A stretch of DNA of 64,000 nucleotides, taken from Rhodocytophaga aerolata (GTDB taxonomy: Bacteria > Bacteroidota > Bacteroidia > Cytophagales > 172606-1). A program made the translations under genes and the position numbers. This document shows, in pieces, positions 1 to 64,000 of this stretch. The stretch spans positions 1 through 64,000 of the forward strand of contig NZ_JAUKPO010000004.1 of NCBI RefSeq assembly GCF_030503435.1, in the 5' to 3' direction. The number at the start of each line of letters is the position of its first letter. Within the stretch, counting starts at the first letter, position 1. The notes below the pieces were generated by a model. The model did no database searches. It saw nothing but the letters and a program-made list of their open reading frames with translations, and had not been told where the DNA came from.

Positions 1-53
1 GGGTGGTGTGAGAGCGCTGAGGTAGGGATTTTCCCTACCTTTCGCTACTCGAT
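1..53 (+). ncRNA. 3' end of a group II intron (domain VI and 3' splice site), cut by the window edge
   Basis: The first 53 bases fold as a group II domain VI. GAG 10-12 pairs with CTC 48-50 and AGCG 13-16 pairs with CGCT 43-46, leaving A47 bulged exactly between them. A 9-bp stem, 20-28 with 32-40, is closed by TTT. The bulged A lies 7 nt from the 3' end, where the branch-point adenosine sits in group II introns, and the sequence ends CTACTCGAT, a typical bacterial group II terminus. Domain V and the expected intron-encoded reverse transcriptase would lie left of the window. The class cannot be decided from this piece. Confidence 0.8.
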
Positions 54-62
54 TAGTGACCG
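54..62. other. 3' exon of the intron: half of an attC-like core site
   Basis: Directly after the intron end, the plus strand reads TAGTGACC. On the minus strand this is GGTCACTA, just past the stop of the SUKH-like gene. It is the exact complement of the TTAGTGACC half-site at the other end of that cassette (797-805), as expected for the two ends of one integron cassette. The intron therefore appears to interrupt the attC that follows the gene, in the orientation opposite to the cassette gene. The other half of this attC is outside the window. Confidence 0.55.
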
Positions 63-68
63 TACTTT

Positions 69-788
69 CTATTTGTGTTCCTGTATTTGATACCACCAAA
101 AGCTTTTTTCTTTAATACTTTGTAGGTCTACTGCCGCTAATTCTTCTGCAAGCTTGGCTAAGGCGTCTGCTGACGGGGTGATTTCTACAAAAGACTCTCC
201 ATTGTGCTCAGCTCTGATTCTGCTCACAAAGTTTCGGTACACGAGCAGGCACTGGGCTAACTGGTGAATACTCGAGTTCATAAACATGACAGGAACGAAT
301 TGGGGATGGTAGTCCTGCTCCTCTTCGTTATCTACTGTGTGAATATGATCACTGCTTAGGATTATAACCTGGTCTTGATTCTTGGTATCAATACAGATCA
401 CATCTCCTCCCCCTTCGCTCCCAATCACGTAGTAAGATGCAAAGTCCTCTCCTTGCAGTTTATAGTACTGTTTTACGTTCTGCAGTACCGGGCTGTATAA
501 TTTTTCATTAAAGCTAAGAAACGGTGGGGCCGAAGCAGGTAAGCCTGCTTCCTTCAAAAACTGCTTGGTTGGCAAGCCGAAGAAAGAAGCCTGCAATTCT
601 TCTGCAGTATAGGACACTAAACTGTCCTTGGGCTCAATCAACCATTGTTTTCTAAACTCTACTGGTGTCAACATTGCTTTCTTTGGGTCAGTTATCACTT
701 CTATGCTTTGCTTGTGATCTCGACTCCTTTGGTTACAGGCAGTTGCTCCCAATAGAATAGCAAGCAAGATGCTTAATCTGTTTTTCAT
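69..788 (-). CDS. SUKH-4-like lipoprotein (probable immunity-type protein) in a cassette
   Basis: A 239-residue protein with a lipoprotein signal peptide: hydrophobic residues to about 17, then a lipobox ending at Cys18. The body resembles the SUKH-4/SMI1-KNR4 fold. It has an F-LP...FL-E-GLP stretch near 70-85, then YYVIGSEGGGDVICID near 119-135, which matches the Gly-rich strand-turn of the family, and a late N-SS-HQ-AQCLLVY helix. SUKH proteins commonly neutralise secreted polymorphic toxins. Here no toxin is visible and the protein is predicted to be membrane anchored, so an immunity role is inference. It lies between two attC-like sites and reads away from the tRNA-Arg side, as a gene cassette would. 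The start is the only Met that gives a complete signal peptide. Confidence 0.6.
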   Translation of the reverse strand: MKNRLSILLAILLGATACNQRSRDHKQSIEVITDPKKAMLTPVEFRKQWLIEPKDSLVSYTAEELQASFFGLPTKQFLKEAGLPASAPPFLSFNEKLYSPVLQNVKQYYKLQGEDFASYYVIGSEGGGDVICIDTKNQDQVIILSSDHIHTVDNEEEQDYHPQFVPVMFMNSSIHQLAQCLLVYRNFVSRIRAEHNGESFVEITPSADALAKLAEELAAVDLQSIKEKSFWWYQIQEHK

Positions 789-796
789 GTTCCTAT

Positions 797-892
797 GGTC
801 ACTAACGTATCAAGTGCAGCCGTCCAACCGTGGCCTCATGCGTTTGCATTGCGGGTTGGCGGCCCGGCGGCCGGCTGAACGGTGTTGGGCGC
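797..892 (-). other. attC-like recombination site between two cassettes
   Basis: A 96-bp imperfect palindrome. On the minus strand it opens with GCGCCCAAC (consensus RYYYAAC core) and closes with CGTTAGTGACC (close to GTTRRRY). Nested arms CAGCCG 817-822 / CGGCTG 872-877 and CCAACC 824-829 / GGTTGG 854-859 are separated by a variable loop, the geometry of an integron attC. It fills almost the whole gap between the flanking minus-strand genes. The GC content of the palindrome is far above that of the neighbouring genes. Confidence 0.6.
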
Positions 893-924
893 ATACCCTT
901 CCTTCTTTTGTTTTTTGTTTTTAT

Positions 925-1467
925 CTAAAAGTGTCTTAAAATATCTTCTATCCGATTATAGAAATAATCTTTCCACGATTTATTTTCTTCAATTACTACC
1001 GCTCTGATGCATACACCACCTAGCTTTCCTTGCAGTGGATTTCCAATCAAGTCATCAGTATGAACAGGTTTTGTGATTTCAGTAGGTGTCGGTAGCACAA
1101 TAGATTTAGGCGTTATGGGAGTTATCTCTATTTTCTGCTTGATTTTTAGTGTATCTACTGTCTGGGCTTTGCTACTGAAACTCATCAAAAAACCTATCAT
1201 GCTAGCTGCTATACCGGATATCCAAAATCTATTACTTAGCTTTTTATGAGAAGTTATTACTCTGTTTGTTTGATTTGCATTGAAGTTGCCACAAACTTTT
1301 TCCGGTTGTCGTTTGAAATAGTTATACAGTTCCCTATCTGACATCTTAGTGAAGTCTATTACAATCTTATCACAGGCACCACAAAATCTACCTTCATTTT
1401 GTGGTGTCAAATTTTCCCATTTAAGGGAACAAGGTTCTGTTACAACTATTTCGAATTCATTTTTCAT
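925..1467 (-). CDS. Cys-rich N-terminal/single-TM protein of unknown function, second cassette gene
   Basis: A 180-residue protein read from the ATG at 1467. A start 30 nt upstream is possible but would extend into the attC-like repeat. The N-terminal ~60 residues carry PCSLKWENLTP, then FCGACDK, then VIDFTKMSD and a later CGNF: four conserved-looking cysteines in a pattern seen in many short Bacteroidota proteins of unknown role, perhaps metal binding. One membrane helix (about residues 83-100) follows, then a Pro/Thr-rich periplasmic tail containing a short NPLQGKLGGVCIRA plug-like stretch. Function is not recognised. It is flanked by attC-like palindromes and reads in the same direction as the neighbouring cassette gene. 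Confidence 0.6.
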   Translation of the reverse strand: MKNEFEIVVTEPCSLKWENLTPQNEGRFCGACDKIVIDFTKMSDRELYNYFKRQPEKVCGNFNANQTNRVITSHKKLSNRFWISGIAASMIGFLMSFSSKAQTVDTLKIKQKIEITPITPKSIVLPTPTEITKPVHTDDLIGNPLQGKLGGVCIRAVVIEENKSWKDYFYNRIEDILRHF

Positions 1468-1482
1468 ATTTTGTTCTCGGTT

Positions 1483-1567
1483 GCGCCTAATGAACATGAC
1501 TATACGGCGGCGAGGCTCGAAGCATCAGCCTTGCGCTGTAGCGTCCCGCTGAACGAAATAGTTAGTG
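1483..1567 (-). other. attC-like recombination site upstream of the second cassette
   Basis: On the minus strand this 85-bp element opens with CACTAAC and closes with TTAGGCGC. The closing half-site is complementary, with one exception, to GCGCCCAA at the far end of the next cassette (885-892), which is how the two ends of one cassette are related. An internal hairpin pairs AGGCT with AGCCT around 1513-1531. No gene follows in the next 260 bp of the minus strand upstream, so this may be the outer boundary of the array. Confidence 0.5.
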
Positions 1568-1794
1568 TGCTGGTTGCACAACACTACTAATACTAAAAAG
1601 TTGTTAATGGTAAATCAACAAGAGATTGAAAGGATAGGAACTTTAGAAAGCTAAGTTGTTTGATAATGCTTATGGAGAAAAAATGACCGTTTTTAAAAGT
1701 TAATAGCGAAACGCTCAAAAACACCCCTTTTAGATTAAAAAAATCATCTCCAAAAAATCTCAGTTTATTGGATACAGCAAAATTTAGAAAACAG
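1568..1794. other. AT-rich intergenic stretch, no gene seen
   Basis: Between the last attC-like site and the tRNA terminator. No open frame of useful length, no integrase and no attI-like site is visible. It could be a decayed cassette. Confidence 0.4.
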
Positions 1795-1827
1795 AAAACC
1801 GCCTAATTTGCGAAATTAAGCGGTTTT
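1795..1827 (-). terminator. Hairpin terminator of tRNA-Arg
   Basis: AAAACCGC pairs with GCGGTTTT and TAATTT with AAATTA around a GCG loop, immediately 3' of the tRNA. Its core resembles the terminator behind tRNA-Pro at 31874-31910. Confidence 0.7.
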
Positions 1828-1832
1828 AGTCG

Positions 1833-1906
1833 TGATTCCGTTTGGATTCGAACCAAAGACCTACTGCTTAGAAGGCAGTTGCTCTATCCAGCTGAGCTAC
1901 GGAACC
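1833..1906 (-). tRNA. tRNA-Arg (anticodon TCT)
   Basis: Full cloverleaf on the minus strand. Acceptor GGTTCCG pairs with CGGAATC, with one G-U. The D arm contains AGCTCAGCTGGATAGAGCA. The anticodon loop CTTCTAA gives TCT, reading AGA. The T arm is built on GGTTCGAATCC, and the discriminator is A. CCA is not encoded. Confidence 0.93.
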
Positions 1907-1960
1907 TAATATAGGAAGTTGCTTATAGAGCATCCTTGCTGGGTGTCTAAAAAGGCGTTG

Positions 1961-1968
1961 CAAATATA
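1961..1968 (-). promoter_or_regulatory. -7 promoter element for tRNA-Arg
   Basis: Minus-strand TATATTTG fits the Bacteroidota -7 consensus TAnnTTTG and is followed by CAACGC. The same TATATTTGCAAC string precedes the tRNA-Ser/tRNA-Pro pair. A -33 TTG lies a little far away (about 22 nt). Confidence 0.55.
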
Positions 1969-2134
1969 AATAATTTTGTAGCGAATAGCGCAACAATTTT
2001 CTAATTAAAAATTACTAAACTTAGGCCAAATCTCCTTTCTATCTAAGAAACAGGCACAAACATACCTTGCCGCACAAGTTCATTAGTAAATTCACCTGAA
2101 AAATCCGTAACTTTCATTCAGGTATTTTATCCCA

Positions 2135-3247
2135 ATGAACATTATCCGCAATCTATTCTTTGTATGTATTTTAAGTCTGGGATTACTATCGTGTGCAAAA
2201 GATGATACACCCAGCACGATTCAGCCAGAAGAAACCGGGCCCTTGCAATTAATAACCCCCAGATATTTTGGCGATTATCAGTTGCCAGCTGATAATTCGC
2301 TTACGAAAGAAGGGGTAGCCTTGGGCAGAATGTTGTTCTATGAAAAAATGCTCTCTACCAATAATACCCTTTCGTGTGCCAGCTGTCATCAACAAAGCAA
2401 AGCTTTTACAGACGGACAGGCTTTTAGTAAGGGAGCGGAAGGACTTCTTGGAAAAAGAAGCACCATGTCGCTGGTAAATTTGGTGTGGAACAAACGCTTT
2501 TTCTGGGATGGGCGGGCCACTAGTTTAGAAGAACAAGCCCTCGTGCCAATACAAGACCCCTTGGAAATGCATCAGACGCTGGATGCGGCTGTGGCAAAAT
2601 TGCAGAATTCCCCAGTATATCCCGCCAGGTTTAAGCAGGTTTTCGGATCAGAAATTGTTTCAGCCCAGAATATTGCAAAGGCATTAGCCCAGTTTGAACG
2701 TACGCTTGTTTCCTCCAACTCCAGATATGATCAATACCTCAGCAAACAATATCAGCCAACTGCCCAGGAACTCAATGGCGAAACTTTGTTTATGACCCAT
2801 CCGCAGGCTGGAAAAATCAGAGGCGGTAACTGCGGCGATTGCCACGGAGGTTTTCTGACTACGTTGGGTAATTTTCATAATAATGGTCTTGATACCCAAG
2901 TTAAGGATAATGGCCTGGAAGGTGTTACCGGCAAAACAGCTGATCGGGGAAAATTCAGGGCACCGTCTTTACGCAATATTGCTCTGACAGCCCCCTATAT
3001 GCATGATGGCCGGTTTCAAACCCTGGAAGAGGTACTGGATCACTACAACGACCATATACAAGTCAGTGAAACGATCGATCCGCTTATTCTGGAAGCAAGT
3101 AATGAGCAGGTAGTTCCGGGAGAACCAGTAAAACTTCATTTATCTGAGCAGGAGAAAAAAGATATTATAACCTTCTTGCATATGCTGACAGATAGCACAT
3201 TTATTTCTGATCCCCGTTTTTCTGATCCTTTTCTGAACCAGAAATAA
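2135..3247 (+). CDS. Dihaem cytochrome c peroxidase, MauG/MbnH-like lipoprotein
   Basis: A 370-residue exported protein with a lipoprotein signal and lipobox Cys20. Two haem c attachment motifs are visible, CASCH at 81-85 and CGDCH at 233-237, together with the conserved FFWDGR near 122-128 and a YMHDGRF stretch late in the protein. This is the two-domain architecture and length of the bacterial CcpA/MauG family. Family members reduce peroxide or oxidise aromatic residues of a partner protein using high-valent haem. The next gene, 88 bp downstream on the same strand, is an MbnP-family lipoprotein, which makes an MbnH-type tryptophan-oxidising role more likely than general peroxide detoxification. 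That assignment is inference. A short perfect hairpin, CGCCTA/TAGGCG, follows the stop at 3253-3268. Confidence 0.85.
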   Translation: MNIIRNLFFVCILSLGLLSCAKDDTPSTIQPEETGPLQLITPRYFGDYQLPADNSLTKEGVALGRMLFYEKMLSTNNTLSCASCHQQSKAFTDGQAFSKGAEGLLGKRSTMSLVNLVWNKRFFWDGRATSLEEQALVPIQDPLEMHQTLDAAVAKLQNSPVYPARFKQVFGSEIVSAQNIAKALAQFERTLVSSNSRYDQYLSKQYQPTAQELNGETLFMTHPQAGKIRGGNCGDCHGGFLTTLGNFHNNGLDTQVKDNGLEGVTGKTADRGKFRAPSLRNIALTAPYMHDGRFQTLEEVLDHYNDHIQVSETIDPLILEASNEQVVPGEPVKLHLSEQEKKDIITFLHMLTDSTFISDPRFSDPFLNQK

Positions 3248-3276
3248 GTATATCGCCTATTTTTAGGCGCTCTAAT

Positions 3277-3284
3277 TACCTTCG
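3277..3284 (+). promoter_or_regulatory. Possible -7 element before the MbnP-like gene
   Basis: TACCTTCG differs at one base from TAnnTTTG and lies 51 nt before the start codon, just after a hairpin that could end the peroxidase transcript. No good -33 is seen. Confidence 0.3.
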
Positions 3285-3334
3285 TTAGTGTCATTTTGGA
3301 CTTTTAATTTAATTAAACTTCTTACCTGAAATAT

Positions 3335-4096
3335 ATGAATTTGCTGCAGAAACTATCTTCTACTCTCTTCATTGGCCTGTTAGTATTTTTGTCGTCTTGT
3401 TCCAAAGATGATAGCTCACCTGCCACTGGCGAATTAGTACTCACCTTTTTGCATGAAGTAAATGGGCAACCTCTCGTGTTAAATGAACAAGCATTTACCA
3501 ATGCCGCAGGCAATGTATACCGGGTTGAAAAACTGAAGTATTATGTAAGCAATATCGAATTAACTAAAACGGATGGATCGGCTGTAAAAATAGAGGATGG
3601 ATATTTTCTGATTGAGCAAACCGGCCTGGACTCCCGTCTGAGTATCTCTCTACCCAATATTCCATCGGCAACCTATTCTTCCCTTTCTTTTGCTATTGGT
3701 GTGGACAGTGCCCGAAATTTTTCTACGGAAATGGTGGGTGACCTTAATCCAAATAATGACATGGCCTGGAACTGGGTATCTGGCTACAAATTTTTTATGC
3801 TGGAAGGAAAATTCACTACCCCAACACAGGCCACCGGAGCCATTGTTTATCATGTTGGCGGCAACAGTTCACTACGCAGGGTTAGTTTATCTGCTCCCGC
3901 AGGAGAAATCCGGGTGAATGGCAATCAATTAACAGAACTGGGCATTGGCGCGGATGTTAACCGCTTGTTTGATACGCAATACACGATAGACTTGAATAAT
4001 TTGAATGCAGTAATGCAACCGGGCGATGACGCCAACCAAATTGCTGATAACTATGCAGCGGGTATGTTCAGCCTTCATCATGTCCATATCAAGTAG
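3335..4096 (+). CDS. MbnP-family copper-associated lipoprotein
   Basis: A 253-residue lipoprotein (lipobox ending at Cys22). It has the MbnP signature: an opening TFLHEVNGQPLVL strand, YRVEKLKYYVSNIELT, then FAIGVDSARN and GDLNPNNDMAWNW followed by GYKFFMLEG, and a closing SLHHVHIK. In characterised methanotrophs MbnP binds copper through a kynurenine made from tryptophan by MbnH. Two tryptophans sit in the AWNWVSG segment here, but which one, if any, is modified cannot be seen. Adjacency to a dihaem peroxidase with no methanobactin precursor nearby suggests a periplasmic copper-handling or redox pair independent of methanobactin. Confidence 0.8.
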   Translation: MNLLQKLSSTLFIGLLVFLSSCSKDDSSPATGELVLTFLHEVNGQPLVLNEQAFTNAAGNVYRVEKLKYYVSNIELTKTDGSAVKIEDGYFLIEQTGLDSRLSISLPNIPSATYSSLSFAIGVDSARNFSTEMVGDLNPNNDMAWNWVSGYKFFMLEGKFTTPTQATGAIVYHVGGNSSLRRVSLSAPAGEIRVNGNQLTELGIGADVNRLFDTQYTIDLNNLNAVMQPGDDANQIADNYAAGMFSLHHVHIK

Positions 4097-4222
4097 GCAT
4101 ATCTGCTACAAAAGGGCTACTTCTACCTACTGCTTTGTCCAAATGGTTCAGAATAACTCACAGATCCAGACTTATTTCAGTAAAATACGTACAGGGCACT
4201 AAACCCATTACCTTATTTTTTC

Positions 4223-5326
4223 ATGAAAGCAGTTTCTGTAGGTAGAATCAACAGTTTGTTATTTTTTGGTTTCCTTATTTTCACCGCCCTCTATTTTGCC
4301 CGTTCATTTCTTGTCCCTTTCTCTTTAGCCATTATCTTAGCTATGCTTATGTTGCCTGTCTGCCAGAAGCTGGAGCAGTGGCATTTGCCCAGAGGTTTGG
4401 CAATTGTGCTTTGTATCCTGCTCATTCTGCTGTTTATTGCAGGTATGTTTGGTATTATTGCCGGGCAGTTTGCTGGTTTGCAGGAAGACTTGCCTAAAAT
4501 TCAGACGGAGGTGCAAACCCAGCTGGACAAATTTCAGCAATGGGTACAGCAGCAACTGAAAATACCCCCACAGGAGCAGGAAACGATGCTTAAAGAGAAT
4601 TTATCTTCCGGAAAAGGTGGCGGCGCAGGGGGCATAGCCAAAAGTATTTTATCGGGTACTATAGGTGGCCTTACTACACTGGTACTCATCCTTGCCTATT
4701 TTTTCTTCTTTCTGTATTACCGGGAGAAGTATGAAGTATTTTTTTTAAAGATCAGAGGGGAAAACCATACGCCAGAAGTGAAAGAAGTAATGGGCAAGAT
4801 ACAGAAAGTGGCCGTCAAATATATAGGCGGACGGTTTCTGGCCATTTTGATTCTGGCCACACTCAACTCGGTGGGCTTATTAATTGTCGGGGCCAAAAAT
4901 GCCATTCTCTTAGGTATTTTAACCGCATTGTTCACCTTTGTCCCCTACGTTGGCACCCTGGTAGGTGGTGCTTTTGCAGCTGGTACCGTGCTTATTACGC
5001 AGTCTGCCAGTTCAGCCTTAACGCTGATTGGAATACTTGCCTTAATTCAGATGCTGGACGAATACCTGATAGAGCCCTATATTGTCGGAGGGAATGTTGC
5101 GTTAAGTCCATTAGCTGTCATTGTTGCCTTAGTAATTGGCGGTCTGTTGTGGGGCATACCTGGCATGATATTGTTTATCCCTTTTCTGGGAATTGCAAAA
5201 ATCATCTTTGATCATGTTCCTTCTCTTCACCCGTATGGGTATCTGGTTGGCATGAATGAAGAATCTTCCGGCTCTTCTCCCCTGAAGAAAATTAAAGGGT
5301 GGTTCGGAAAAAAAGAGGATGCTTAA
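4223..5326 (+). CDS. AI-2E family transporter/permease
   Basis: A 367-residue inner-membrane protein with the layout of the AI-2E (PerM/YdiK/TqsA) family: two N-terminal helices, a soluble amphipathic region at about 80-145 rich in Gln and Lys, then a block of C-terminal helices. Family landmarks include FTFVPYVGTLVGG and DEYLIEPYIVGGNVALSPLAVI. Members have been linked to AI-2 export, Na+/H+ exchange or small-molecule efflux, so the substrate is not assigned. A charged Ser/Lys-rich tail ends the protein. It converges with the hydroxylase gene with only 10 bp between stops. Confidence 0.85.
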   Translation: MKAVSVGRINSLLFFGFLIFTALYFARSFLVPFSLAIILAMLMLPVCQKLEQWHLPRGLAIVLCILLILLFIAGMFGIIAGQFAGLQEDLPKIQTEVQTQLDKFQQWVQQQLKIPPQEQETMLKENLSSGKGGGAGGIAKSILSGTIGGLTTLVLILAYFFFFLYYREKYEVFFLKIRGENHTPEVKEVMGKIQKVAVKYIGGRFLAILILATLNSVGLLIVGAKNAILLGILTALFTFVPYVGTLVGGAFAAGTVLITQSASSALTLIGILALIQMLDEYLIEPYIVGGNVALSPLAVIVALVIGGLLWGIPGMILFIPFLGIAKIIFDHVPSLHPYGYLVGMNEESSGSSPLKKIKGWFGKKEDA

Positions 5327-5336
5327 CGGTTAGCTT

Positions 5337-6206
5337 TTACTCGGCAAGGTGTGTTTTGTCTCCGGATAGTAGGTGTCTTTCGGGCTTTGTTCCATCAGGC
5401 AAGGCCCAATCCCGCTGCTTCCGGAAGGGTAATGCCAAAAGAAAACCTGGGGTTTGTTCGGCAGGATTCCGGTAGGACGGTACGCCAATATCTACTTCCG
5501 CTTGTGGAACATTCAGGCGGATGGTTTGATGCAGCCGGTCCCAGAAGGTGAAAATTACGGCATAGTTGCTATCTGTTTCGTTGCGCACAATGGAGTGATG
5601 GATGCCATGCATACGAGGCGTTACAATGAGTTTATTTAACTTCCGTTCCAGATCAACCGGCAATTGCCAGTTGCTGTGATGGAAAGCAGTAGCGCCTTCA
5701 TACAGGACTTCATAGAGTAACACGATAGGTGCTCGGGCTCCTGCCACGGCAACCATACTGCCCCGAAAAAAAACAGATAGCAACACCTCCCCTACATGAA
5801 ACCGCCAGGCAGTAGAGACATCCATATCCAGATCTGTGTGGTGTACAGTATGGAAGCGCCAAAGCCAGGGAATCCGGTGGTTAAGGGTATGCCAAAGATA
5901 ATTGGTATAGTCGAGTAGCAAAAAGGCTAAAAGTCCTTTCAGTGGTCTGGGTAAGGGTAACCACTGACTTAGGCCAATGCGGTTTTTTCCAGTCCATCGG
6001 CCGGCAGCCAGCATAGCAGGAACCAAGGCCAGACGTAAGCCCGCGAGGCCAACGGTAGCTACTCCTGCATTCACCCGTAAACGCCTTCCTTTGTCATCCT
6101 TGCGGATACGGAGTTCTTTTCTGGTTTCTGCCATCAGAAGGCCAATAGCCAGACAGGCAAGCAGCGGAGCCCCAATAAAATCGAAAACTTTCAAATATTT
6201 TTTCAT
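5337..6206 (-). CDS. Membrane sterol desaturase / fatty acid hydroxylase family protein
   Basis: A 289-residue multi-pass protein of the di-iron hydroxylase superfamily. The histidine clusters are present in order: HX3H at 106/110, HX2HH at 119/122/123, and C-terminal HHSNW and HGIHH motifs. These bind the two irons that activate oxygen for hydroxylation or desaturation of a lipid. The bacterial substrate cannot be inferred; fatty acids, carotenoids or hopanoid-like lipids are all possible. The N terminus carries two hydrophobic segments separated by a basic, Arg/Lys-rich loop. It is transcribed alone and converges on the AI-2E permease. Confidence 0.82.
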   Translation of the reverse strand: MKKYLKVFDFIGAPLLACLAIGLLMAETRKELRIRKDDKGRRLRVNAGVATVGLAGLRLALVPAMLAAGRWTGKNRIGLSQWLPLPRPLKGLLAFLLLDYTNYLWHTLNHRIPWLWRFHTVHHTDLDMDVSTAWRFHVGEVLLSVFFRGSMVAVAGARAPIVLLYEVLYEGATAFHHSNWQLPVDLERKLNKLIVTPRMHGIHHSIVRNETDSNYAVIFTFWDRLHQTIRLNVPQAEVDIGVPSYRNPAEQTPGFLLALPFRKQRDWALPDGTKPERHLLSGDKTHLAE

Positions 6207-6342
6207 AGCGTATAGTCGGTGAGTAAATAAACTTATGGCATTGAATAGTAAAAAGATCTGTTTGTCTGTTATGTATATATGTAGGTAAGCCTTCTAAAAA
6301 TTTGTAAATAAGTACAATAAAAACTTCTCATAATGAAAAGAT

Positions 6343-6350
6343 TACCTTTG
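6343..6350 (+). promoter_or_regulatory. -7 element for the 72-residue gene
   Basis: A perfect TACCTTTG (TAnnTTTG) 42 nt before the start codon. No clear -33 TTTG at the usual ~20-nt distance. Confidence 0.5.
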
Positions 6351-6391
6351 GAAAATCCGTTTAACACTTTTAAACCTAACCCTTTTCGACT

Positions 6392-6610
6392 ATGAAAGCA
6401 GAATCATTTTTTATTGGTCCCCTGGATGATGATAAAGCAGTTGAACTCACATTATCCTTGTCTGACCTCAAATATATACATGGAATTTTAGTAGAGAACT
6501 ATAACAGAGCACTCAACAAAAGCCAACCTTCCACCCAGCTCCAAGACCTGGTGGTAAATATCCAATCGGTGATTACCCATACCCTGGAGGCGGCTGAAAA
6601 CAAAGCGTAG
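6392..6610 (+). CDS. Small hypothetical protein (72 aa)
   Basis: A compact soluble protein with no signal peptide or membrane segment. It has an N-terminal acidic stretch (LDDDKAVELTLSLSDL) followed by two predicted amphipathic helices. It is supported as a gene by a perfect -7 element 42 nt upstream and a 12-bp hairpin terminator just after the stop. I do not recognise a family. Confidence 0.7.
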   Translation: MKAESFFIGPLDDDKAVELTLSLSDLKYIHGILVENYNRALNKSQPSTQLQDLVVNIQSVITHTLEAAENKA

Positions 6611-6622
6611 TTGTTTGCTGTT

Positions 6623-6653
6623 ACTCAGCCCATCCGGAAAAGATGGGCTGAGT
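6623..6653. terminator. Bidirectional hairpin terminator
   Basis: ACTCAGCCCATC pairs perfectly with GATGGGCTGAGT around a 7-nt loop. It lies between the end of the small plus-strand gene and the end of the minus-strand GH13 gene. Confidence 0.75.
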
Positions 6654-6699
6654 TAATCTGTCTATTTTTTGCCCAAATTGATGATGGCTTGTTTCAGTT

Positions 6700-8298
6700 T
6701 CAGCTCTCCAGCCGGATAATCATCCCTTCGTTTTTCTTTATTGAAATTGAGTTTTTTATCTTCTTTCCTTCATCGCCCGGATTTGTACTCAGCAGCACCT
6801 CCCCTTTTACAGCAATAGTTTGTGGGGTAAATCTGGCATTTTTGTTACCCAAATTTAACACCACCAGTAAGCGGCGGCTCTCTGTCTCGCGGACATACGC
6901 AAGCAAATTTCCGTGTGCATGGACCGGTGCATACAACCCCTGATTTAAAGCAGGCTCTTTTTTCCGGAGAGCAAGTAGTTTTTTGTAAAACTGTAGCAAC
7001 GATTCCGTAGCTTCTTTTTGTTTTTCTACATTTACTTGGGCATAATCATCTGCTATAGGTAACCAGGGCTCGGCTTTACTGAATCCGGCATTCGCTGAAC
7101 TGTCCCATTGCATAGGGGTACGTTGAGGATCACGGCTTTGTCCGCCACTCATTTTACCCTGCGGGTCTTGTATGTCATTTTTAGGAATCTCTACATTATG
7201 CATGCCGATTTCATCTCCATAGTATAAGGTAGGCGTACCCCGCAAGGTAAGCAGCAGCAAAGCTGCAACGCGAATCTGCTCTTTGCCTATTCTATTGTAG
7301 AGCCTGGGCCGGTCGTGGTTGCTGAGCACCCAGTTGGGCCAGGCTTCCGGCGGCAGCGATGATTCATATTTATCTATTTCCAGGGCTATCGTCCGGGCAT
7401 CCCAGGGTAGAAGCAATAGTTGAAAATTACCTGGCAGATGCGCACCCTGGTTATCTTCCCCATAGTAATCTACCACATTTTCTACCGGCAAGTACATTTC
7501 GCCGATCAGTACTTTGTCTTTATACTCATCAATGGTCCGGCGCATAATGCCCACAACTTCATGTACTTCCGGCTGATCGGTTGAATACAGCGGTAACACC
7601 TGATCAAACTCTGGCATGCCTTTTTTATAATCCGGATTAGGTGGATTATTCCGCCACCGGGCATCTTTCATCATGTGCCACATAACATCTACCCGGAAAC
7701 CATCTACCCCTTTATCCATCCAGAACCGCATAATTTTCTGCATCTCTTTTTGTACCTCCGGGTTGCGCCAGTTACAGTCTGGTTGCTCTTTTAAAAAAGC
7801 ATGGTAATAATATTGCTTGGTTGTTGAATCCCACTCCCAGGCGCTGCCTCCAAATACACTTTTCCAATTGTTGGGTGGCCCGCCTTTTTCATTGGCATCG
7901 CACCAATAGTACCAGTCGCGCTTAGGACTGCTGCGGGAAGACCTGGATTCTTTAAACCAGGGATGCTCATCCGAAGTATGGTTGGGCACAAAATCAACAA
8001 TTAATTTCAGGTCCCTTTTATGCACTTCTTTTACCAGGTCCTCAAAATCACCCATTTCACCAAATAGCGGATGAATACCTTTGTAATCGGAAATATCATA
8101 TCCGAAATCTTTCATGGGAGAAGGGTAAAATGGCGTAAGCCATATGGCATCAATGCCCAGCCAGGTAAGATAATCCAGTTGTTGAATAACTCCCCTGATG
8201 TCGCCTATGCCATCTTCGTTGGAATCTTTAAAAGAACGTATGTAAATCTGATAGATTATGCCAGTTTGCCACCAGTGTTTAGTTGTTTTCTTTTTCAT
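6700..8298 (-). CDS. Alpha-glucosidase / oligo-1,6-glucosidase-like, GH13
   Basis: A 532-residue GH13 hydrolase acting on alpha-1,4 or alpha-1,6 glucosides. The N-terminal WWQTGIIYQIYIRSFKD and GDIRGV match the oligo-glucosidase branch. The catalytic triad is visible: nucleophile Asp in GFRVDV (about 204), acid/base Glu in LIGEMYLP (about 267), and the third Asp in SNHDRPR (about 329). A small beta-sandwich domain C with a ...LLVVLNLGN stretch closes the protein. No signal peptide, so it is probably cytoplasmic and acts on imported oligosaccharides. I chose the ATG at 8298 rather than one at 8307, because the latter lies inside an 11-bp inverted repeat that looks regulatory. No transporter is adjacent. 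Confidence 0.87.
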   Translation of the reverse strand: MKKKTTKHWWQTGIIYQIYIRSFKDSNEDGIGDIRGVIQQLDYLTWLGIDAIWLTPFYPSPMKDFGYDISDYKGIHPLFGEMGDFEDLVKEVHKRDLKLIVDFVPNHTSDEHPWFKESRSSRSSPKRDWYYWCDANEKGGPPNNWKSVFGGSAWEWDSTTKQYYYHAFLKEQPDCNWRNPEVQKEMQKIMRFWMDKGVDGFRVDVMWHMMKDARWRNNPPNPDYKKGMPEFDQVLPLYSTDQPEVHEVVGIMRRTIDEYKDKVLIGEMYLPVENVVDYYGEDNQGAHLPGNFQLLLLPWDARTIALEIDKYESSLPPEAWPNWVLSNHDRPRLYNRIGKEQIRVAALLLLTLRGTPTLYYGDEIGMHNVEIPKNDIQDPQGKMSGGQSRDPQRTPMQWDSSANAGFSKAEPWLPIADDYAQVNVEKQKEATESLLQFYKKLLALRKKEPALNQGLYAPVHAHGNLLAYVRETESRRLLVVLNLGNKNARFTPQTIAVKGEVLLSTNPGDEGKKIKNSISIKKNEGMIIRLES

Positions 8299-8303
8299 GT
8301 GTA

Positions 8304-8346
8304 CCATATACGAATTACGGCTTACTTAGATGTATTTCGTATATGG
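8304..8346. promoter_or_regulatory. 11-bp inverted repeat in the GH13 leader (operator or 5' hairpin)
   Basis: CCATATACGAA at 8304-8314 is repeated in exact inverse complement at 8336-8346, centre to centre 32 bp. It begins 5 bp upstream of the chosen start codon. It could be a regulator binding site or an RNA hairpin covering the ribosome-binding region. Confidence 0.45.
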
Positions 8347-8773
8347 GTAAGTTTGCTCCAGCACTTATTGTACTTTTTAAAGAAAGATTTTACTAGTTAA
8401 AGTTCCCATATAATTGACCTGGCACAAACAATCAAAAGCACGAATAAAAAAAAGAAGTCATTATTGTTTGTAAGAATAAAAAACAATTGTGGATGTCCAA
8501 TATTTTTAATAGTATTGCAAACTATTTTCCACAGAAAATTGTAATAATCTGTGAAAGTCATCAGCAATTGTATTTTTTAAAAGCTGCGCTGGCTCCCTTC
8601 TGTTAACTGCTTGAATAGCAGTAATCCCCGGCTGTACAAATAATTAACCGATTCTCTCAGATGGAGATGAATCCTAAAAACTGCTGACTCTATTAAGTTA
8701 GCGGCAGTGGTTTGTTGTCCGGTAAAACAGCCAAACAGAATAAGTTAAGTGTTAACTAGTTAGAAATACGAAG
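8347..8773. other. AT-rich divergent intergenic region
   Basis: About 430 bp between the GH13 leader and the sigma factor gene. No open frame is supported. A weak promoter-like pair, TTG at 8487-8489 and TAGTATTG at 8510-8517 (20-nt spacing, one mismatch), would give a long leader for the sigma factor gene. Confidence 0.3.
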
Positions 8774-9640
8774 ATGAAAAATTTACATATATCAAAATCC
8801 ATAACAAACAGGGACAGCTCAACTGTTGAAAAATATTTTAATGAAATTGCAAAAATGAGCTTGCTGACCCGTGAACAGGAAAACGACCTGGCACGGCGGA
8901 TTAAGCAAGGTGATGAACGTGCCCTGGAAAAATTAGTAAAAGCCAACCTGCGTTTTGTGGTATCGGTAGCAAAACAGTACCACACGGGGCAAATGCCTCT
9001 CAATGATCTAATCAATGAAGGGAATCTGGGTTTAATTAAAGCAGCCAAACTGTTTGATGAAACCAAAGGCTATAAATTTATTTCCTATGCTGTGTGGTGG
9101 ATTCGCCAGTCAATTATGCAGGCTTTAGACGATCATTCCAGAATTGTGCGGATACCTTCTCACCGGCTTGAAGATCAGTCTAAGTTGAAGCAGGCTTTGG
9201 TAAAAATGGAGCAAAAGTTTGAGCGGGAACCTACCCATGAAGAACTGGCTGAATTTCTGGGAGTAAACATATCTGATATAAAAAGTGCCAGCACAGCTGT
9301 AGTTAAACAATCGTCGCTGAATGCTCCCTTTGAAGAGGAAGATGGCAATACGCTACTGGATGTGATGAATAATCCGGATGCTGCCCCAGCGGATGCTGCA
9401 CTGGCCATAACAGATTCTTTACGGATTGAACTGGATAGAGTATTAGCTACCTTAAGCAGCCGTGAACGTGAAATTCTGCTGAGATTATTTGGCATTGGAT
9501 ACGACTATCCGCAAACGATGGAAGACATAGCCGATACCCTGCAATTGACCGAAGAACGGGTAAGGCAGATTAAAGAAGGAGCCTTGAAGAAAATACGTGC
9601 TACCAATGGCATCCGGTTGTTACAAACATTTATCTCATAA
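8774..9640 (+). CDS. RpoD-family sigma-70 factor (probably a secondary paralogue)
   Basis: A 288-residue sigma-70 protein with the short Bacteroidota architecture lacking the large region 1.1. Visible parts are region 1.2 (TVEKYFNEIAKMSLLT), region 2 with the ANLRFVVSVAKQY and INEGNLGLIKAA core, the -10 recognition helix VWWIRQSIMQAL, region 3, and region 4 with the helix-turn-helix TMEDIADTLQLTEERVRQIKE. Several stretches usually invariant in the housekeeping factor of this phylum are altered, for example YHTGQMPLNDLI in place of a QGLxLxDLI-type motif and a changed region 3. I therefore suspect an alternative paralogue rather than the principal factor. A strong terminator follows. Confidence 0.85.
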   Translation: MKNLHISKSITNRDSSTVEKYFNEIAKMSLLTREQENDLARRIKQGDERALEKLVKANLRFVVSVAKQYHTGQMPLNDLINEGNLGLIKAAKLFDETKGYKFISYAVWWIRQSIMQALDDHSRIVRIPSHRLEDQSKLKQALVKMEQKFEREPTHEELAEFLGVNISDIKSASTAVVKQSSLNAPFEEEDGNTLLDVMNNPDAAPADAALAITDSLRIELDRVLATLSSREREILLRLFGIGYDYPQTMEDIADTLQLTEERVRQIKEGALKKIRATNGIRLLQTFIS

Positions 9641-9670
9641 GGTTTATATGGTGTAGCAATACGAATCACT

Positions 9671-9708
9671 AACAAAAAGCCCAGACTGGTTTGTCTGGGC
9701 TTTTTGTT
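9671..9708. terminator. 16-bp perfect hairpin, bidirectional terminator
   Basis: AACAAAAAGCCCAGAC pairs with its full complement around TGGTTT. A-rich and T-rich flanks serve both the sigma factor gene (plus) and the converging disordered-protein gene (minus). Confidence 0.9.
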
Positions 9709-9722
9709 AGCTACAACCGCTG

Positions 9723-10232
9723 TTATCCGGTGGCTGCATCGGCATCTTTGGTACCTTCATCTATGGCATTGTCCCAGTCTATTTCATCCTCCTCTGGGTT
9801 TATCCCACCAATTATCCGGCTATCGCCGGCGCCACCCGGTGAAGTAGTGGCCACTTCTTCATCAGCCTGTTTAGCAGACTCTTCTTTGCGGGGCGTTGCT
9901 GAATTTCCAGCCTCATTAATTTCCCCATCAGCTACCGTTTGGCCAGTATTGTTTACAAGACTGCTTCCCAGGTTAGTTTCTTCATCAGAATCATCATTGT
10001 CTTTTCCGCTATTGCCTGCATTTCCCTGGCCGCTACTTTTTCCTGCTGACTGATTGCCGGAAGAACTGCCTGTAGATCCGGCATCTGAAGCAGCCATGAG
10101 ATAAGAAAGAAGGGTATTATCTGTTTCTTCATGTTGTAAATGGCATGCCTGTAAATAAAGGGCTATACTTGTAGTAATAAAAGCTCTCTTAATAGATTCG
10201 CTTTCTGGATTCGCTTTGGGTGGTATATTCAT
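9723..10232 (-). CDS. Acidic, intrinsically disordered hypothetical protein (169 aa)
   Basis: From the ATG at 10232 the protein has a short ordered N terminus (about 1-50, ending LLSYLMAA). More than 110 low-complexity residues rich in Gly, Ser, Asn, Asp and Glu follow, with no signal peptide and no recognisable domain. A longer frame upstream would overlap the esterase gene and is not preferred. The start lies 29 bp after the stop of the esterase gene on the same strand, so the two are probably cotranscribed. Function unknown; the composition suggests a soluble acidic linker- or chaperone-like protein, which is only a guess. Confidence 0.6.
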   Translation of the reverse strand: MNIPPKANPESESIKRAFITTSIALYLQACHLQHEETDNTLLSYLMAASDAGSTGSSSGNQSAGKSSGQGNAGNSGKDNDDSDEETNLGSSLVNNTGQTVADGEINEAGNSATPRKEESAKQADEEVATTSPGGAGDSRIIGGINPEEDEIDWDNAIDEGTKDADAATG

Positions 10233-10261
10233 AGATATTTGGTTAAGGTACACGTTGACTA

Positions 10262-10891
10262 CTAATTTCTGTTGTATGACCGGCTGAAAGTTAAAAACCA
10301 ATCGTAAAGCAAAGGATTATGATACGTTTCTGTCCACGAATCGTGTGCCGCATCCGGATATCTGGTGAAGGTAACATGGCCACCTAGCTTTTCTACCGCT
10401 TCTACCATTTTTGCAGTCTCTGAAAGAGGGACAATATAATCTTTCTCACCATGAAAAGCCCAAATCGGTACATCTTTTATTTGAACGGCTAATGCCGGGT
10501 CGCCGCCTCCACAAATAGGTGCAATAGCAGCAAACTTGTCAGGGGCAGCTGCGGCCCAACGCCAGGTACCGTATCCGCCCATGCTGATGCCGGTGAGGTA
10601 AATTCTTTTTTCATCTACCCGCTCATCTAACTTTTCCAGGACTTCCTGTAGCCAGTTGCTTAGTTTCTCTACTGACCAGTATTGCCCGGCGGGGCATTGC
10701 GGATAAGCTACCAGAAAAGGTATATCTTTGTGTTGAAGATACGCTGGCAATCCTTGGGCTTTTACTTTTTCCATATCATGGCCTCTTTCTCCGGCACCAT
10801 GCAAAAACAGAATCAACGGCCATTTTCGCTGGAGCTGATCAGAAAATCCGGGAGGGTAATACAGGGCATAGGGATAAGAAAAAGTGTGCAT
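10262..10891 (-). CDS. Alpha/beta-hydrolase esterase (prolyl-oligopeptidase/PHB-depolymerase-like)
   Basis: A 209-residue cytoplasmic alpha/beta hydrolase. The oxyanion-side motif FLHGAGERG is at 29-37. The nucleophile elbow GISMGGYG places Ser103, followed by Asp151 in HGEKDYIVP and His183 in PDAAHDSW: a complete catalytic triad. Similar short proteins are annotated as carboxylesterases or phospholipases and sometimes as accessory esterases for polysaccharides. No signal peptide is present, so an intracellular ester substrate is expected. It leads a likely two-gene unit with the disordered protein downstream. Confidence 0.8.
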   Translation of the reverse strand: MHTFSYPYALYYPPGFSDQLQRKWPLILFLHGAGERGHDMEKVKAQGLPAYLQHKDIPFLVAYPQCPAGQYWSVEKLSNWLQEVLEKLDERVDEKRIYLTGISMGGYGTWRWAAAAPDKFAAIAPICGGGDPALAVQIKDVPIWAFHGEKDYIVPLSETAKMVEAVEKLGGHVTFTRYPDAAHDSWTETYHNPLLYDWFLTFSRSYNRN

Positions 10892-11111
10892 ATCCTACTT
10901 GACTAACGTAACGGTACAGAGTAGTACGCAGTAGTAACAGAATGGTTATAAGATTACTTTCTTAGTTTGCTGAAGAATAGCTACTTTCGCCTGATCAAAA
11001 CTTTTAGGAGCATATAAAGGTTAGTATCGGTAGCAGGGTAATCTTTAAAACTAGCATCAGTAGAACAGTCTTGTATTTTTTCCTTATCACCATTCATAAT
11101 TTTACAACCCA

Positions 11112-12563
11112 TTGTTAGAGAAACGCGAGTATGATGCCGTAGTTGTAGGTTCAGGACCAAATGGCCTGGCAGCAGCTATTACCTTACAGCAAGCCGGCCT
11201 TTCGGTAATTTTGTTTGAGGCTAAGGAAACCATTGGCGGTGGAATGCGCACAGCCGAACTGACCTTGCCAGGTTTCAAACATGATATTTGTTCGGCCATA
11301 CATCCACTGGGAGCAGATTCCCCTTTTTTTAAAACCTTGCCTTTAGAAAAACATGGCCTGGAATATATTTATCCGCCTGTAGCCGCTGCACACCCTTTTG
11401 ATGACGGGCAGGCAGCTTTGCTTTACCAATCAGTAGAAGCAACAGCCCGAACATTGGGAGCAGATGCAGCTGCCTACCGTAAGCTGATGCAGCCACTGAC
11501 CAATATATGGCCTACCCTGGCTCCTGCCTTGCTTGGCCCTTTGCGTTTTCCTTCCAATCCACTGATGATGGCTCAGTTTGGAATGTACGGCATCTTACCT
11601 TCTACCCTGCTGGCTAAATGGAAATTTTCCCATAAACTGGCCAAGGGTTTGTTTGCCGGAATGGCTGCCCATGCCATTTTGCCATTGTCCTATACAGCTA
11701 CCTCTGCCTTAGGCTTAGTACTAATGTTAATGGGACATATTAAGGGATGGCCCCTGCCTAAGGGTGGAACGCAACATATTGCGAATGCCCTGGGTTCTTA
11801 TTTCACTTCCATTGGTGGTAAAATTGTTACAAACTTCCCAGTCCAGCGGCTAGAGCAACTTCCTTCGGCACACACGGTGCTCTTTGATATTTCTCCCAAA
11901 CAACTGTTGCAGATTGCCGGACATAAATTTTCCGGGCACTATACCAGGCAATTAAAGAGGTTCAAGTATGGAATGGGTGTATTCAAAGTAGATTTTGCAC
12001 TGGATGGCCCCGTACCTTTTACTGCCGCCGAATGTTTGCAAGCCGGCACAGTGCATCTGGGAAATACCCTGGAAGAGATTGCTGCCGGGGAACAGGCCAT
12101 ATTCCATGGAAAACATCCGGAAAAACCCTATGTATTGTTAGCCCAGCAAAGCTTATTTGATCCGACACGGGCACCACAGGGAAAACATACCTTATGGGCA
12201 TATTGCCACGTACCCAATGGCTCCACCAAAGATATGACCAGCATCATTGAAAACCAGATAGAACGCTTTGCTCCCGGGTTTAAAGACCGCATTATTGGCA
12301 AACATGTGATGAACACGGCTGATTTTGAAAGCTACAACAGCAACTACATCGGAGGTGATATTAACGGTGGCCGGCAAGATATTACCCAGCTTTTTACAAG
12401 GCCAGTACTGAAACTTTCTCCTTACCGGACTTCCGCCAAGGGTTTATACATCTGTTCTTCGTCTACGCCTCCGGGCGGTGGTGTGCATGGCATGTGTGGC
12501 TATCATGCAGCTAAACGGGCCTTAAAGGATGTATTTAATATCCGGTTGAAAGAAACTTCATAG
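11112..12563 (+). CDS. FAD-dependent phytoene desaturase-like oxidoreductase
   Basis: A 483-residue flavoprotein with an N-terminal Rossmann dinucleotide motif VVVGSGPNGLAAA, an acidic strand end FEA, and a second motif GGGMRTAE. These are typical of the CrtI/phytoene-dehydrogenase-related oxidoreductases. The C-terminal flavin-binding signature SSSTPPGGGVHGMCGYHAA is intact. Relatives desaturate or isomerise carotenoids and other lipids, but many are uncharacterised and no carotenoid genes lie nearby, so the substrate is unassigned. Translation begins at TTG; no in-frame ATG is available ahead of the Rossmann motif. It stands alone, with the kinase gene converging on it downstream. Confidence 0.8.
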   Translation: MLEKREYDAVVVGSGPNGLAAAITLQQAGLSVILFEAKETIGGGMRTAELTLPGFKHDICSAIHPLGADSPFFKTLPLEKHGLEYIYPPVAAAHPFDDGQAALLYQSVEATARTLGADAAAYRKLMQPLTNIWPTLAPALLGPLRFPSNPLMMAQFGMYGILPSTLLAKWKFSHKLAKGLFAGMAAHAILPLSYTATSALGLVLMLMGHIKGWPLPKGGTQHIANALGSYFTSIGGKIVTNFPVQRLEQLPSAHTVLFDISPKQLLQIAGHKFSGHYTRQLKRFKYGMGVFKVDFALDGPVPFTAAECLQAGTVHLGNTLEEIAAGEQAIFHGKHPEKPYVLLAQQSLFDPTRAPQGKHTLWAYCHVPNGSTKDMTSIIENQIERFAPGFKDRIIGKHVMNTADFESYNSNYIGGDINGGRQDITQLFTRPVLKLSPYRTSAKGLYICSSSTPPGGGVHGMCGYHAAKRALKDVFNIRLKETS

Positions 12564-12599
12564 AATCTTTTACACCTACCGGTAAAGGAATTGGACAGG

Positions 12600-13691
12600 C
12601 TATTCCTTTGGAATCTCAATATAGAAGACAGTCCCTTTACTTTCTTCACTTTCAAACCAAATGGTGCCCCCATGCCAGTTTACCAGGGTTTTAATAATAG
12701 ACATACCTAAACCGGTAGATTCTTCCCCACGTAAACCCGGCCGCCGGGCAATGCTGAATTTGTCGAATAATACTGGCTGCCACGCTGCCGGTATTCCTAT
12801 GCCTGTATCTTTTACAACAAACAGTACAGTATGTTCTTTCTCTTCCACAGCTAAGGTGATAGTGCCATGATCAGGTGTAAACTTTATGGCATTGGAGAAC
12901 AAATTATTAATTACCTGCATAAACTTTGTATCATCAATACAAATTAGCATCGGGTCATTTGAGTAGACGAACTCAAAGTTTTTAGCAATGGCATGCTCTG
13001 AATTTTTATATTCTTCCATAACCTGTTTTAGCCTTTCCACGATGTTGATCCGCTGTTTATTGAGCACTACGGCACTGGATTCCAGAAATTCATTGGCAAC
13101 AAAATCGCGGATCAGCTTTACATTGCGCTGGCAGGCTTCGGCCATCATCCCTATCAGTTCATCTATCTCCTGGTTTTCATACGGCTTCATCTTGCGGGCA
13201 AGAATACCAGCCATGTTTTGTAGCACACTTAACGGCCCGGCCAGGTCGTGTGAAAGTATTTCCAGGATGGAGTTTTTCTTGGCGGCAAACTTATGCAGAT
13301 TGTTCACATAGGTTTTGTCTTTGGTGATATCTTCGGCTGTTCCTGCTAAAACCTGTTCGCCTTCCATCGTTGTAAACCTTCCGGCACTAACACGTATCCA
13401 TTTTTCAGTACCTTCAGGTATTATAATTCTGAATTCAATATCCGTTTTATCTTCTCCGGCCAGTAGTTGCTGATAATTTTCCTGAACATGTTTGCTATCT
13501 TCCGCATGTAGCATCTCTAGCAGCAGGATAGGATTGTTTGCAATTTTATCACCGGATAATTCCCCTATCTGGCTGAATGCCTGATTGAGAAAAATAAACT
13601 GACGCTTGGCAGGATGGAATATAAAATAAGCCAGGGGACTTTGCTGAACAAAATTCCCGAAGACCTGTGAAAAAAGCATATCGTTCTTCAT
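12600..13691 (-). CDS. PAS-domain sensor histidine kinase
   Basis: A 363-residue soluble kinase. The PAS domain (about 13-125) includes the PAC-like segment IRVSAGRF...GTAEDITKDK. The dimerisation helix has phospho-acceptor His148 in ILSHDLAGPLS. The HATPase domain shows an N box NNLFSNAIKFTP, a G1 box DTGIGIP and a G2 box GLGMSIIKTL. There is no transmembrane segment, so it senses a cytoplasmic signal through the PAS domain. No response regulator is adjacent: it is an orphan kinase. It converges on the oxidoreductase and is divergent from the LytS-type kinase gene. Confidence 0.88.
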   Translation of the reverse strand: MKNDMLFSQVFGNFVQQSPLAYFIFHPAKRQFIFLNQAFSQIGELSGDKIANNPILLLEMLHAEDSKHVQENYQQLLAGEDKTDIEFRIIIPEGTEKWIRVSAGRFTTMEGEQVLAGTAEDITKDKTYVNNLHKFAAKKNSILEILSHDLAGPLSVLQNMAGILARKMKPYENQEIDELIGMMAEACQRNVKLIRDFVANEFLESSAVVLNKQRINIVERLKQVMEEYKNSEHAIAKNFEFVYSNDPMLICIDDTKFMQVINNLFSNAIKFTPDHGTITLAVEEKEHTVLFVVKDTGIGIPAAWQPVLFDKFSIARRPGLRGEESTGLGMSIIKTLVNWHGGTIWFESEESKGTVFYIEIPKE

Positions 13692-13886
13692 AAATGCAAA
13701 AGTTGAAGGTAAATATAGGTGAATTATTGGTGTTTGTACGCTTCTTCGTCACACCAATTGAGATGCCGAATAATCCCGATGAATAGCCTTCCCTGGCTTA
13801 ACTACCAAGTATATAAGCAAAGAACTGTTTAGGGCACAAAACTTTCGGTTAAGCATGCTATTTTGACACCTGGGTAGAACCTGCAA

Positions 13887-13915
13887 TTGTGTTTATAAAA
13901 TTTGCTGTACTTTTG
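13887..13915 (+). promoter_or_regulatory. Promoter of the LytS/LytTR system
   Basis: The -7 TACTTTTG at 13908-13915 fits TAnnTTTG exactly, with a -33-like TTG at 13887-13889 and 18 nt between. It ends 15 nt before the ATG at 13931, which favours that start over one at 13889 lying inside the promoter. Confidence 0.6.
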
Positions 13916-13930
13916 TTTAAATCTATCCCT

Positions 13931-15001
13931 ATGAAAAAAGTAATGCATAGTCCGGTCGTTAGCCTGGAAGATAAATGGCTACGGCTATTGGGGATACCTT
14001 TAGTTGCCATCCTGGGGAATATTATCTTTTACCAGCCGGATAACGACCTGCAAGGAATCAGCCAATTAAAAGCCATGCTGATGAGTTTGCTGGAATGTGT
14101 TTCTATGTGGGAACTGGTGCGGCTTGGCATCTTGAGGGCCCGCAAGTTATATCCCTTGCTTAAACAAACCCGTCCGCGAATTATCTATCAGATTGTATGG
14201 TTTAGTGTAGCCATCGTTTTGCTGCGGGTAAGCACCTTATACGTTTATGATCTGGTTAATTTCTGGGGGCATTCCATTTCGTTTCGCTCATACTGGCTGA
14301 GTGTGGTCGTAGCCTTTCTGTTTATTATTCCTATTGCTGCCATTTATGAAGGTATTTATTTATACAGGCAATGGTGGCTGACCTATTATGAGGCTGAACG
14401 GCTGAAGAAAGAAAATCTGCAAAGCCAGCTGGATTCGTTGAAAGCACAGATAAGCCCGCACTTTTTATTCAACAGCCTGAGCACACTTTCCTCCTTGGTA
14501 AGTGAAGACCCCAAACGGGCAGAATGGTTTATTGAGGAACTGGCATCTGTATACCGGTACCTGCTCCAGAACAATGAGCAACCCCTTACTACTTTAGAAA
14601 ATGAACTCAACTTTATCCAGGCGTATTTCCACTTGCTGCAAACCCGTTTTGGAAAAGGAATTGAGCTTGAAATACAGGTAGACGAAAGCTATTATGCGTA
14701 TTTGCTGCCTCCCCTAACCTTGCAGTTACTCGTGGAAAACGCCGTAAAACACAATGCGGTCTCGGCAAGCAAACCGTTGATTATTCGCATCCATACAGAT
14801 GAAGTAAACAACCTGTATGTATTGAATACCATCCGGAAGAAAACCATGCCGGTAGTTTCGGATGGCACTGGCTTACGTAATATCCGCGAAAAATTCCGCT
14901 TGCTCCGCCAGCCGGAGGTCATTGTAAAACAAACCGATGACTGTTTTCAGGTGATGATTCCCTTACTTAAATCCGCTGCCTATGAATTTCTTACTCATTG
15001 A
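13931..15001 (+). CDS. LytS-type sensor histidine kinase (HisK_N/HATPase)
   Basis: A 356-residue inner-membrane kinase. Four hydrophobic segments lie in the N-terminal ~160 residues, then a coiled linker, and the LytS-family phospho-acceptor motif QISPHFLFNSL. The ATP-binding domain follows, with PPLTLQLLVENAVKHN and a closing GTGLRNIREKF box. It partners with the response regulator immediately downstream, whose start overlaps its 3' end by 20 bp, a sign of translational coupling. In Bacteroidota such LytS/LytTR pairs often control neighbouring envelope genes; here S41 peptidases and an outer-membrane protein follow. Confidence 0.9.
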   Translation: MKKVMHSPVVSLEDKWLRLLGIPLVAILGNIIFYQPDNDLQGISQLKAMLMSLLECVSMWELVRLGILRARKLYPLLKQTRPRIIYQIVWFSVAIVLLRVSTLYVYDLVNFWGHSISFRSYWLSVVVAFLFIIPIAAIYEGIYLYRQWWLTYYEAERLKKENLQSQLDSLKAQISPHFLFNSLSTLSSLVSEDPKRAEWFIEELASVYRYLLQNNEQPLTTLENELNFIQAYFHLLQTRFGKGIELEIQVDESYYAYLLPPLTLQLLVENAVKHNAVSASKPLIIRIHTDEVNNLYVLNTIRKKTMPVVSDGTGLRNIREKFRLLRQPEVIVKQTDDCFQVMIPLLKSAAYEFLTH

Positions 15002-15767
15002 AGACGAAGAACTGACAGCCCGTAAACTTGCCAGGATGCTGAGTGAGTTGGTACCTGGATGCACGATTGTGGCAACCTTACAAAGTATAGAAGAGTCAGT
15101 GCAATGGCTGCAGACCCACCCGGCACCAGACATTGCCTTTATGGATATTGAACTGGCCGATGGGCAGAGTTTCGATATTTTTACACAGGTAAAAGTGGCT
15201 TGTCCGGTTATTTTCACAACTGCCTACAATGAGTTTGCCATTAAAGCCTTTAAAGTAAATAGTATAGATTATCTGCTAAAACCAGTAAAAGAAGAAGACT
15301 TACGAAAGGCCTTAGGAAAAATAGACGAGTTGAAAAGGATATGGCAGGTAACACCAGATGCCTTGCAAACATCTTTATCCCAACTTCTTCAGCAAATGAC
15401 CCAGCCTGCACTTGCTGCTCCTCCGGTAATACGCGACCGCTTTATGATTAAGCAAGGACAACGCTTATTTAGTGTGCCCATCGAAGAGATTGCCTATTTT
15501 TTCTCCCGGAATAAAATTTCGTTTATTAAAACCTTTGATAAACGGGAACTGATGCTGGATTACACGATGGATGAACTAGATAAAATGCTGGACCGCCGCA
15601 AGTTTTTCCGCCTAAACCGGCAGATTATCGCCGGGTTGCAGTCGATTGACAAAGTAAATCTGTATTTTAACAATAAGCTCAAACTCAACCTGCAACCTGC
15701 CTTTGAAGATGAAGTGATTGTTAGCCGCGAAAGAGCTGCTGAGTTTAAAGTATGGCTGGGCGAGTAA
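14982..15767 (+). CDS. LytTR-family response regulator
   Basis: A 261-residue two-domain regulator. The receiver domain has acidic pocket EDEE at 7-10, phospho-acceptor Asp55 in FMDIEL, conserved TTAYNEFA, and Lys100 in LLKPV. The C-terminal LytTR DNA-binding domain (about 150-260) carries the FFSRNKISFIKT and FFRLNRQ motifs. It would be phosphorylated by the overlapping kinase and bind direct repeats upstream of targets. I see no obvious repeat pair in the 137-bp gap before the S41 peptidase gene. Confidence 0.9.
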   Translation: MNFLLIEDEELTARKLARMLSELVPGCTIVATLQSIEESVQWLQTHPAPDIAFMDIELADGQSFDIFTQVKVACPVIFTTAYNEFAIKAFKVNSIDYLLKPVKEEDLRKALGKIDELKRIWQVTPDALQTSLSQLLQQMTQPALAAPPVIRDRFMIKQGQRLFSVPIEEIAYFFSRNKISFIKTFDKRELMLDYTMDELDKMLDRRKFFRLNRQIIAGLQSIDKVNLYFNNKLKLNLQPAFEDEVIVSRERAAEFKVWLGE

Positions 15768-15904
15768 TTTTTCGGCTTCACATGCGGTCTGTTAAGTCCT
15801 CAAAAGTGTTGCTTCGGTACCGTTTTCAGACTTCCCGGTGGCTTACTTGTTGAACGCTTCAGTAAATACGCAGAATTTTGATTCAGCATTTACCTATTTC
15901 TCTT

Positions 15905-17362
15905 ATGAAAACAAGAAACCTATTGCTGCTGATTTTGCTTAGCCTGAATCTACAGCTTTTTGCCCAGACTCTTTCCCCGGATCAGTTGCAGGCAGACTTT
16001 GCCCTTTTCCGGAAAGTCTTACAGGAAGTACACCCACAAATGTACCGCTACACATCCAAGCAACAATTCGACTCCCTGTTTGCAGCCACACAAGCCTGCC
16101 TAAACCGACCGATGACGCAACACGAATTTTATAAAACTATGTTGCCCCTGCTTGTATCCTTACGCGATGGTCATATCAAATGGATTGTTTCTGGCAAAGA
16201 TGAACATTATCCATTTTTTACAGATTCGTTGTTTCCGCTCAAACTCTATTTTGTGGGAGAGAAAGCCTGGGTAGCTGCAAACTATGGAGATAGCCAGATA
16301 CCTGAAGGGGCTGAACTTGTTTCCATCAATGGCCAGTCTATAAATTCCATCAAGCAGACATTGTTTCCGAATATGACCTTTTCCGATGGGTACACTGTTC
16401 AGGGAAAATACGAAGACCTCAATCATTTTTTCTCAGGCTACTATGCTACTCATTATGGGGCCTATGCAACGTTTGACATTGTATATACTTTGAATGGGGA
16501 GGAAAAAAAGGCAACTATTCCAGCAGTTACCGAGCAACAAATTAAAGACTATGTGCAAGCGCATAAACCTGCCTCACAGCTTCCTCTCCGCCTGGCCATA
16601 GATGAAACTAAAACGGCTGTACTCACCATTGAACGGTTCTGGGATGATAAAAAGGAACAAAAATACAAGCCTTTTATCAAGGATGCTTTCCGCCAACTAA
16701 AAAAGGAAAACATACAACACCTGATCCTAGATGTGCGCAACAATGAAGGCGGCAATGAACCCTTCGGTGTATGGCTCTACTCCTACCTGGCAAAGCAACC
16801 TTTCCGCTACTACGATCACATAAAAGTTGCCCGCAAAGAAAAGTACTCCTTTCATGCCTGGGTCCCAAAAATTTACACAAAGGTGATCCGCAAGTATATG
16901 CTCAAGAAAACTGATGACGGCTACGTCTTTACTTTTCCTAAAGGTTTAAAAACCAGTAAGCCCAAACGCAATGCCTTTGGAGGCGATGTGTATGTGCTGA
17001 TCAATGGAAATAGTTTTTCGGTAACGACTGAATTTTCGGCCAGAGTTCATGCGGATGGAAGGGCAACTTTTGTTGGGCAGGAAACCGGCGGCGGGTACCG
17101 AACGAACAGCAGTGGTATGTTCACTATTCTGCAATTACCTCATTCCAAAATAGATCTGGGTATACCCATGTTTGGTTTTCATATGGCAAACGTTCCAGAC
17201 TATATCCGGCACGGACAGGGTATTGAACCGAATCATACCATAGTTCCAACAATTGAAGACATACTAACAAAAAAAGATCCCATACTAACGTTTACCCGGC
17301 AGCTTATCCAAAGCAAATCTACGTTTGCGGCTCCATCGTCCGGGCCGGTTCCAAGTAAGTAA
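15905..17362 (+). CDS. Exported S41 family peptidase
   Basis: A 485-residue protein read from the ATG at 15905, which gives a clean Sec signal peptide ending LFAQT near residue 21. A helical N-terminal module is followed by a short PDZ-like region (GAELVSINGQSI) and a TSPc catalytic domain. The latter has LILDVRNNEGGNE and the nucleophile segment INGNSFSVTTEFSA, with a downstream GQETGG oxyanion segment. Members cleave unstructured C-terminal peptides in the periplasm or outside the cell. It lies 137 bp after the LytTR regulator and is followed within 19 bp by an outer-membrane protein gene, so it probably heads or belongs to the same operon. Confidence 0.85.
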   Translation: MKTRNLLLLILLSLNLQLFAQTLSPDQLQADFALFRKVLQEVHPQMYRYTSKQQFDSLFAATQACLNRPMTQHEFYKTMLPLLVSLRDGHIKWIVSGKDEHYPFFTDSLFPLKLYFVGEKAWVAANYGDSQIPEGAELVSINGQSINSIKQTLFPNMTFSDGYTVQGKYEDLNHFFSGYYATHYGAYATFDIVYTLNGEEKKATIPAVTEQQIKDYVQAHKPASQLPLRLAIDETKTAVLTIERFWDDKKEQKYKPFIKDAFRQLKKENIQHLILDVRNNEGGNEPFGVWLYSYLAKQPFRYYDHIKVARKEKYSFHAWVPKIYTKVIRKYMLKKTDDGYVFTFPKGLKTSKPKRNAFGGDVYVLINGNSFSVTTEFSARVHADGRATFVGQETGGGYRTNSSGMFTILQLPHSKIDLGIPMFGFHMANVPDYIRHGQGIEPNHTIVPTIEDILTKKDPILTFTRQLIQSKSTFAAPSSGPVPSK

Positions 17363-17381
17363 CCTCCATTACCTATCATTT

Positions 17382-18206
17382 ATGAAAACAATTATTACCG
17401 CAGCTTTGCTGTTGGCCTGGCATCTGCTTGCCATATCTCCCCTGAAAGCGCAGACTGTTGCAGGAGAAGAGATACAACTGGGCTACGTCCGGGATTATAT
17501 AAAGTTCCGGGATAAACAAGTATCGCCCATGCTTTATGTAACTAATTTAAATGCAATAAAAATCGGGTACGGACGGATCACAGCAAAAAATCAATGGCTG
17601 GCAAGCATTAGTGCAGGTACCGGCCCTTTAATAGCCCCAAGTCTGGGAATACGTCAATTCAAGTTCTCCGAGGATCAGGCAGAGCCCTTGTATTTAGTTC
17701 CTACCTTATACAGAGGGGAACTTTCACTGACTTACCGTAGGAAATTAGCTAACAAAGGTATCCAGACCAGCTGGGCAGGTCTACAAGTCCGGGAAAGCTT
17801 CAACTATGCCGATGGCCTAGCCCTCACTACCTGGGTCGTAAATACGCTTGCCTTGGACTTTACTTATCAGACGCAACTCCAGCTAAATGCCAGCAACCGG
17901 ATTGTGGCAGAAGCCTCATTGCCCGTATTAACAGCGGTAAGCCGGCTACCTTACAGTAATGCTATCTCCCGGCCAGAAACATCCAATGCGAGTGCTTTTC
18001 TTAAGAACACATCTTTGGCAAGCCTTACTAAGTACCTCAACCCAGAGTTATCTTTTAAGTATCGCTTTTCGATAAGTCAACGGTTAGCTGTGCAGGCATC
18101 CTACAGCTATCAGTGGCTACATTACCCGGAACCCCGCCTGATCAGGTTAGCTTCCCATGCAGGCAGTCTGTCTTTCATTTATCAATATCATTTTACCCAT
18201 CAATAA
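17382..18206 (+). CDS. Probable outer-membrane beta-barrel protein, unknown function
   Basis: Read from the ATG at 17382 (274 residues) because this gives a signal peptide ending PLKAQ near 23; a frame open further upstream overlaps the peptidase. The mature protein is rich in alternating hydrophobic/polar strands with Tyr and Leu and ends in aromatic SLSFIYQYHF, as outer-membrane barrels do. No family recognised. It is sandwiched between two S41 peptidases with gaps of 19 and 11 bp, suggesting a functional link with them. Confidence 0.65.
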   Translation: MKTIITAALLLAWHLLAISPLKAQTVAGEEIQLGYVRDYIKFRDKQVSPMLYVTNLNAIKIGYGRITAKNQWLASISAGTGPLIAPSLGIRQFKFSEDQAEPLYLVPTLYRGELSLTYRRKLANKGIQTSWAGLQVRESFNYADGLALTTWVVNTLALDFTYQTQLQLNASNRIVAEASLPVLTAVSRLPYSNAISRPETSNASAFLKNTSLASLTKYLNPELSFKYRFSISQRLAVQASYSYQWLHYPEPRLIRLASHAGSLSFIYQYHFTHQ

Positions 18207-18217
18207 GGACCCACATC

Positions 18218-19243
18218 ATGTGTAAGTGTATCCCAACCATATTTTTACTCATAGCAATGTTTTTGGCAGCCTGCAATGATCTTACTCTTGGGCCAGAGCC
18301 AGCTAATACTCCTGAAAAAAACTTTGAGCTAATGTGGCAAGAGTTCGACCAGCTTTATGGATTATTTGAAGTGAAACAAATTAACTGGCGGGAAGTCTAC
18401 AACCATTACCGGCCTCTGGTCAATTCCAGCACAAGCGATGATGAGTTATTTGACATTCTTTCACAGATGCTGGGGCAGCTAAACGATGGCCACGTCTGGT
18501 TGTTAAAACCCGGACCTAACTACCGGCGCTTCGACAGCGGAAAAGCCTATCCGCAAGATAATTTCAGCCTGGATGTTGCTAAAAACTACCTGGAAGTGGC
18601 AAACGAAATACACTCGAAAGAAGGCATTGCGATAGTATATGGCCGCTTCCCGGGGAATATTGGCTATGTGTATTTTGAAGATCTGGGGCAGTCGCCTTCC
18701 TTTTACGACAAAGAAATGAAACAGGTAATTTCCTATCTTTCCGATACAAAAGCACTGATTGTAGATGCCAGGAGCCTGGAAGGCGGCGATGACCGTTCGG
18801 CTCAACTGGTAGCCAGCATATTTGCTACGGAAAGAACCGCATACATGACTTCCCGTTTCCGCAGTGGCCCTAAACATACCGATTTTACAGCACCTATTGA
18901 GTGGTATATAAATCCAAGTGAGAAATATTCTTATACCCATCCGGTTATTTTATTAACCAGCCGTACTACTGGCAGTGCAGGTGAAACGTTCACCTTAGCC
19001 ATGCGGAAAATTGCTCAGGTACAGCATTTGGGAGATACAACCAATGGAATATTTTCGGAAAACCCTCGCCGTGAACTTCCCAACGGATGGATCTACACCA
19101 TTAGTGTGGGCGACTTCCGGGCTGCCGACGGTAAAAGTTATGAAGGTATCGGGATTGCTCCGCAAAAAGTAGTGAGGAATACAAAAGAAGCTACAGATTC
19201 AGGAAAAGATCTGGTAATTGAAACAGCCTTGAACAGTTTTTAA
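18218..19243 (+). CDS. S41 family peptidase, lipoprotein
   Basis: A 341-residue lipoprotein (signal and lipobox ending LAAC near residue 19) read from the ATG at 18218, 11 bp after the previous stop. It carries the N-terminal helical module typical of secreted Bacteroidota S41 proteins (NFELMWQEFDQLYGLFE) and a TSPc domain with ALIVDARSLEGGDD, then LLTSRTTGSAGETFTLAM containing the catalytic Ser, then GDTTNG. It is related to the upstream S41 peptidase but anchored to a membrane. A 14-bp hairpin overlapping the stop codon ends the operon. Confidence 0.85.
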   Translation: MCKCIPTIFLLIAMFLAACNDLTLGPEPANTPEKNFELMWQEFDQLYGLFEVKQINWREVYNHYRPLVNSSTSDDELFDILSQMLGQLNDGHVWLLKPGPNYRRFDSGKAYPQDNFSLDVAKNYLEVANEIHSKEGIAIVYGRFPGNIGYVYFEDLGQSPSFYDKEMKQVISYLSDTKALIVDARSLEGGDDRSAQLVASIFATERTAYMTSRFRSGPKHTDFTAPIEWYINPSEKYSYTHPVILLTSRTTGSAGETFTLAMRKIAQVQHLGDTTNGIFSENPRRELPNGWIYTISVGDFRAADGKSYEGIGIAPQKVVRNTKEATDSGKDLVIETALNSF

Positions 19244-19262
19244 TGGTTCAAGGCTGTTTTTT
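19221..19262 (+). terminator. Rho-independent terminator of the S41 cluster
   Basis: AAACAGCCTTGAAC pairs with GTTCAAGGCTGTTT, followed by T residues. The left arm lies inside the last codons of the peptidase gene. Confidence 0.85.
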
Positions 19263-19414
19263 ATGAAACGGCAAGGGGTAGATTGAAATTTATACTACTA
19301 ATGAACCTAAATGGATTTCTGTAGCTAAATGATCAGCTATCTTGTTTACCAAGTACGCTCCCTGCGTTACAAAGGTAGATACCTGGATTTTTACACCCTT
19401 TTTTCCGATCTACC

Positions 19415-20074
19415 TTATGCCCCTTTTACTTGTTCCTTTGGAGCTAGTTCTTTCAATGCATTTGTCAGGCTAACAAATTTACCTTGCGAAGGATCGTAAC
19501 TATAAATTTTGCCTGTTTCAAACTCATATACCCACCCATGCAACGTCAGGCGGCCAGTAGCCATACCTGCAGCTACCACCGGATGAGTTTCCAGGTTTTT
19601 CAGTTGCACCAGTACGTTCTCTTTAATAGTATCGGTGAGAAGATCATCGCCGGTATCATCCTGGTATTTTTCTTCAATAATGCGGCGGGTAGCTTCTGCA
19701 TGCTGCAGCCAGCTAACAACTGAAGGCATACTGGTTAACTTGTGTAGATTTAATAAGCCACTCATCGCCCCACAATGGGTATGGCCGCACACAATAATAT
19801 CTTTAATACCTAAAGCCGACACGGCATACTCGATAGTGGCCCCTTCTCCCCCATTGGCTGCGCCATAAGGTGGTATAATATTTCCGGCATTGCGCATAAT
19901 AAACAAATCGCCAGGTTTAGTTTGCGTTACCAGATTGGGATTAATGCGTGAATCCGAACAGGTGATAAATAATGCTTCTGGCGACTGTCCCGATGCCAGC
20001 CGTTCAAATAACTCTTTCTCAGAACCAAAAATGTCTTTTTGAAATTGATGAATTCCCCGGATAATCCTTTCCAT
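19415..20074 (-). CDS. can: Beta-class carbonic anhydrase
   Basis: A 219-residue cytoplasmic enzyme interconverting CO2 and bicarbonate. The zinc ligands and dyad are visible: CSDSR gives Cys39, Asp41 and Arg43, and CGHTHCG gives His98 and Cys101. The GDLFIMRNAGN segment between them is the classic family signature, and the length is normal. It is transcribed alone from a well-matched -7 element 40 nt upstream. Confidence 0.93.
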   Translation of the reverse strand: MERIIRGIHQFQKDIFGSEKELFERLASGQSPEALFITCSDSRINPNLVTQTKPGDLFIMRNAGNIIPPYGAANGGEGATIEYAVSALGIKDIIVCGHTHCGAMSGLLNLHKLTSMPSVVSWLQHAEATRRIIEEKYQDDTGDDLLTDTIKENVLVQLKNLETHPVVAAGMATGRLTLHGWVYEFETGKIYSYDPSQGKFVSLTNALKELAPKEQVKGA

Positions 20075-20113
20075 GTGTATAGTAGGTTAAAATGGTTGAT
20101 AAATTAGTTGCTA

Positions 20114-20121
20114 CAAAGATA
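20114..20121 (-). promoter_or_regulatory. -7 element of the carbonic anhydrase gene
   Basis: Minus-strand TATCTTTG, exact TAnnTTTG. A TTTG at 20137-20140 is closer (15 nt) than the usual ~20, so the -33 is uncertain. Confidence 0.55.
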
Positions 20122-20331
20122 TACGTTTATTCTTTGCAAATAAGTCTAGAGCCTCCCTCATTATCTGCACCCTAACATAGGCTCAGCTAACTGGTATACT
20201 GTAAACACGCATAATCTGTTTAGATTCTAACGGTTGCTGCAGCATATTATTTTCTTTCATACCAGCCGGTAGTCTGTTTCCGGACCAAAACAGGGCACCG
20301 ATTTGTTTGACAAACGAGTTGAGAACCAGAT

Positions 20332-21096
20332 TCAGTATACTTGCTTTTTCAGCTGGGTAAAGGCATTTTCACGAAAAACAATATTTTCTTCACTAACCAA
20401 TGGGAGTGTACTTAAGCGGAGCACAAGCTGGGCCAGGGCAACAACATCTTTCTGGCAATACCGGGCAATCCGGTCCAGATCACGCGTTTGCCAGAACACC
20501 TGACTCACCATGCTGCCATCCATATCATCTTTTGAGCTAGGTATATCCAGCACGGCACAGATCAGTTCCAGGCGGCGGTATTCTTTCCAGGCAGAAAATC
20601 TCCACAAGGCCATGGTGTCCATTAAATGTCTGGTTTCCCATCCGGCCTTATCCCGGAGCGACAAACAGGCGGGCAGTGGCAAGCCTTGAATCAGATACCG
20701 CTTACCCAGAAATGGATAATCAAACTCCCGGCCGTTATGGGCACACAGATGCGTACATTTTTTCTGTTTGTTGAGCATCTGGGCAAAGGCATTCAGCAAC
20801 CATTTTTCATCGCTGCTGCAATACGATTTAACAATTAGTTCTGGTTCTTTTCCTGGCAGAAAGGTTAAGAATGCGGCACTGATACAAACAATACGCCCAA
20901 ATTCGGCATAAAAAGAAGCATTCCTGTAAAATTTTTCTTCCGGCGTGGCACCCGGATAATCTTCTTCTCTTATTTTCCGGCATTCATGTACCCATGCTTG
21001 CTGCATCCTTTCCGGCAAATCTTCATAGTTCGCTACACTAGCCGCTGTTTCTATATCTATGAACAATATCTGAGAAAGTTCTTTCGGGGTGAACAT
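20332..21096 (-). CDS. PolB-like 3'-5' exonuclease
   Basis: A 254-residue predicted DnaQ-fold nuclease of the DNA_pol_B_exo2 type. Exo I residues lie in ILFIDIETAAS; Exo II lies around LCAHNGREFDYPFLGKRYL; Exo III is the YCQKDVVALAQL motif near 215. The start chosen at 21096 leaves a compact N terminus; a frame open to 21177 adds 27 unstructured residues. Relatives are stand-alone exonucleases implicated in DNA processing. It follows a structured ncRNA whose terminator lies about 165 bp upstream. Confidence 0.82.
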   Translation of the reverse strand: MFTPKELSQILFIDIETAASVANYEDLPERMQQAWVHECRKIREEDYPGATPEEKFYRNASFYAEFGRIVCISAAFLTFLPGKEPELIVKSYCSSDEKWLLNAFAQMLNKQKKCTHLCAHNGREFDYPFLGKRYLIQGLPLPACLSLRDKAGWETRHLMDTMALWRFSAWKEYRRLELICAVLDIPSSKDDMDGSMVSQVFWQTRDLDRIARYCQKDVVALAQLVLRLSTLPLVSEENIVFRENAFTQLKKQVY

Positions 21097-21261
21097 CGTA
21101 TGGTCAGACGCCGGTTGTTTGTATCTGCCTGGCTTTTCTAAAGTTATAAAATTTTGGTATGAATTTCCTATTGCCATGTATTTTTGTTACATCAGCCAGG
21201 CCAATAATATATGGCAACTAGCCGCAATACATTGTGCATAGTGCACAAAGGTTGACTAAAT

Positions 21262-21303
21262 GGGGTATAAAAAAAGAACCTCAGCTACAAACCGAGGTTC
21301 TTA
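21262..21303 (-). terminator. Rho-independent terminator of the ncRNA
   Basis: Minus-strand AAGAACCTC pairs with GAGGTTCTT and runs into seven T residues. Confidence 0.88.
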
Positions 21304-21627
21304 TACTACATACTATAGTCACAATGACTATATGAAAAAACATTACAGTCCGTTTCCGGTTTGTACTTCACCTTACGTTTGCTCCACAATGTTTACCTAA
21401 GTAAGCGACAGGATTCGAACCTGTACATTACGCCTAGCGTTAAGCTCCTTCGGTTGCTAAACCGATGCTTGGAATACTGTTAGCTAAGATACTGGAAATA
21501 AGCTGCCCGTTCAGACCGCGCCGTTCTTACTAGTATGGCTTATCCCACTATAATAGCCTCGTTGCGTCTACCCTTTTCGCCACACTTACTTGTTGAGCCA
21601 TACCTGCATGCGCGTTGCAAGTACTCT
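21262..21627 (-). ncRNA. Structured non-coding RNA of unknown class, with tRNA-like segments
   Basis: A transcription unit with no usable reading frame. A perfect -7 TATATTTG at 21633-21640 begins it and a strong hairpin-plus-T7 terminator at 21262-21303 ends it, giving an RNA of about 365 nt. Inside, on the minus strand, is a perfect T-arm-like hairpin at 21408-21424 (ACAGG, TTCGAAT loop, CCTGT). A 7-bp helix pairs 21401-21407 with 21583-21589. Next to it is a D-arm-like segment (GCG 78-80 / CGC 64-66 of the 21500s, with AAAAGGGTAGA loop). A perfect 8-bp helix pairs 21533-21540 with 21596-21603; it brackets the D-arm segment and cannot coexist simply with the 7-bp helix. Size fits tmRNA or RNase P RNA, but I cannot find the TCGAC motif or an ALAA-type tag of tmRNA, nor the RNase P GAGGAAAGTCC core. 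Identity open. Confidence 0.55.
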
Positions 21628-21632
21628 ACCCA

Positions 21633-21640
21633 CAAATATA
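21633..21640 (-). promoter_or_regulatory. -7 element of the ncRNA
   Basis: Minus-strand TATATTTG, exact consensus, placed only 4 bp beyond the stop of the upstream Usp gene. No good -33 is seen inside that gene's end. Confidence 0.5.
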
Positions 21641-21644
21641 CCTT

Positions 21645-22475
21645 TTAGTTTGGATTTGGTAAAGCCAGCAAGGGTACATTCGTGTGAAATAACATTTGTT
21701 GTGTCGTACTTTTATTCAGCAGATAGTCCCAGAATGTATGTTTGCGGGGTACCATCACCAGCAAATCGGCCTGGCTTTCCTGCACTTCGGTTTCAATACC
21801 TTCTACAACATGCCGGTTATCTATGAACCGGTAAGAATGCGGGACTCCTTTAAACATCCGTTCCAGGTAGTGGCCTGTTTCTACCCGCTCACGGATATTT
21901 ACTTCTTCTGCTTCATTACCGTCGATCTGCAAGATTTCTATTTCTGCATGATAAGCCCTAGCTATTTCCTTCAATTGCGGAACCATATTCTGGCCGGATA
22001 AGTATTCGTACTGGCAGGCAAACACGATGCGTTTAATAGGAGCAAATGTTGCTGTAAAAGGAATAATCAATACCGGGAAAGTAGCTTGTTTTACTATGGA
22101 GGCGGTCATGCTACCCACCAGTAAGCGTTCAACCGGGCTTGTCTCTTGTATACCTAGCACCACCAGTTCCACTGCTTTTTCTTCGACCAGCCTGGGCAAC
22201 ACATCAGGCAGGTTTCCCGGCTGTATCAGCTTCTCTACAGTAAGGCCATACTCATACGTAAGCTCATCGGCTATAAAGTCCATTTTACGCGTATACTCCC
22301 TGGCAGCCTTCTCTTCCATGTATTTAGCAACCAAGGTTTGAGAAGTTAAAACCGGCGTCTGAAAAGTATGCAGCAGGATTATTTTCGATTCCATCTTCCT
22401 GGCTAAAGCGGCTGCATATAAGGTTGCATTTCTGGCATTGGCAGAAAAATCAGTTGGCACAAGTATCGTTTTCAT
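21645..22475 (-). CDS. Universal stress protein, tandem UspA domains
   Basis: A 276-residue cytoplasmic protein with two Usp folds. The first (1-145) opens MKTILVPTDFSANARNA and ends with the ATP-binding-type LVVLGIQ...ERLLVGSMTASIVKQATFPVLIIP. The second (about 150-276) is degenerate and ends DLLVMVPRKHTFWDYLLNKSTTQQMLFHTNVPLLALP, where the G-2x-G-9x-G loop is lost. Tandem Usp proteins of this kind are frequent in Bacteroidota and are induced by stress or starvation. Single-gene unit. Confidence 0.88.
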   Translation of the reverse strand: MKTILVPTDFSANARNATLYAAALARKMESKIILLHTFQTPVLTSQTLVAKYMEEKAAREYTRKMDFIADELTYEYGLTVEKLIQPGNLPDVLPRLVEEKAVELVVLGIQETSPVERLLVGSMTASIVKQATFPVLIIPFTATFAPIKRIVFACQYEYLSGQNMVPQLKEIARAYHAEIEILQIDGNEAEEVNIRERVETGHYLERMFKGVPHSYRFIDNRHVVEGIETEVQESQADLLVMVPRKHTFWDYLLNKSTTQQMLFHTNVPLLALPNPN

Positions 22476-22873
22476 AGCAATATCTTCTTATGCTACGAAA
22501 GTAGCCCCGGAAGCTCGCTTATCCTATGACATTAGTCATGGTGCAGACTAATACCGCTCATAGTCCAGGTCCGTTTGATCTTCCTGCAGCTGCATTATTA
22601 TTCCCTTGGAACTAACGGCTGTTTTGGCCCCGGAAGAAGATGATAAAAGTCATTCCAGCGAACATAGGTGATTCCAGCGTAGCCTAAAGTATGTAATATA
22701 AATGGGGCAAAAACTGTGGAACGGTTAACAGGTGAGAACTTAGTTATACTAAAAACCCGGCTACCTACCGTCCATGGCAGACATACGTTCCACCATTTCC
22801 ACTAAGTAGCCGCTTCCGCTACAAAGTAAGAAAGTCTGAATGATTCCGGTAAAGCGGCTGGTTTATAGAATGG
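22476..22873. other. Intergenic region without a supported gene
   Basis: About 400 bp. A minus-strand TACTTTCG-like -7 just upstream of the Usp start (22492-22505 region) may drive that gene. The stretch TTCCGGTAAAGCGGCT near 22843 resembles a hairpin arm at 37044-37058. Nothing else recognised. Confidence 0.3.
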
Positions 22874-23017
22874 CTATCCGCTAATAAACCAATAAATAAA
22901 ATAGAGGATAGCCAGAATAAGCACAACCCCCAGGCAACCAATGCCGCCTCTGCGTCTTCCCCCTCCGTTACCGAGCAGTTTATTGAGAAGAAATAATTTA
23001 AAGAGATTTTTGAACAT
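22874..23017 (-). CDS. 47-residue single-pass membrane microprotein
   Basis: ATG at 23017, TAG at 22874. The order is a basic amphipathic N terminus (MFKNLFKLFLLNKLL), a Gly/Arg hinge (GNGGGRRRGG), then one hydrophobic helix (LGVVLILAILYFIYWFI) and a two-residue tail. Short proteins with this GGGRRGG-plus-helix layout recur in Bacteroidota with no known role. The reading frame is open throughout and has normal codon use. The neighbour upstream on the same strand is surE, with about 100 bp between. It was found by reading the strand directly. Confidence 0.65.
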   Translation of the reverse strand: MFKNLFKLFLLNKLLGNGGGRRRGGIGCLGVVLILAILYFIYWFISG

Positions 23018-23115
23018 GAAAAATTTGTAAGGTTAGCGAATCACTGGCCATTTCTTTTCGATAGCAGCTACCCATGACCAGTGATCGTAGGAGGCTAAAA
23101 CATATTCTCAGCTAA

Positions 23116-23856
23116 TCACCCTCCTTTTGCTTTAGGGACTCTGCTAACTGCTTTTGCTAATTCTTCTTCATTGGTCAGGTCTAAGCGCAAGGGAGTAATG
23201 GATACATAGCCATGTTCCATAGCCCACCGGTCTGTATCTTCCTGGGTTTCTTGTACTGGCACTACCGTAAACCAGTAATGCTCCCTGCCCATAGGGTCTT
23301 TGGCCGGTACTACTTTGCCGTCATAATGCCTGACCGATTGCCGTGTCCAGCGGATGCCTTTGGCTTGTTCAGGGATGTTCACATTGAGTAGGGTCAGGTC
23401 TTTTTGAGGTAGCAATAACTCAAGCGTTTCCTGGATATGGGTTTTTATGGCATCGAAATCCGGCTCATCGTTGAGCACAGGCGTACTAAAGGCAATACCC
23501 CGCAATCCAAAAAGGACGGCCTGCTTGGCAGCCGCCAGCGTACCGGAATGCCAGGCAGAATTGCCCAGGTTGGTGCCTAAGTTTACCCCGGATAATACGA
23601 CATCTACATCTCCCCAGTGAAATATACCCAGGGCCACACAATCCGCCGGGGTACCATTAACCCGGTAGGCTTCAAAGTTTTTTATCGGCGTTGGCCGGTA
23701 CATCAGCGGACGGGAGGCTGTAATGGCATGCCCCATGGAGGATTGTTCTACATCTGGCGCTACGATCCGTACTTCTCCGAAGTTAGAAGCCACTTCAGCC
23801 AGGGCTAATATACCTGGGCTATATATTCCATCGTCATTGGCAATTAATATACGCAT
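23116..23856 (-). CDS. surE: 5'/3'-nucleotidase SurE
   Basis: A 246-residue metal-dependent nucleoside monophosphatase. The N-terminal metal site ANDDGIYSPGI supplies Asp8 and Asp9. Ser and Asn ligands lie in the SSMGHAIT and SGVNLGTNLGNSAWHSGT motifs. The protein acts in stationary-phase survival and nucleotide salvage. The length is normal. Divergent from the lipid kinase gene across 90 bp. Confidence 0.93.
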   Translation of the reverse strand: MRILIANDDGIYSPGILALAEVASNFGEVRIVAPDVEQSSMGHAITASRPLMYRPTPIKNFEAYRVNGTPADCVALGIFHWGDVDVVLSGVNLGTNLGNSAWHSGTLAAAKQAVLFGLRGIAFSTPVLNDEPDFDAIKTHIQETLELLLPQKDLTLLNVNIPEQAKGIRWTRQSVRHYDGKVVPAKDPMGREHYWFTVVPVQETQEDTDRWAMEHGYVSITPLRLDLTNEEELAKAVSRVPKAKGG

Positions 23857-23946
23857 ACTTGTTTTGTAATATGGTTGAAAGATCCTGATAACTAATTTTT
23901 ATTCTTTCTCGTTAGTTCAAACCGAATTTCTATATGATACTGAAAT

Positions 23947-24825
23947 ATGGGCAAGGTTGTTACTTTATTACACAATCCTGGTGCAGGATTTGAAAAATTT
24001 TCTTCGGAAGAACTCCAGGGTTATCTGCAAAAAGCCGGTTTTACTGTAAAAATACCAGCTGAAAATGAAGAGTTAGCCCAGACGTTGAAAGAACCCGGAG
24101 AAATGGTAGTTATTGGTGGCGGAGATGGTACAGTAGGAAAAGTAGCTAAGCACCTGGTAGGCAGGAATATACCTATTGGCTTGTTACCGCTGGGTACAGC
24201 AAACAATATTGCCACTTCCCTGGGAATTAAAGGCGAACCGAAAGATATTATTGAGGGATGGAATTTATCGAGGTTGAAGCCCTTTGATGTAGGCCTGATG
24301 AAAGGAAAAGATGGAGATCAGTATTTTATAGAATCCGTAGGGTTCGGCATGTTTCCCCGCCTGATCCGGCAACGCGAACAAGACGATAAGGACCATCCTA
24401 GCCGCGAAGCAGAACTTAAAGATGCCCTGGAACATCAGAAAGAGATTGTAGGCGTGTACAACCCTCATTTTTGCAAAATACGCCTGGATGAAAAAGAAAT
24501 TTCCGGGAATTATCTGCTATTAGAAGTAATGAATATCCGTTTTGCCGGACCCAATATGGAACTATCGCCACATACCGAAACAGCCGATGGCGTTTTGGAT
24601 ATTGTACTAGTAGAGGAAAAAGACCGGATAAAATTTGCCCAGTTTCTGGAAAACAGCCTGCAAGGACTCGTGCAATACGAAGGTTTACCCGTAAAACGGG
24701 CCAAACATATTTCCATTGAATGGAACAGCATTCACTACCATATTGATGATACAGCCAAAGAAGCCAAAGCTCCGATTAGAATGGATATTTCTATTATCCC
24801 TCATGGGCTGCATTTTTTGTGTTAA
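23947..24825 (+). CDS. Diacylglycerol/lipid kinase family protein (YegS-like)
   Basis: A 292-residue member of the DAGK catalytic superfamily. The opening VTLLHNPGAGFEKFS corresponds to the family's NP-AG motif. The ATP-binding VVIGGGDGTVGKVAKHL and PIGLLPLGTANNIATSLGI are complete. Such enzymes phosphorylate diacylglycerol, sphingoid bases or related lipids at the inner face of the membrane; the lipid cannot be inferred. Followed by a strong hairpin at 24971-25002, which also looks like the displaced tRNA-Pro terminator. Confidence 0.88.
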   Translation: MGKVVTLLHNPGAGFEKFSSEELQGYLQKAGFTVKIPAENEELAQTLKEPGEMVVIGGGDGTVGKVAKHLVGRNIPIGLLPLGTANNIATSLGIKGEPKDIIEGWNLSRLKPFDVGLMKGKDGDQYFIESVGFGMFPRLIRQREQDDKDHPSREAELKDALEHQKEIVGVYNPHFCKIRLDEKEISGNYLLLEVMNIRFAGPNMELSPHTETADGVLDIVLVEEKDRIKFAQFLENSLQGLVQYEGLPVKRAKHISIEWNSIHYHIDDTAKEAKAPIRMDISIIPHGLHFLC

Positions 24826-24970
24826 CTCTTTAGAATGAACAATCAATACGTAATTGCTCTTTTATTCATTAGTGAAAACAATAAATTGAATAGCTTGTTT
24901 TCAGTATGTATTGCTCATATGGAAGTACAAAATTTTATAAACCGAGTTTATTGAAGATCAAAGTTATAAA

Positions 24971-25002
24971 AAAAGCCTGTCTAATTACTTAGACAGGCTT
25001 TT
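24971..25002. terminator. 14-bp perfect hairpin terminator at the left end of the tRNA-Pro-flanked block
   Basis: AAAAGCCTGTCTAA pairs with its exact complement around TTAC. It sits directly next to the truncated tRNA-Pro 3' end (25007-25029), in the position a tRNA terminator would hold. It also serves as the terminator for the lipid kinase. Confidence 0.85.
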
Positions 25003-25006
25003 TAGT

Positions 25007-25029
25007 GTCGGGGTGGCAGGATTCGAACC
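25007..25029 (-). repeat. Left direct repeat: copy of the tRNA-Pro 3' end (attachment-site scar)
   Basis: These 23 bases are identical to 31912-31934, the T arm and acceptor 3' strand of tRNA-Pro. No tRNA body continues beyond it. With the right copy it brackets 6.9 kb, the arrangement left when a tyrosine-recombinase element inserts into a tRNA 3' end. Confidence 0.65.
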
Positions 25030-25107
25030 CCCGTTCAAAAATAAAATGGCCTTAAATTCAACGGAAAGGGGCATTCTCGTGATTTTCTCACTGAAAAATT
25101 TCACTTT

Positions 25108-25128
25108 TTGGCACAAATTTGGCACAAA
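25108..25128. repeat. Paired TTGGCACAAA repeats near the left end
   Basis: Two copies of TTGGCACAAA at 25108-25117 and 25119-25128 with an 11-bp period. They are enclosed by a 9-bp inverted repeat, ATTTTCTCA 25082-25090 and TGAGAAAAT 25139-25147. A matching pair lies at 31838-31858 near the right end. Probable integrase arm-type sites by position. Confidence 0.5.
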
Positions 25129-25351
25129 AAAGCGATTCTGAGAAAATTAATTTCGTTCAAAAAATGCTCTTTACTGCAAAATAAGCAAGATTTAGTTATG
25201 CTACTACCTTTTCCGGAAAAAATTTCTACCGACAAATCATCTTCCTATTAGAATCTGTATTGGGTTACCCCCCTAACTGATAATCTTATTAATCAAAAAA
25301 AACTTGAAAGTCTATACCCAATTGTAGATTCTCTTGTGCAACACTTCTCTT

Positions 25352-26377
25352 ATGAAATTCTTTTTTACGCTGCTCTTGTTTTATATATCCGGTATTACAT
25401 ATTCTCAGGAATTAAAGGTTCTGGGTAAAATTGTAGATGCCCGAACGAACAAACCTGTAAAAGATGCGAATGTATCCATAGATCTTTCAAACAGTGAAAC
25501 AGTTACGAATGTATTGGGATATTTCGAATTAACAGCGAAGATGCCTGCCAAACTCATTGTTTCGCACGTTGGCTACCAAAAATCAATAGTACAGTTAAAT
25601 AGGGATCAAACAACTATCAAAATAGCCGTGCTGCCTATTCTGTACTCTCTTCCTACTCTACTAATTAAAGACCAGCTTTCTTTTGATGGATATAAATATG
25701 CGGAAGAAGAATACAACACACAGATGCAGCAAAGGAGAAGTCAAGATACAAAAACTGGGAATGTGATCAATGAACTTCCCTGCATGTTTCCCGGAGGATT
25801 TTCCGCCTTTAAAAACTATCTAATCGGACAATTCTTTAAAAAATCAGACTCTCTGAAAACGAACTTGAGTACAATCATTCATTTCTCCGTAAATACTGAA
25901 GGAATTCTATTGGTAGATTCAGTGATGAATACAAGTGAACCCGATGCGCAGGTATTGAAAGCCATGTTTGATTCCAGCCCCAGATGGATTCCAGCCAGGC
26001 AGGGAGAGCATTTAATACCTACTCATTTTATTCAGACTATAGACTATGATGCAAAAGCCCAAATATTCCGTAAAGTGGATCAGCAACCTGAGTTTACAGG
26101 TGGCATGGGGTCTTTTGTTCACTTTATAGCTAATAATCTGAAGACGCCTAAAGAGGCCAGAAAGGCAGGTGTTAAGGGTAAGGTATTCGTACAATTTGTG
26201 GTAAACAAAACTGGCGAATTGGAAGAAGTTGAAATCCTGAAAGGACTTGGTTACGGCTGTGATGAAGAAGTGATACGGGTAATTAAGCTAACATCAGGAA
26301 TGTGGATACCGGGCAAAACAGAGGGAATGCCGGTAAAAGTCAGAATGAGTTTGCCTGTAGTGTTTCATAGCTTGTAG
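25352..26377 (+). CDS. CarboxypepD_reg-like domain plus TonB C-terminal domain protein
   Basis: A 341-residue exported protein from the ATG at 25352 (signal peptide ending TYSQ near 19). Residues about 22-100 form a CarboxypepD_reg-like beta-sandwich (VLGKIVDARTNKPVKDANVSI, then LIVSHVGYQ). A middle part has a TonB-like fold remnant (HFSVNTEGILLVDSVM). The C-terminal ~90 residues are a TonB C-terminal domain (GGMGSFVHFIANNL, then GKVFVQFVVNKTGELEEVEILKGLG). There is no N-terminal anchor helix apart from the signal peptide, so it does not look like a classical energy transducer. It is the first gene inside the tRNA-Pro-flanked block. Confidence 0.8.
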   Translation: MKFFFTLLLFYISGITYSQELKVLGKIVDARTNKPVKDANVSIDLSNSETVTNVLGYFELTAKMPAKLIVSHVGYQKSIVQLNRDQTTIKIAVLPILYSLPTLLIKDQLSFDGYKYAEEEYNTQMQQRRSQDTKTGNVINELPCMFPGGFSAFKNYLIGQFFKKSDSLKTNLSTIIHFSVNTEGILLVDSVMNTSEPDAQVLKAMFDSSPRWIPARQGEHLIPTHFIQTIDYDAKAQIFRKVDQQPEFTGGMGSFVHFIANNLKTPKEARKAGVKGKVFVQFVVNKTGELEEVEILKGLGYGCDEEVIRVIKLTSGMWIPGKTEGMPVKVRMSLPVVFHSL

Positions 26378-26534
26378 TTTTTATGATTTTCAGAATTTGT
26401 CGGAGGAGTGCAGAATGTACAAGGTACAGTTTTAATACTGTATACATGAGTTTAACTTCCCTACAATTACCAAAACTTTAATCGATTGACGGCTATGTGA
26501 ACCGAAGGGTATGATTATAGCTCAACAATATGGG

Positions 26535-26855
26535 TTATGTCCAGAAAAATTCTCTGATCAATATTAGCCGGATGAGCATCTGCGTATCCTGCTCATATTG
26601 ATCTTTTTTCATGATGGGATTAAGCTTGCCTTGCTGATCGTCTGCGATTCTTTGCTTCCACCAACTTTCTAAAATATCTATTTCTTTTTTAGCTTCTCTA
26701 TGTCTATCACTTTGGTTCCAATCCCTATCTGCATGTAGCTCCTCTTTTTCAATACAGTCCATAAACAGCTGGAAACAGGCATGCAGCATTACTAGGTCTT
26801 TATCGGTCCATCCCTCATCAAGTGTATCAATTTTCAATATGTTGGCAGGTATCAT
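26535..26855 (-). CDS. Hypothetical protein (106 aa)
   Basis: A small soluble, highly charged helical protein with no signal peptide. Landmarks are DKDLVMLHACFQLFMDCIE, a His/Asp/Trp-rich middle (HADRDWNQSDRHREAKKEID) and a WWKQR stretch. I do not recognise a family. It lies in the tRNA-Pro-flanked block on the strand opposite to the TonB-domain gene. The regions on both sides are AT-rich and empty. Confidence 0.6.
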   Translation of the reverse strand: MIPANILKIDTLDEGWTDKDLVMLHACFQLFMDCIEKEELHADRDWNQSDRHREAKKEIDILESWWKQRIADDQQGKLNPIMKKDQYEQDTQMLIRLILIREFFWT

Positions 26856-26985
26856 CTTTCTAGCGTGTGTTTATTGAAAATGCCATTTTTCGTATTTACG
26901 CATTTGTCTTTGCTCTTTCCAAATTATATTTTACTAAAAAAAGATGATTGATGGAAAGACAAAGCACAAGGTTTGCTGCGCCCTC

Positions 26986-27447
26986 CTATTCAAATTTATT
27001 TAGAGGTGTATCTATGCTTAGTAGTAAGGGGTACTGACTGATATTAATAGCTTTTCCGGTAATTCCCTCTATCAGGTTCTGCAGTTTATGTACAGTATAG
27101 CAGATCAACTCTCTGCTTTGCTCGTTTTCTCTATCATATACCTCCATATTGAGATGGAAATGATCCTGTTGTGGCCACCGGTATTTTAGCTGCAATTCAT
27201 GGGTTTGATTCTTTATTGTAAGCTCCAAAAATTCTCCTCTCTCTCTAAAACCAAAAACTTCCAGCCACTCCCTATCAAGCTCAACAGATATAGCAATTGC
27301 CTCATTGAGCATCAACTCTGTATATACTTCTGGTGTGACGTATCTGAGCTGATCGGGCAAATCTTCTACCCTGGATCGGTAGATGATCAAGTTACCTATA
27401 CGTAAAGATGAATAATCAGCAACAGTTGGCATAACAAGAGAGCTCAA
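26986..27447 (-). CDS. Hypothetical protein (153 aa)
   Basis: A soluble protein of about 153 residues with alternating beta strands (VEDLPDQLRYVTPEVYTELM, then ELTIKNQTHELQLKYRW and HFHLNMEVYDREN) and a closing helix. It has no signal peptide, membrane segment or motif that I can name. It is followed after 130 bp of AT-rich sequence by the small orphan on the same strand; they may be cotranscribed. It lies inside the putative element. Confidence 0.6.
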   Translation of the reverse strand: MSSLVMPTVADYSSLRIGNLIIYRSRVEDLPDQLRYVTPEVYTELMLNEAIAISVELDREWLEVFGFRERGEFLELTIKNQTHELQLKYRWPQQDHFHLNMEVYDRENEQSRELICYTVHKLQNLIEGITGKAINISQYPLLLSIDTPLNKFE

Positions 27448-27571
27448 GGAAAGTACAGTTAATTAGCTCAAAGTATTCTTTCCTTAAGATAGCAAAAAAT
27501 GCTTAAAACTGTAAGCCGGATCACAATACTCATTTAAGCAGAATACTAAATCTATAACGTTTAGTACAAGG

Positions 27572-30500
27572 TTAATAAAGCACAGACAGTCCACCGCCTG
27601 CAGAAAAGTTTGTGTAGCGGATCTCATAAAAATATATGCCTGCTGATTGGTCTTTTGCATCCCAGGAAAAAGCAGGGTCCGTGCTTGTGAAGATTACTTT
27701 ACCCCACCGGTTGTAGATGCGAATAGAAAGGAACCTGCCAATACAGGTGTTTTCCTCAAACTTAGGAAGAAGGAAAGCATCATTGGCCCCGTCTCCATTA
27801 GGTGTGATCACATTAGGAATCTTGACTCTTTCTTTCAGATCTACTGCACCTGACAGTAGTTCTACTTGCCTTGCCTCACTGGTGCAGCCATTAATAGTCC
27901 CTGTGACAAATAACTGCTTTAGAAGCAAATCAGTTTTGTCGAACACATTTCCTTCCTGCAAAACTGTTGTCAGTTTCTCATCACTATACCAGCGGATACC
28001 CTCTCCACTTGCTTTAAGTGAATTAAGCAGCATTCCATTACAAAGATACCCTGCGCCATCAACAACTGGCACACCTACCAAAGGCTTGATCACTACAGGC
28101 AACAGTGCAGGTAAACTTTGGTAACCATCTATTGTCTGGGTTACATAGATAGTATCTGATTTTTCAAAACTTGCCTGGTAGCTTTCCCCATCGGCTACTT
28201 TGTTCTGCATAGAGGCATCCACATACCAAGCAATGTTACTACCCTTTGCATGTAGCTGCTGTTTTTTTTCACTATTGCAAAAAGGAGAAGGTACTGATAC
28301 ATCTGGCAATGGCGGAATCACCACTTGCTCCACTGTGAGCCTGCTTCGGCTGACACTATCACAGAGGGTAACGCTCCACTCGAACAGGTTCTTTCCGGGA
28401 CCTAATTCCCTTATCTCTGTTTGGGGATCCCACGGAGTTACGATAGTGCCTTTTCCACTGATCAGTTTCCAGTAACCATAGCCTTTAGCAGGCCTGTTAG
28501 CTTGTAGAGTAATGAGAGAGCTCTCATGAATTACTCTATCTTCTCCTGCCAGGGCCATTGAGGGGGAATTGTCTTTACAAGGCTCGACTGCCAAAGCTCT
28601 ATGGATATCTACCGGCAACTGTCCGGTAGTACTGAGCACCGTATTTGTAATCACAGGGCTGTTGTAGTCAAAGTAGATAGCAGCACTATTTGTAATCTTT
28701 ACTCCATCCGGAGTGTCTTTCTTTGGCCTGATGCGGAATCGTAGATAGCCATGGCTAGCGGGTTCGTTACTGGTGCTATCAGGCAGGTTGATATTGTTAA
28801 ACGTCCAGGTGAGCACAGGTGCACCCATGCCAGTTATGCTATAGGTAAAGGGATGTGAAGACGCGCCAATGTCAAGACTTGCTATATCAAGTGTTGCATC
28901 CAGGGTATCCACTACTACCACTTTATATGCTATATCTGTACCTGTGTTCTGAAAGCGGATCAGGTACTCAAGGGGAGTTTCTTTGCGTACAATCTTCTCA
29001 GGTCCTACACCTTCAGGGGTCACGGCCTTGTCATTGGGATCATAACTATCGAGTATGGGTAGGCAGGAGAGAGATATTTCCTCCATAGAATCATCTGCCG
29101 GCATCATATTCATAAAACCTTTACTTACTGTCACTCCTTTCCCTCCCCCACATCCTTCCAGCGTAATACTTGGCTTTCTCTCCTTTTCAGGATGATACGG
29201 CCGTAAGTCTGCCTCTAATCTTAGTGTGCAGCCATTAACTGGCACCTGCAATGTGAGGCTGTCTCCCTTTTGGAGCATATAGTTTGCTTTAAATACATTT
29301 ACTGCGTCAAGAAATATGCGGTAGGCGGCACTATCGGCCATATTCCCCCTACCACTATTATAAATGGAAAGGCGGACTAATCCATTTTCTTTACATACCG
29401 CTTTGAGTTCTACATCTGAGCCGTCCCAGCGGCTATCTACCGGTTTGCTATTATAAGGGGTGATGACTGCTTTAACGCACTGTGTTAAACCTCTGATCGA
29501 TTCATTGCCGCAGATCACAGAGTCAGCAATGGTGATACTGCCTGATTGCCCAGGCTGCAAGGTGCCAATGGTGAAAGTAAGCAGCGAATCTTTCTGGCTA
29601 TAGGCCATAGTAGCACTTATGGGCACTACATACGAAGGATAGTACACCTTTACCTCTACGTTGTGGGCAGACGCATAGCCGGTGTTACTATATCGCACGG
29701 TGGTGCTACTGCGGAAGCAGCGTCTGAGCCGGTCTGCAGCTACATTTACCTTTAGAAGCGGCAGGCGTGTAACTTTATTACCAAAGTCAAATCCGGAGGT
29801 GTCTTTGCTTTGAGAAAGAAAACTAATAGAATAAGCACCATTATTGATGGGACAATGCTGCCCTACAATTAGTCCCTCCCTATCGTTAATTTGGCTAATG
29901 CTAAATATTCCTTTTGGTAGCTCCATCAAGTAGTTGCCATCCTGATCAGTGGAAGCATAATAAGGTCCTGGTTCTGCTTTTAACAGGTGATAGGCTAATG
30001 GCTCTTCACCTGAGTCCTGCAGGCAGTTTTTGTTTACATCATGATATACCTTGCCTCTTATCTTATTTGGGATAACAAAAGTGGTGTCCCGCACCTTTGT
30101 AAAAAAGAGAGACTGCCATGTTCCAATATCGGTAATGGCTCCAAACTTTTCTCCACCTAGCCCAGCCAGAAAAAGATGACCTTTTCCGTTTGTACCCATC
30201 GTAAAACCATAAGTACCAAGAATACTGCCAGTTATCTGTTCAACCCACTGCACTTTACCGGATCCATCTATTTTACCAAGAATCATTCCTCCCTTGTTAT
30301 CTTCTCCAAAGACAGTATCACCTATCAATCCTCGGTTAGACATATTACCAGAAAAGTAAATACCTCCTGTATTACTTGTTAAAATATCGCCACCGTCTAC
30401 ACTATAAGTGCTGACCATTCTTATAGCCCATAATGGATTACCCTGCTGGCTAAACCGGGCTAAAAATACATTATCAGAATTATTTGAGTATGGAGTATTA

Positions 30501-31498
30501 TCTATATTGCGCAGGGTATCCTTTCCCAGTATGATATTACTATTATATTGGCCCATCAAATAAATATTTCCAGAAGCATCAACATTAATAGACCGGCTGC
30601 TGATAAAGCTACTTATACCATGTAAAGGCTTTGCCCATAATGCATTACTATTTGGATCAAATTTAGCAATGAATGAAGTGGGAGCAATATTTCCATCGGG
30701 AGGAGTTTCATTTAATATAATATTTCCAAAGATTGCTTTAGCCCCTAAGTGGCCTGTAAGATAAATTGAACCCGCTTTGTCTGTAATTATTAAGTTATTC
30801 ATTCCTCCTACATTCTTCAGCCAGATGAGGTTACCATCCCTTGTAAATTTAACCAGATAGGATTCCTGGTTTGGTAGCGGAGAGATACTAGTCCCCTCAA
30901 TAGTTAAAGTATTTCCTAAGTATAAATTACCTCCCATGATAATATTGCCTGATCCATCTACTGATAATCCTTTTAGTGATACATAGTTTTTACCTTCTAA
31001 AAACTTTATCCATGCTGTTTTACCATTTTTGTCAAATTTAATCAGGTAGCTATCCTGATTATCATAATGGATATCTTTGTTGTTGTAGATAATATTATTT
31101 AGTTTGAATAATCCATTGTATGAGCCACTGACATAACAATTTCCTTCAGTATCAGTAGTTATACTTCCCATAAAGTCTTCACCAACCATGGGATAACTTC
31201 CGTAACCTCCAAAATGCTGTGCCCATAGAACTTGCCCTGCTGGACTATATTTAGCTAGAAAATTATCTTCATGGCCAGATGCGGAGTTAATATTGAAAGT
31301 AGAATCGCCTATAGTGAGCATACCTCGAAAAGTCCCCATCACAAAAACGTTTCCTTCACTATCAGTTGTTAATCTGTGATAACTTACATTAACCTCTCGT
31401 GTAATGCGCTTGACCCACTCAAACTCTTGCGCCATTAAGTTTATCGGCGTTAAGAGAAAAAGCAAAAGAGTAACTAGTGACGTAAAAAGTTTGAGCAT
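27572..31498 (-). CDS. Giant T9SS type-B cargo protein with SBBP-like repeats
   Basis: About 1308 residues from the ATG at 31498 (a GTG 15 nt upstream is possible). A signal peptide ends NLMAQ near 24. Residues about 25-470 are tandem beta-propeller-type blades (VYVSGSYNG / FLAKY / W-FGG patterns). Then come an SdrD-B/Cna-like domain (RGKVYHDVNKNCLQDSGEE), a DUF11-like conserved-repeat region (YDPNDKAVTPEG through ITNSAAIYFDYNSPV) and Ig-like domains. A gliding-motility type-B sorting domain near the C terminus has NVITPNGDGANDAF and IYNRWGKVIF. The protein should be secreted through the T9SS and held at the surface. It fills most of the tRNA-Pro-flanked block, an unusual cargo for such an element. 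Confidence 0.85.
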   Translation of the reverse strand: MLKLFTSLVTLLLFLLTPINLMAQEFEWVKRITREVNVSYHRLTTDSEGNVFVMGTFRGMLTIGDSTFNINSASGHEDNFLAKYSPAGQVLWAQHFGGYGSYPMVGEDFMGSITTDTEGNCYVSGSYNGLFKLNNIIYNNKDIHYDNQDSYLIKFDKNGKTAWIKFLEGKNYVSLKGLSVDGSGNIIMGGNLYLGNTLTIEGTSISPLPNQESYLVKFTRDGNLIWLKNVGGMNNLIITDKAGSIYLTGHLGAKAIFGNIILNETPPDGNIAPTSFIAKFDPNSNALWAKPLHGISSFISSRSINVDASGNIYLMGQYNSNIILGKDTLRNIDNTPYSNNSDNVFLARFSQQGNPLWAIRMVSTYSVDGGDILTSNTGGIYFSGNMSNRGLIGDTVFGEDNKGGMILGKIDGSGKVQWVEQITGSILGTYGFTMGTNGKGHLFLAGLGGEKFGAITDIGTWQSLFFTKVRDTTFVIPNKIRGKVYHDVNKNCLQDSGEEPLAYHLLKAEPGPYYASTDQDGNYLMELPKGIFSISQINDREGLIVGQHCPINNGAYSISFLSQSKDTSGFDFGNKVTRLPLLKVNVAADRLRRCFRSSTTVRYSNTGYASAHNVEVKVYYPSYVVPISATMAYSQKDSLLTFTIGTLQPGQSGSITIADSVICGNESIRGLTQCVKAVITPYNSKPVDSRWDGSDVELKAVCKENGLVRLSIYNSGRGNMADSAAYRIFLDAVNVFKANYMLQKGDSLTLQVPVNGCTLRLEADLRPYHPEKERKPSITLEGCGGGKGVTVSKGFMNMMPADDSMEEISLSCLPILDSYDPNDKAVTPEGVGPEKIVRKETPLEYLIRFQNTGTDIAYKVVVVDTLDATLDIASLDIGASSHPFTYSITGMGAPVLTWTFNNINLPDSTSNEPASHGYLRFRIRPKKDTPDGVKITNSAAIYFDYNSPVITNTVLSTTGQLPVDIHRALAVEPCKDNSPSMALAGEDRVIHESSLITLQANRPAKGYGYWKLISGKGTIVTPWDPQTEIRELGPGKNLFEWSVTLCDSVSRSRLTVEQVVIPPLPDVSVPSPFCNSEKKQQLHAKGSNIAWYVDASMQNKVADGESYQASFEKSDTIYVTQTIDGYQSLPALLPVVIKPLVGVPVVDGAGYLCNGMLLNSLKASGEGIRWYSDEKLTTVLQEGNVFDKTDLLLKQLFVTGTINGCTSEARQVELLSGAVDLKERVKIPNVITPNGDGANDAFLLPKFEENTCIGRFLSIRIYNRWGKVIFTSTDPAFSWDAKDQSAGIYFYEIRYTNFSAGGGLSVLY

Positions 31499-31837
31499 AT
31501 CTTGAGACCGCACAAGTCTGTATGAAAATTGATAATGTTATTTTATAAGGGATGTTGTTCCTCTTTATGGCAGGTTGACTATAGTTGGTTCGCTCTTGAT
31601 AGAATATCTTCTTTATGCGTTTTTTTTTAATCTAAGTAACCGGCTAACAGGTGGTATTTAGAGCAAAAATTACTCATCGGGTAAAAACAATAACAAAAAG
31701 CTTAATATCCTCAATAGGTATTTATTGCCTTTTAGAAAATATAAGATGGCATCATACTCTCTAATTGCTGGAAAGATTCAAGAAATATCCGTGGCCCAGA
31801 AAAATCATACTTTTTTGTCATCGTTTTTTACTTTTAT
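31499..31837. other. AT-rich intergenic region at the right end of the block
   Basis: Between the giant gene's start and the right-end repeats. No open frame and no integrase remnant is visible. The promoter of the giant gene should be here, but no perfect -7 element was found. Confidence 0.3.
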
Positions 31838-31858
31838 TTGGCACAATTTTGGCACAAT
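31838..31858. repeat. Paired TTGGCACAAT repeats near the right end
   Basis: Two copies at 31838-31847 and 31849-31858, again with an 11-bp period and in the same orientation as the left pair at 25108-25128. They lie 54 bp inside the right tRNA-derived repeat. Confidence 0.5.
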
Positions 31859-31873
31859 TTGAAGCTAAAAGCG

Positions 31874-31910
31874 AAAAAACCGCCTAATTCGTTGAATTAG
31901 GCGGTTTTTT
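31874..31910 (-). terminator. 17-bp perfect hairpin terminator of tRNA-Pro
   Basis: AAAAAACCGCCTAATTC pairs completely with its complement around GTT, with T-rich ends on both strands. It lies 3 nt beyond the mature 3' end. Confidence 0.9.
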
Positions 31911-31912
31911 GG

Positions 31913-31987
31913 TCGGGGTGGCAGGATTCGAACCTGCGACCTCCTGGTCCCAAACCAGGCGCGATGACCGGACTACGCTACACCCCG
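31913..31987 (-). tRNA. tRNA-Pro (anticodon TGG)
   Basis: Full cloverleaf on the minus strand. Acceptor CGGGGTG pairs with CACCCCG. The anticodon stem CCTGG/CCAGG closes loop TTTGGGA, giving TGG. The T arm is GCAGGTTCGAATCCTGC, with A discriminator. The last 22-23 nt are repeated at 25007-25029. No encoded CCA. Confidence 0.94.
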
Positions 31988-32003
31988 TGAACTTTTCATG
32001 CTG

Positions 32004-32092
32004 CGGAGAGAGAGGGATTCGAACCCTCGGTACCTATTACTAAGTACGACGGTTTAGCAAACCGTTCCTTTCGGCCTCTCAGGCATCTCTCC
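32004..32092 (-). tRNA. tRNA-Ser (anticodon GCT)
   Basis: Minus-strand class II tRNA. Acceptor GGAGAGA pairs with TCTCTCC. The anticodon loop TTGCTAA gives GCT. A long variable arm built on GTACTTAG...TAGGTAC and T arm GAGGGTTCGAATCCCTC complete it. It lies 16 bp upstream of tRNA-Pro and shares its promoter. Confidence 0.94.
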
Positions 32093-32108
32093 TTTCAAAA
32101 AAGTGTTG

Positions 32109-32141
32109 CAAATATATACAAAACAATCTTACACCCCCAAA
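32109..32141 (-). promoter_or_regulatory. Promoter of the tRNA-Ser/tRNA-Pro pair
   Basis: Minus-strand -7 TATATTTG (32109-32116) and -33 TTTG (32138-32141) with 21 nt between. The TATATTTGCAAC core is shared with the tRNA-Arg promoter. Confidence 0.7.
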
Positions 32142-32308
32142 TAATTATTAATAAAAACATATAAATTTTTAGGCCAGTTTTTCATTTTATTTGCAAGTAG
32201 TTCATCTGCCAGTATTTACAAAAGGCAAGTATTTTAGACTACAAGCGATACTCATCTGGCAGGTGGCGAAGTTATTCAGCATTGGGTAATAGTCACTATC
32301 TTTGTTAG

Positions 32309-33271
32309 ATGAACTGGTATTACGCTTTAAGCATTTGGGAATATGTATTTATAAGCTTGTTTGGGGTACTTTACCTGGCTTATGCTGTAAAAATCACCAT
32401 TGCCGCCCGTAAATTTCAAAACCATGCCAGAGCTATTTTTGGCAAGTTCCTTCTGCGTAGCCTATATTTTGGCTTACTGATTATAGCACTTATGGGGCCT
32501 TCATATGGCAGTGTACAAAAAGAAGTGAAAGCCATTGGTAAAGATATTTATCTGCTGGTAGATTTATCTGAGTCTATGAATGCGGATGATCTTGTGCCAT
32601 CCCGCCTCGACCGCGTTAAACTTGAATTGAACAAACTGGTAGACAACTTGCAGACCGACAGGATCGGATTAATTATTTTCTCAACCGAAGCTTTTGTGCA
32701 ATGCCCCTTGACTTTTGACAAAAATACCCTTAAACTGTTTATTGAAACCCTTAGCACAACTATTGTTCCGTCGGGAGGTACCAACCTGGAACCGGCTCTG
32801 CGAATGGCCATGGAGAAACACACAAGCAATGTTACCTCTGAGAACAATGCCAAAATTATTGTGCTGGTGAGCGATGGCGAACATCATGGTGAAAACCTCA
32901 GCCGTATCAGCCGGGAAATAGACAAAAGTGGCATCAGGCTTTTTGCGCTAGGTGTAGGAACAGCCGAAGGCGGAAAAATCCCGTCGGGCAGAGGGTATAA
33001 AAAAGATAAATCCGGCGGTGAAATTGTAACCAGACTAGCTGATGAAACACTCTTTACCACTGTCAGCCAATTAAGTGACCGGTATTTCGTTATAAATGAT
33101 AGTCAGAATGAAATTTACAGGTTAATCCAGGCAATAGATTCGATAGAAGGCCGCTTCATTGATCAGCGGAAAACCGATGCTACCGCCAATAAGTATGACT
33201 ACTTTTTGATAGCGGCTCTTCTATTACTGTCGCTAGATGTGCTGATAACTGTAAAAACCATTCAGTTGTAG
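32309..33271 (+). CDS. BatB-like von Willebrand factor A domain membrane protein
   Basis: A 320-residue inner-membrane protein. Two N-terminal helices (about 10-35 and 48-65) precede a VWA domain, and one C-terminal helix ends the protein. The MIDAS metal site is intact: DLSESMN (DxSxS), PSGGTNLEPAL with the Thr, and VSDGEHHGE with the Asp. This is the BatA/BatB arrangement of Bacteroidota aerotolerance operons, where VWA and TPR proteins work with a MoxR ATPase; no moxR or batA is visible here. A TATCTTTG -7 match at 32297-32304 ends 4 nt before the ATG, so if used the mRNA would be nearly leaderless. The TPR partner follows after 45 bp. Confidence 0.83.
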   Translation: MNWYYALSIWEYVFISLFGVLYLAYAVKITIAARKFQNHARAIFGKFLLRSLYFGLLIIALMGPSYGSVQKEVKAIGKDIYLLVDLSESMNADDLVPSRLDRVKLELNKLVDNLQTDRIGLIIFSTEAFVQCPLTFDKNTLKLFIETLSTTIVPSGGTNLEPALRMAMEKHTSNVTSENNAKIIVLVSDGEHHGENLSRISREIDKSGIRLFALGVGTAEGGKIPSGRGYKKDKSGGEIVTRLADETLFTTVSQLSDRYFVINDSQNEIYRLIQAIDSIEGRFIDQRKTDATANKYDYFLIAALLLLSLDVLITVKTIQL

Positions 33272-33316
33272 AATATTGCCAGATACCTGTGTTAGTTTTA
33301 CTTTGTTATTTTTCCC

Positions 33317-34054
33317 ATGCCGCTTTATTACCTGATGTATGTATGGTTGCTTTTTTCTTCAAAAATTGAAGTAACTAAAATTGCCAGAACTAACCGGTTG
33401 ATTATGGAAGCTGAGCAATCTTATACCAGCGGCCAATATGTGCTTGCCCTGGTGAAATACCGGTATCTTACCAACTCTATGCAAATCCGCGATAGCCGTA
33501 TCCTGTTGAATCTGGCCCACTGCTATTTTTTAAATAATGACCATTACCAGGCGCAGAAGTACTACGAACAAGTACGAAATTCTTCCAGCACCACCATCAG
33601 CAGTGTTGCCTTTCAGCAACTAGGGGTTATTGCTTTGGAGAATAAAGAATATAAAAATTCCTTGGACTATTTCAGGCAATCGCTGGCGGTAGACCCTGGC
33701 AACGAACATAGCCGCTACAATTTTGAGCTGGTTGCCAGAATGTTGCCAGCAACGGAGGCAGCTGATGAAGAAAAGAAACAGGATAAGCAGTCTGAAGCAG
33801 AACAGGCTCCTCCACCACCCGACAACGAGAATAAAATTCGGCAATCAGAAACGCAGGCAGACGATGGGCCTGACGAAAAAGAATCGGAAACTCAACAGCA
33901 ACAGGAGATAAAACGTAAACTCAGGCGGATAAACCTGAGCGAAGAGAAAGCTAAAATGCTTTTGGATGCCATGAAGAACAGTGAAATTCAGTATATTCAA
34001 CAACAAAAAAAACAAGCATCCAAGGAAGCATCCAAAAATCAGCCTGATTGGTAA
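33317..34054 (+). CDS. BatC-like TPR protein
   Basis: A 245-residue protein with an N-terminal hydrophobic segment (signal or anchor, about 1-15). Three TPR-like helix pairs follow (about 30-135: SYTSGQYVLALVKYRYL, LLNLAHCYFLNNDHYQAQKYY, AFQQLGVIALENKEYKNSLDYF). A charged Gln/Glu/Pro-rich linker leads to a C-terminal KAKMLLDAMKNSEIQYIQQQKK helix. That last helix is characteristic of BatC/BatE-like proteins encoded next to VWA proteins. It probably forms a membrane complex with the upstream VWA protein. Same operon. Confidence 0.8.
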   Translation: MPLYYLMYVWLLFSSKIEVTKIARTNRLIMEAEQSYTSGQYVLALVKYRYLTNSMQIRDSRILLNLAHCYFLNNDHYQAQKYYEQVRNSSSTTISSVAFQQLGVIALENKEYKNSLDYFRQSLAVDPGNEHSRYNFELVARMLPATEAADEEKKQDKQSEAEQAPPPPDNENKIRQSETQADDGPDEKESETQQQQEIKRKLRRINLSEEKAKMLLDAMKNSEIQYIQQQKKQASKEASKNQPDW

Positions 34055-34216
34055 GAACTTTTTAGCTGATAAGGTACTTAAATTTGTATAGCGCATTTAC
34101 AAAACATACCCTTTGCAAAAAACAGTGAACAATTTTTGTTCGTACCATCTGATAGAAACCCAAGGGAATAACTCTGCTAAATAAATCCGTATATTCATCC
34201 ATAACTCTAATTTGCT

Positions 34217-35395
34217 ATGAAAGAAGTGTATATTGTTTCTGCCGTCCGGACCCCCATAGGAAGTTTCGGCGGAATATTAGCCAGCCAGTCAGCTACTCAA
34301 CTAGGAGCCATTGCCATTAAGGGAGCTTTACAAAAAGCCGGCATTAAACCTGAAGATGTACAGGAAGTATTTATGGGGAACGTCGTGTCAGCCAACCTGG
34401 GCCAGGCACCGGCCAGGCAGGCAGCTATTTATGCCGGGCTGCCTCAGAATGTGGTATGTACTACCGTTAATAAAGTATGTGCCTCCGGTACGAAGGCCAT
34501 TATGTTTGGGGCTCAAAGCATAATGTTGGGTTTAACCGATGTAGTGGTGGCAGGCGGAATGGAGAGTATGACCAATGTCCCCTATTATATAGAAAAAGCC
34601 CGGTTCGGCTACAAGTACGGCGATGGTAAACTGATAGACGGCTTACAGAAAGATGGCTTGTGGGAAGTGTATCATAACTACGCCATGGGCAATGCTGCCG
34701 ACCTTACCGCCAAAGAATTGAATATCTCCAGGGAAGCACAAGATGCCTATGCGGTTGAATCTTATAAAAGAGCGGCTAAAGCTACCCAAAGCGGTCTGTT
34801 TAAAGAAGAGATTGTACCGGTTGAAGTACCCCAGCGTAACAAGGAACCGCTGTTGATTGACGAAGATGAAGAATACAAAAATGTATTTTTCGAAAAAATT
34901 CCAAGCCTGAAACCTGTGTTCTCTAAAGACGGAACTGTTACAGCTGCCAATGCCTCTACCATCAATGACGGTGCCTCGGCTGTAATACTGATGAGCAAAG
35001 AAAAGGCAGATGCCCTGGGAATAAAACCGCTTGCCCGTATTTTAGGCTTTGCCGATGCTGAACAGTCGCCCGAATGGTTTACTACTTCCCCTGCGCTTGC
35101 TATTCCCAAAGCCTTGAAAAACGCCCGGGTATCTCCTAAAGAAGTAGATTATTATGAAATAAACGAAGCCTTTTCTGTGGTAGCCCTGGCCAATATGGAA
35201 AAACTGGGTCTGGATCATAGCCAGGTGAATGTGTTTGGCGGAGCAGTTGCCTTAGGCCATCCGCTGGGTTGCTCCGGTGCCCGTATCGTTACTACGCTAA
35301 CCAATGTGCTACATCAGCAAAAAGGGCACATTGGGGTTGCTGGTATATGCAATGGAGGTGGCGGGGCTTCTGCGATTGTTCTGGAAAAACTATAG
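34217..35395 (+). CDS. Acetyl-CoA C-acetyltransferase (thiolase)
   Basis: A 392-residue thiolase II. The nucleophilic Cys lies in VNKVCASGTKA (near 89), with GGMESMTN after it. The catalytic His is in the YEINEAFSV stretch and the ALGHPLGCSGAR box, and the proton-donating Cys is in ICNGGGGASA. The enzyme condenses two acetyl-CoA to acetoacetyl-CoA or cleaves 3-ketoacyl-CoA. No beta-oxidation partners are adjacent, so the direction in vivo is not decided. A short GC hairpin at 35402-35427 follows. Confidence 0.93.
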   Translation: MKEVYIVSAVRTPIGSFGGILASQSATQLGAIAIKGALQKAGIKPEDVQEVFMGNVVSANLGQAPARQAAIYAGLPQNVVCTTVNKVCASGTKAIMFGAQSIMLGLTDVVVAGGMESMTNVPYYIEKARFGYKYGDGKLIDGLQKDGLWEVYHNYAMGNAADLTAKELNISREAQDAYAVESYKRAAKATQSGLFKEEIVPVEVPQRNKEPLLIDEDEEYKNVFFEKIPSLKPVFSKDGTVTAANASTINDGASAVILMSKEKADALGIKPLARILGFADAEQSPEWFTTSPALAIPKALKNARVSPKEVDYYEINEAFSVVALANMEKLGLDHSQVNVFGGAVALGHPLGCSGARIVTTLTNVLHQQKGHIGVAGICNGGGGASAIVLEKL

Positions 35396-35485
35396 GAAGA
35401 TAAATAGAGGCCGCCAGGCGGTTATTTCTATAATTTCTTTAATTTTACAGCCTGTTGCCTGAACATTTTTCTTTGTATTTTACGT

Positions 35486-35557
35486 ATGAAACCCTCATAT
35501 ACCTCTTGACTCTGCCTGTAAGTTGTCAGCAAGAGAGAGATAATAGTAGGGTTTCAT
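35486..35557 (+). promoter_or_regulatory. Structured leader upstream of purC
   Basis: ATGAAACCCT at 35486-35495 is the exact inverse complement of AGGGTTTCAT at 35548-35557. The enclosed 52 nt contain a second nested pairing of CTCT-TGAC with GTCA-AGAG. It lies 30 nt before the purC start. It does not match the purine, PRPP or ZTP riboswitch consensus that I know. It may be an RNA control element or a DNA operator. Confidence 0.4.
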
Positions 35558-35586
35558 GCCTGATCTGAAACCATAACCTATTACAT

Positions 35587-36543
35587 ATGAATGCCTTAAA
35601 AGAAACACATTTTCAGTTCAAAGACCAGACAGGATTTTATAGAGGTAAAGTTAGAGATGTGTACTTCTTTAAAGATAAAATGGCTATGGTCGCCTCCGAC
35701 AGAATTTCTGCGTTTGATGTGATCTTACCACGGGCAATTCCTTATAAAGGTCAGGTGCTTAATCAGGTGGCTGCCCGCTTTTTGCAGGCTACTGCCGATA
35801 TTGTTCCTAACTGGCTGCTACAGGTACCAGACCCAAACGTAAGCATTGGACTTAAGTGTGAACCTTTTCCGGTAGAGATGGTGGTCAGAGGGTATTTGAG
35901 CGGGCATGCCTGGCGGCAATACAAAGCTGGTTTTCGCAAGCTATGTGGCGAACAACTACCCGATGGATTGAAAGAAAATGATCCCTTGCCACGGCCTATT
36001 ATTACCCCTACAACCAAGGCTAAAAAAGGGCACGATGAAGATATATCCAAGCAGGAAATCATCAGCAATAATTTGATCAATGCAAAAGAATATGCTATTA
36101 TTGAACGCTACAGTCTTGAACTCTTTGCTAGAGGTACAGCCATTGCTAAAGAAAGAGGCTTAATTCTGGTAGATACCAAATATGAGTTTGGCAAAGCTGA
36201 CAATCAGATTTATCTGATAGATGAAATTCATACGCCTGACTCCTCCAGGTATTTTTATGCGGAAGGATACGAGGACAGGCAGCAAAAAGGAGAGCCACAA
36301 AAACAACTTTCGAAGGAGTTTGTCCGGGAATGGCTGATGGCAAATGGCTTCCAGGGCAAAGATGGGCAGAAAATACCCCATATGACCGATGAGATTGTCA
36401 AAGGGATTTCTGAAAGATATATTGAGTTATATGAGAAAATGACTGGCGAACCTTTTGTACGGCATGCCGAAGAAGATATCCTGACCCGTATAGAAACCAA
36501 TATCAACAGCTGTTTGCAATCCTTGAATGTTACACAAGTTTAA
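35587..36543 (+). CDS. purC: SAICAR synthetase (phosphoribosylaminoimidazolesuccinocarboxamide synthase)
   Basis: A 318-residue cytoplasmic enzyme of purine synthesis joining CAIR and aspartate with ATP. Recognisable segments are the N-terminal GKVRDVYFF and DRISAFDVI, the central [17 protein letters not shown], and [12 protein letters not shown] with [14 protein letters not shown] near the C-terminal third. The length fits the long form found in Bacteroidota and yeast rather than the ~240-residue E. coli type. Preceded by a 72-nt inverted-repeat leader. Confidence 0.95.
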
Positions 36544-36583
36544 TAAATAAATAACCTCTTCTAATCACTAAACTACTACTTCT

Positions 36584-36961
36584 ATGAAATACTCTGTTGA
36601 TAAGCAGGATAAATATTTACTGATCCAGCTGAATGAAACGAAAGTAGATTCTACCGTATCTCCGCAACTAAAATCTGACTTTGTTACCCTGAATGCTGAA
36701 GGAAATAAGAATATCATTCTGGATATGTCGCAGGTGAAGTACATTGATTCTTCCGGATTGAGCGCCATATTAGTGGGCAACCGCATGGCTAACGATTCGG
36801 ATGGCGTATTTATCCTGACAGGTATTACAGACCATGTGATGAAACTGATCAAAATCTCCCAGCTGGATAGTGTACTGGATATTATGCCCACCGTGCAGGA
36901 AGCCGTAGACGCTGTATACCTAAACGAATTGGGCAACGACCTGGATCAAGAAAACCGTTAA
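36584..36961 (+). CDS. STAS-domain protein (anti-sigma factor antagonist type)
   Basis: A 125-residue single STAS domain. The phosphorylation-site loop VKYIDSSGLSAILVG is present with the conserved Asp-Ser-Ser, and the final helix LDIMPTVQEAVDAV is followed by an acidic tail. Such proteins act in partner-switching: the phosphorylated or free form binds an anti-sigma kinase. No kinase or phosphatase gene is near, so the partner is unknown. Lies 40 bp after purC and may be cotranscribed. Confidence 0.87.
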   Translation: MKYSVDKQDKYLLIQLNETKVDSTVSPQLKSDFVTLNAEGNKNIILDMSQVKYIDSSGLSAILVGNRMANDSDGVFILTGITDHVMKLIKISQLDSVLDIMPTVQEAVDAVYLNELGNDLDQENR

Positions 36962-36991
36962 TCAGGCAAATAACCATATTTTGTCAGGGTG

Positions 36992-37075
36992 TACTACATA
37001 AATTCTACGCACAATTCGGGTTAATTATGTAGTATGCTTCGATTTCCGTAAAGCGGCTCAGGCTGCTTTATGGAA
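36992..37075 (+). promoter_or_regulatory. Two hairpins between the STAS gene and RNase Z gene
   Basis: TACTACATAA 36992-37001 pairs with TTATGTAGTA 37024-37033. Then TTCCGTAAAGCGGC 37044-37057 pairs, with three G-U pairs, with GCTGCTTTATGGAA 37062-37075 around a 4-nt loop. No T tract follows either, so a processing or regulatory role is as likely as termination. Confidence 0.45.
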
Positions 37076-37162
37076 TTACCCATCGTTTAGTTGCGGTCCC
37101 TGGCATATATCTACGTTTTGCCTTATATATGTATCCCTCATTCTGTCCTACTTTTTCTTCCG

Positions 37163-38077
37163 TTGACGTTTACACTAACAATACTTGGTTCAAATTCAGC
37201 TGCGCCAGCTTATAACAGGCATCCTACCTCGCAGCTGCTACACATACAACAAGAGTATTTTTTGATTGATTGTGGGGAAGCTACTCAAATGCAATTGAAC
37301 CGCTACAAAATCCGGTTCACGAAAATTAACCATATTTTTATCAGTCACCTGCATGGCGACCATTACCTGGGTCTGGTGGGTTTGTTGTCTACCATGCACC
37401 TCAATAAACGGACAGATGATCTTTTTTTATATGGGCCAGGCGGACTAGTAGATATTCTGAGTCTGCAATTTAAGTATTCCGATACCCGGTTGAATTACCG
37501 GATTCGCTTCCGGGAGTTAAGTCAGCAGCGGGAACTCATTTACCAGAATGATAACACAACTGTGGAAACTATTCCGTTAAACCACCGCATACAGTGTACC
37601 GGATTTTTATTCAGAGAAAAACCCAAAAAACGCAGAATCAATAAAGACGTATTGCCGGATAATCTGTCTTTACAACAAATTATAGCTTTAAAAAAAGGAG
37701 AAGACCTTTACAACCGCCAAGGAGAACGTTTGTTTAAAAACGAAGACCTGACCTTGCCTCCGAAAAAAAGCCGCAGTTATGCCTATTGTTCAGATACAAA
37801 ATACCAGGAATGCCTGATTCCCCAGCTTCAGGACGTAGATTTATTGTATCATGAATCTACCTTTCTGGAGAAAGAAGCAGAAAGAGCAGCTGAAACTTTT
37901 CATTCAACGGCTGCCCAGGCCGCCAGTATAGCCCATCAGGCAGGGGTACAGAAATTACTGCTCGGCCATTTTTCTTCCAGATATAAAGATTTATCTCCTT
38001 TTCTGGAGGAAGCCCGCCAGCATTTTCAGGAGTCCTATTTAGCTATAGAAGGAGAAGAGTTTACCATAGATGAATAG
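37163..38077 (+). CDS. rnz: Ribonuclease Z (tRNA 3'-endonuclease)
   Basis: A metallo-beta-lactamase-fold nuclease that trims tRNA 3' ends, which is needed here because the tRNAs in the window lack encoded CCA. Read from TTG at 37163 the protein is 304 residues and begins TFTLTILGSNSAAP, the normal RNase Z start. The upstream in-frame extension to 37091 has no ATG and adds an unrelated hydrophobic stretch. The HxHxDH metal site is SHLHGDHYLGL, with further ligands in YCSDTKY, LYHESTF and LLGHFSSRY. No ribosome-binding motif is evident. Confidence 0.9.
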   Translation: MTFTLTILGSNSAAPAYNRHPTSQLLHIQQEYFLIDCGEATQMQLNRYKIRFTKINHIFISHLHGDHYLGLVGLLSTMHLNKRTDDLFLYGPGGLVDILSLQFKYSDTRLNYRIRFRELSQQRELIYQNDNTTVETIPLNHRIQCTGFLFREKPKKRRINKDVLPDNLSLQQIIALKKGEDLYNRQGERLFKNEDLTLPPKKSRSYAYCSDTKYQECLIPQLQDVDLLYHESTFLEKEAERAAETFHSTAAQAASIAHQAGVQKLLLGHFSSRYKDLSPFLEEARQHFQESYLAIEGEEFTIDE

Positions 38078-38135
38078 CAAGAAACCAGCAACGCATGCTC
38101 AGTTCCTTGTTATATGCAAAACCATATTAGTGCTT

Positions 38136-40775
38136 TTAATACTTGATTACTTTCAACCAAGCACTGTTGCCATCTTGAGAGGTAAGCCTGATCGTGTATA
38201 GGCCTGACTGCAAACTCATGGCAGATACATCCAGATTGAGCAATCCTATGCCTGCATCTGTTCCATTTTGGGAGATTTCCTGGCTAGCCTGGTATACAAT
38301 ATTTCCTCTCACATCGTGCATAACAACCGTCACCTGTCCTTGCATCCCGTCCACTTGTAAGGTAAGTGCTTGAGAAAATGGATTAGGGCTAGCGGTTATC
38401 TGTTGCAATGATGCACGTTCATTATCATTTGCTATGCCATTGGTAGAGAAGAGTGGCTGAACAATGACATAGTTTATTTTCGTATTGGTACCCCCATCTG
38501 CATCTAAGGTCAGATAGCCATCTGTTACCTTAACACGTACAGTAGCCTGCTTAAACCGGCTGATACTTCCCTCCGCTCCTTGTGGAAAAAACCGGTGGAT
38601 GGCCGATTTGCCTTCAACATTAATGGAGTGAGCTTCTAGGGTAGTCCATATTGATCCATCTCCTACAGATACTGTTACCTGATACTCTCCATTCTCCACG
38701 GCTACTTCCCAGAAGCTTTCAACAGGTGTACCGTTAAAATTGCGTACATCATTCCCTTGCATATGCAGTAAAGTGGCAAGCAATAAATCGGAAGGAAGTG
38801 GCCGCCAGCGTCCATTTCCGGGAAGGGTTCCTTTTACTGAAAGATCAACCGGAGAGCCATTGTCCCTTCTTTTCCAGCCATAAGTATAGTTGCCTTTTAC
38901 TCCAAATGGCAGGCCATAATCTTTAGACCATCCTTCAGGAGTAGGTGTATTACTTTTGCCAAAGTTAACACGTAAAGCAGGGGGTAAATCTCCTATCACC
39001 TGGAAGGTAACACTATAGGAATTTCCGGGCTTTCTCCGCCAGTAGGGAGTTGCTTTCAGCGTATACTGCCCAGGTTTCGCGTATTCTCCCCAATAATCGG
39101 TAATACCCGCTTTTAGGCCATCTCCGTACAAGGTGTAAGGTAAGGTACGTTCAGTACGTAGCAATGTAGGCATGGCAGGGCGGCTAAGCTCAAATACAAC
39201 TTTATCTATTGCATTTGGGACTGTATTAGCCTGTACAGTTAACAAAGGATTTCCCAGGGCAGCCAGACTGAGTTTGTCGCCTGTTTTAAGTTCGCCTACA
39301 TAGGCTTCCGTATCCGCATTTACTAAAGTAAAGCTGGTGATCCGGGCATTTGCCTCTAGTTTTTCCGGTGATAATTTAACCACCCAATAATCACTGAATC
39401 CTCTCGCAGACTCAGTTTTGTCAAAGCCTGCTCCTGAGAAAGAAGATCCACCTAAAATATATCCCCCATCAGCTGTTTGCTGGATGGACTGCTGGGCAAG
39501 ACTCACAAATTCAGAATCGTTTCCGCCAATGGTTTTATCCCATTGCTTTTTTCCGGATGGATCCAACTTCACTACCCAATAGTCGGGTCTACCTAAGCCT
39601 CCTTTCGGATTGTCGGTTTTGTCCATACCTGATGGAGAATCAGAAGCTCCCTGAAGAATATACCCTCCATCGGCTGTCTGTTGAAGAGAGGACAGCTGAT
39701 CATTCTTGCTTCCACCAATGGTTTTATCCCAGGCTTTACTCCCGTTGGCATTCAGTTTCACAATCCAGTAATCGTGACCACCTTTCGAATTTTCACTTTT
39801 ATCAAAGCCAGTTTTTGAAGTAGAAAATCCTCCCAGAATATAGCCTCCATTGGCCGTCTGCTGGATAGAACGTAAATTCTCAAAATCATTCCCGCCAATG
39901 GTTTTATCCCACTGTTTTTTTGCGGAAGCATCCAGCTTTACTACCCAAAAGTCACCTCCGTCACTCAAACCACCTCGCAAATTTTCACTTTTATCTCCTC
40001 CTGCATTAGAAGTAGAACTCCCTCCCAGGATATACCCGCCGTCGCTTGTCTGCCATATATCTGCCATACTACTCCCACCGCCACTTCCGCCAATGGTTTT
40101 ATCCCACTTTTTGTTACCTGCTGCATCCAGCTTCACGATCCAGTAGTCGGAGAAACTTTTTGGGTTTTCACTTTTATCGAAGCCCGCTCCAGAAAGAGAA
40201 AATCCACCTAAAATATATCCCCCATCGGCTGTTTGACGAACAATACTAAAAAAATCATTATCATTCCCGCCAATAGTCTTATCCCACTGTTTATTGCCCG
40301 ATGCATCCAGCTTCACGACCCAGTAATCTGCCTCCCCCCCTTTCCGGTCTTCACTTTTATCGAAGCCAGCATCAGCATTAGCCGTCCCCCCTACGATATA
40401 TCCCCCATCGGAAGTTTGTTGTACAACCACATCCTGTATAATTTCACCCTTTGCACCGATAGTTCTATCCCACTGTTTATTTCCGGAAGCATTTAGTTTC
40501 ACAATCCAGTAATCCCCATCTCCTTTCTGATTTTGACTTTTATCAAAACCTGCATCAGATTCAGAATATCCTCCCAGAATATAGCCGCCATCATTAGTTT
40601 GTTGGACAGATCCTAACCTGTCAGCCTGGCTGCCGCCAATGGTTTTATCCCAGACAATAGAAGGCACCTGACTATTTCCTCTATGAGCAAAAGTAGTCAG
40701 CAACCATAAGAGCAGGATCAAGAAACGGATAAGCAATTTTTGCAAACTGCCTGCAGAGGGTAGGTAGTGGTTCAT
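38136..40775 (-). CDS. T9SS type-A cargo protein with tandem propeller-like repeats and a malectin-like domain
   Basis: An 879-residue secreted protein. The signal peptide ends about residue 36. Seven to eight tandem units of about 55-65 residues follow (to ~470), each with an IGG, QQT-DGGYILGG, AGFDKSEN, DYWIVKLDASGNKQWDKT pattern, forming an SBBP-like beta-propeller. A linker domain and a malectin/NPCBM-like carbohydrate-binding module come next (about 600-775: RVNFGKSN, YGWKRRD, FWEVAVENGEYQVTVSVGD). The type-A sorting domain opens ASPNPFSQALTLQV and ends LKVIKY. The repeat units are close in DNA sequence as well, so their number may vary between strains. Confidence 0.85.
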   Translation of the reverse strand: MNHYLPSAGSLQKLLIRFLILLLWLLTTFAHRGNSQVPSIVWDKTIGGSQADRLGSVQQTNDGGYILGGYSESDAGFDKSQNQKGDGDYWIVKLNASGNKQWDRTIGAKGEIIQDVVVQQTSDGGYIVGGTANADAGFDKSEDRKGGEADYWVVKLDASGNKQWDKTIGGNDNDFFSIVRQTADGGYILGGFSLSGAGFDKSENPKSFSDYWIVKLDAAGNKKWDKTIGGSGGGSSMADIWQTSDGGYILGGSSTSNAGGDKSENLRGGLSDGGDFWVVKLDASAKKQWDKTIGGNDFENLRSIQQTANGGYILGGFSTSKTGFDKSENSKGGHDYWIVKLNANGSKAWDKTIGGSKNDQLSSLQQTADGGYILQGASDSPSGMDKTDNPKGGLGRPDYWVVKLDPSGKKQWDKTIGGNDSEFVSLAQQSIQQTADGGYILGGSSFSGAGFDKTESARGFSDYWVVKLSPEKLEANARITSFTLVNADTEAYVGELKTGDKLSLAALGNPLLTVQANTVPNAIDKVVFELSRPAMPTLLRTERTLPYTLYGDGLKAGITDYWGEYAKPGQYTLKATPYWRRKPGNSYSVTFQVIGDLPPALRVNFGKSNTPTPEGWSKDYGLPFGVKGNYTYGWKRRDNGSPVDLSVKGTLPGNGRWRPLPSDLLLATLLHMQGNDVRNFNGTPVESFWEVAVENGEYQVTVSVGDGSIWTTLEAHSINVEGKSAIHRFFPQGAEGSISRFKQATVRVKVTDGYLTLDADGGTNTKINYVIVQPLFSTNGIANDNERASLQQITASPNPFSQALTLQVDGMQGQVTVVMHDVRGNIVYQASQEISQNGTDAGIGLLNLDVSAMSLQSGLYTIRLTSQDGNSAWLKVIKY

Positions 40776-40929
40776 AAACTATAGGATTTTAGGCAAATAA
40801 ATGGTTTATGAGTCTATAGGGCATATGAATATAGAAAGAAATTATTTTACTTTAACTATAGAAAGCTTATTTATCCAACCCTATTTTCATAAACATTCCC
40901 TACAAATTGATATCTTGTAGGTTTAGCTC

Positions 40930-41748
40930 ATGTGTATGCTTTCCACTGCTCCAGACATTACATCTACGCTGTCCAAAAAACGTAGCCGGCTCTTACTTGT
41001 CCTTACTGGTATATTTCTAACCAATGCCCTGATTGCTGAAATCATTGGTGTAAAATTATTCTCAGCTGAGATGATATTTGGCCTTCCTCCTGCGCAGATT
41101 CCGTTGTTTCCGGGTTTTGCCTTAAGCTTTACCTATACTGCCGGGGTAGTGATCTGGCCAGTAGTATTTATTACTTCGGATATTATTAATGAATATTTCG
41201 GACCTGCCGGGGTGAAACGGATAAGTGTGCTGACATCTATATTTATCGCCTATGCGTTTATTATCATCTACCTGGTAACAACCCTTCCGCCGGCAGATTT
41301 CTGGATTCAGGTAAACCAGACGCCAGATGTAGGCAAAGATTTTAATATCAACACCGCCTTCAGCAAAATTTTCAGGCAAGGGTTAGGGATCATCCTTGGG
41401 TCGCTTACCGCTTTTTTAATCGGGCAACTACTGGATGCCTATGTATTTCATTACATACGCCGGATAACTGGCAGCCGGAAAATATGGCTCAGGGCCACCG
41501 GTTCCACACTTATTTCCCAGTTTGTAGATAGCTTTGTTGTGCTCTATATTGCTTTTTATGTATTCGGGCCCTGGACCTTATCGGATATAATTAAAGTCGG
41601 GATTAATAATTATATATATAAATTTGTAGTAGCCATTGTACTAACCCCACTGCTGTATCTGGCGCATTACTGGATAGATTCGTACCTGGGAAAAAGACAA
41701 AGCGATCAACTATTGCAGGAAGCAGAAAAAGGCAGCTCTCTTAAATAA
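40930..41748 (+). CDS. Queuosine precursor transporter (VUT/YhhQ family)
   Basis: A 272-residue inner-membrane protein with about six to seven helices. It carries family-typical segments: LTNALIAEIIGVKLFS, TYTAGVVIWPVVFITSDIINEYFG, LGIILGSLTAFLIGQLLDAYVFHYIR and STLISQFVDSFVVLYIAFYVFG. The family imports queuosine precursors (preQ0/preQ1) for modification of the tRNA wobble base. The stop codon abuts that of the converging methyltransferase gene with no spacer. Confidence 0.88.
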   Translation: MCMLSTAPDITSTLSKKRSRLLLVLTGIFLTNALIAEIIGVKLFSAEMIFGLPPAQIPLFPGFALSFTYTAGVVIWPVVFITSDIINEYFGPAGVKRISVLTSIFIAYAFIIIYLVTTLPPADFWIQVNQTPDVGKDFNINTAFSKIFRQGLGIILGSLTAFLIGQLLDAYVFHYIRRITGSRKIWLRATGSTLISQFVDSFVVLYIAFYVFGPWTLSDIIKVGINNYIYKFVVAIVLTPLLYLAHYWIDSYLGKRQSDQLLQEAEKGSSLK

Positions 41749-42501
41749 TCAGTCTACACTTCTGCGGATATTATCGCATATCACGGCTGTGGCAATGCCT
41801 ACATTCAGCGATTCTGCCGCTCCGTATCTGGGAATATGGATTTTGCTGCTTACCCATGGGGCCAGCTCAGGGTTAATTCCCTGCGATTCGTTCCCCATAA
41901 TCAGAATACCTGCTTTCGCAAACGGCACCTTATGCACATCCTCTCCTTCCAGAAAAGCCCCGTAAACCGGTAGGCTTCCATTTATTTTTTTCAGATATTG
42001 CGCCAGATCGACGTAGTAGGGTTGTACTCTGGTAAAGGAGCCCATACTGGCCGCTATTACTTTCGGATTATAGAAATCAGTCGTGTTTTCCGAACATACC
42101 AGTTTACGGATGCCATACCAATCGGCAATGCGGATAATGGTTCCTAAGTTGCCTGGGTCTTTTACATCGTCCAGCATGAGCATATACTCATTGCCTGAAA
42201 TACCAATAGGCTGATTGGGTTTGGCAGTTACCACAGCCAGGCAGGCATTGTTGGTCTGGTAGACTCCGGTCTTTTCCAGTTCCTGCTGGCTGACTATTTC
42301 GTAGGGTAAACTTTGTTTCTGGAGCAGCCGTATATGTTGCTGATGAAATTCCTCTGTAACAAAAAGAATCTGAATCTGATAATCTGATGAAAATAGCTCT
42401 AGCACGCTCTTTGCCCCCTCCACCAGAAAAGCTTGGTGTTGTTTTCTGTACTTTTTGTGTTGCAACGAAGTAATCAGTTTTACCCATTTCTTTGACATCA
42501 T
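41749..42501 (-). CDS. TrmH/SpoU family RNA 2'-O-methyltransferase
   Basis: A 250-residue SPOUT methyltransferase. The N-terminal substrate-binding domain opens KLITSLQHKKYRKQHQAFLVEGAKSV. The C-terminal knot domain carries the three motifs: MLDDVKDPGNLGTIIRIADWYG, ILIMGNESQGI, and IPRYGAAESLNVGIATAVICD. It methylates rRNA or tRNA ribose using SAM; the target is not determined. It is divergent from the BamA-like gene with only 11 bp between start codons. Confidence 0.9.
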   Translation of the reverse strand: MMSKKWVKLITSLQHKKYRKQHQAFLVEGAKSVLELFSSDYQIQILFVTEEFHQQHIRLLQKQSLPYEIVSQQELEKTGVYQTNNACLAVVTAKPNQPIGISGNEYMLMLDDVKDPGNLGTIIRIADWYGIRKLVCSENTTDFYNPKVIAASMGSFTRVQPYYVDLAQYLKKINGSLPVYGAFLEGEDVHKVPFAKAGILIMGNESQGINPELAPWVSSKIHIPRYGAAESLNVGIATAVICDNIRRSVD

Positions 42502-42512
42502 AACCTAAAACA

Positions 42513-44978
42513 TTGAGAAAGCGAGTTTACATTATTCTATACGTTATTACAATAATTTCTCTTTCAGGTTGCCTGAACAAATCGAAATTGCTTAAAAAAG
42601 AAGAATACCTCTTGTATAGCCAGACTATTAAAGGCAATAAAAAAATGCCCACCAGTGATCTGGAACCTTTCTATCGGCAAGAGGCTAACACACGTTTATT
42701 CGGTCTACCTATCATGCACCTGTTGTGGTTATATTCGCAGGGGCAGAAATTCTACAAGCCTGAGAAAGCAGAACAAAATATTGAGCGCATCAGAGACCGG
42801 TACGACAGCCGCATTGCCGCAGCCGATGTAAATTCTGGCCGCTACCAACGCCTTAGAAGGAGGCGCGACCGCAAGCTTGAGAAATACCAGAAACAACTGG
42901 ACGAAGGGAACTGGCTGATGCGTATTGGAGAACCACCAGTTGTTTTCGATTCGCTGCTTTCCAAGGAAACGGCCGAACAAATGAAATTTTTTCTCAATTC
43001 TAAGGGATACTTTAATGCTGAAACCAGCTACAGCTTTGACCTGGATGAAAAGCGTAGAACAGCCAAAGTAACCTATCAGATAACAGAAAATGAAGCGAAC
43101 CGGATTAAAGACACCTTACGGTCGGTAGACAATGTGCATATTGATAGTTTACTCCGGGCTAACAGGCGGTTTAGTCTTATTAAGCCAGGCGATATTTACG
43201 ATGAAGATCTGTTGAACCAGGAACGGGAAAGGATAGACAGGCTTTTGAAAAACAATGGGTATTATAACTTTAACCGCCAATATGTGGAATACAGAGTATT
43301 TACCGATTCTACGTATAAAGATAGACCTGTAGAAACAGATAACCTGATAGACATCGAAACAGTTATTAACAAACCACCAGACAGACCTACTCACAAATTA
43401 TTCCGCGTAGATGATGTCTTTTTTACGATAGATGCCAATATACTGAATCCTACCCGCAGGAGAAGAGATACAGCAGTCTACCAGAATATTAAATATGTCT
43501 CTTACAATACCAATGTATTTTCTAAAAAGATACTGGATACCAAACTGATGGTTAGGCCGGGGGATTTATATAGCTTCCAGAATACGATAGAAACTCAACG
43601 CCTGCTCACCAGCCTGGATATATTTAAGTTTGCTAATATTTATTATGACACCACCGGCAATAAGTTTATTTCCAGAATCAGCGCCAGTCCGCTGGAAAAA
43701 TATACCGTCAGCGATGAATGGGGCGTAACCGTTACGCAGCAGTTGCCTGGCCCGTTTGTAAACCTGACTTTTAAGATGCGGAATGTATTTGGTGGGCTTG
43801 AGGTGTTTGAAACCAGCATCCGGGCAGCTATAGAAGGACAATCTGGTTTCGGAAACGTGGATCAGGTCTATGCCAGCCAGGAATTTAATGTCAATGCCTC
43901 GTTGGCCTTTCCACAGCTCTTATTTCCTGGGCGACTTAAAAATTCTTTCAACAGATATAATCCTAGGACCAGATTAATAGGAGGTTTTAATTTTACGAAC
44001 CGCCCCGAATACAGGAGGGCCACCTTCCGGGGTGCCATGAACTACACCTTCCAGAAAGATTTGAAGCATACATTTATAATAGCTCCGGTTGATGCAAATC
44101 TAGTATATACACCTTACTTGTCAGATCCTTTTCGGAGGACCCTTGATTCTTTAGAATCAGCTGGCAGTAATCTTTTTAGGAGTTTTCAGCGAACATTTTA
44201 TTCCAGTATTAACGCTACCTATACGTATAATGATAATCCGACTGGCATCGTAAAAGAAGCCAGATACCACCGCCTATTCGCTGAATCGGGTGGTACAACC
44301 TTAAACTTATTAACTCTCATAGCCGACAATATCCGCAACGATAGCTTAGAAGGAATACAACTTTCCAGGTTCTTTAAATTAAGTCATGATTTCAGATACT
44401 ATTTACCTGCAGGCAGAAAAAGCAATTGGGCTTTTAGATTGAACGTTGGTATTGCCAGCCCGTATGGAAGTTCCAAAGTAATGCCTTATGAACGATATTT
44501 CTTTGTGGGTGGAAGCAATAGCATACGGGCATGGCCGTCGCGGCGTTTAGGCCCGGGTGGAGATGCTGATTCATTAACGACCACAGGTGAAATTGATTAC
44601 GCAAATAACTACAGTTTTGAACAGCCAGGTGATATTTTATTAGAGGCGAGTGCTGAATACCGCTTTGATATTATCAGTTTTATTGAAGGAGCTGTATTTG
44701 TTGATGCAGGAAATGTGTGGACCTGGAAATCACAGATTAGTTCACCGGAAGCCCGTTTCCGCTTTAACCAATTTTATAAACAGATAGCTATAGGTCCAGG
44801 TGTAGGTCTTCGGATGGATTTCTCTTTCTTAATAGTCAGGCTAGATATGGGTGTAAAAGCCTATGACCCTGGCAAACCGGAAGGGCAACGGTGGATGATT
44901 AATCAAGTATCCAGCAGGTGGCCCTTTTTTGCCAAGCAACAGGCCGTATTTAATGTGGGTATAGGTTATCCATTCTAA
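42513..44978 (+). CDS. BamA/TamA-like outer-membrane biogenesis lipoprotein
   Basis: An 821-residue Omp85-superfamily protein. A TTG start gives a lipoprotein signal (SLSGC, Cys20). POTRA-like domains occupy about 150-400 (FFLNSKGYFNAETSYSF, LLKNNGYYNFNRQYVEY, VRPGDLYSFQN). The C-terminal half is a beta-barrel with the Omp85 lid motif as FVGGSNSIRAWPSRRLGPGG and a final aromatic VFNVGIGYPF. The lipid anchor distinguishes it from canonical BamA. It belongs to a Bacteroidota Omp85 group implicated in outer-membrane protein or surface-polymer assembly. No ATG is available before the signal sequence. Confidence 0.87.
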   Translation: MRKRVYIILYVITIISLSGCLNKSKLLKKEEYLLYSQTIKGNKKMPTSDLEPFYRQEANTRLFGLPIMHLLWLYSQGQKFYKPEKAEQNIERIRDRYDSRIAAADVNSGRYQRLRRRRDRKLEKYQKQLDEGNWLMRIGEPPVVFDSLLSKETAEQMKFFLNSKGYFNAETSYSFDLDEKRRTAKVTYQITENEANRIKDTLRSVDNVHIDSLLRANRRFSLIKPGDIYDEDLLNQERERIDRLLKNNGYYNFNRQYVEYRVFTDSTYKDRPVETDNLIDIETVINKPPDRPTHKLFRVDDVFFTIDANILNPTRRRRDTAVYQNIKYVSYNTNVFSKKILDTKLMVRPGDLYSFQNTIETQRLLTSLDIFKFANIYYDTTGNKFISRISASPLEKYTVSDEWGVTVTQQLPGPFVNLTFKMRNVFGGLEVFETSIRAAIEGQSGFGNVDQVYASQEFNVNASLAFPQLLFPGRLKNSFNRYNPRTRLIGGFNFTNRPEYRRATFRGAMNYTFQKDLKHTFIIAPVDANLVYTPYLSDPFRRTLDSLESAGSNLFRSFQRTFYSSINATYTYNDNPTGIVKEARYHRLFAESGGTTLNLLTLIADNIRNDSLEGIQLSRFFKLSHDFRYYLPAGRKSNWAFRLNVGIASPYGSSKVMPYERYFFVGGSNSIRAWPSRRLGPGGDADSLTTTGEIDYANNYSFEQPGDILLEASAEYRFDIISFIEGAVFVDAGNVWTWKSQISSPEARFRFNQFYKQIAIGPGVGLRMDFSFLIVRLDMGVKAYDPGKPEGQRWMINQVSSRWPFFAKQQAVFNVGIGYPF

Positions 44979-45033
44979 CAGAAATACTGTATTATATTTC
45001 CTCTGCCATTCTGTCATATTTCAGGGTTTTTCC

Positions 45034-45041
45034 TATCTTTG
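45034..45041 (+). promoter_or_regulatory. -7 element of miaB
   Basis: TATCTTTG, exact TAnnTTTG, followed by CAGC. The predicted transcription start falls 5-8 nt later, inside the left arm of the hairpin at 45042-45083. Confidence 0.6.
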
Positions 45042-45083
45042 CAGCACAACCATTATTTACAGCTTTAAATAATGGTTGTGCTG
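45042..45083 (+). promoter_or_regulatory. 17-bp perfect hairpin at the miaB transcription start
   Basis: CAGCACAACCATTATTT pairs completely with AAATAATGGTTGTGCTG around an 8-nt loop. It could terminate the upstream BamA-like transcript (T-rich TTTAATA follows) and, because the -7 element abuts it, would also form at the very 5' end of the miaB mRNA. Confidence 0.65.
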
Positions 45084-45161
45084 TTTAATAGCCTATTGGG
45101 TGGCGTGTAGTATAAATTGCCTATCAGCCATCGTTACCTTAATTCTCAAGAGTCGATATTT

Positions 45162-46595
45162 ATGAGCAGATTAGTTAAAAACCTGGAAATTCTCACCGAT
45201 GCAGACAAGGAAGCCTGTGAAGTTATGCGTGTGACGGAAGAAGGAAAGAAAGGAAGCTCCCGGAAATTATACATAGAAAGCTACGGCTGTCAGATGAATT
45301 TTTCTGACAGTGAAATAGTTACCTCTATTTTACAAGAACAAGGATTTGATACCACGTCTGATCACACCAAAGCGGATGTCATCTTACTTAATACCTGCGC
45401 CATCCGGGATAATGCTGAACAGAAAGTAAGAAACCGCCTTAAACACCTGGTGGCTGTCAAGCACAACAACCCCCAAACCGTTATCGGTGTATTAGGTTGC
45501 ATGGCAGAGCGCCTAAAGGCCCAGCTTTTGGAAGAAGAAAAAATAGTAGACCTGGTAGTTGGCCCAGATGCCTACCGCGACCTGCCTAATTTAATTGCCG
45601 AAGCTGATGCTGGGCAAAAAGGTGTAAATGTGTTTCTTTCCCGGGAAGAAACCTATGCCGATATAACCCCAGTACGCCTGAATACCAACGGTGTTACCGC
45701 TTTTATCTCTATTATGCGGGGGTGCAATAATATGTGTTCATTCTGTGTGGTTCCTTTTACCCGTGGCCGCGAACGCAGCCGAGGCTATCAATCCATTGTA
45801 CTGGAAGCCCAGGATCTGTTTGCAAAAGGATACCGGGAAGTAACGCTGCTTGGTCAGAATGTAGATTCATACAACTGGGTGTCAGAAGATGGCAGCGAAA
45901 AAGTAAATTTTGCTCAGTTATTAGAGAAAGTAGCGTTGGTGCATCCCGATCTCCGGGTTCGTTTTTCTACCTCACACCCCAAGGATATTACAGATGAGGT
46001 ATTGTACACCATGGCAAAGTATGAAAATATTTGCAAGTACATTCACCTTCCGGCGCAAAGTGGAAATTCCCGGATACTGAATCTGATGAACCGGACCTAC
46101 TCCCGGGAATGGTATCTGGATAGAGTTGCTGCCATCCGGGCTATTCTAGGTGATGAGTGTGGTATATCTACCGATATGATTGCTGGCTTTTGTACCGAAA
46201 CAGAAGATGAGCATCAGGATACCCTTTCTTTAATGGAGATGGTACACTATGATTTTGCCTACATGTTTGCTTATTCAGAACGGCCAAATACACCAGCTGC
46301 CAAAAAACTAAAAGACGATATTGCTGAGCTGGTAAAAAAGCGGCGGCTGAGTGAAATAATTTCTTTGCAACAACGACTATCACTAGAGCGGAATAAACAA
46401 GATCTGCACAAAGTACACAAAGTGTTGGTAGAAGGCTTTTCTAAAAAGTCAACGGATTTTCTGTATGGCAGAAATACGGCTAATAAGGTGGTAGTTTTCC
46501 CAAAGAAAAATTACCAGAAAGGGCAGTATGTACAGGTGCTGGTAAATGAATGTACAGCCGCTACCTTACTGGGTGAAGCAGTAGACTCAATTTAA
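45162..46595 (+). CDS. miaB: tRNA-2-methylthio-N6-dimethylallyladenosine synthase MiaB
   Basis: A 477-residue radical-SAM methylthiotransferase that adds 2-methylthio to i6A37 of tRNAs. Cysteines of the auxiliary cluster lie in [16 protein letters not shown] and VLGCMAERL. The radical-SAM CxxxCxxC is [24 protein letters not shown]-terminal TRAM domain ends the protein. The ATG at 45162 is preferred to a TTG 45 nt upstream. Uses the same wobble-adjacent modification machinery context as the nearby transporter and methylase genes, though these are separate units. Confidence 0.95.
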
Positions 46596-46688
46596 TCTAC
46601 TACTTGCAACTACATAAGCTAATTACCTGACAGATAATTCATTACGAAATCGATCAGCTATACACACTATCTAAAATTTATTATTCTT

Positions 46689-47951
46689 TTGAACGCTATA
46701 GATGTATTAAGTATCAAACAACGGTTTGGTATCATAGGAAATTCACCTTTACTCAACCATGCTATTGAGGTTGCTGCCCAGGTAGCAGGCACAGATATGA
46801 CTGTGTTAATTACTGGTGAAAGCGGCAGCGGAAAAGAATCTTTTTCTAAGATTATTCACCAGCTCAGCAAGCGCAAGCATGGCCAGTTTATTGCCATCAA
46901 CTGCGGAGCTATTCCGGAAGGAACCATCGATTCAGAATTATTTGGCCATGAAAAAGGCTCATTTACCGGGGCACATGAAGCCCGCAAAGGCTACTTTGAA
47001 GTAACCGATGGCGGCACTATTTTTCTGGACGAGATCGGAGAAATGCCTTTGGGCACACAGGCTCGCTTATTGCGTGTGCTTGAAAATGGGGAGTTTATCC
47101 GTGTAGGTTCTTCTAAAATTCAAAAAACGGATGTGCGCGTGGTGGCAGCAACGAATGTAAACCTCATGCAAGCAGTAGACAAAGGAAAATTCCGCGAAGA
47201 CTTGTATTACCGCTTAAGTACAGTTCCGATTTATGTTCCACCGTTACGTGAACGCGGAAATGATATATTGCTGCTTTTCAGGAAGTTTGCTACTGATTTT
47301 TCTGAAAAATACCGGGTAAAGCCCATCTACTTAACTGAGGAGGCCTCTGCCCTTTTAGTGCAATTCCGCTTTCCGGGAAATATTCGCCAGTTGAAAAATA
47401 TCGTTGAGCAAATGTCGGTTCTTGAATTTGAGAGAGAGGTCAGCCGCGAAACGTTACAGAAATATTTGCCTGCCCACCAAAGTAGCCAGATGCCTGCTTT
47501 ACTCCGGGATGCTGAGCACCGGGACACTAGTTTTTCTGAGCGGGATATTCTCTACAAGGTCCTGTTTGACATGAAAAAAGACATGACGGAATTAAAAAAA
47601 CTGGTCTATGAACTTTTGCAGGGCGATAGTTATACGAATGGAGATGAGTTGCTAAAAGACCATCAGGATCTGTTCAGTGGCGTATCGCAGGAAAAACGCC
47701 AGGAGCCAATTGTAAATCCGCACCTATTACTCGAAAACGGGAAAAACAAAAGCAATACCATAGAACTCGATAAGGTAGAAGACATTATACATGAAACAGA
47801 GGAAGATTCGTTATCTCTGGAAAAGAAGGAAAAAGAAATGATCTTGCGGGCATTGCGAAAAAACCGGAATAAACGGAAGTATGCGGCACAGGATTTGGGC
47901 ATTTCTGAACGTACCTTGTACCGGAAAATAAAACAGTACGAAATAGAATAA
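46689..47951 (+). CDS. Sigma-54-dependent Fis-family transcriptional activator without a receiver domain
   Basis: A 420-residue AAA+ activator. It begins (TTG start) almost directly with the central domain: Walker A GESGSGKE, sigma-54 contact loop GSFTGAH (Ala to Ser in the usual GAFTGA), Walker B GGTIFLDEIGEM, and arginine-finger region FREDLYYRLSTVPI. A charged linker and a Fis-type helix-turn-helix (MILRALRKNRNKRKYAAQDLGISERTLYRKIKQY) follow. It has no N-terminal sensor, so activity must be set by level or by a protein partner. The position between miaB and lptE-secG-groESL looks like conserved Cytophagales synteny, from memory. Confidence 0.9.
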   Translation: MNAIDVLSIKQRFGIIGNSPLLNHAIEVAAQVAGTDMTVLITGESGSGKESFSKIIHQLSKRKHGQFIAINCGAIPEGTIDSELFGHEKGSFTGAHEARKGYFEVTDGGTIFLDEIGEMPLGTQARLLRVLENGEFIRVGSSKIQKTDVRVVAATNVNLMQAVDKGKFREDLYYRLSTVPIYVPPLRERGNDILLLFRKFATDFSEKYRVKPIYLTEEASALLVQFRFPGNIRQLKNIVEQMSVLEFEREVSRETLQKYLPAHQSSQMPALLRDAEHRDTSFSERDILYKVLFDMKKDMTELKKLVYELLQGDSYTNGDELLKDHQDLFSGVSQEKRQEPIVNPHLLLENGKNKSNTIELDKVEDIIHETEEDSLSLEKKEKEMILRALRKNRNKRKYAAQDLGISERTLYRKIKQYEIE

Positions 47952-47974
47952 CTTCTCCTTAGCTTGCCTTTTCT

Positions 47975-48511
47975 ATGCATAAAATGCCTCTTCCATTTTT
48001 CTATAAAACTATACTTGCCTTTTTTTTTATTATACTATCCTGTAATGGATGCAAGTTTGTAAATTATTCATTTACCGGGGTGTCACTCAGCCCAGATGTT
48101 CAGACAATTTCCGTTTCTAATTTTATTAATAATTCAGGAGGTGGCCCGGCAAACATTACCCAGAATTTTACAGAACGCGTAAAGGAATACTTTCAGCAAA
48201 ACTCTACTTTAAAAATCTACCAGCCCGACGGTACAGCAGATTTGCTGTTGGAGGGCGCTATTACTGGCTACGACGTTACGCCGATAGCCCCGACTGAAGG
48301 ACAGTTTGCTGCCCTTAACCGGCTTACGGTGCGTGTACAAGTGAAGTTTACCAATACAAAAGACGAAACACAGAATTTTGACTCTCCCTTTTCTTTCTAT
48401 GCTGATTTTGACCAATCTCGCACCCTTACATCTGTAGAGAATGAATTGCTCACCGTGATATTTGATCAGATTGTACTGGATATATTTAACAAATCGGTTG
48501 CCAACTGGTAG
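47975..48511 (+). CDS. lptE: LptE-like LPS-assembly lipoprotein
   Basis: A 178-residue lipoprotein whose signal ends in ILSCNGC, with two candidate lipidated cysteines. The mature part begins YSFTGVSLSPDVQTISVSNFINNS and matches the compact LptE fold of Bacteroidota (a helix TERVKEYFQQN, strand ADLLLEGAITGYDVTPIA, final helix LTVIFDQIVLDIFNKSVANW). LptE plugs the LptD pore that inserts lipopolysaccharide in the outer leaflet. It starts 23 bp after the sigma-54 activator and is likely cotranscribed. Confidence 0.85.
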   Translation: MHKMPLPFFYKTILAFFFIILSCNGCKFVNYSFTGVSLSPDVQTISVSNFINNSGGGPANITQNFTERVKEYFQQNSTLKIYQPDGTADLLLEGAITGYDVTPIAPTEGQFAALNRLTVRVQVKFTNTKDETQNFDSPFSFYADFDQSRTLTSVENELLTVIFDQIVLDIFNKSVANW

Positions 48512-48563
48512 CATATTTTTTTTGTATATTCACACTTTTCAAACCCTATAGCTTAGCAAAACA

Positions 48564-49289
48564 TTGAACAGAGATCTATTCAGTAAATTTATCGCTAGTC
48601 CTGCCAAAATCAGTGCACAAGACATTCCTGCTCTGGAGACTTTTGCTGAACAATTCCCTTATTGCCAGCTGGCTCATTTTTTTGTTGCTAAACCCCACTA
48701 TGACCTTTTAACTGTACAGGCAGAAAAGAGAGTACAGCGGGCTGCTGTCTTTGCTACCAGCCGCTACAAGCTTAAAAAATTTCTGGAGATTGCCGGAGAG
48801 GCTGTTTCCGACCAAACGCTTGATGTGGGCCCAACCAATCTGGCAGAAGTGATCAGTCCCTTAATTAGCTCTCCCATCGATGAGCTTATTCCGCAGCCTG
48901 TACCATCAGAAACCACGTTTCCGCTGATTGAAACTACCCCTGCCACAGAGGAGATAGCAAACCAAGGGTCTCCACTTGCAGAAACGAACTTTACTGCACT
49001 GACTGAAAAGATAAAAAAGACCAAGCAAAATGAAATTATTGACAATTTCATTAAAACAGAGCCCAGAATTTCCTCCCTAGCTAACCTGGCTAAAGAAGCC
49101 CTTGCTAAAGATTTATCGGAGGGAAGCAGCAAGGCACCTGCCGGATTAGTGAGTGAAAACCTGGCCAATATCATGCTCAAACAGGGAAAAACTGACAAGG
49201 CCATAGAAATTTATGAGAAACTGATAGTGAAATATCCCGAAAAAAAATCGTATTTTGCAGAAAAAATAGAAATCCTGAAAAACAACTAG
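48564..49289 (+). CDS. TPR-tail hypothetical protein
   Basis: A 241-residue cytoplasmic protein starting at TTG. An N-terminal helical domain (FAEQFPYCQLAHFFVAKPHYDLL) resembles one seen before TPR tails in Bacteroidota. A Pro/Thr/Glu-rich linker (about 95-150) leads to one C-terminal TPR-like pair (ENLANIMLKQGKTDKAIEIYEKLIVKYPEKKSYFAEKIEILK). Function unknown. It sits in the lptE-secG string 52 bp after lptE and 43 bp before secG, a placement suggesting an envelope or secretion role. Confidence 0.75.
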   Translation: MNRDLFSKFIASPAKISAQDIPALETFAEQFPYCQLAHFFVAKPHYDLLTVQAEKRVQRAAVFATSRYKLKKFLEIAGEAVSDQTLDVGPTNLAEVISPLISSPIDELIPQPVPSETTFPLIETTPATEEIANQGSPLAETNFTALTEKIKKTKQNEIIDNFIKTEPRISSLANLAKEALAKDLSEGSSKAPAGLVSENLANIMLKQGKTDKAIEIYEKLIVKYPEKKSYFAEKIEILKNN

Positions 49290-49332
49290 TTACCGTTTTA
49301 TAAATTTTACTCATTCAATTTTCTAATTCTTT

Positions 49333-49716
49333 ATGTACATTGTAGTAGGCCTGATAATATTCGTTTGTGCATTGTTAGTGTTGGCCGTGCTTGCACAGAA
49401 TTCCAAAGGTGGCGGTTTATCCAGCCAGTTCACTGGCACTAGTTCTAACCAATTAATGGGTGTAAAACGTACCAACGACCTGCTGGAACAAATTACCTGG
49501 GGCCTGGCTATTTCCCTGATCATCTTATGCTTGTCTACCACCTTTTTGCTAGATACCAGCAGCGGCGGACAAGTTCCTAATAGTATTAATGTGGAACGTG
49601 CACGCGAAAGAGCAGCTGCCCCACAAGGAACACTTCCCACGGCTCCTGTTCCTTCTGGCACTCAAACACCAGCCACAACCACACCTGCTGCTCCTGCTGA
49701 TTCAGCCGGGCAATAA
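49333..49716 (+). CDS. secG: Preprotein translocase subunit SecG
   Basis: A 127-residue inner-membrane protein with two helices (about 2-20 and 55-75) separated by the diagnostic LAQNSKGGGLSSQFTG loop. A Bacteroidota-type Pro/Ala/Thr-rich C-terminal tail follows. SecG stabilises SecYE during SecA-driven export. Ended by an 18-bp perfect hairpin. Confidence 0.92.
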   Translation: MYIVVGLIIFVCALLVLAVLAQNSKGGGLSSQFTGTSSNQLMGVKRTNDLLEQITWGLAISLIILCLSTTFLLDTSSGGQVPNSINVERARERAAAPQGTLPTAPVPSGTQTPATTTPAAPADSAGQ

Positions 49717-49734
49717 GTAAGAAGTTTTTACTCA

Positions 49735-49774
49735 ATCAAAAAGGGATGAAATCTGAATTTCATCCCTTTTTGAT
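49735..49774. terminator. 18-bp perfect hairpin terminator after secG
   Basis: ATCAAAAAGGGATGAAAT pairs fully with its complement around CTGA. It lies between secG and the converging hypothetical gene and can serve both. Confidence 0.92.
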
Positions 49775-49791
49775 TTTAGCATTTCTAGGTT

Positions 49792-50505
49792 CTACGAGAC
49801 TGATATATGTTTTACCAGCAACCGTTTGGCAATTGGCAGCAGGGTTTCATCCAGCGGGCATTCAATTTTAGACTCTACCAGATAAGTAGCCGGATTGGGG
49901 AACTGCTTATGCCGCTTGATTAAATCTATTTTAATATTTTCAAAGGTGATGCCTATCCCCCTGCGGATCGACTCTAAAAAATACGTGTGTACACCTCTGT
50001 ATTTTTCGTGGGCATTTTCAAATATGGAAATCTGATACTGGTATATGCGGGTTTCAGTGGTATTTGTTTCACTCAGGAATAAATAGCCTTCAATCGGATA
50101 TAAGGGTGAAAGGCCAATAGGTGTAATATTAATGTGTTCCTCTATCCACTCATAAATATCTTTTCCTTCCTGCAGCATTTCCTTGAATTTGGGTATGGAA
50201 TACCCGATAATTTCTTCCAGATCCGACATAAAATTATCGTCTTCGATGAGTTTAGTATAAGACAACGTCAGCTTTTCAAAATCTGCTTTGGATATTCTTT
50301 TCGGGAAATTTTCGTAGATCAGCTTTTTGTTTTCTTTGATGGAAAGCAGATTTTGGTAATGAAAAACCAGATCAGATAAGTAGGGATATAATTTTTTTTG
50401 ATTAAAATGATTTTTTACCTCTTGTAGGTAGGCGAGAACAAGGTATTTTTTGTACTCAAAATCAATAAGCCCTTCTGTGAGCCAGTTTTTGTCCAGTGTC
50501 TTCAT
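49792..50505 (-). CDS. Hypothetical protein (237 aa)
   Basis: Read from the ATG at 50505, where a basic N terminus (MKTLDKNWLTEGLIDFEYKKY) begins a soluble mostly helical protein; upstream in-frame sequence to 50595 looks non-coding. Landmarks are YLVLAYLQEVKNHFNQKKLYPYLSD, a long coiled region (about 55-115), GIGITFENIKIDLIKRHKQF and a late NPATYLVES strand. No membrane segment or recognised domain. It is transcribed toward secG and divergent from groES. Confidence 0.7.
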   Translation of the reverse strand: MKTLDKNWLTEGLIDFEYKKYLVLAYLQEVKNHFNQKKLYPYLSDLVFHYQNLLSIKENKKLIYENFPKRISKADFEKLTLSYTKLIEDDNFMSDLEEIIGYSIPKFKEMLQEGKDIYEWIEEHINITPIGLSPLYPIEGYLFLSETNTTETRIYQYQISIFENAHEKYRGVHTYFLESIRRGIGITFENIKIDLIKRHKQFPNPATYLVESKIECPLDETLLPIAKRLLVKHISVS

Positions 50506-50727
50506 AGATGAATATTTATTGGTTATAGCCAGATGGTATGTCCAGAGTTGTATTTTATTTAATGCAGCGCGTGCATGCAGACATAGTACAGGCAAAAAAA
50601 AATGGCGTTTTACTATCTAAAATGTACTAATTATACGGATAGGAATCAATAGAGATGCTGGCAGAAAAGATGACACTGACAAAAAGTACGACAAATTAGG
50701 CAGTAAATTCGATAACTATTGTCAGAT

Positions 50728-50759
50728 TTTGGTTAAAAAGAGGATAAATCTTACCTTTG
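50728..50759 (+). promoter_or_regulatory. groESL promoter
   Basis: -33 TTTG at 50728-50731 and -7 TACCTTTG at 50752-50759 with 20 nt between: a textbook Bacteroidota vegetative promoter, 67 nt before the groES start. No CIRCE inverted repeat is present in the leader. Confidence 0.8.
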
Positions 50760-50826
50760 GCACAAGAAGTGATCAGAAGCAAACCGGATAATATTATCAC
50801 TTATCACATTAACCTCTATAACGAAT

Positions 50827-51105
50827 ATGCCAAGCGTAAACATTAAACCACTTGCAGACAGAGTTCTGGTAGAACCTGCTGCCGCTGAAGAAAAAACAGC
50901 TTTTGGTATCATCATCCCTGATACAGCTAAAGAAAAACCTCAAAAAGGACAAATTGTAGCTGTAGGCAGCGGAAAAAAAGATGAGCCTCTGACTGTTAAA
51001 GTAGGCGACACAGTATTATATGGCAAGTATGCCGGAACAGAAATCACTGTGGAAGGTAAAGAATACCTGATCATGCGTGAATCTGATATCTTTGCAGTGC
51101 TTTAG
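50827..51105 (+). CDS. groES: Co-chaperonin GroES
   Basis: A 92-residue Hsp10. The conserved opening [23 protein letters not shown] contains the mobile loop, followed by PEKPQ-like [13 protein letters not shown] and the final [10 protein letters not shown]. Seven copies cap the GroEL cavity. First gene of the two-gene operon; groEL follows after 109 bp. Confidence 0.97.
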
Positions 51106-51193
51106 TACATTAAAAATTCTGAGATCAGAAACTTTCTGATTTATTTTTTACATTCTTAAAATTTCATCTCAAGTTTTTAAATTTTAATCTTAA

Positions 51194-52846
<1,653 letters not shown>

Positions 52847-52872
52847 TACTCATTTCTGGTCACACCTTATAT

Positions 52873-52903
52873 AAAATCCCTGAAGCTACTTCAGGGATTT
52901 TTT
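52873..52903 (+). terminator. Rho-independent terminator of groESL
   Basis: AAAATCCCTGAAG pairs with CTTCAGGGATTTT around CTA, followed by further T residues. Confidence 0.9.
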
Positions 52904-53011
52904 GTTTTCACACAGATCGCCTTTCTAATGTAGAACAATGTATTCGCTTACTCTCCCATACACCTCTATGGCTGATTGCACGTATGAATAGCTTATAAAT
53001 AAAAAGCCTAC

Positions 53012-54805
53012 ATGCGAATACTTCTGCGCTACTTACTCCCACACAAAAAGCTGGTTATTCTTTCTTTACTCCTGGCTGGTATTAGCCAGGTACTTGCCCT
53101 GATCGACCCAGTGATATTTGGGAAGATAATTGACGAGTATGCCACTCCCCCATTTACCCTGACAAGTGAAGAACGAGTAAAAGGAGCCCTATGGCTGATG
53201 TTGTTGGCGGTGCTCGTGGCCATGCTTTCACGGCTGTCAAAAGCCTTTCAGGAATACCTAACCAATCTGGTGGTACAGAAATTTGGGGTTCAGATTTTTA
53301 ATGATGGCCTGAAACAAACCCTTAGGCTTTCTTTTGAGGAATATGCCAACAAAAACAGTGGCGAAACCTTATCTATTTTGCAGCGGGTAAGGCGTGACAC
53401 AGAACGGTTTATTACAGCCTTCATTAATATACTTTTTTCTTCGTTAGTAGGTATTGGTTTTCTGGTTTGGTATGCCATAACCAAGCACTGGGCACTGGTG
53501 CCAGTTTTTATTCTGGGTATTGGTGTGCTGGGTGGTTTGACTAGCATGCTTAGCGCCAAAATAAAAACGCTGCAACGGTCCATTAACCGGGCAACCAATA
53601 AAATGTCCGGCATTATAACCGAATCGCTGCGTAATATAGAATTGGTTAAAAGTCTGGGGCTTACTTTTCAGGAAATACGGCGGCTTAGGCAACATACCGA
53701 ACATATATTTAATTTGGAGATGGAGAAAGTGAAGCAGGTCCGTACCTTGTCTTTTCTGCAGGGAACCGCACTAAACCTGTTAAAGCAATCTATCCTGTTT
53801 ACGCTGCTGTGGCTGATCTTCCGGGATATACTGACTACCGGCGAGCTGATTTCTATGCAATTTATCTCGGTAGCCATTTTTGGCCCATTACAAGATTTAG
53901 GTACGGTTATTCTGGCTTACCGGGAAGCAGAAGCGGCTTTGTTCAATTTTAATGAGCTTTTACAAAAGCCCATCGAGAAAAAACCGGAAGGAGCTATTGA
54001 TATTGGGCCCCTTCAGCAGCTGCGTTTTGAAGACGTAGTATTCCGCCATCAGGAAGCCAAAGAAAATGCCCTGGATGGTATCTCCTTTGAGGCGGCCAGT
54101 GGTGACACGCTTGCTTTTGTTGGCCCTTCGGGTTCAGGTAAATCTACGTTAGTGAAATTACTGGCAGGCTTGTATACGCCTGTAAACGGTACAGTTTATT
54201 TTAATAACATCCCGGTGAAAGAAATATGGCTGAATGAAGCACGTCGCCAGCTTGGATTTGTAACACAAGAAACCAACTTATTTTCAGGTACTATCAAAGA
54301 GAACCTCCAGTTCGTGAAGCCCGATGCAACAGATGACGAAATATATGTAGCGATGCAGAAAGCCTCCTGTACCAATCTTTTAGCAAGATCAGAAAATGGG
54401 ATTAATACTCAAATTGGTGAGGGAGGGCTCAAAATGTCTGGTGGAGAAAAGCAGCGGCTATCCATTGCCCGTGCCCTGATCCGGAAACCACGCCTGCTGA
54501 TTTTCGATGAGGCAACCTCAGCACTCGATTCTTTAACCGAAGAGGAAGTCACAACTACTGTACGTGAAATTTCTGCCTTGCGGGAGCAGATTACCATATT
54601 AATAGCCCACCGCCTTTCTACTATTAAACATGCAGATATTATTTATGTACTGGAACGTGGCAAAATTGTAGAAAAAGGCAATCATGAACAATTAGTAACT
54701 TTAAAAGGGCTGTATTATGCCATGTGGCGGCAGCAAATTGGTGAGCGGAAGGAAGAATTAATTATTAACCCAGATAACCAATCCATCCGGGATATACACT
54801 TGTAG
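53012..54805 (+). CDS. ABC exporter (fused permease-ATPase, MsbA/MDR-like)
   Basis: A 597-residue half-transporter. Six membrane helices span about 15-310, with a long first cytoplasmic loop. The nucleotide-binding domain has Walker A GPSGSGKST (about 371-379), Q-loop VTQETNLF, ABC signature MSGGEKQR (in place of LSGGQ), Walker B LLIFDEATSALD and the H-loop AHRLSTI. It should act as a homodimer exporting lipid, peptide or drug; the substrate is not deducible. Monocistronic, converging on a small orphan with a hairpin between. Confidence 0.9.
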   Translation: MRILLRYLLPHKKLVILSLLLAGISQVLALIDPVIFGKIIDEYATPPFTLTSEERVKGALWLMLLAVLVAMLSRLSKAFQEYLTNLVVQKFGVQIFNDGLKQTLRLSFEEYANKNSGETLSILQRVRRDTERFITAFINILFSSLVGIGFLVWYAITKHWALVPVFILGIGVLGGLTSMLSAKIKTLQRSINRATNKMSGIITESLRNIELVKSLGLTFQEIRRLRQHTEHIFNLEMEKVKQVRTLSFLQGTALNLLKQSILFTLLWLIFRDILTTGELISMQFISVAIFGPLQDLGTVILAYREAEAALFNFNELLQKPIEKKPEGAIDIGPLQQLRFEDVVFRHQEAKENALDGISFEAASGDTLAFVGPSGSGKSTLVKLLAGLYTPVNGTVYFNNIPVKEIWLNEARRQLGFVTQETNLFSGTIKENLQFVKPDATDDEIYVAMQKASCTNLLARSENGINTQIGEGGLKMSGGEKQRLSIARALIRKPRLLIFDEATSALDSLTEEEVTTTVREISALREQITILIAHRLSTIKHADIIYVLERGKIVEKGNHEQLVTLKGLYYAMWRQQIGERKEELIINPDNQSIRDIHL

Positions 54806-54821
54806 ACTAGCAGGTAAAAAG

Positions 54822-54861
54822 ATTCCGTTTGCCTTCTTATGATAAGAACTGCAAACGGAAT
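54822..54861. terminator. Convergent hairpin
   Basis: ATTCCGTTTGC 54822-54832 pairs with GCAAACGGAAT 54851-54861, and the enclosed TTCTT/AAGAA pairs again. No T tract on the plus strand; probably a shared terminator. Confidence 0.6.
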
Positions 54862-54888
54862 AGCTAAAAATCGGAGATACAAACCTTA

Positions 54889-55299
54889 TCAAACAAGCTG
54901 CTCGTGTTGTTTCTTCAGCCATCCCATGGCTTCTTTTCTATCGGCAAACACCTTTGATGTATAAGGGGTTTCATTCAATTTGTTGGATATATTATTCACG
55001 GCTACTTTGTTAAATATATCTCTGGAATAGATTGTAGCCATTAACCGTATATGGGTTTTGTTGAGCTTAGGAATGTTTTCCTGAACGGACCACTGCATAC
55101 TTTCTGCAGGAATCACGCCCATATTAGTAAGGTCATACATGCAATTGGTACATTTTTTTTCTAGTAGCAAGCGCATTAAATTTTCATTTACTTTTTTAAA
55201 CTCTTCATGCTTGACGAATTTACAATCATATGTAAGGATAGCCAGAGAAAGCTCTTCTACATACTCCACTGTAATGTTGTTTAATTTAAAGTATTGCAT
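54889..55299 (-). CDS. Hypothetical protein, STAS/SpoIIAA-like fold suspected (136 aa)
   Basis: Read from the ATG at 55299, where MQYFKLNNITVEYVEELSLAILTYDCKFV begins an alternating strand-helix protein. Landmarks are CTNCMYDLTNMGVIPAESMQWSVQENIPKL and KVFADRKEAMGWLKKQHEQ. The strand-helix order and the closing 'F-D-EAM-WL' helix are reminiscent of small SpoIIAA/STAS-like proteins, which often end with a similar helix, but I cannot confirm this. No signal peptide. A longer upstream frame lacks plausible composition. Confidence 0.6.
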   Translation of the reverse strand: MQYFKLNNITVEYVEELSLAILTYDCKFVKHEEFKKVNENLMRLLLEKKCTNCMYDLTNMGVIPAESMQWSVQENIPKLNKTHIRLMATIYSRDIFNKVAVNNISNKLNETPYTSKVFADRKEAMGWLKKQHEQLV

Positions 55300-55362
55300 A
55301 GCGTTTATTGTTTTCCTAAATATACAACACCTTAGTAAGAGGATATTTGGGTTTTTAGCCAT

Positions 55363-56041
55363 CTGTTTACACGCGTAATATCACCTGAAGGAATTTAGCA
55401 ACTTTGTATATGCCTGGGTAAGAATGGTTGGGGTTACATGGAATTTAGCTACCATCTTATCAGGACTAATCCGATGCATGATGCATAGCTTTTTTTTCTA
55501 GGGCTTTCTTTTTTTCTATTGGCAATTTAAGGTAAATGGGTATAAAAAACGTATATTTAATTTACTGTTTTGCTTAATCATTAGGTAAGCTCCTACTTTT
55601 TAACCTGTTACTGCTTTAACTATTTTTTAATGTTTTTTTAATGTAAAAAGCAGACATAAAGGCCTGAAATTTGCTAAACCATGTTAAGCCCAACACATGA
55701 TATTTGTCTGAATTCCTGGATAGATACTGCCTGAATAGTTCATAAAATAAGAAGAATCACTCACCAATCAACACTTTTTGTATTCTTGTAACTAACAAAA
55801 CCTTCTCCTGCTCATCTGTTAATCTTATAAAGTCCTGTTACTTTAAAATATCTTTTGGTGTTTTTACTGAAATTAAAATTTCAGCCTGGTGCTCTATTCA
55901 GTTTTCATGATCAGGATAATTTAATTGGATTCCAATCCATTTCCCAGCTACTTGTTTTTACTTTTTGCCTGATTAAATGAGGTTCAACCAAACAATTTTT
56001 CTCAAACAGTTTTTCAAACTTTATTTTAACAAACCATTGCC
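55363..56041. other. 680-bp AT-rich leader region upstream of the giant dehydrogenase gene
   Basis: No supported gene, tRNA or clear terminator. Very T-rich patches (55490-55640). Only one-mismatch -7 candidates were found, so the promoter of the following gene is not assigned. Such long AT-rich leaders are common before large exported proteins in this phylum. Confidence 0.3.
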
Positions 56042-59000
56042 ATGTTTCAATTTTACTTCTGTAAACAGCTCAGCAAGCTGTATTGCCACGCGTACGGTTA
56101 TTTGATTGTAAAAACTACAAATCTGGTTTACAACAAACTAAATTATTTAAGCCTGGGACATTTTACTGCCAAACATCTACTTATTGTTTGTCTGATGGGT
56201 TTACTTTCCCAGGCGCCGCAAGTACATGCACAGACCCCACCTACCGGTTTTTCTTCCGTACTTGTTTCGTCACAATGGAATGAAGCAGTAGGTATTACGT
56301 TCAATACCAGTGGGCAGAAAATGTTTGTCTGGGAAAGAACAGGCAAAGTCTGGGTGGTTGAGAAGGAACAAAAGCAATTGCTGCTTGATATTTCTCAAGA
56401 AGTGGGCGGCTGGCATGACCACGGATTATTAGGTTTTACGCTGCACCCCCAATTCGATCAGAATGGATATTTTTATCTTTTCTATCTGGTAGATCGTCAT
56501 TATTTGATGAATTTTGGTACTGGCTCCTATAACCCCAACAGTAATAGTTACTTTAGTGCAACCATTGCCAGAGTAACCCGCTACACTGCTACCAAAACTA
56601 CAAGTGGCTACCAGTCTTCTGGACGCAAAATTATCATAGGTGAAACCAAATCTACAGGCATCCCTTCGTTGAGCCGGAGCCATGTAACCGGATCACTGGT
56701 ATTTGGCACCGATGGAACCTTATTGGTGGCCACTGGCGATGGTTCCACCTCCTCTGCCCTGGACGTTGGTGGCATAAGTCCCAATAGTTACGCTGCACAA
56801 GCCATTGCCGATGGGATAATCACCTCCAAAGAAGATGTAGGGGCTTTCCGTGCACAGATTTTGGAATCTATGAATGGGAAAATACTTCGCATTGACCCAG
56901 AAACCGGGCGGGGCATTCCAAGCAATCCGTTTTACGAACCCTCCAACCCTGGTTCAATTAAATCTAAAATATGGGCTATGGGCTTACGCAATCCGTTCCG
57001 GATGGCTATAGCGCCTGGCACTGGAAGCCATTTAGCCGAGGAAGGAAAACCCGGTATTCTCTATGTTGGGGATGTAGGGTGGTTTGTATGGGAGGAAATT
57101 AACATTGTAGACAAACCAGGTTTGAATTTTGGGTGGCCGATTTTTGAAGGTTTAACCTACAATACCTCTTACAATGGTACCAAAATAAGCAACTTTTATG
57201 CACCCAACCCACTAAATGGAATTAATGGTTGTACCCAACCCTACTTCTACTTTCAAGATTTATTAAAACAGGCAACACCCACTGGTACGGCTAGTTTCAC
57301 CAATCCATGTAATGCAACACAGCCGATACCGTCATCTATTAAAACGTTTGTGCACGCCAGACCAATCCTGGACTGGAATCACTTGCAAGGCGGGCCTGCT
57401 AGAACCGGTACGTTTAGTGGGGGCAGAGCAGCGGAAGTAGGCATTGGCACGTCAGGATCGCCAATAGCCGGTAAACAGTTCGGAGGCACTTCTTCTACAG
57501 CCGGGGTCTTTTACACAGCCGATGCATACCCAGCAGCCTACCATAATACCTATTTCCATGGAGATTATGGAAAAGGCTGGATCAAAAATATAGCCCTGGA
57601 TAATACATACAAGCCTACCGCTGTCAGAAGTTTTATTGACAGTGGTGCCGTAGTGGTATCAATGGCCGTAAACCCGGCTGATGGGAATTTATATTATGTA
57701 AACTTTGGAAGTGAAATAAGAAAAGTAGTTTATTCGGCTAACCGGCAGCCGGTAGCCGTAGCCTCTGCTTCAAAAACCTATGGTCCTTCTCCTTTAAGTG
57801 TCCAGTTTACCGGAAGCAACTCCTCAGATCCGGAAGGCGCTCCCTTGAGTTATGAGTGGAATTTTGGCGATGGTTCTTCCAGCACATCTGCTAATCCGAG
57901 CCATAGCTTTAATGCAACTACTGGCGTACCGGCAAAATATACAGTAATCTTAAAAGTGAAAGATGACAAAGGACTCACCAGCCAGACGAGTTTAGTTATT
58001 TCTCCAAATAACACACCTCCAAGAGTCTCTATTGTTTCTCCGGCAAATAATTCTCTGTATCTCATAACCAGCCAGTCAACTTATACACTAAAAGCAAGTG
58101 TAACGGATACGGAGCACGGTAGCACCCAATTAGCCTACCAATGGCAAACCACGCTTCATCACGACGATCATACTCACCCGGAGCCGATAGACACGCGTAA
58201 AGAAGCCACTACTACGCTAGACCCGGCAGGTTGTGACGGAGATACCTATTTTTATACCATATCACTTATCGTTACTGATGCCGGTGGATTAGCTTCCAGC
58301 GATGAAATTAAATTATATCCCAACTGTGGGACTACGTCTAATCCCCCGATCATTCGCGAATTTTGGGCAAATATTTCCGGCACAAGTGTATCCGCCATTC
58401 CGGTAAACACCCCCCCTACATCTACTTCCCAGCTTACGCTGCTGGAAGGACCAACAAATGAGGCTGAGAATTATGGGAGCCGGATCAGGGCTTTTGTTCA
58501 TCCTCCGGTAAGCGGCAACTATACATTTTATATCGCCTCCGATGACAACAGTGAACTTTGGTTAAGTACGAATGAAAGCCCTGCCACTAAAAAGAAAATA
58601 GCTTATATCTCAGGCTATACGTCTCCCCGTCAATGGAACAAGTTTACCACACAAAAGTCAGTGTCTATTGCCTTGCAGGCAGGAAAGAAGTATTATCTGG
58701 AAGTATTGCATAAAGAAGGTGTAGTAGGCGACCATGTTTCCGTAGGATGGGATTTACCTGACCAAACACAAGAGCGGCCAATACCGGGTTCACGGCTCTC
58801 ACCTTATAGTGGTTCTACGGCTTCTCCTAGCTTTTACCGGGCGATTAACCTGAATGGAGCTGCGTTGAGCATTGACGGCAGAGCCTACGAAGCTTCGGCA
58901 ACAGCGGCTAACTTCAGCTTTAGCGGCCGTACATTCGCCAATCAAACCATCAGCTTAACACCATCCACAGATGCCAGCCGCAGCACCATGATCCGCTCTT

Positions 59001-60316
59001 CCATCTTTGCAACTGCGAGCAGCCAGGCTAGTATTGCTGTGGGAGCCCTGCCGGCAGGTAGTTATGAGTTGTATGTGTATGTATGGGAAGACAACACAGC
59101 CGAACGCTACAACCTGAGTCTGGAAGGCCAAAGCATTGTCAGCAGCTATACAAGCGGTGCAGGAGGCAGTTGGGCCAAGCTGGGCCCGTTCCGGACCACG
59201 ATAAAAGATGGAACCTTGAACCTGGTAGCAAGCGGGGGTGCAGCTAACTTATCGGGTATTGAATTATGGAAGGTAAGTAGCACTACTTCAAATCAATCTC
59301 CAACCATTTCTATCTCCTCTCCTGCTGCCAATGCTACTTTTTCAGCCCCAGCCACTATTACCATCAATGCTAATGCGGCCGATACTGATGGTAGTATCAG
59401 CAAGGTAGAGTTCTTTCAAGGAAATACTAAACTGGGCGAAGATAGCAGCAGCCCTTATAGCTTTACGTGGAGCAATGTAGCCGCAGGCAGTTACCTGCTT
59501 ACCGCAAAGGCTACCGATAATTCCGGAGCTACTAAAACATCGGGTAGTGTACAAGTGAGTGTTACAGGCTTGAACTTTTACCGGGCAATAAACCTAAATG
59601 GAGCTGCGTTGAGTATTGACGGCAGAGCCTACGAAGCTTCGGCAACAGCAGCTAACTTTAGCTTTAGCGGCCGTACATTCGCCAATCAAACCATCAGCTT
59701 AACACCATCCACAGATGCCAGCCGCAGCACCATGATCCGCTCTTCCATCTTTGCAACTGCGAGCAGCCAGGCTAGTATTGCTGTGGGAGCCCTGCCGGCA
59801 GGTAGTTATGAGTTGTATGTGTATGTATGGGAAGACAACACAGCCGAACGCTACAACCTGAGTCTGGAAGGCCAAAGCATTGTCAGCAGCTATACAAGCG
59901 GTGCAGGAGGCAGCTGGGCCAAGCTGGGCCCGTTCCGGACCACGATAACAGATGGAACCTTGAACCTGGTAGCGAGCGGGGGTGCAGCTAACTTATCGGG
60001 TATTGAACTATGGAAAGTTACTAGTTCTGCACAACGGATAGCCGCAGAGGCGGAATCAGCCCTGGTAGAGGTTTTTCCGAATCCATTTTCTCATTCGCTT
60101 ACCATTCGTTTTCAGCTACAAAACTCTGATGATGTAAAAGTAGAACTCTATCACCCTACAGGAACGCTGGCAAAAACGCTGTATGAAGGAAGAGCGGAGG
60201 CTGGGCAATTGAATGAAGTAGCTTTTCATTCCCAAACCTTGCCAGATGGCTTATACATGATCCGGTTGGTAACACCGGGAAACGTTTATTATAAGAAGGT
60301 TATGTTGATTAAATAG
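56042..60316 (+). CDS. PQQ-type sugar dehydrogenase-like multidomain T9SS cargo (1424 aa)
   Basis: A secreted multidomain protein. An unusually long N-region precedes the signal helix (HLLIVCLMGLLSQAPQVHAQ, about 45-64). A glucose/sorbosone dehydrogenase propeller follows (about 68-560: EVGGWHDHGLLGFTLHPQF, SHVTGSLVFGTDGTLLVATGDG, WAMGLRNPFRMAI). Then come a PKD domain (about 585-665, YEWNFGDGSSS), an Ig-like segment, a PA14 module (about 775-920), a malectin-like module (931-1077), a Big_9-type Ig domain, a second near-identical malectin-like module (1178-1325), and a type-A sorting domain (VFPNPFSHSLTIRF ... KKVMLIK). It probably oxidises or binds extracellular sugars. The next gene is a GH2 glycosidase. 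Confidence 0.88.
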   Translation: MFQFYFCKQLSKLYCHAYGYLIVKTTNLVYNKLNYLSLGHFTAKHLLIVCLMGLLSQAPQVHAQTPPTGFSSVLVSSQWNEAVGITFNTSGQKMFVWERTGKVWVVEKEQKQLLLDISQEVGGWHDHGLLGFTLHPQFDQNGYFYLFYLVDRHYLMNFGTGSYNPNSNSYFSATIARVTRYTATKTTSGYQSSGRKIIIGETKSTGIPSLSRSHVTGSLVFGTDGTLLVATGDGSTSSALDVGGISPNSYAAQAIADGIITSKEDVGAFRAQILESMNGKILRIDPETGRGIPSNPFYEPSNPGSIKSKIWAMGLRNPFRMAIAPGTGSHLAEEGKPGILYVGDVGWFVWEEINIVDKPGLNFGWPIFEGLTYNTSYNGTKISNFYAPNPLNGINGCTQPYFYFQDLLKQATPTGTASFTNPCNATQPIPSSIKTFVHARPILDWNHLQGGPARTGTFSGGRAAEVGIGTSGSPIAGKQFGGTSSTAGVFYTADAYPAAYHNTYFHGDYGKGWIKNIALDNTYKPTAVRSFIDSGAVVVSMAVNPADGNLYYVNFGSEIRKVVYSANRQPVAVASASKTYGPSPLSVQFTGSNSSDPEGAPLSYEWNFGDGSSSTSANPSHSFNATTGVPAKYTVILKVKDDKGLTSQTSLVISPNNTPPRVSIVSPANNSLYLITSQSTYTLKASVTDTEHGSTQLAYQWQTTLHHDDHTHPEPIDTRKEATTTLDPAGCDGDTYFYTISLIVTDAGGLASSDEIKLYPNCGTTSNPPIIREFWANISGTSVSAIPVNTPPTSTSQLTLLEGPTNEAENYGSRIRAFVHPPVSGNYTFYIASDDNSELWLSTNESPATKKKIAYISGYTSPRQWNKFTTQKSVSIALQAGKKYYLEVLHKEGVVGDHVSVGWDLPDQTQERPIPGSRLSPYSGSTASPSFYRAINLNGAALSIDGRAYEASATAANFSFSGRTFANQTISLTPSTDASRSTMIRSSIFATASSQASIAVGALPAGSYELYVYVWEDNTAERYNLSLEGQSIVSSYTSGAGGSWAKLGPFRTTIKDGTLNLVASGGAANLSGIELWKVSSTTSNQSPTISISSPAANATFSAPATITINANAADTDGSISKVEFFQGNTKLGEDSSSPYSFTWSNVAAGSYLLTAKATDNSGATKTSGSVQVSVTGLNFYRAINLNGAALSIDGRAYEASATAANFSFSGRTFANQTISLTPSTDASRSTMIRSSIFATASSQASIAVGALPAGSYELYVYVWEDNTAERYNLSLEGQSIVSSYTSGAGGSWAKLGPFRTTITDGTLNLVASGGAANLSGIELWKVTSSAQRIAAEAESALVEVFPNPFSHSLTIRFQLQNSDDVKVELYHPTGTLAKTLYEGRAEAGQLNEVAFHSQTLPDGLYMIRLVTPGNVYYKKVMLIK
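58831..59273 (+). repeat. Intragenic duplication, copy 1
   Basis: A 443-bp segment nearly identical to 59575-60017 (offset 744 bp) encoding the malectin-like module. The two encoded ~147-residue modules differ at one residue (Lys/Thr in TTI-K/T-DG). Confidence 0.92.
59575..60017 (+). repeat. Intragenic duplication, copy 2
   Basis: Second copy of the 443-bp malectin-like module. It is separated from copy 1 by a Big_9-type Ig domain of about 100 residues. The few base differences cluster at the 5' end and the extreme 3' end; the middle appears identical. Confidence 0.92.
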
Positions 60317-60340
60317 TCCGTCAACAGCTTGGTGAATATG

Positions 60341-60376
60341 CAACAACCCCTGATGGTGAATGATCGGGGGTTGTTG
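60341..60376 (+). terminator. Rho-independent terminator after the dehydrogenase gene
   Basis: CAACAACCCCTGAT pairs with ATCGGGGGTTGTTG (one G-U) around 8 nt and runs into TTTT. Confidence 0.88.
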
Positions 60377-60513
60377 TTTTATAAAAAATATAGGATCAAT
60401 GCTCTTCTGCTTGTCACTTTTTTTCAGTAAAACCGTAAGGTAAGAAAACTTGAATCTTTTCTGCTGTAAAGCTGCTGGACTTGCATAAACTATAGCCTTT
60501 CACCCATATACCT

Positions 60514-62358
60514 ATGAACCTGTACCACCCTGAATCTGACTTTAAAGAAACTACTGAAGAAAAGACAAAAAAAAATGGATTCCTGAATGAATTGCCCAGA
60601 GCAGTAAGTCGGCCTAATACGTACGTACTTCTGGATGGAGAATGGAATTTTTCACATGATCCGGAAGACAGAGGGCTACGCGATAGATGGTACCTGGGAC
60701 ATACGTACGATCATAAGGCTCAATGGCCCGGATCAGTAGAAAATCATTTAATAGAGGCCAAAGGTCTTCAGCCGAATACACAGACCTGGAACGACAAAGT
60801 AGTAGTATGGTATGAACGGGAATTCGTTCTGCCAAAACGGGAAGAACCCTTGTATTGCTGTTTGTTTCAGCTTACGTTTGGCGCCTGTGGGTACGAAACA
60901 ACCGTCTGGCTAAACGGACATTTACTAAAAACTATTGAGGGTGAAGAAGTACACTACGGAGAATACACCTCTTTTAGCTATGAGCTGCAAGAAGATATGC
61001 TCAGTCCGGTAAACCGCCTGACCGTACGCATTGCAGACACCATGGATGCAGACATACCCCGTGGCAAGCAGGAATCGCATGTGTACAAACGGGGCGGTAT
61101 CTGGTACCAGACCTATTCTGGAGCAGTACGAAGTGTATGGCTGGAAACAGTAGAGCGTAACCGGCTTCGTTCCCGTTTTGGAGTGGTGAGTATTGTAGAA
61201 GATCAACTTGTCCGGTTCCATCTGACTACCAGGATACATGACCCTGGCCACTATACCTTGCGCTTGTCTGTATATGAGCGGGGGCAGGAAACGGGTATGC
61301 CGGTTGCTACCTCCGATTATCAATTGCTCCTGGAGGCAGGGCAAAAAAATCAGCGGGTGGTGGTGGAAGTACCCGGAGCAAAATTATGGTCGCCCGAGGA
61401 ACCCAACTTATACCGGCTGGAAGCAGGATTAATTGCCAGTGATGGCCACATATCGCAGATTGAAGCACATTTTGGCCTACGGAAAATTGAAGCCCGGGGC
61501 CGCTTTGTATACCTGAATAACAGCAAAATATACTTGGATGGTATATTGTATCAGCCTGGTACGGCAACGTATGAAGAAATGAAAAAGCATATGTATGCTA
61601 TGAAGGAACTTGGCTGTAACCTGGTGCGTGTCCATATTGCCGGGGTTGATCCACGCATCTATAACCTGGCCGACGAGATAGGTATGCTGCTATGGGTGGA
61701 AGTTCCTAGTCCACATAGCTCCACAAAAATTAGCCGGCAGAACCACTGGGCTGAACTACAGCGGATGCTTGCCTTAATGGAGACTCATCCCTCCGTAATT
61801 ATCTGGAGCCTCTACAACGAAGACTGGGGAATTCAAGATATTGCCACCAATCCAGATACCAGGCAATATATTATCGATACATACCATTATATGCATATTA
61901 ACCATCCGCAATTTTTAGTGGTTGATAACGATGGCTGGCAACACATATCGCTGGAAGGAAAACTAAAATCTGATTTATTGACTGCACATATCTACACGCC
62001 AGACTTTGACCGCTGGCGTGAACTGCTAGGCCGTTTGGCAGAAGGGCACATGGAAGGCGTGGCCGTTTTACCCCTGGTTATTGGCGATCCTTTTTTCTAC
62101 CGCAAACAAGTTCCTTTACTGGTAAGCGAATGGGGAGGTTTTGGCTTTGCCGATTATGGCGGACCAAGCGATTCTGAAGACCGGACTGAGAAAATCAGGC
62201 AATTTAAACGGGAGCTCAGAAAACATCCAATTGCCGGAGATATTTATACGCAGGCAACCAATATAGAAGATGAACGCAATGGTTTGCTAGATCCTCATTC
62301 CGGAGAACTTTCCGTTCCGCCCGGGCTACTGAACACCAGAAATGATTCTACTGACTGA
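60514..62358 (+). CDS. Glycoside hydrolase family 2 enzyme
   Basis: A 614-residue GH2 protein. An N-terminal sugar-binding jelly roll (LLDGEWNFSHDP, VVVWYEREFVLP, FGACGYETTVWLNGHLL), an Ig-like domain (about 220-330), and a TIM barrel follow (LDGILYQPG, ELGCNLVRVHIAG). The acid/base Glu is in WSLYNEDWG and the nucleophile Glu in LLVSEWGGFG. No signal peptide is visible at this start, so it is probably cytoplasmic or periplasmic by another route. Beta-galactosidase, beta-glucuronidase or beta-mannosidase activities all fit. It lies 197 bp after the sugar-dehydrogenase gene and its terminator, hinting at a sugar-use locus. Confidence 0.88.
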   Translation: MNLYHPESDFKETTEEKTKKNGFLNELPRAVSRPNTYVLLDGEWNFSHDPEDRGLRDRWYLGHTYDHKAQWPGSVENHLIEAKGLQPNTQTWNDKVVVWYEREFVLPKREEPLYCCLFQLTFGACGYETTVWLNGHLLKTIEGEEVHYGEYTSFSYELQEDMLSPVNRLTVRIADTMDADIPRGKQESHVYKRGGIWYQTYSGAVRSVWLETVERNRLRSRFGVVSIVEDQLVRFHLTTRIHDPGHYTLRLSVYERGQETGMPVATSDYQLLLEAGQKNQRVVVEVPGAKLWSPEEPNLYRLEAGLIASDGHISQIEAHFGLRKIEARGRFVYLNNSKIYLDGILYQPGTATYEEMKKHMYAMKELGCNLVRVHIAGVDPRIYNLADEIGMLLWVEVPSPHSSTKISRQNHWAELQRMLALMETHPSVIIWSLYNEDWGIQDIATNPDTRQYIIDTYHYMHINHPQFLVVDNDGWQHISLEGKLKSDLLTAHIYTPDFDRWRELLGRLAEGHMEGVAVLPLVIGDPFFYRKQVPLLVSEWGGFGFADYGGPSDSEDRTEKIRQFKRELRKHPIAGDIYTQATNIEDERNGLLDPHSGELSVPPGLLNTRNDSTD

Positions 62359-62384
62359 AACAACCTACGACTAACTGGTATCCT

Positions 62385-62963
62385 GTGACATATAATTTTC
62401 AATCAGAAGCATTGGAAAAATTATTGCCTGCTGGTTTTAAAAAGCAGCGGAATACCTACTTTTTTATCCAGGAGCCCAATATCATGGTCTTATTCCGGAG
62501 TTTTGATACGCAGAAGCCAGATGAATTTTTTCTGGCTTTTACCCATACATTCTTTTCAACTGTGCAGAGTAAGAGTGGGAAATACTTGTTACCTTCATTG
62601 CTGGAACAATACCCCCTTTCTATCAATATTACCGAATTACGAGATCAATACAGGCAACATACCAGCGTACAAACGTTTACCTGCCCCTTGCATCATCTAA
62701 CCCGGTCGTATCATCCGGCAACAGCTACTCAAGACAAACCTGGTTTATCGTTAGTAGCTTTTTTCAAGCGCCTTTTTACTAAAAACACAACCCCAGATTT
62801 TGTGAATCCCATAGAAGTTACTTTGCAGGAAGGTATGCGGTTGTTTAGGGAGTTTTCTCCTTCCCTCTCTTACGAAATCTTATCAAAAAACAGGTTGTTC
62901 AACCATGCCATACTAGAAACGCAACGACAGGAATGCCAGCAATATCTATCAAACGCTCGCTAG
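62385..62963 (+). CDS. Hypothetical protein (192 aa)
   Basis: A soluble protein starting at GTG, 26 bp after the GH2 stop and likely cotranscribed. Landmarks are LEKLLPAGFKKQRNTYFFIQEPNIMVLFRSF at the start, GKYLLPSLLEQYPLSINI in the middle, and a final helix with RLFNHAILETQRQECQQYL. The N-terminal part has a strand-rich look that resembles small DUF4304-like proteins, but the match is not strong enough to name. No signal peptide or membrane segment. Confidence 0.65.
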   Translation: MTYNFQSEALEKLLPAGFKKQRNTYFFIQEPNIMVLFRSFDTQKPDEFFLAFTHTFFSTVQSKSGKYLLPSLLEQYPLSINITELRDQYRQHTSVQTFTCPLHHLTRSYHPATATQDKPGLSLVAFFKRLFTKNTTPDFVNPIEVTLQEGMRLFREFSPSLSYEILSKNRLFNHAILETQRQECQQYLSNAR

Positions 62964-62991
62964 AAGTGTCAGTTTTTTGGCAATAAAAGAG

Positions 62992-63831
62992 TTAGTGTTT
63001 CTTGTGCTTTGGTTCATAAATCAAGCGCATAAAAAAACTTAACCGTTCCTGGTCTTTCGATATGGGCACACCGGGGACAATACCCACCAGTAAATTCTCT
63101 GCGATACTCAGCCGCATTTGCGGACGAATAACCAAGTTGAAGTCTCCCTGCGCAAAATGTTTATTTATTTCCATTCCAATAAAATTTCTGGTATCTGGAA
63201 TCATATAATGAAAGTTGGTATGTAGCTCATACGACTTCTCCCAAAAGCTACCCGAGAAATGATAACGTAGTTGTGGCCCTGTATAAATCAATGAATGAAA
63301 GTTGGCTCCGATTCTTTTCGCCACTACCAGGAACGGATTTACCAGATATCCTGTAAACATATGGCGGGTAGTTAGTTTATCAAAACTTGCTACCTCCAAC
63401 TCATTCAAGTAACCAATGGCAGCCGATAGCCTGGCCCGCTGATGAACTAAAAAAGTATATTGCACTGCTGTTTTCAATGATTCAATCCGGTTAGCCGGCC
63501 TAAATTCTGTGCGGCTGTTGGGTGTATAAAATGTCAGGGGTACTTCCACCTCCATACCTACCCTGTTTATTGGGGCAAATTCATACTCTACTAACACCTG
63601 ATAAGAATCATAGGTGAGTTTATCCGTCATGCCCATGCCTATATTCCACTCCCGCTCGCCTTTTCTGGCCCCCAGGTCCCGGATCAAATCAATATACAAG
63701 GGTTCTGCATGCATAATTTTAAGAGGTACTTGGTGGGTATCTTTATCTGATTCCTCGAATGTTTGTGCATACATCGTAAGTGGATAACCAATCATATAAC
63801 TGGCAAGCAAGCAAATTTTATAAAAAGACAT
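62992..63831 (-). CDS. Probable outer-membrane beta-barrel protein, HAEPL-type
   Basis: A 279-residue exported protein read from the ATG at 63831 (signal peptide ending TMYAQ near 23); the frame is open further upstream but adds an implausible N terminus. The mature protein opens with MHAEPLYIDLIRDLGARKG, a block shared by a group of Bacteroidota membrane proteins, then runs as alternating strands (YDSYQVLVEYEFAPINRVGMEVEVPLTFY and similar) ending in LSFFMRLIYEP, typical of a barrel. Function is unknown. It converges on the orphan gene after the GH2 enzyme. Confidence 0.7.
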   Translation of the reverse strand: MSFYKICLLASYMIGYPLTMYAQTFEESDKDTHQVPLKIMHAEPLYIDLIRDLGARKGEREWNIGMGMTDKLTYDSYQVLVEYEFAPINRVGMEVEVPLTFYTPNSRTEFRPANRIESLKTAVQYTFLVHQRARLSAAIGYLNELEVASFDKLTTRHMFTGYLVNPFLVVAKRIGANFHSLIYTGPQLRYHFSGSFWEKSYELHTNFHYMIPDTRNFIGMEINKHFAQGDFNLVIRPQMRLSIAENLLVGIVPGVPISKDQERLSFFMRLIYEPKHKKH

Positions 63832-64000
63832 ATTATAATTATTAATATAATGTAATTTATTGAAAAGCAACATTATACCCTGTACCAGGTAAATAGTTGC
63901 TGTAACTGAGAAGGATTCAAAGATTTGTTGCTGCGTGAGTAATTTGGTTGTATTTACACATACACCTGCCTGATCTGCTGTGTACACTTATGGTAGTTCA

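Follow-up and report, generated by a model that had tools for sequence, protein, structure and literature searches.

Group IIC introns of the attC-targeting type (IIC-attC) enter the attC bottom strand at its R'' site, in most cases at TTGT/T (the slash marking the cut) and in the orientation opposite to the cassettes; according to the accessible text of PMC7923331, they do so also in CALINs, clusters of attC sites without an integron integrase. One example, in the available parts of PMC7923331 and PMC8876359, is S.ma.I2 from the integrons of Serratia marcescens. Other classes of group II intron likewise occur in cassette arrays, the cases given in the accessible text of PMC7923331 being IIB. 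Bacteroidota are named among the phyla with integrons in the part of PMC8618304 available to us, and for Bacteroidetes IntegronFinder 2.0 recorded one complete integron, that of Salinibacter ruber, as stated in the accessible sections of PMC9024848. A sequence-only reading of the locus described below had remarked that introns of this kind are known mainly from Proteobacteria, which agrees with these sources in their available parts: they give Proteobacteria plus a few other lineages, and few Bacteroidota integrons. We found no report of IIC-attC introns in Bacteroidota in the literature searched, a search with subscription papers mostly outside its scope.

The stretch of DNA analyzed here (the window) covers 64,000 nucleotides from Rhodocytophaga aerolata and starts at the first base of contig C147 of the draft genome (G000). 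We propose, with a probability of about 0.9, that its first 53 bases are the 3' end of an attC-targeting group IIC intron, lying in the attC bottom strand of a cassette for a SUKH-4-like protein, opposite to the gene, in an array with no detectable integrase. The insertion point is most likely GGTGT/TAGTGACC. The features of the locus are as follows:

1..53, plus strand: 3' end of the group IIC intron, made up of the last bases of domain V and domain VI, with the terminus CTACTCGAT
47..47, plus strand: bulged adenosine of domain VI, from the minimum-energy fold
54..62, plus strand: 3' exon, the remainder of the R'' core of the attC bottom strand, TAGTGACC, from complementarity to 797-804
69..788, minus strand: cassette gene for a 239-aa SUKH-4 immunity-like protein (open reading frame; Pfam PF14435, E 2.6e-13)
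800..890, plus strand: intact attC between the first two cassettes, its bottom strand on the plus strand (attC model R1, 40.4 bits, E 6.2e-7)
925..1497, minus strand: second cassette gene, 190 aa (open reading frame), with no Pfam match at E 0.01
1485..1573, plus strand: attC closing the array on the right (attC model R1, 31.8 bits, E 5.4e-5)
1833..1906, minus strand: tRNA gene adjoining the array edge, given for context (Rfam RF00005, 70.1 bits)

The folding energy of bases 1-53 is -25.9 kcal/mol compared to a mean of -14.3 for shuffled sequences (z -4.5), a value equalled by none of 200 shuffles. In the minimum-energy structure, bases 43-46 pair with 13-16 and bases 48-51 with 9-12, leaving A47 bulged; from what holds for group II introns in general, A47 would be the branch-point adenosine. 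A covariance model of domain VI, built from 11 sibling and relative sequences with the window excluded, matched exactly bases 1-53 (44.5 bits, E 1.4e-8) and gave no second match in the 64-kb window at E values up to 10. Domain VI ends here in CGAT, and fold and model together show the AY 3' end and the bulged-A helix of an IIC-attC domain VI, consistent with the earlier claim of a group II intron 3' end with a bulged adenosine. Domain V is represented in the window by its last few bases only and the 5' half of the intron by no base at all, while domain V is complete in the siblings and relatives described below. At gathering thresholds, Rfam listed three tRNAs in the window and nothing else; its intron families rest on domain V, which is cut off in the window. 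A search of viral contigs with an exact 30-base domain VI pattern yielded 0 matches.

The splice junction falls at 53/54, with a T as the IBS3 base. The bases that follow (TAGTGACC, 54-61) are the exact reverse complement of GGTCACTA (797-804) at the other end of the same cassette, precisely as had been read from the letters. Since a circular cassette joins its two ends, an attC cut at R'' predicts this complementarity. As a control, we scored cassette-end agreement in 59 of the 69 pairs of adjacent attC sites on seven stretches, omitting ten that were more than 1600 bases apart or in which the motif was absent. The mean agreement was 8.15 of 9 bases vs. 4.70 when the pairs were shuffled (a mean of 5.2 at most in any shuffle), a difference that flatters the true pairs because the best motif placement was chosen for them only; 34 pairs agreed at 9/9 and 13 at 8/9. 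The only window pair within this control was the second cassette (8/9), the intron-split cassette being compared by eye. Also by eye, the far cassette end matched over 7-8 bases in all five attC-seated 3' ends that have it in view (the window, C166, C149, G001 C25 and G001 C7).

The intron reads rightwards and both cassette genes leftwards, which places the intron in the attC bottom strand. The 3' side of this R'' seating, on the bottom strand and opposite to the cassette genes, is read in the window itself, and the 5' side in two candidate contigs only (C189 and C198, see below). Orientation, R'' position, 3' end and the cut before T fit the pattern given in the accessible text of PMC7923331, as expected if the intron entered the bottom strand against the gene, as first suggested.

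The attC model R1 was trained on 19 sites from contigs C166 and C149 and, beyond 800-890 and 1485-1573, gave no further match in the window at E values up to 1. Across the family of genomes to which this one belongs, attC matches numbered at least 138 in G000, 82 in G001, 65 in G002, 14 in G003, 66 in G004 (same genus, single contig) and one each in G005 and G006, all of these being lower bounds because 150 candidates were scored per genome (150 of 1181 in G000). None of eight family genomes had an integron integrase (TIGR02249) over the cut-off, G000 being a draft of 202 contigs and G004 a single contig, and the arrays are therefore of CALIN type. The best G000 match to TIGR02249 has 17 residues in place of about 60 model positions, in what we take to be the region holding the integron-specific part. 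An ordinary integron integrase in G000 was rejected, there being no match over the cut-off. The window, with two attC sites and no integrase over the cut-off, agrees with the definition of a CALIN (two or more attC, no integrase). Thus, of the integron attC-like seat originally claimed, the attC half-site was recovered, whereas the integron gives way to a CALIN-type array. The arrays resemble CALINs as characterized in the available text of PMC9024848, and differ from typical ones in their Bacteroidota host and in size: the fullest stretches, the 12-kb L027 and the 19-kb L101, hold 17 matches each vs. an average of almost 6 attC per CALIN in that text.

In G004, two large attC clusters are bordered on the right by tyrosine recombinases (L101:15132-16922 and L103:6618-9167), one of which is seemingly split by a transposase gene, as judged by eye. 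These recombinases were considered as an integrase of the arrays and dropped, the same kind of gene being present in G000 C183 and G001 C1 with no attC match nearby. A tyrosine recombinase followed by a transposase gene, which we presume to be IS91-like from its appearance, is found at L020:1270-3507 (G000 C116) and at L103:3622-5756 (G004). An attC-like match (26.8 bits) lies just before the pair in L020, and close recombinase matches are present at nine places in G004. In C189, the same stretch (L030:1-57 and 3423-3479, 56/57 bases) leads into two different attC sites.

Three introns of class C in G000 carry a reverse transcriptase; they lie on contigs C166, C128 and C149, and their proteins are 93-94% identical. 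The C166 enzyme matches TIGR04416 at 364.6 bits, and its best solved relatives are 7uim (E 2.4e-95), presumably a IIC intron complex, and the GsI-IIC reverse transcriptase 6ar1 (6.6e-95), with LtrA far behind at 2.9e-39. Relatives of this enzyme at E 1e-80 or better were present in 15 of 395 sampled genomes of the phylum, the window's own included, most of the 15 being counted by protein match and not by attC. Named relatives of the reverse transcriptase also assign the host to Bacteroidota, as does a sigma factor encoded in the window: the best 8 of its 386 plasmid matches (46-52% identity) all come from genera of this phylum. The C166 and C149 siblings sit in attC bottom strands at GT/T. The C128 sibling lies after a terminator-like hairpin and before a run of T, in the manner of the IIC introns found after transcription terminators in the available text of PMC4424553, and differs in this from the attC-seated window copy.

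The domain VI of these three siblings differs from that of the window, and the closest one found belongs to a group IIC intron on G002 C73 (L041:5417-6204), of 786 bases, with no reverse transcriptase frame and seated in an attC-like site. Its end is 94% identical to window bases 1-53 over 52 bases, and 47/49 over bases 5-53. The same family includes G001 C25, with 45/49 domain VI bases identical to the window's, a domain V, a reverse transcriptase frame containing a stop, and attC sites on both sides. A third relative, on G001 C7, retains only the 3' half of the intron, the longest stop-free stretch before its domain VI being 68 codons. Half introns are frequent in this family, with 5' parts in G000 C153 and G004 in addition to the 3' part in G001 C7.

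Several structural features of these introns were noted in passing. At the tip of domain V, where C166 shows a short loop, the C128 and C149 siblings share one and the same insert of some 40 bases (L008:1911-1950 and L009:1911-1950), made up of two hairpins with the core GAGCACGCGAGTGCGA. The G002 C73 intron, whose domain V region appears by eye to contain a partial tandem repeat, has a similar element in an upstream loop (L041:5589), and a variant, also by eye, lies in an upstream loop of G001 C8 (L076). In L034, a metagenome-derived Bacteroidetes intron, the palindrome CCTGCCTGCCGGCAGGCAGG lies within the 5' strand of domain V (about 5284-5303, by eye) and again upstream of the reverse transcriptase at 3818-3837. 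Genome G110 (L104, L105) has four class C introns of 1855 bases each with zero differences, three of them within about 6.5 kb; all four are cut at GT/T, and one follows a strong short hairpin resembling a small attC. Lastly, domain V matches that do not belong to the IIC siblings lie between attC sites in C189 (L030:2668 region) and C187 (L029:3758-3835), with RF00029 scores of 51.8 and 43.8 bits. These elements on array contigs are separate from the window's and recall the other-class introns of cassette arrays in the available text of PMC7923331.

Among the intron 5' ends of this family in G000, G001, G002 and G004 (n = 12), eight overlap or abut an attC match: C166, C149, C189, C198, C4, G001 C25, G004 and, weakly (E 0.012), G002 C73. 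The other four (C153, C128, C172 and G001 C8) had no attC match at E 0.1; C153 has a hairpin by eye, C128 follows its terminator-like hairpin and C172 is degenerate. A T directly follows all 12 intron 3' ends (a thirteenth entry, L026 on the minus strand, being a false pattern match). The candidate EBS1 of C149, ACACC, faces the exon GGTGT and that of C166, ACATC, faces AATGT, both fitting the expected pairing, which is imperfect in C153, C128 and G001 C25. Beside related introns outside the family (named Bacteroidota records L032-L037; genomes G110, G165, G280, G303 and G362, with stretches L104-L109) the attC model gave no match at E 0.1, a null result that says little either way since the model was trained on the window's family alone. 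Seating in attC is accordingly shown within this family only.

The intron body is missing from the window because the latter begins at base 1 of its contig; the G000 contigs yielded neither the body of this copy nor its domain V or reverse transcriptase. In two other contigs of this genome, C189 and C198, an attC site overlaps the contig end (model matches of 41.3 and 68.5 bits, respectively) and runs into 50 bases from the start of a group IIC intron, which begins GTGTGCCCGGCATGGCAC. Their common tail is exactly 55 bases long, GGTGT plus the 50 intron bases, and the two sequences differ before that. The start of the window, 53 intron bases plus TA, comes to the same 55. The intron start at C189 and C198 resembles those of C153, G001 C25 and G002 C73, the last two of which have a domain VI of the window's type, and we infer that these 5' ends and the 3' end in the window belong to one intron. 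The ends of C147, C189 and C198 would all be accounted for if the assembler had used words of about 55 bases and collapsed an identical repeat. Most simply, then, this is an IIC-attC intron repeated without differences, and the assembler left out its body; the genome probably holds at least two such copies, and these would have broken the assembly at the left end of the window. Only one contig of G000 has a 3' end of the window's type vs. two with the 5' end. Both candidate 5' exons read GGTGT, giving GTGT/T, a partial match to TTGT/T, with the T of IBS3 present in the window.

Within this main reading, the intron may be complete and yet lack a reverse transcriptase of its own, being moved in trans by the C166, C128 or C149 enzymes. 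We consider this sub-case a serious possibility, at somewhat less than even odds. The closest domain VI is that of the 786-base G002 C73 intron, no fourth class C reverse transcriptase was found in the G000 assembly, and the window's first bases, GGGTGGTGTGAGAG, are those ending domain V in the G001 C7 fragment, where the copies bearing a reverse transcriptase have CAGTGGTG. On the other hand, G001 C25 has the same type of domain VI and does carry a reverse transcriptase frame, albeit with a stop, and a collapsed repeat would lose the reverse transcriptase together with the rest of the body.

Alternatively, since G001 C7 keeps only a 3' half, the copy in the window may be a fragment: a dead 3' remnant, left in the same attC by 5' truncation or recombination. 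The frequency of half introns in the family and the lack of an intron body in the assembly agree with this idea, which we nevertheless regard as improbable, since the first 55 bases of C147 fit the end of a shared repeat, equal in length to the C189/C198 tail, and a full-length repeat explains them better. A chance hairpin beside an attC half-site, with no intron at all, would be conceivable from 53 visible bases, but is refuted by the model match (E 1.4e-8), the close likeness to the end of a full intron elsewhere (94% identical over 52 bases) and the junction at the R'' core.

If the main reading of an attC-seated IIC intron is correct, a full-length copy would have its 5' end, GTGTGCCC, next to the attC half-site. 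From established knowledge of group IIC introns, the intron RNA, together with a class C reverse transcriptase of its own or of a sibling, would recognize the attC bottom strand in its folded, DNA-hairpin form. EBS1 would pair with the GTGT ahead of the cut, the intron would reverse-splice at GT/T, and the reverse transcriptase would copy it from a replication primer. Insertion would detach the R'' core from the remaining attC, and the cassette should as a result be locked in place at the DNA level.

The window intron is thus a known kind of element in a host phylum, Bacteroidota, hardly described for such introns, and it is seated in arrays with no recognized integrase. As far as the accessible portions of PMC7923331 and PMC8876359 go, it shares with IIC-attC introns such as S.ma.I2 its domain VI end, its seat in the R'' bottom strand, its orientation against the cassette, the T of its 3' exon and, in the sibling copies, a class C reverse transcriptase. 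By the same sources, it is unlike them in its Bacteroidota host, its arrays without a recognized integrase and its likely cut at GTGT/T vs. the TTGT/T consensus, and some members of its family are unlike them in lacking a reverse transcriptase or having extra hairpins.

A broader and more speculative proposal, which we think rather doubtful at present, is that these introns form a Bacteroidota branch of attC-targeting IIC introns in integrase-free arrays, made up of autonomous copies, copies without reverse transcriptase moved in trans (the window's among these) and half copies, with introns and recombination between their copies, instead of integrase, now a main force reshaping the arrays. 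On a practical level, gaps at such introns in draft assemblies split cassette arrays and conceal the introns. Globally, this Bacteroidota family combines more than 100 attC sites in one genome with several attC-seated introns and no recognized integrase, and such arrays are a natural place to ask what moves cassettes without IntI, and whether introns lock cassettes or rearrange them.
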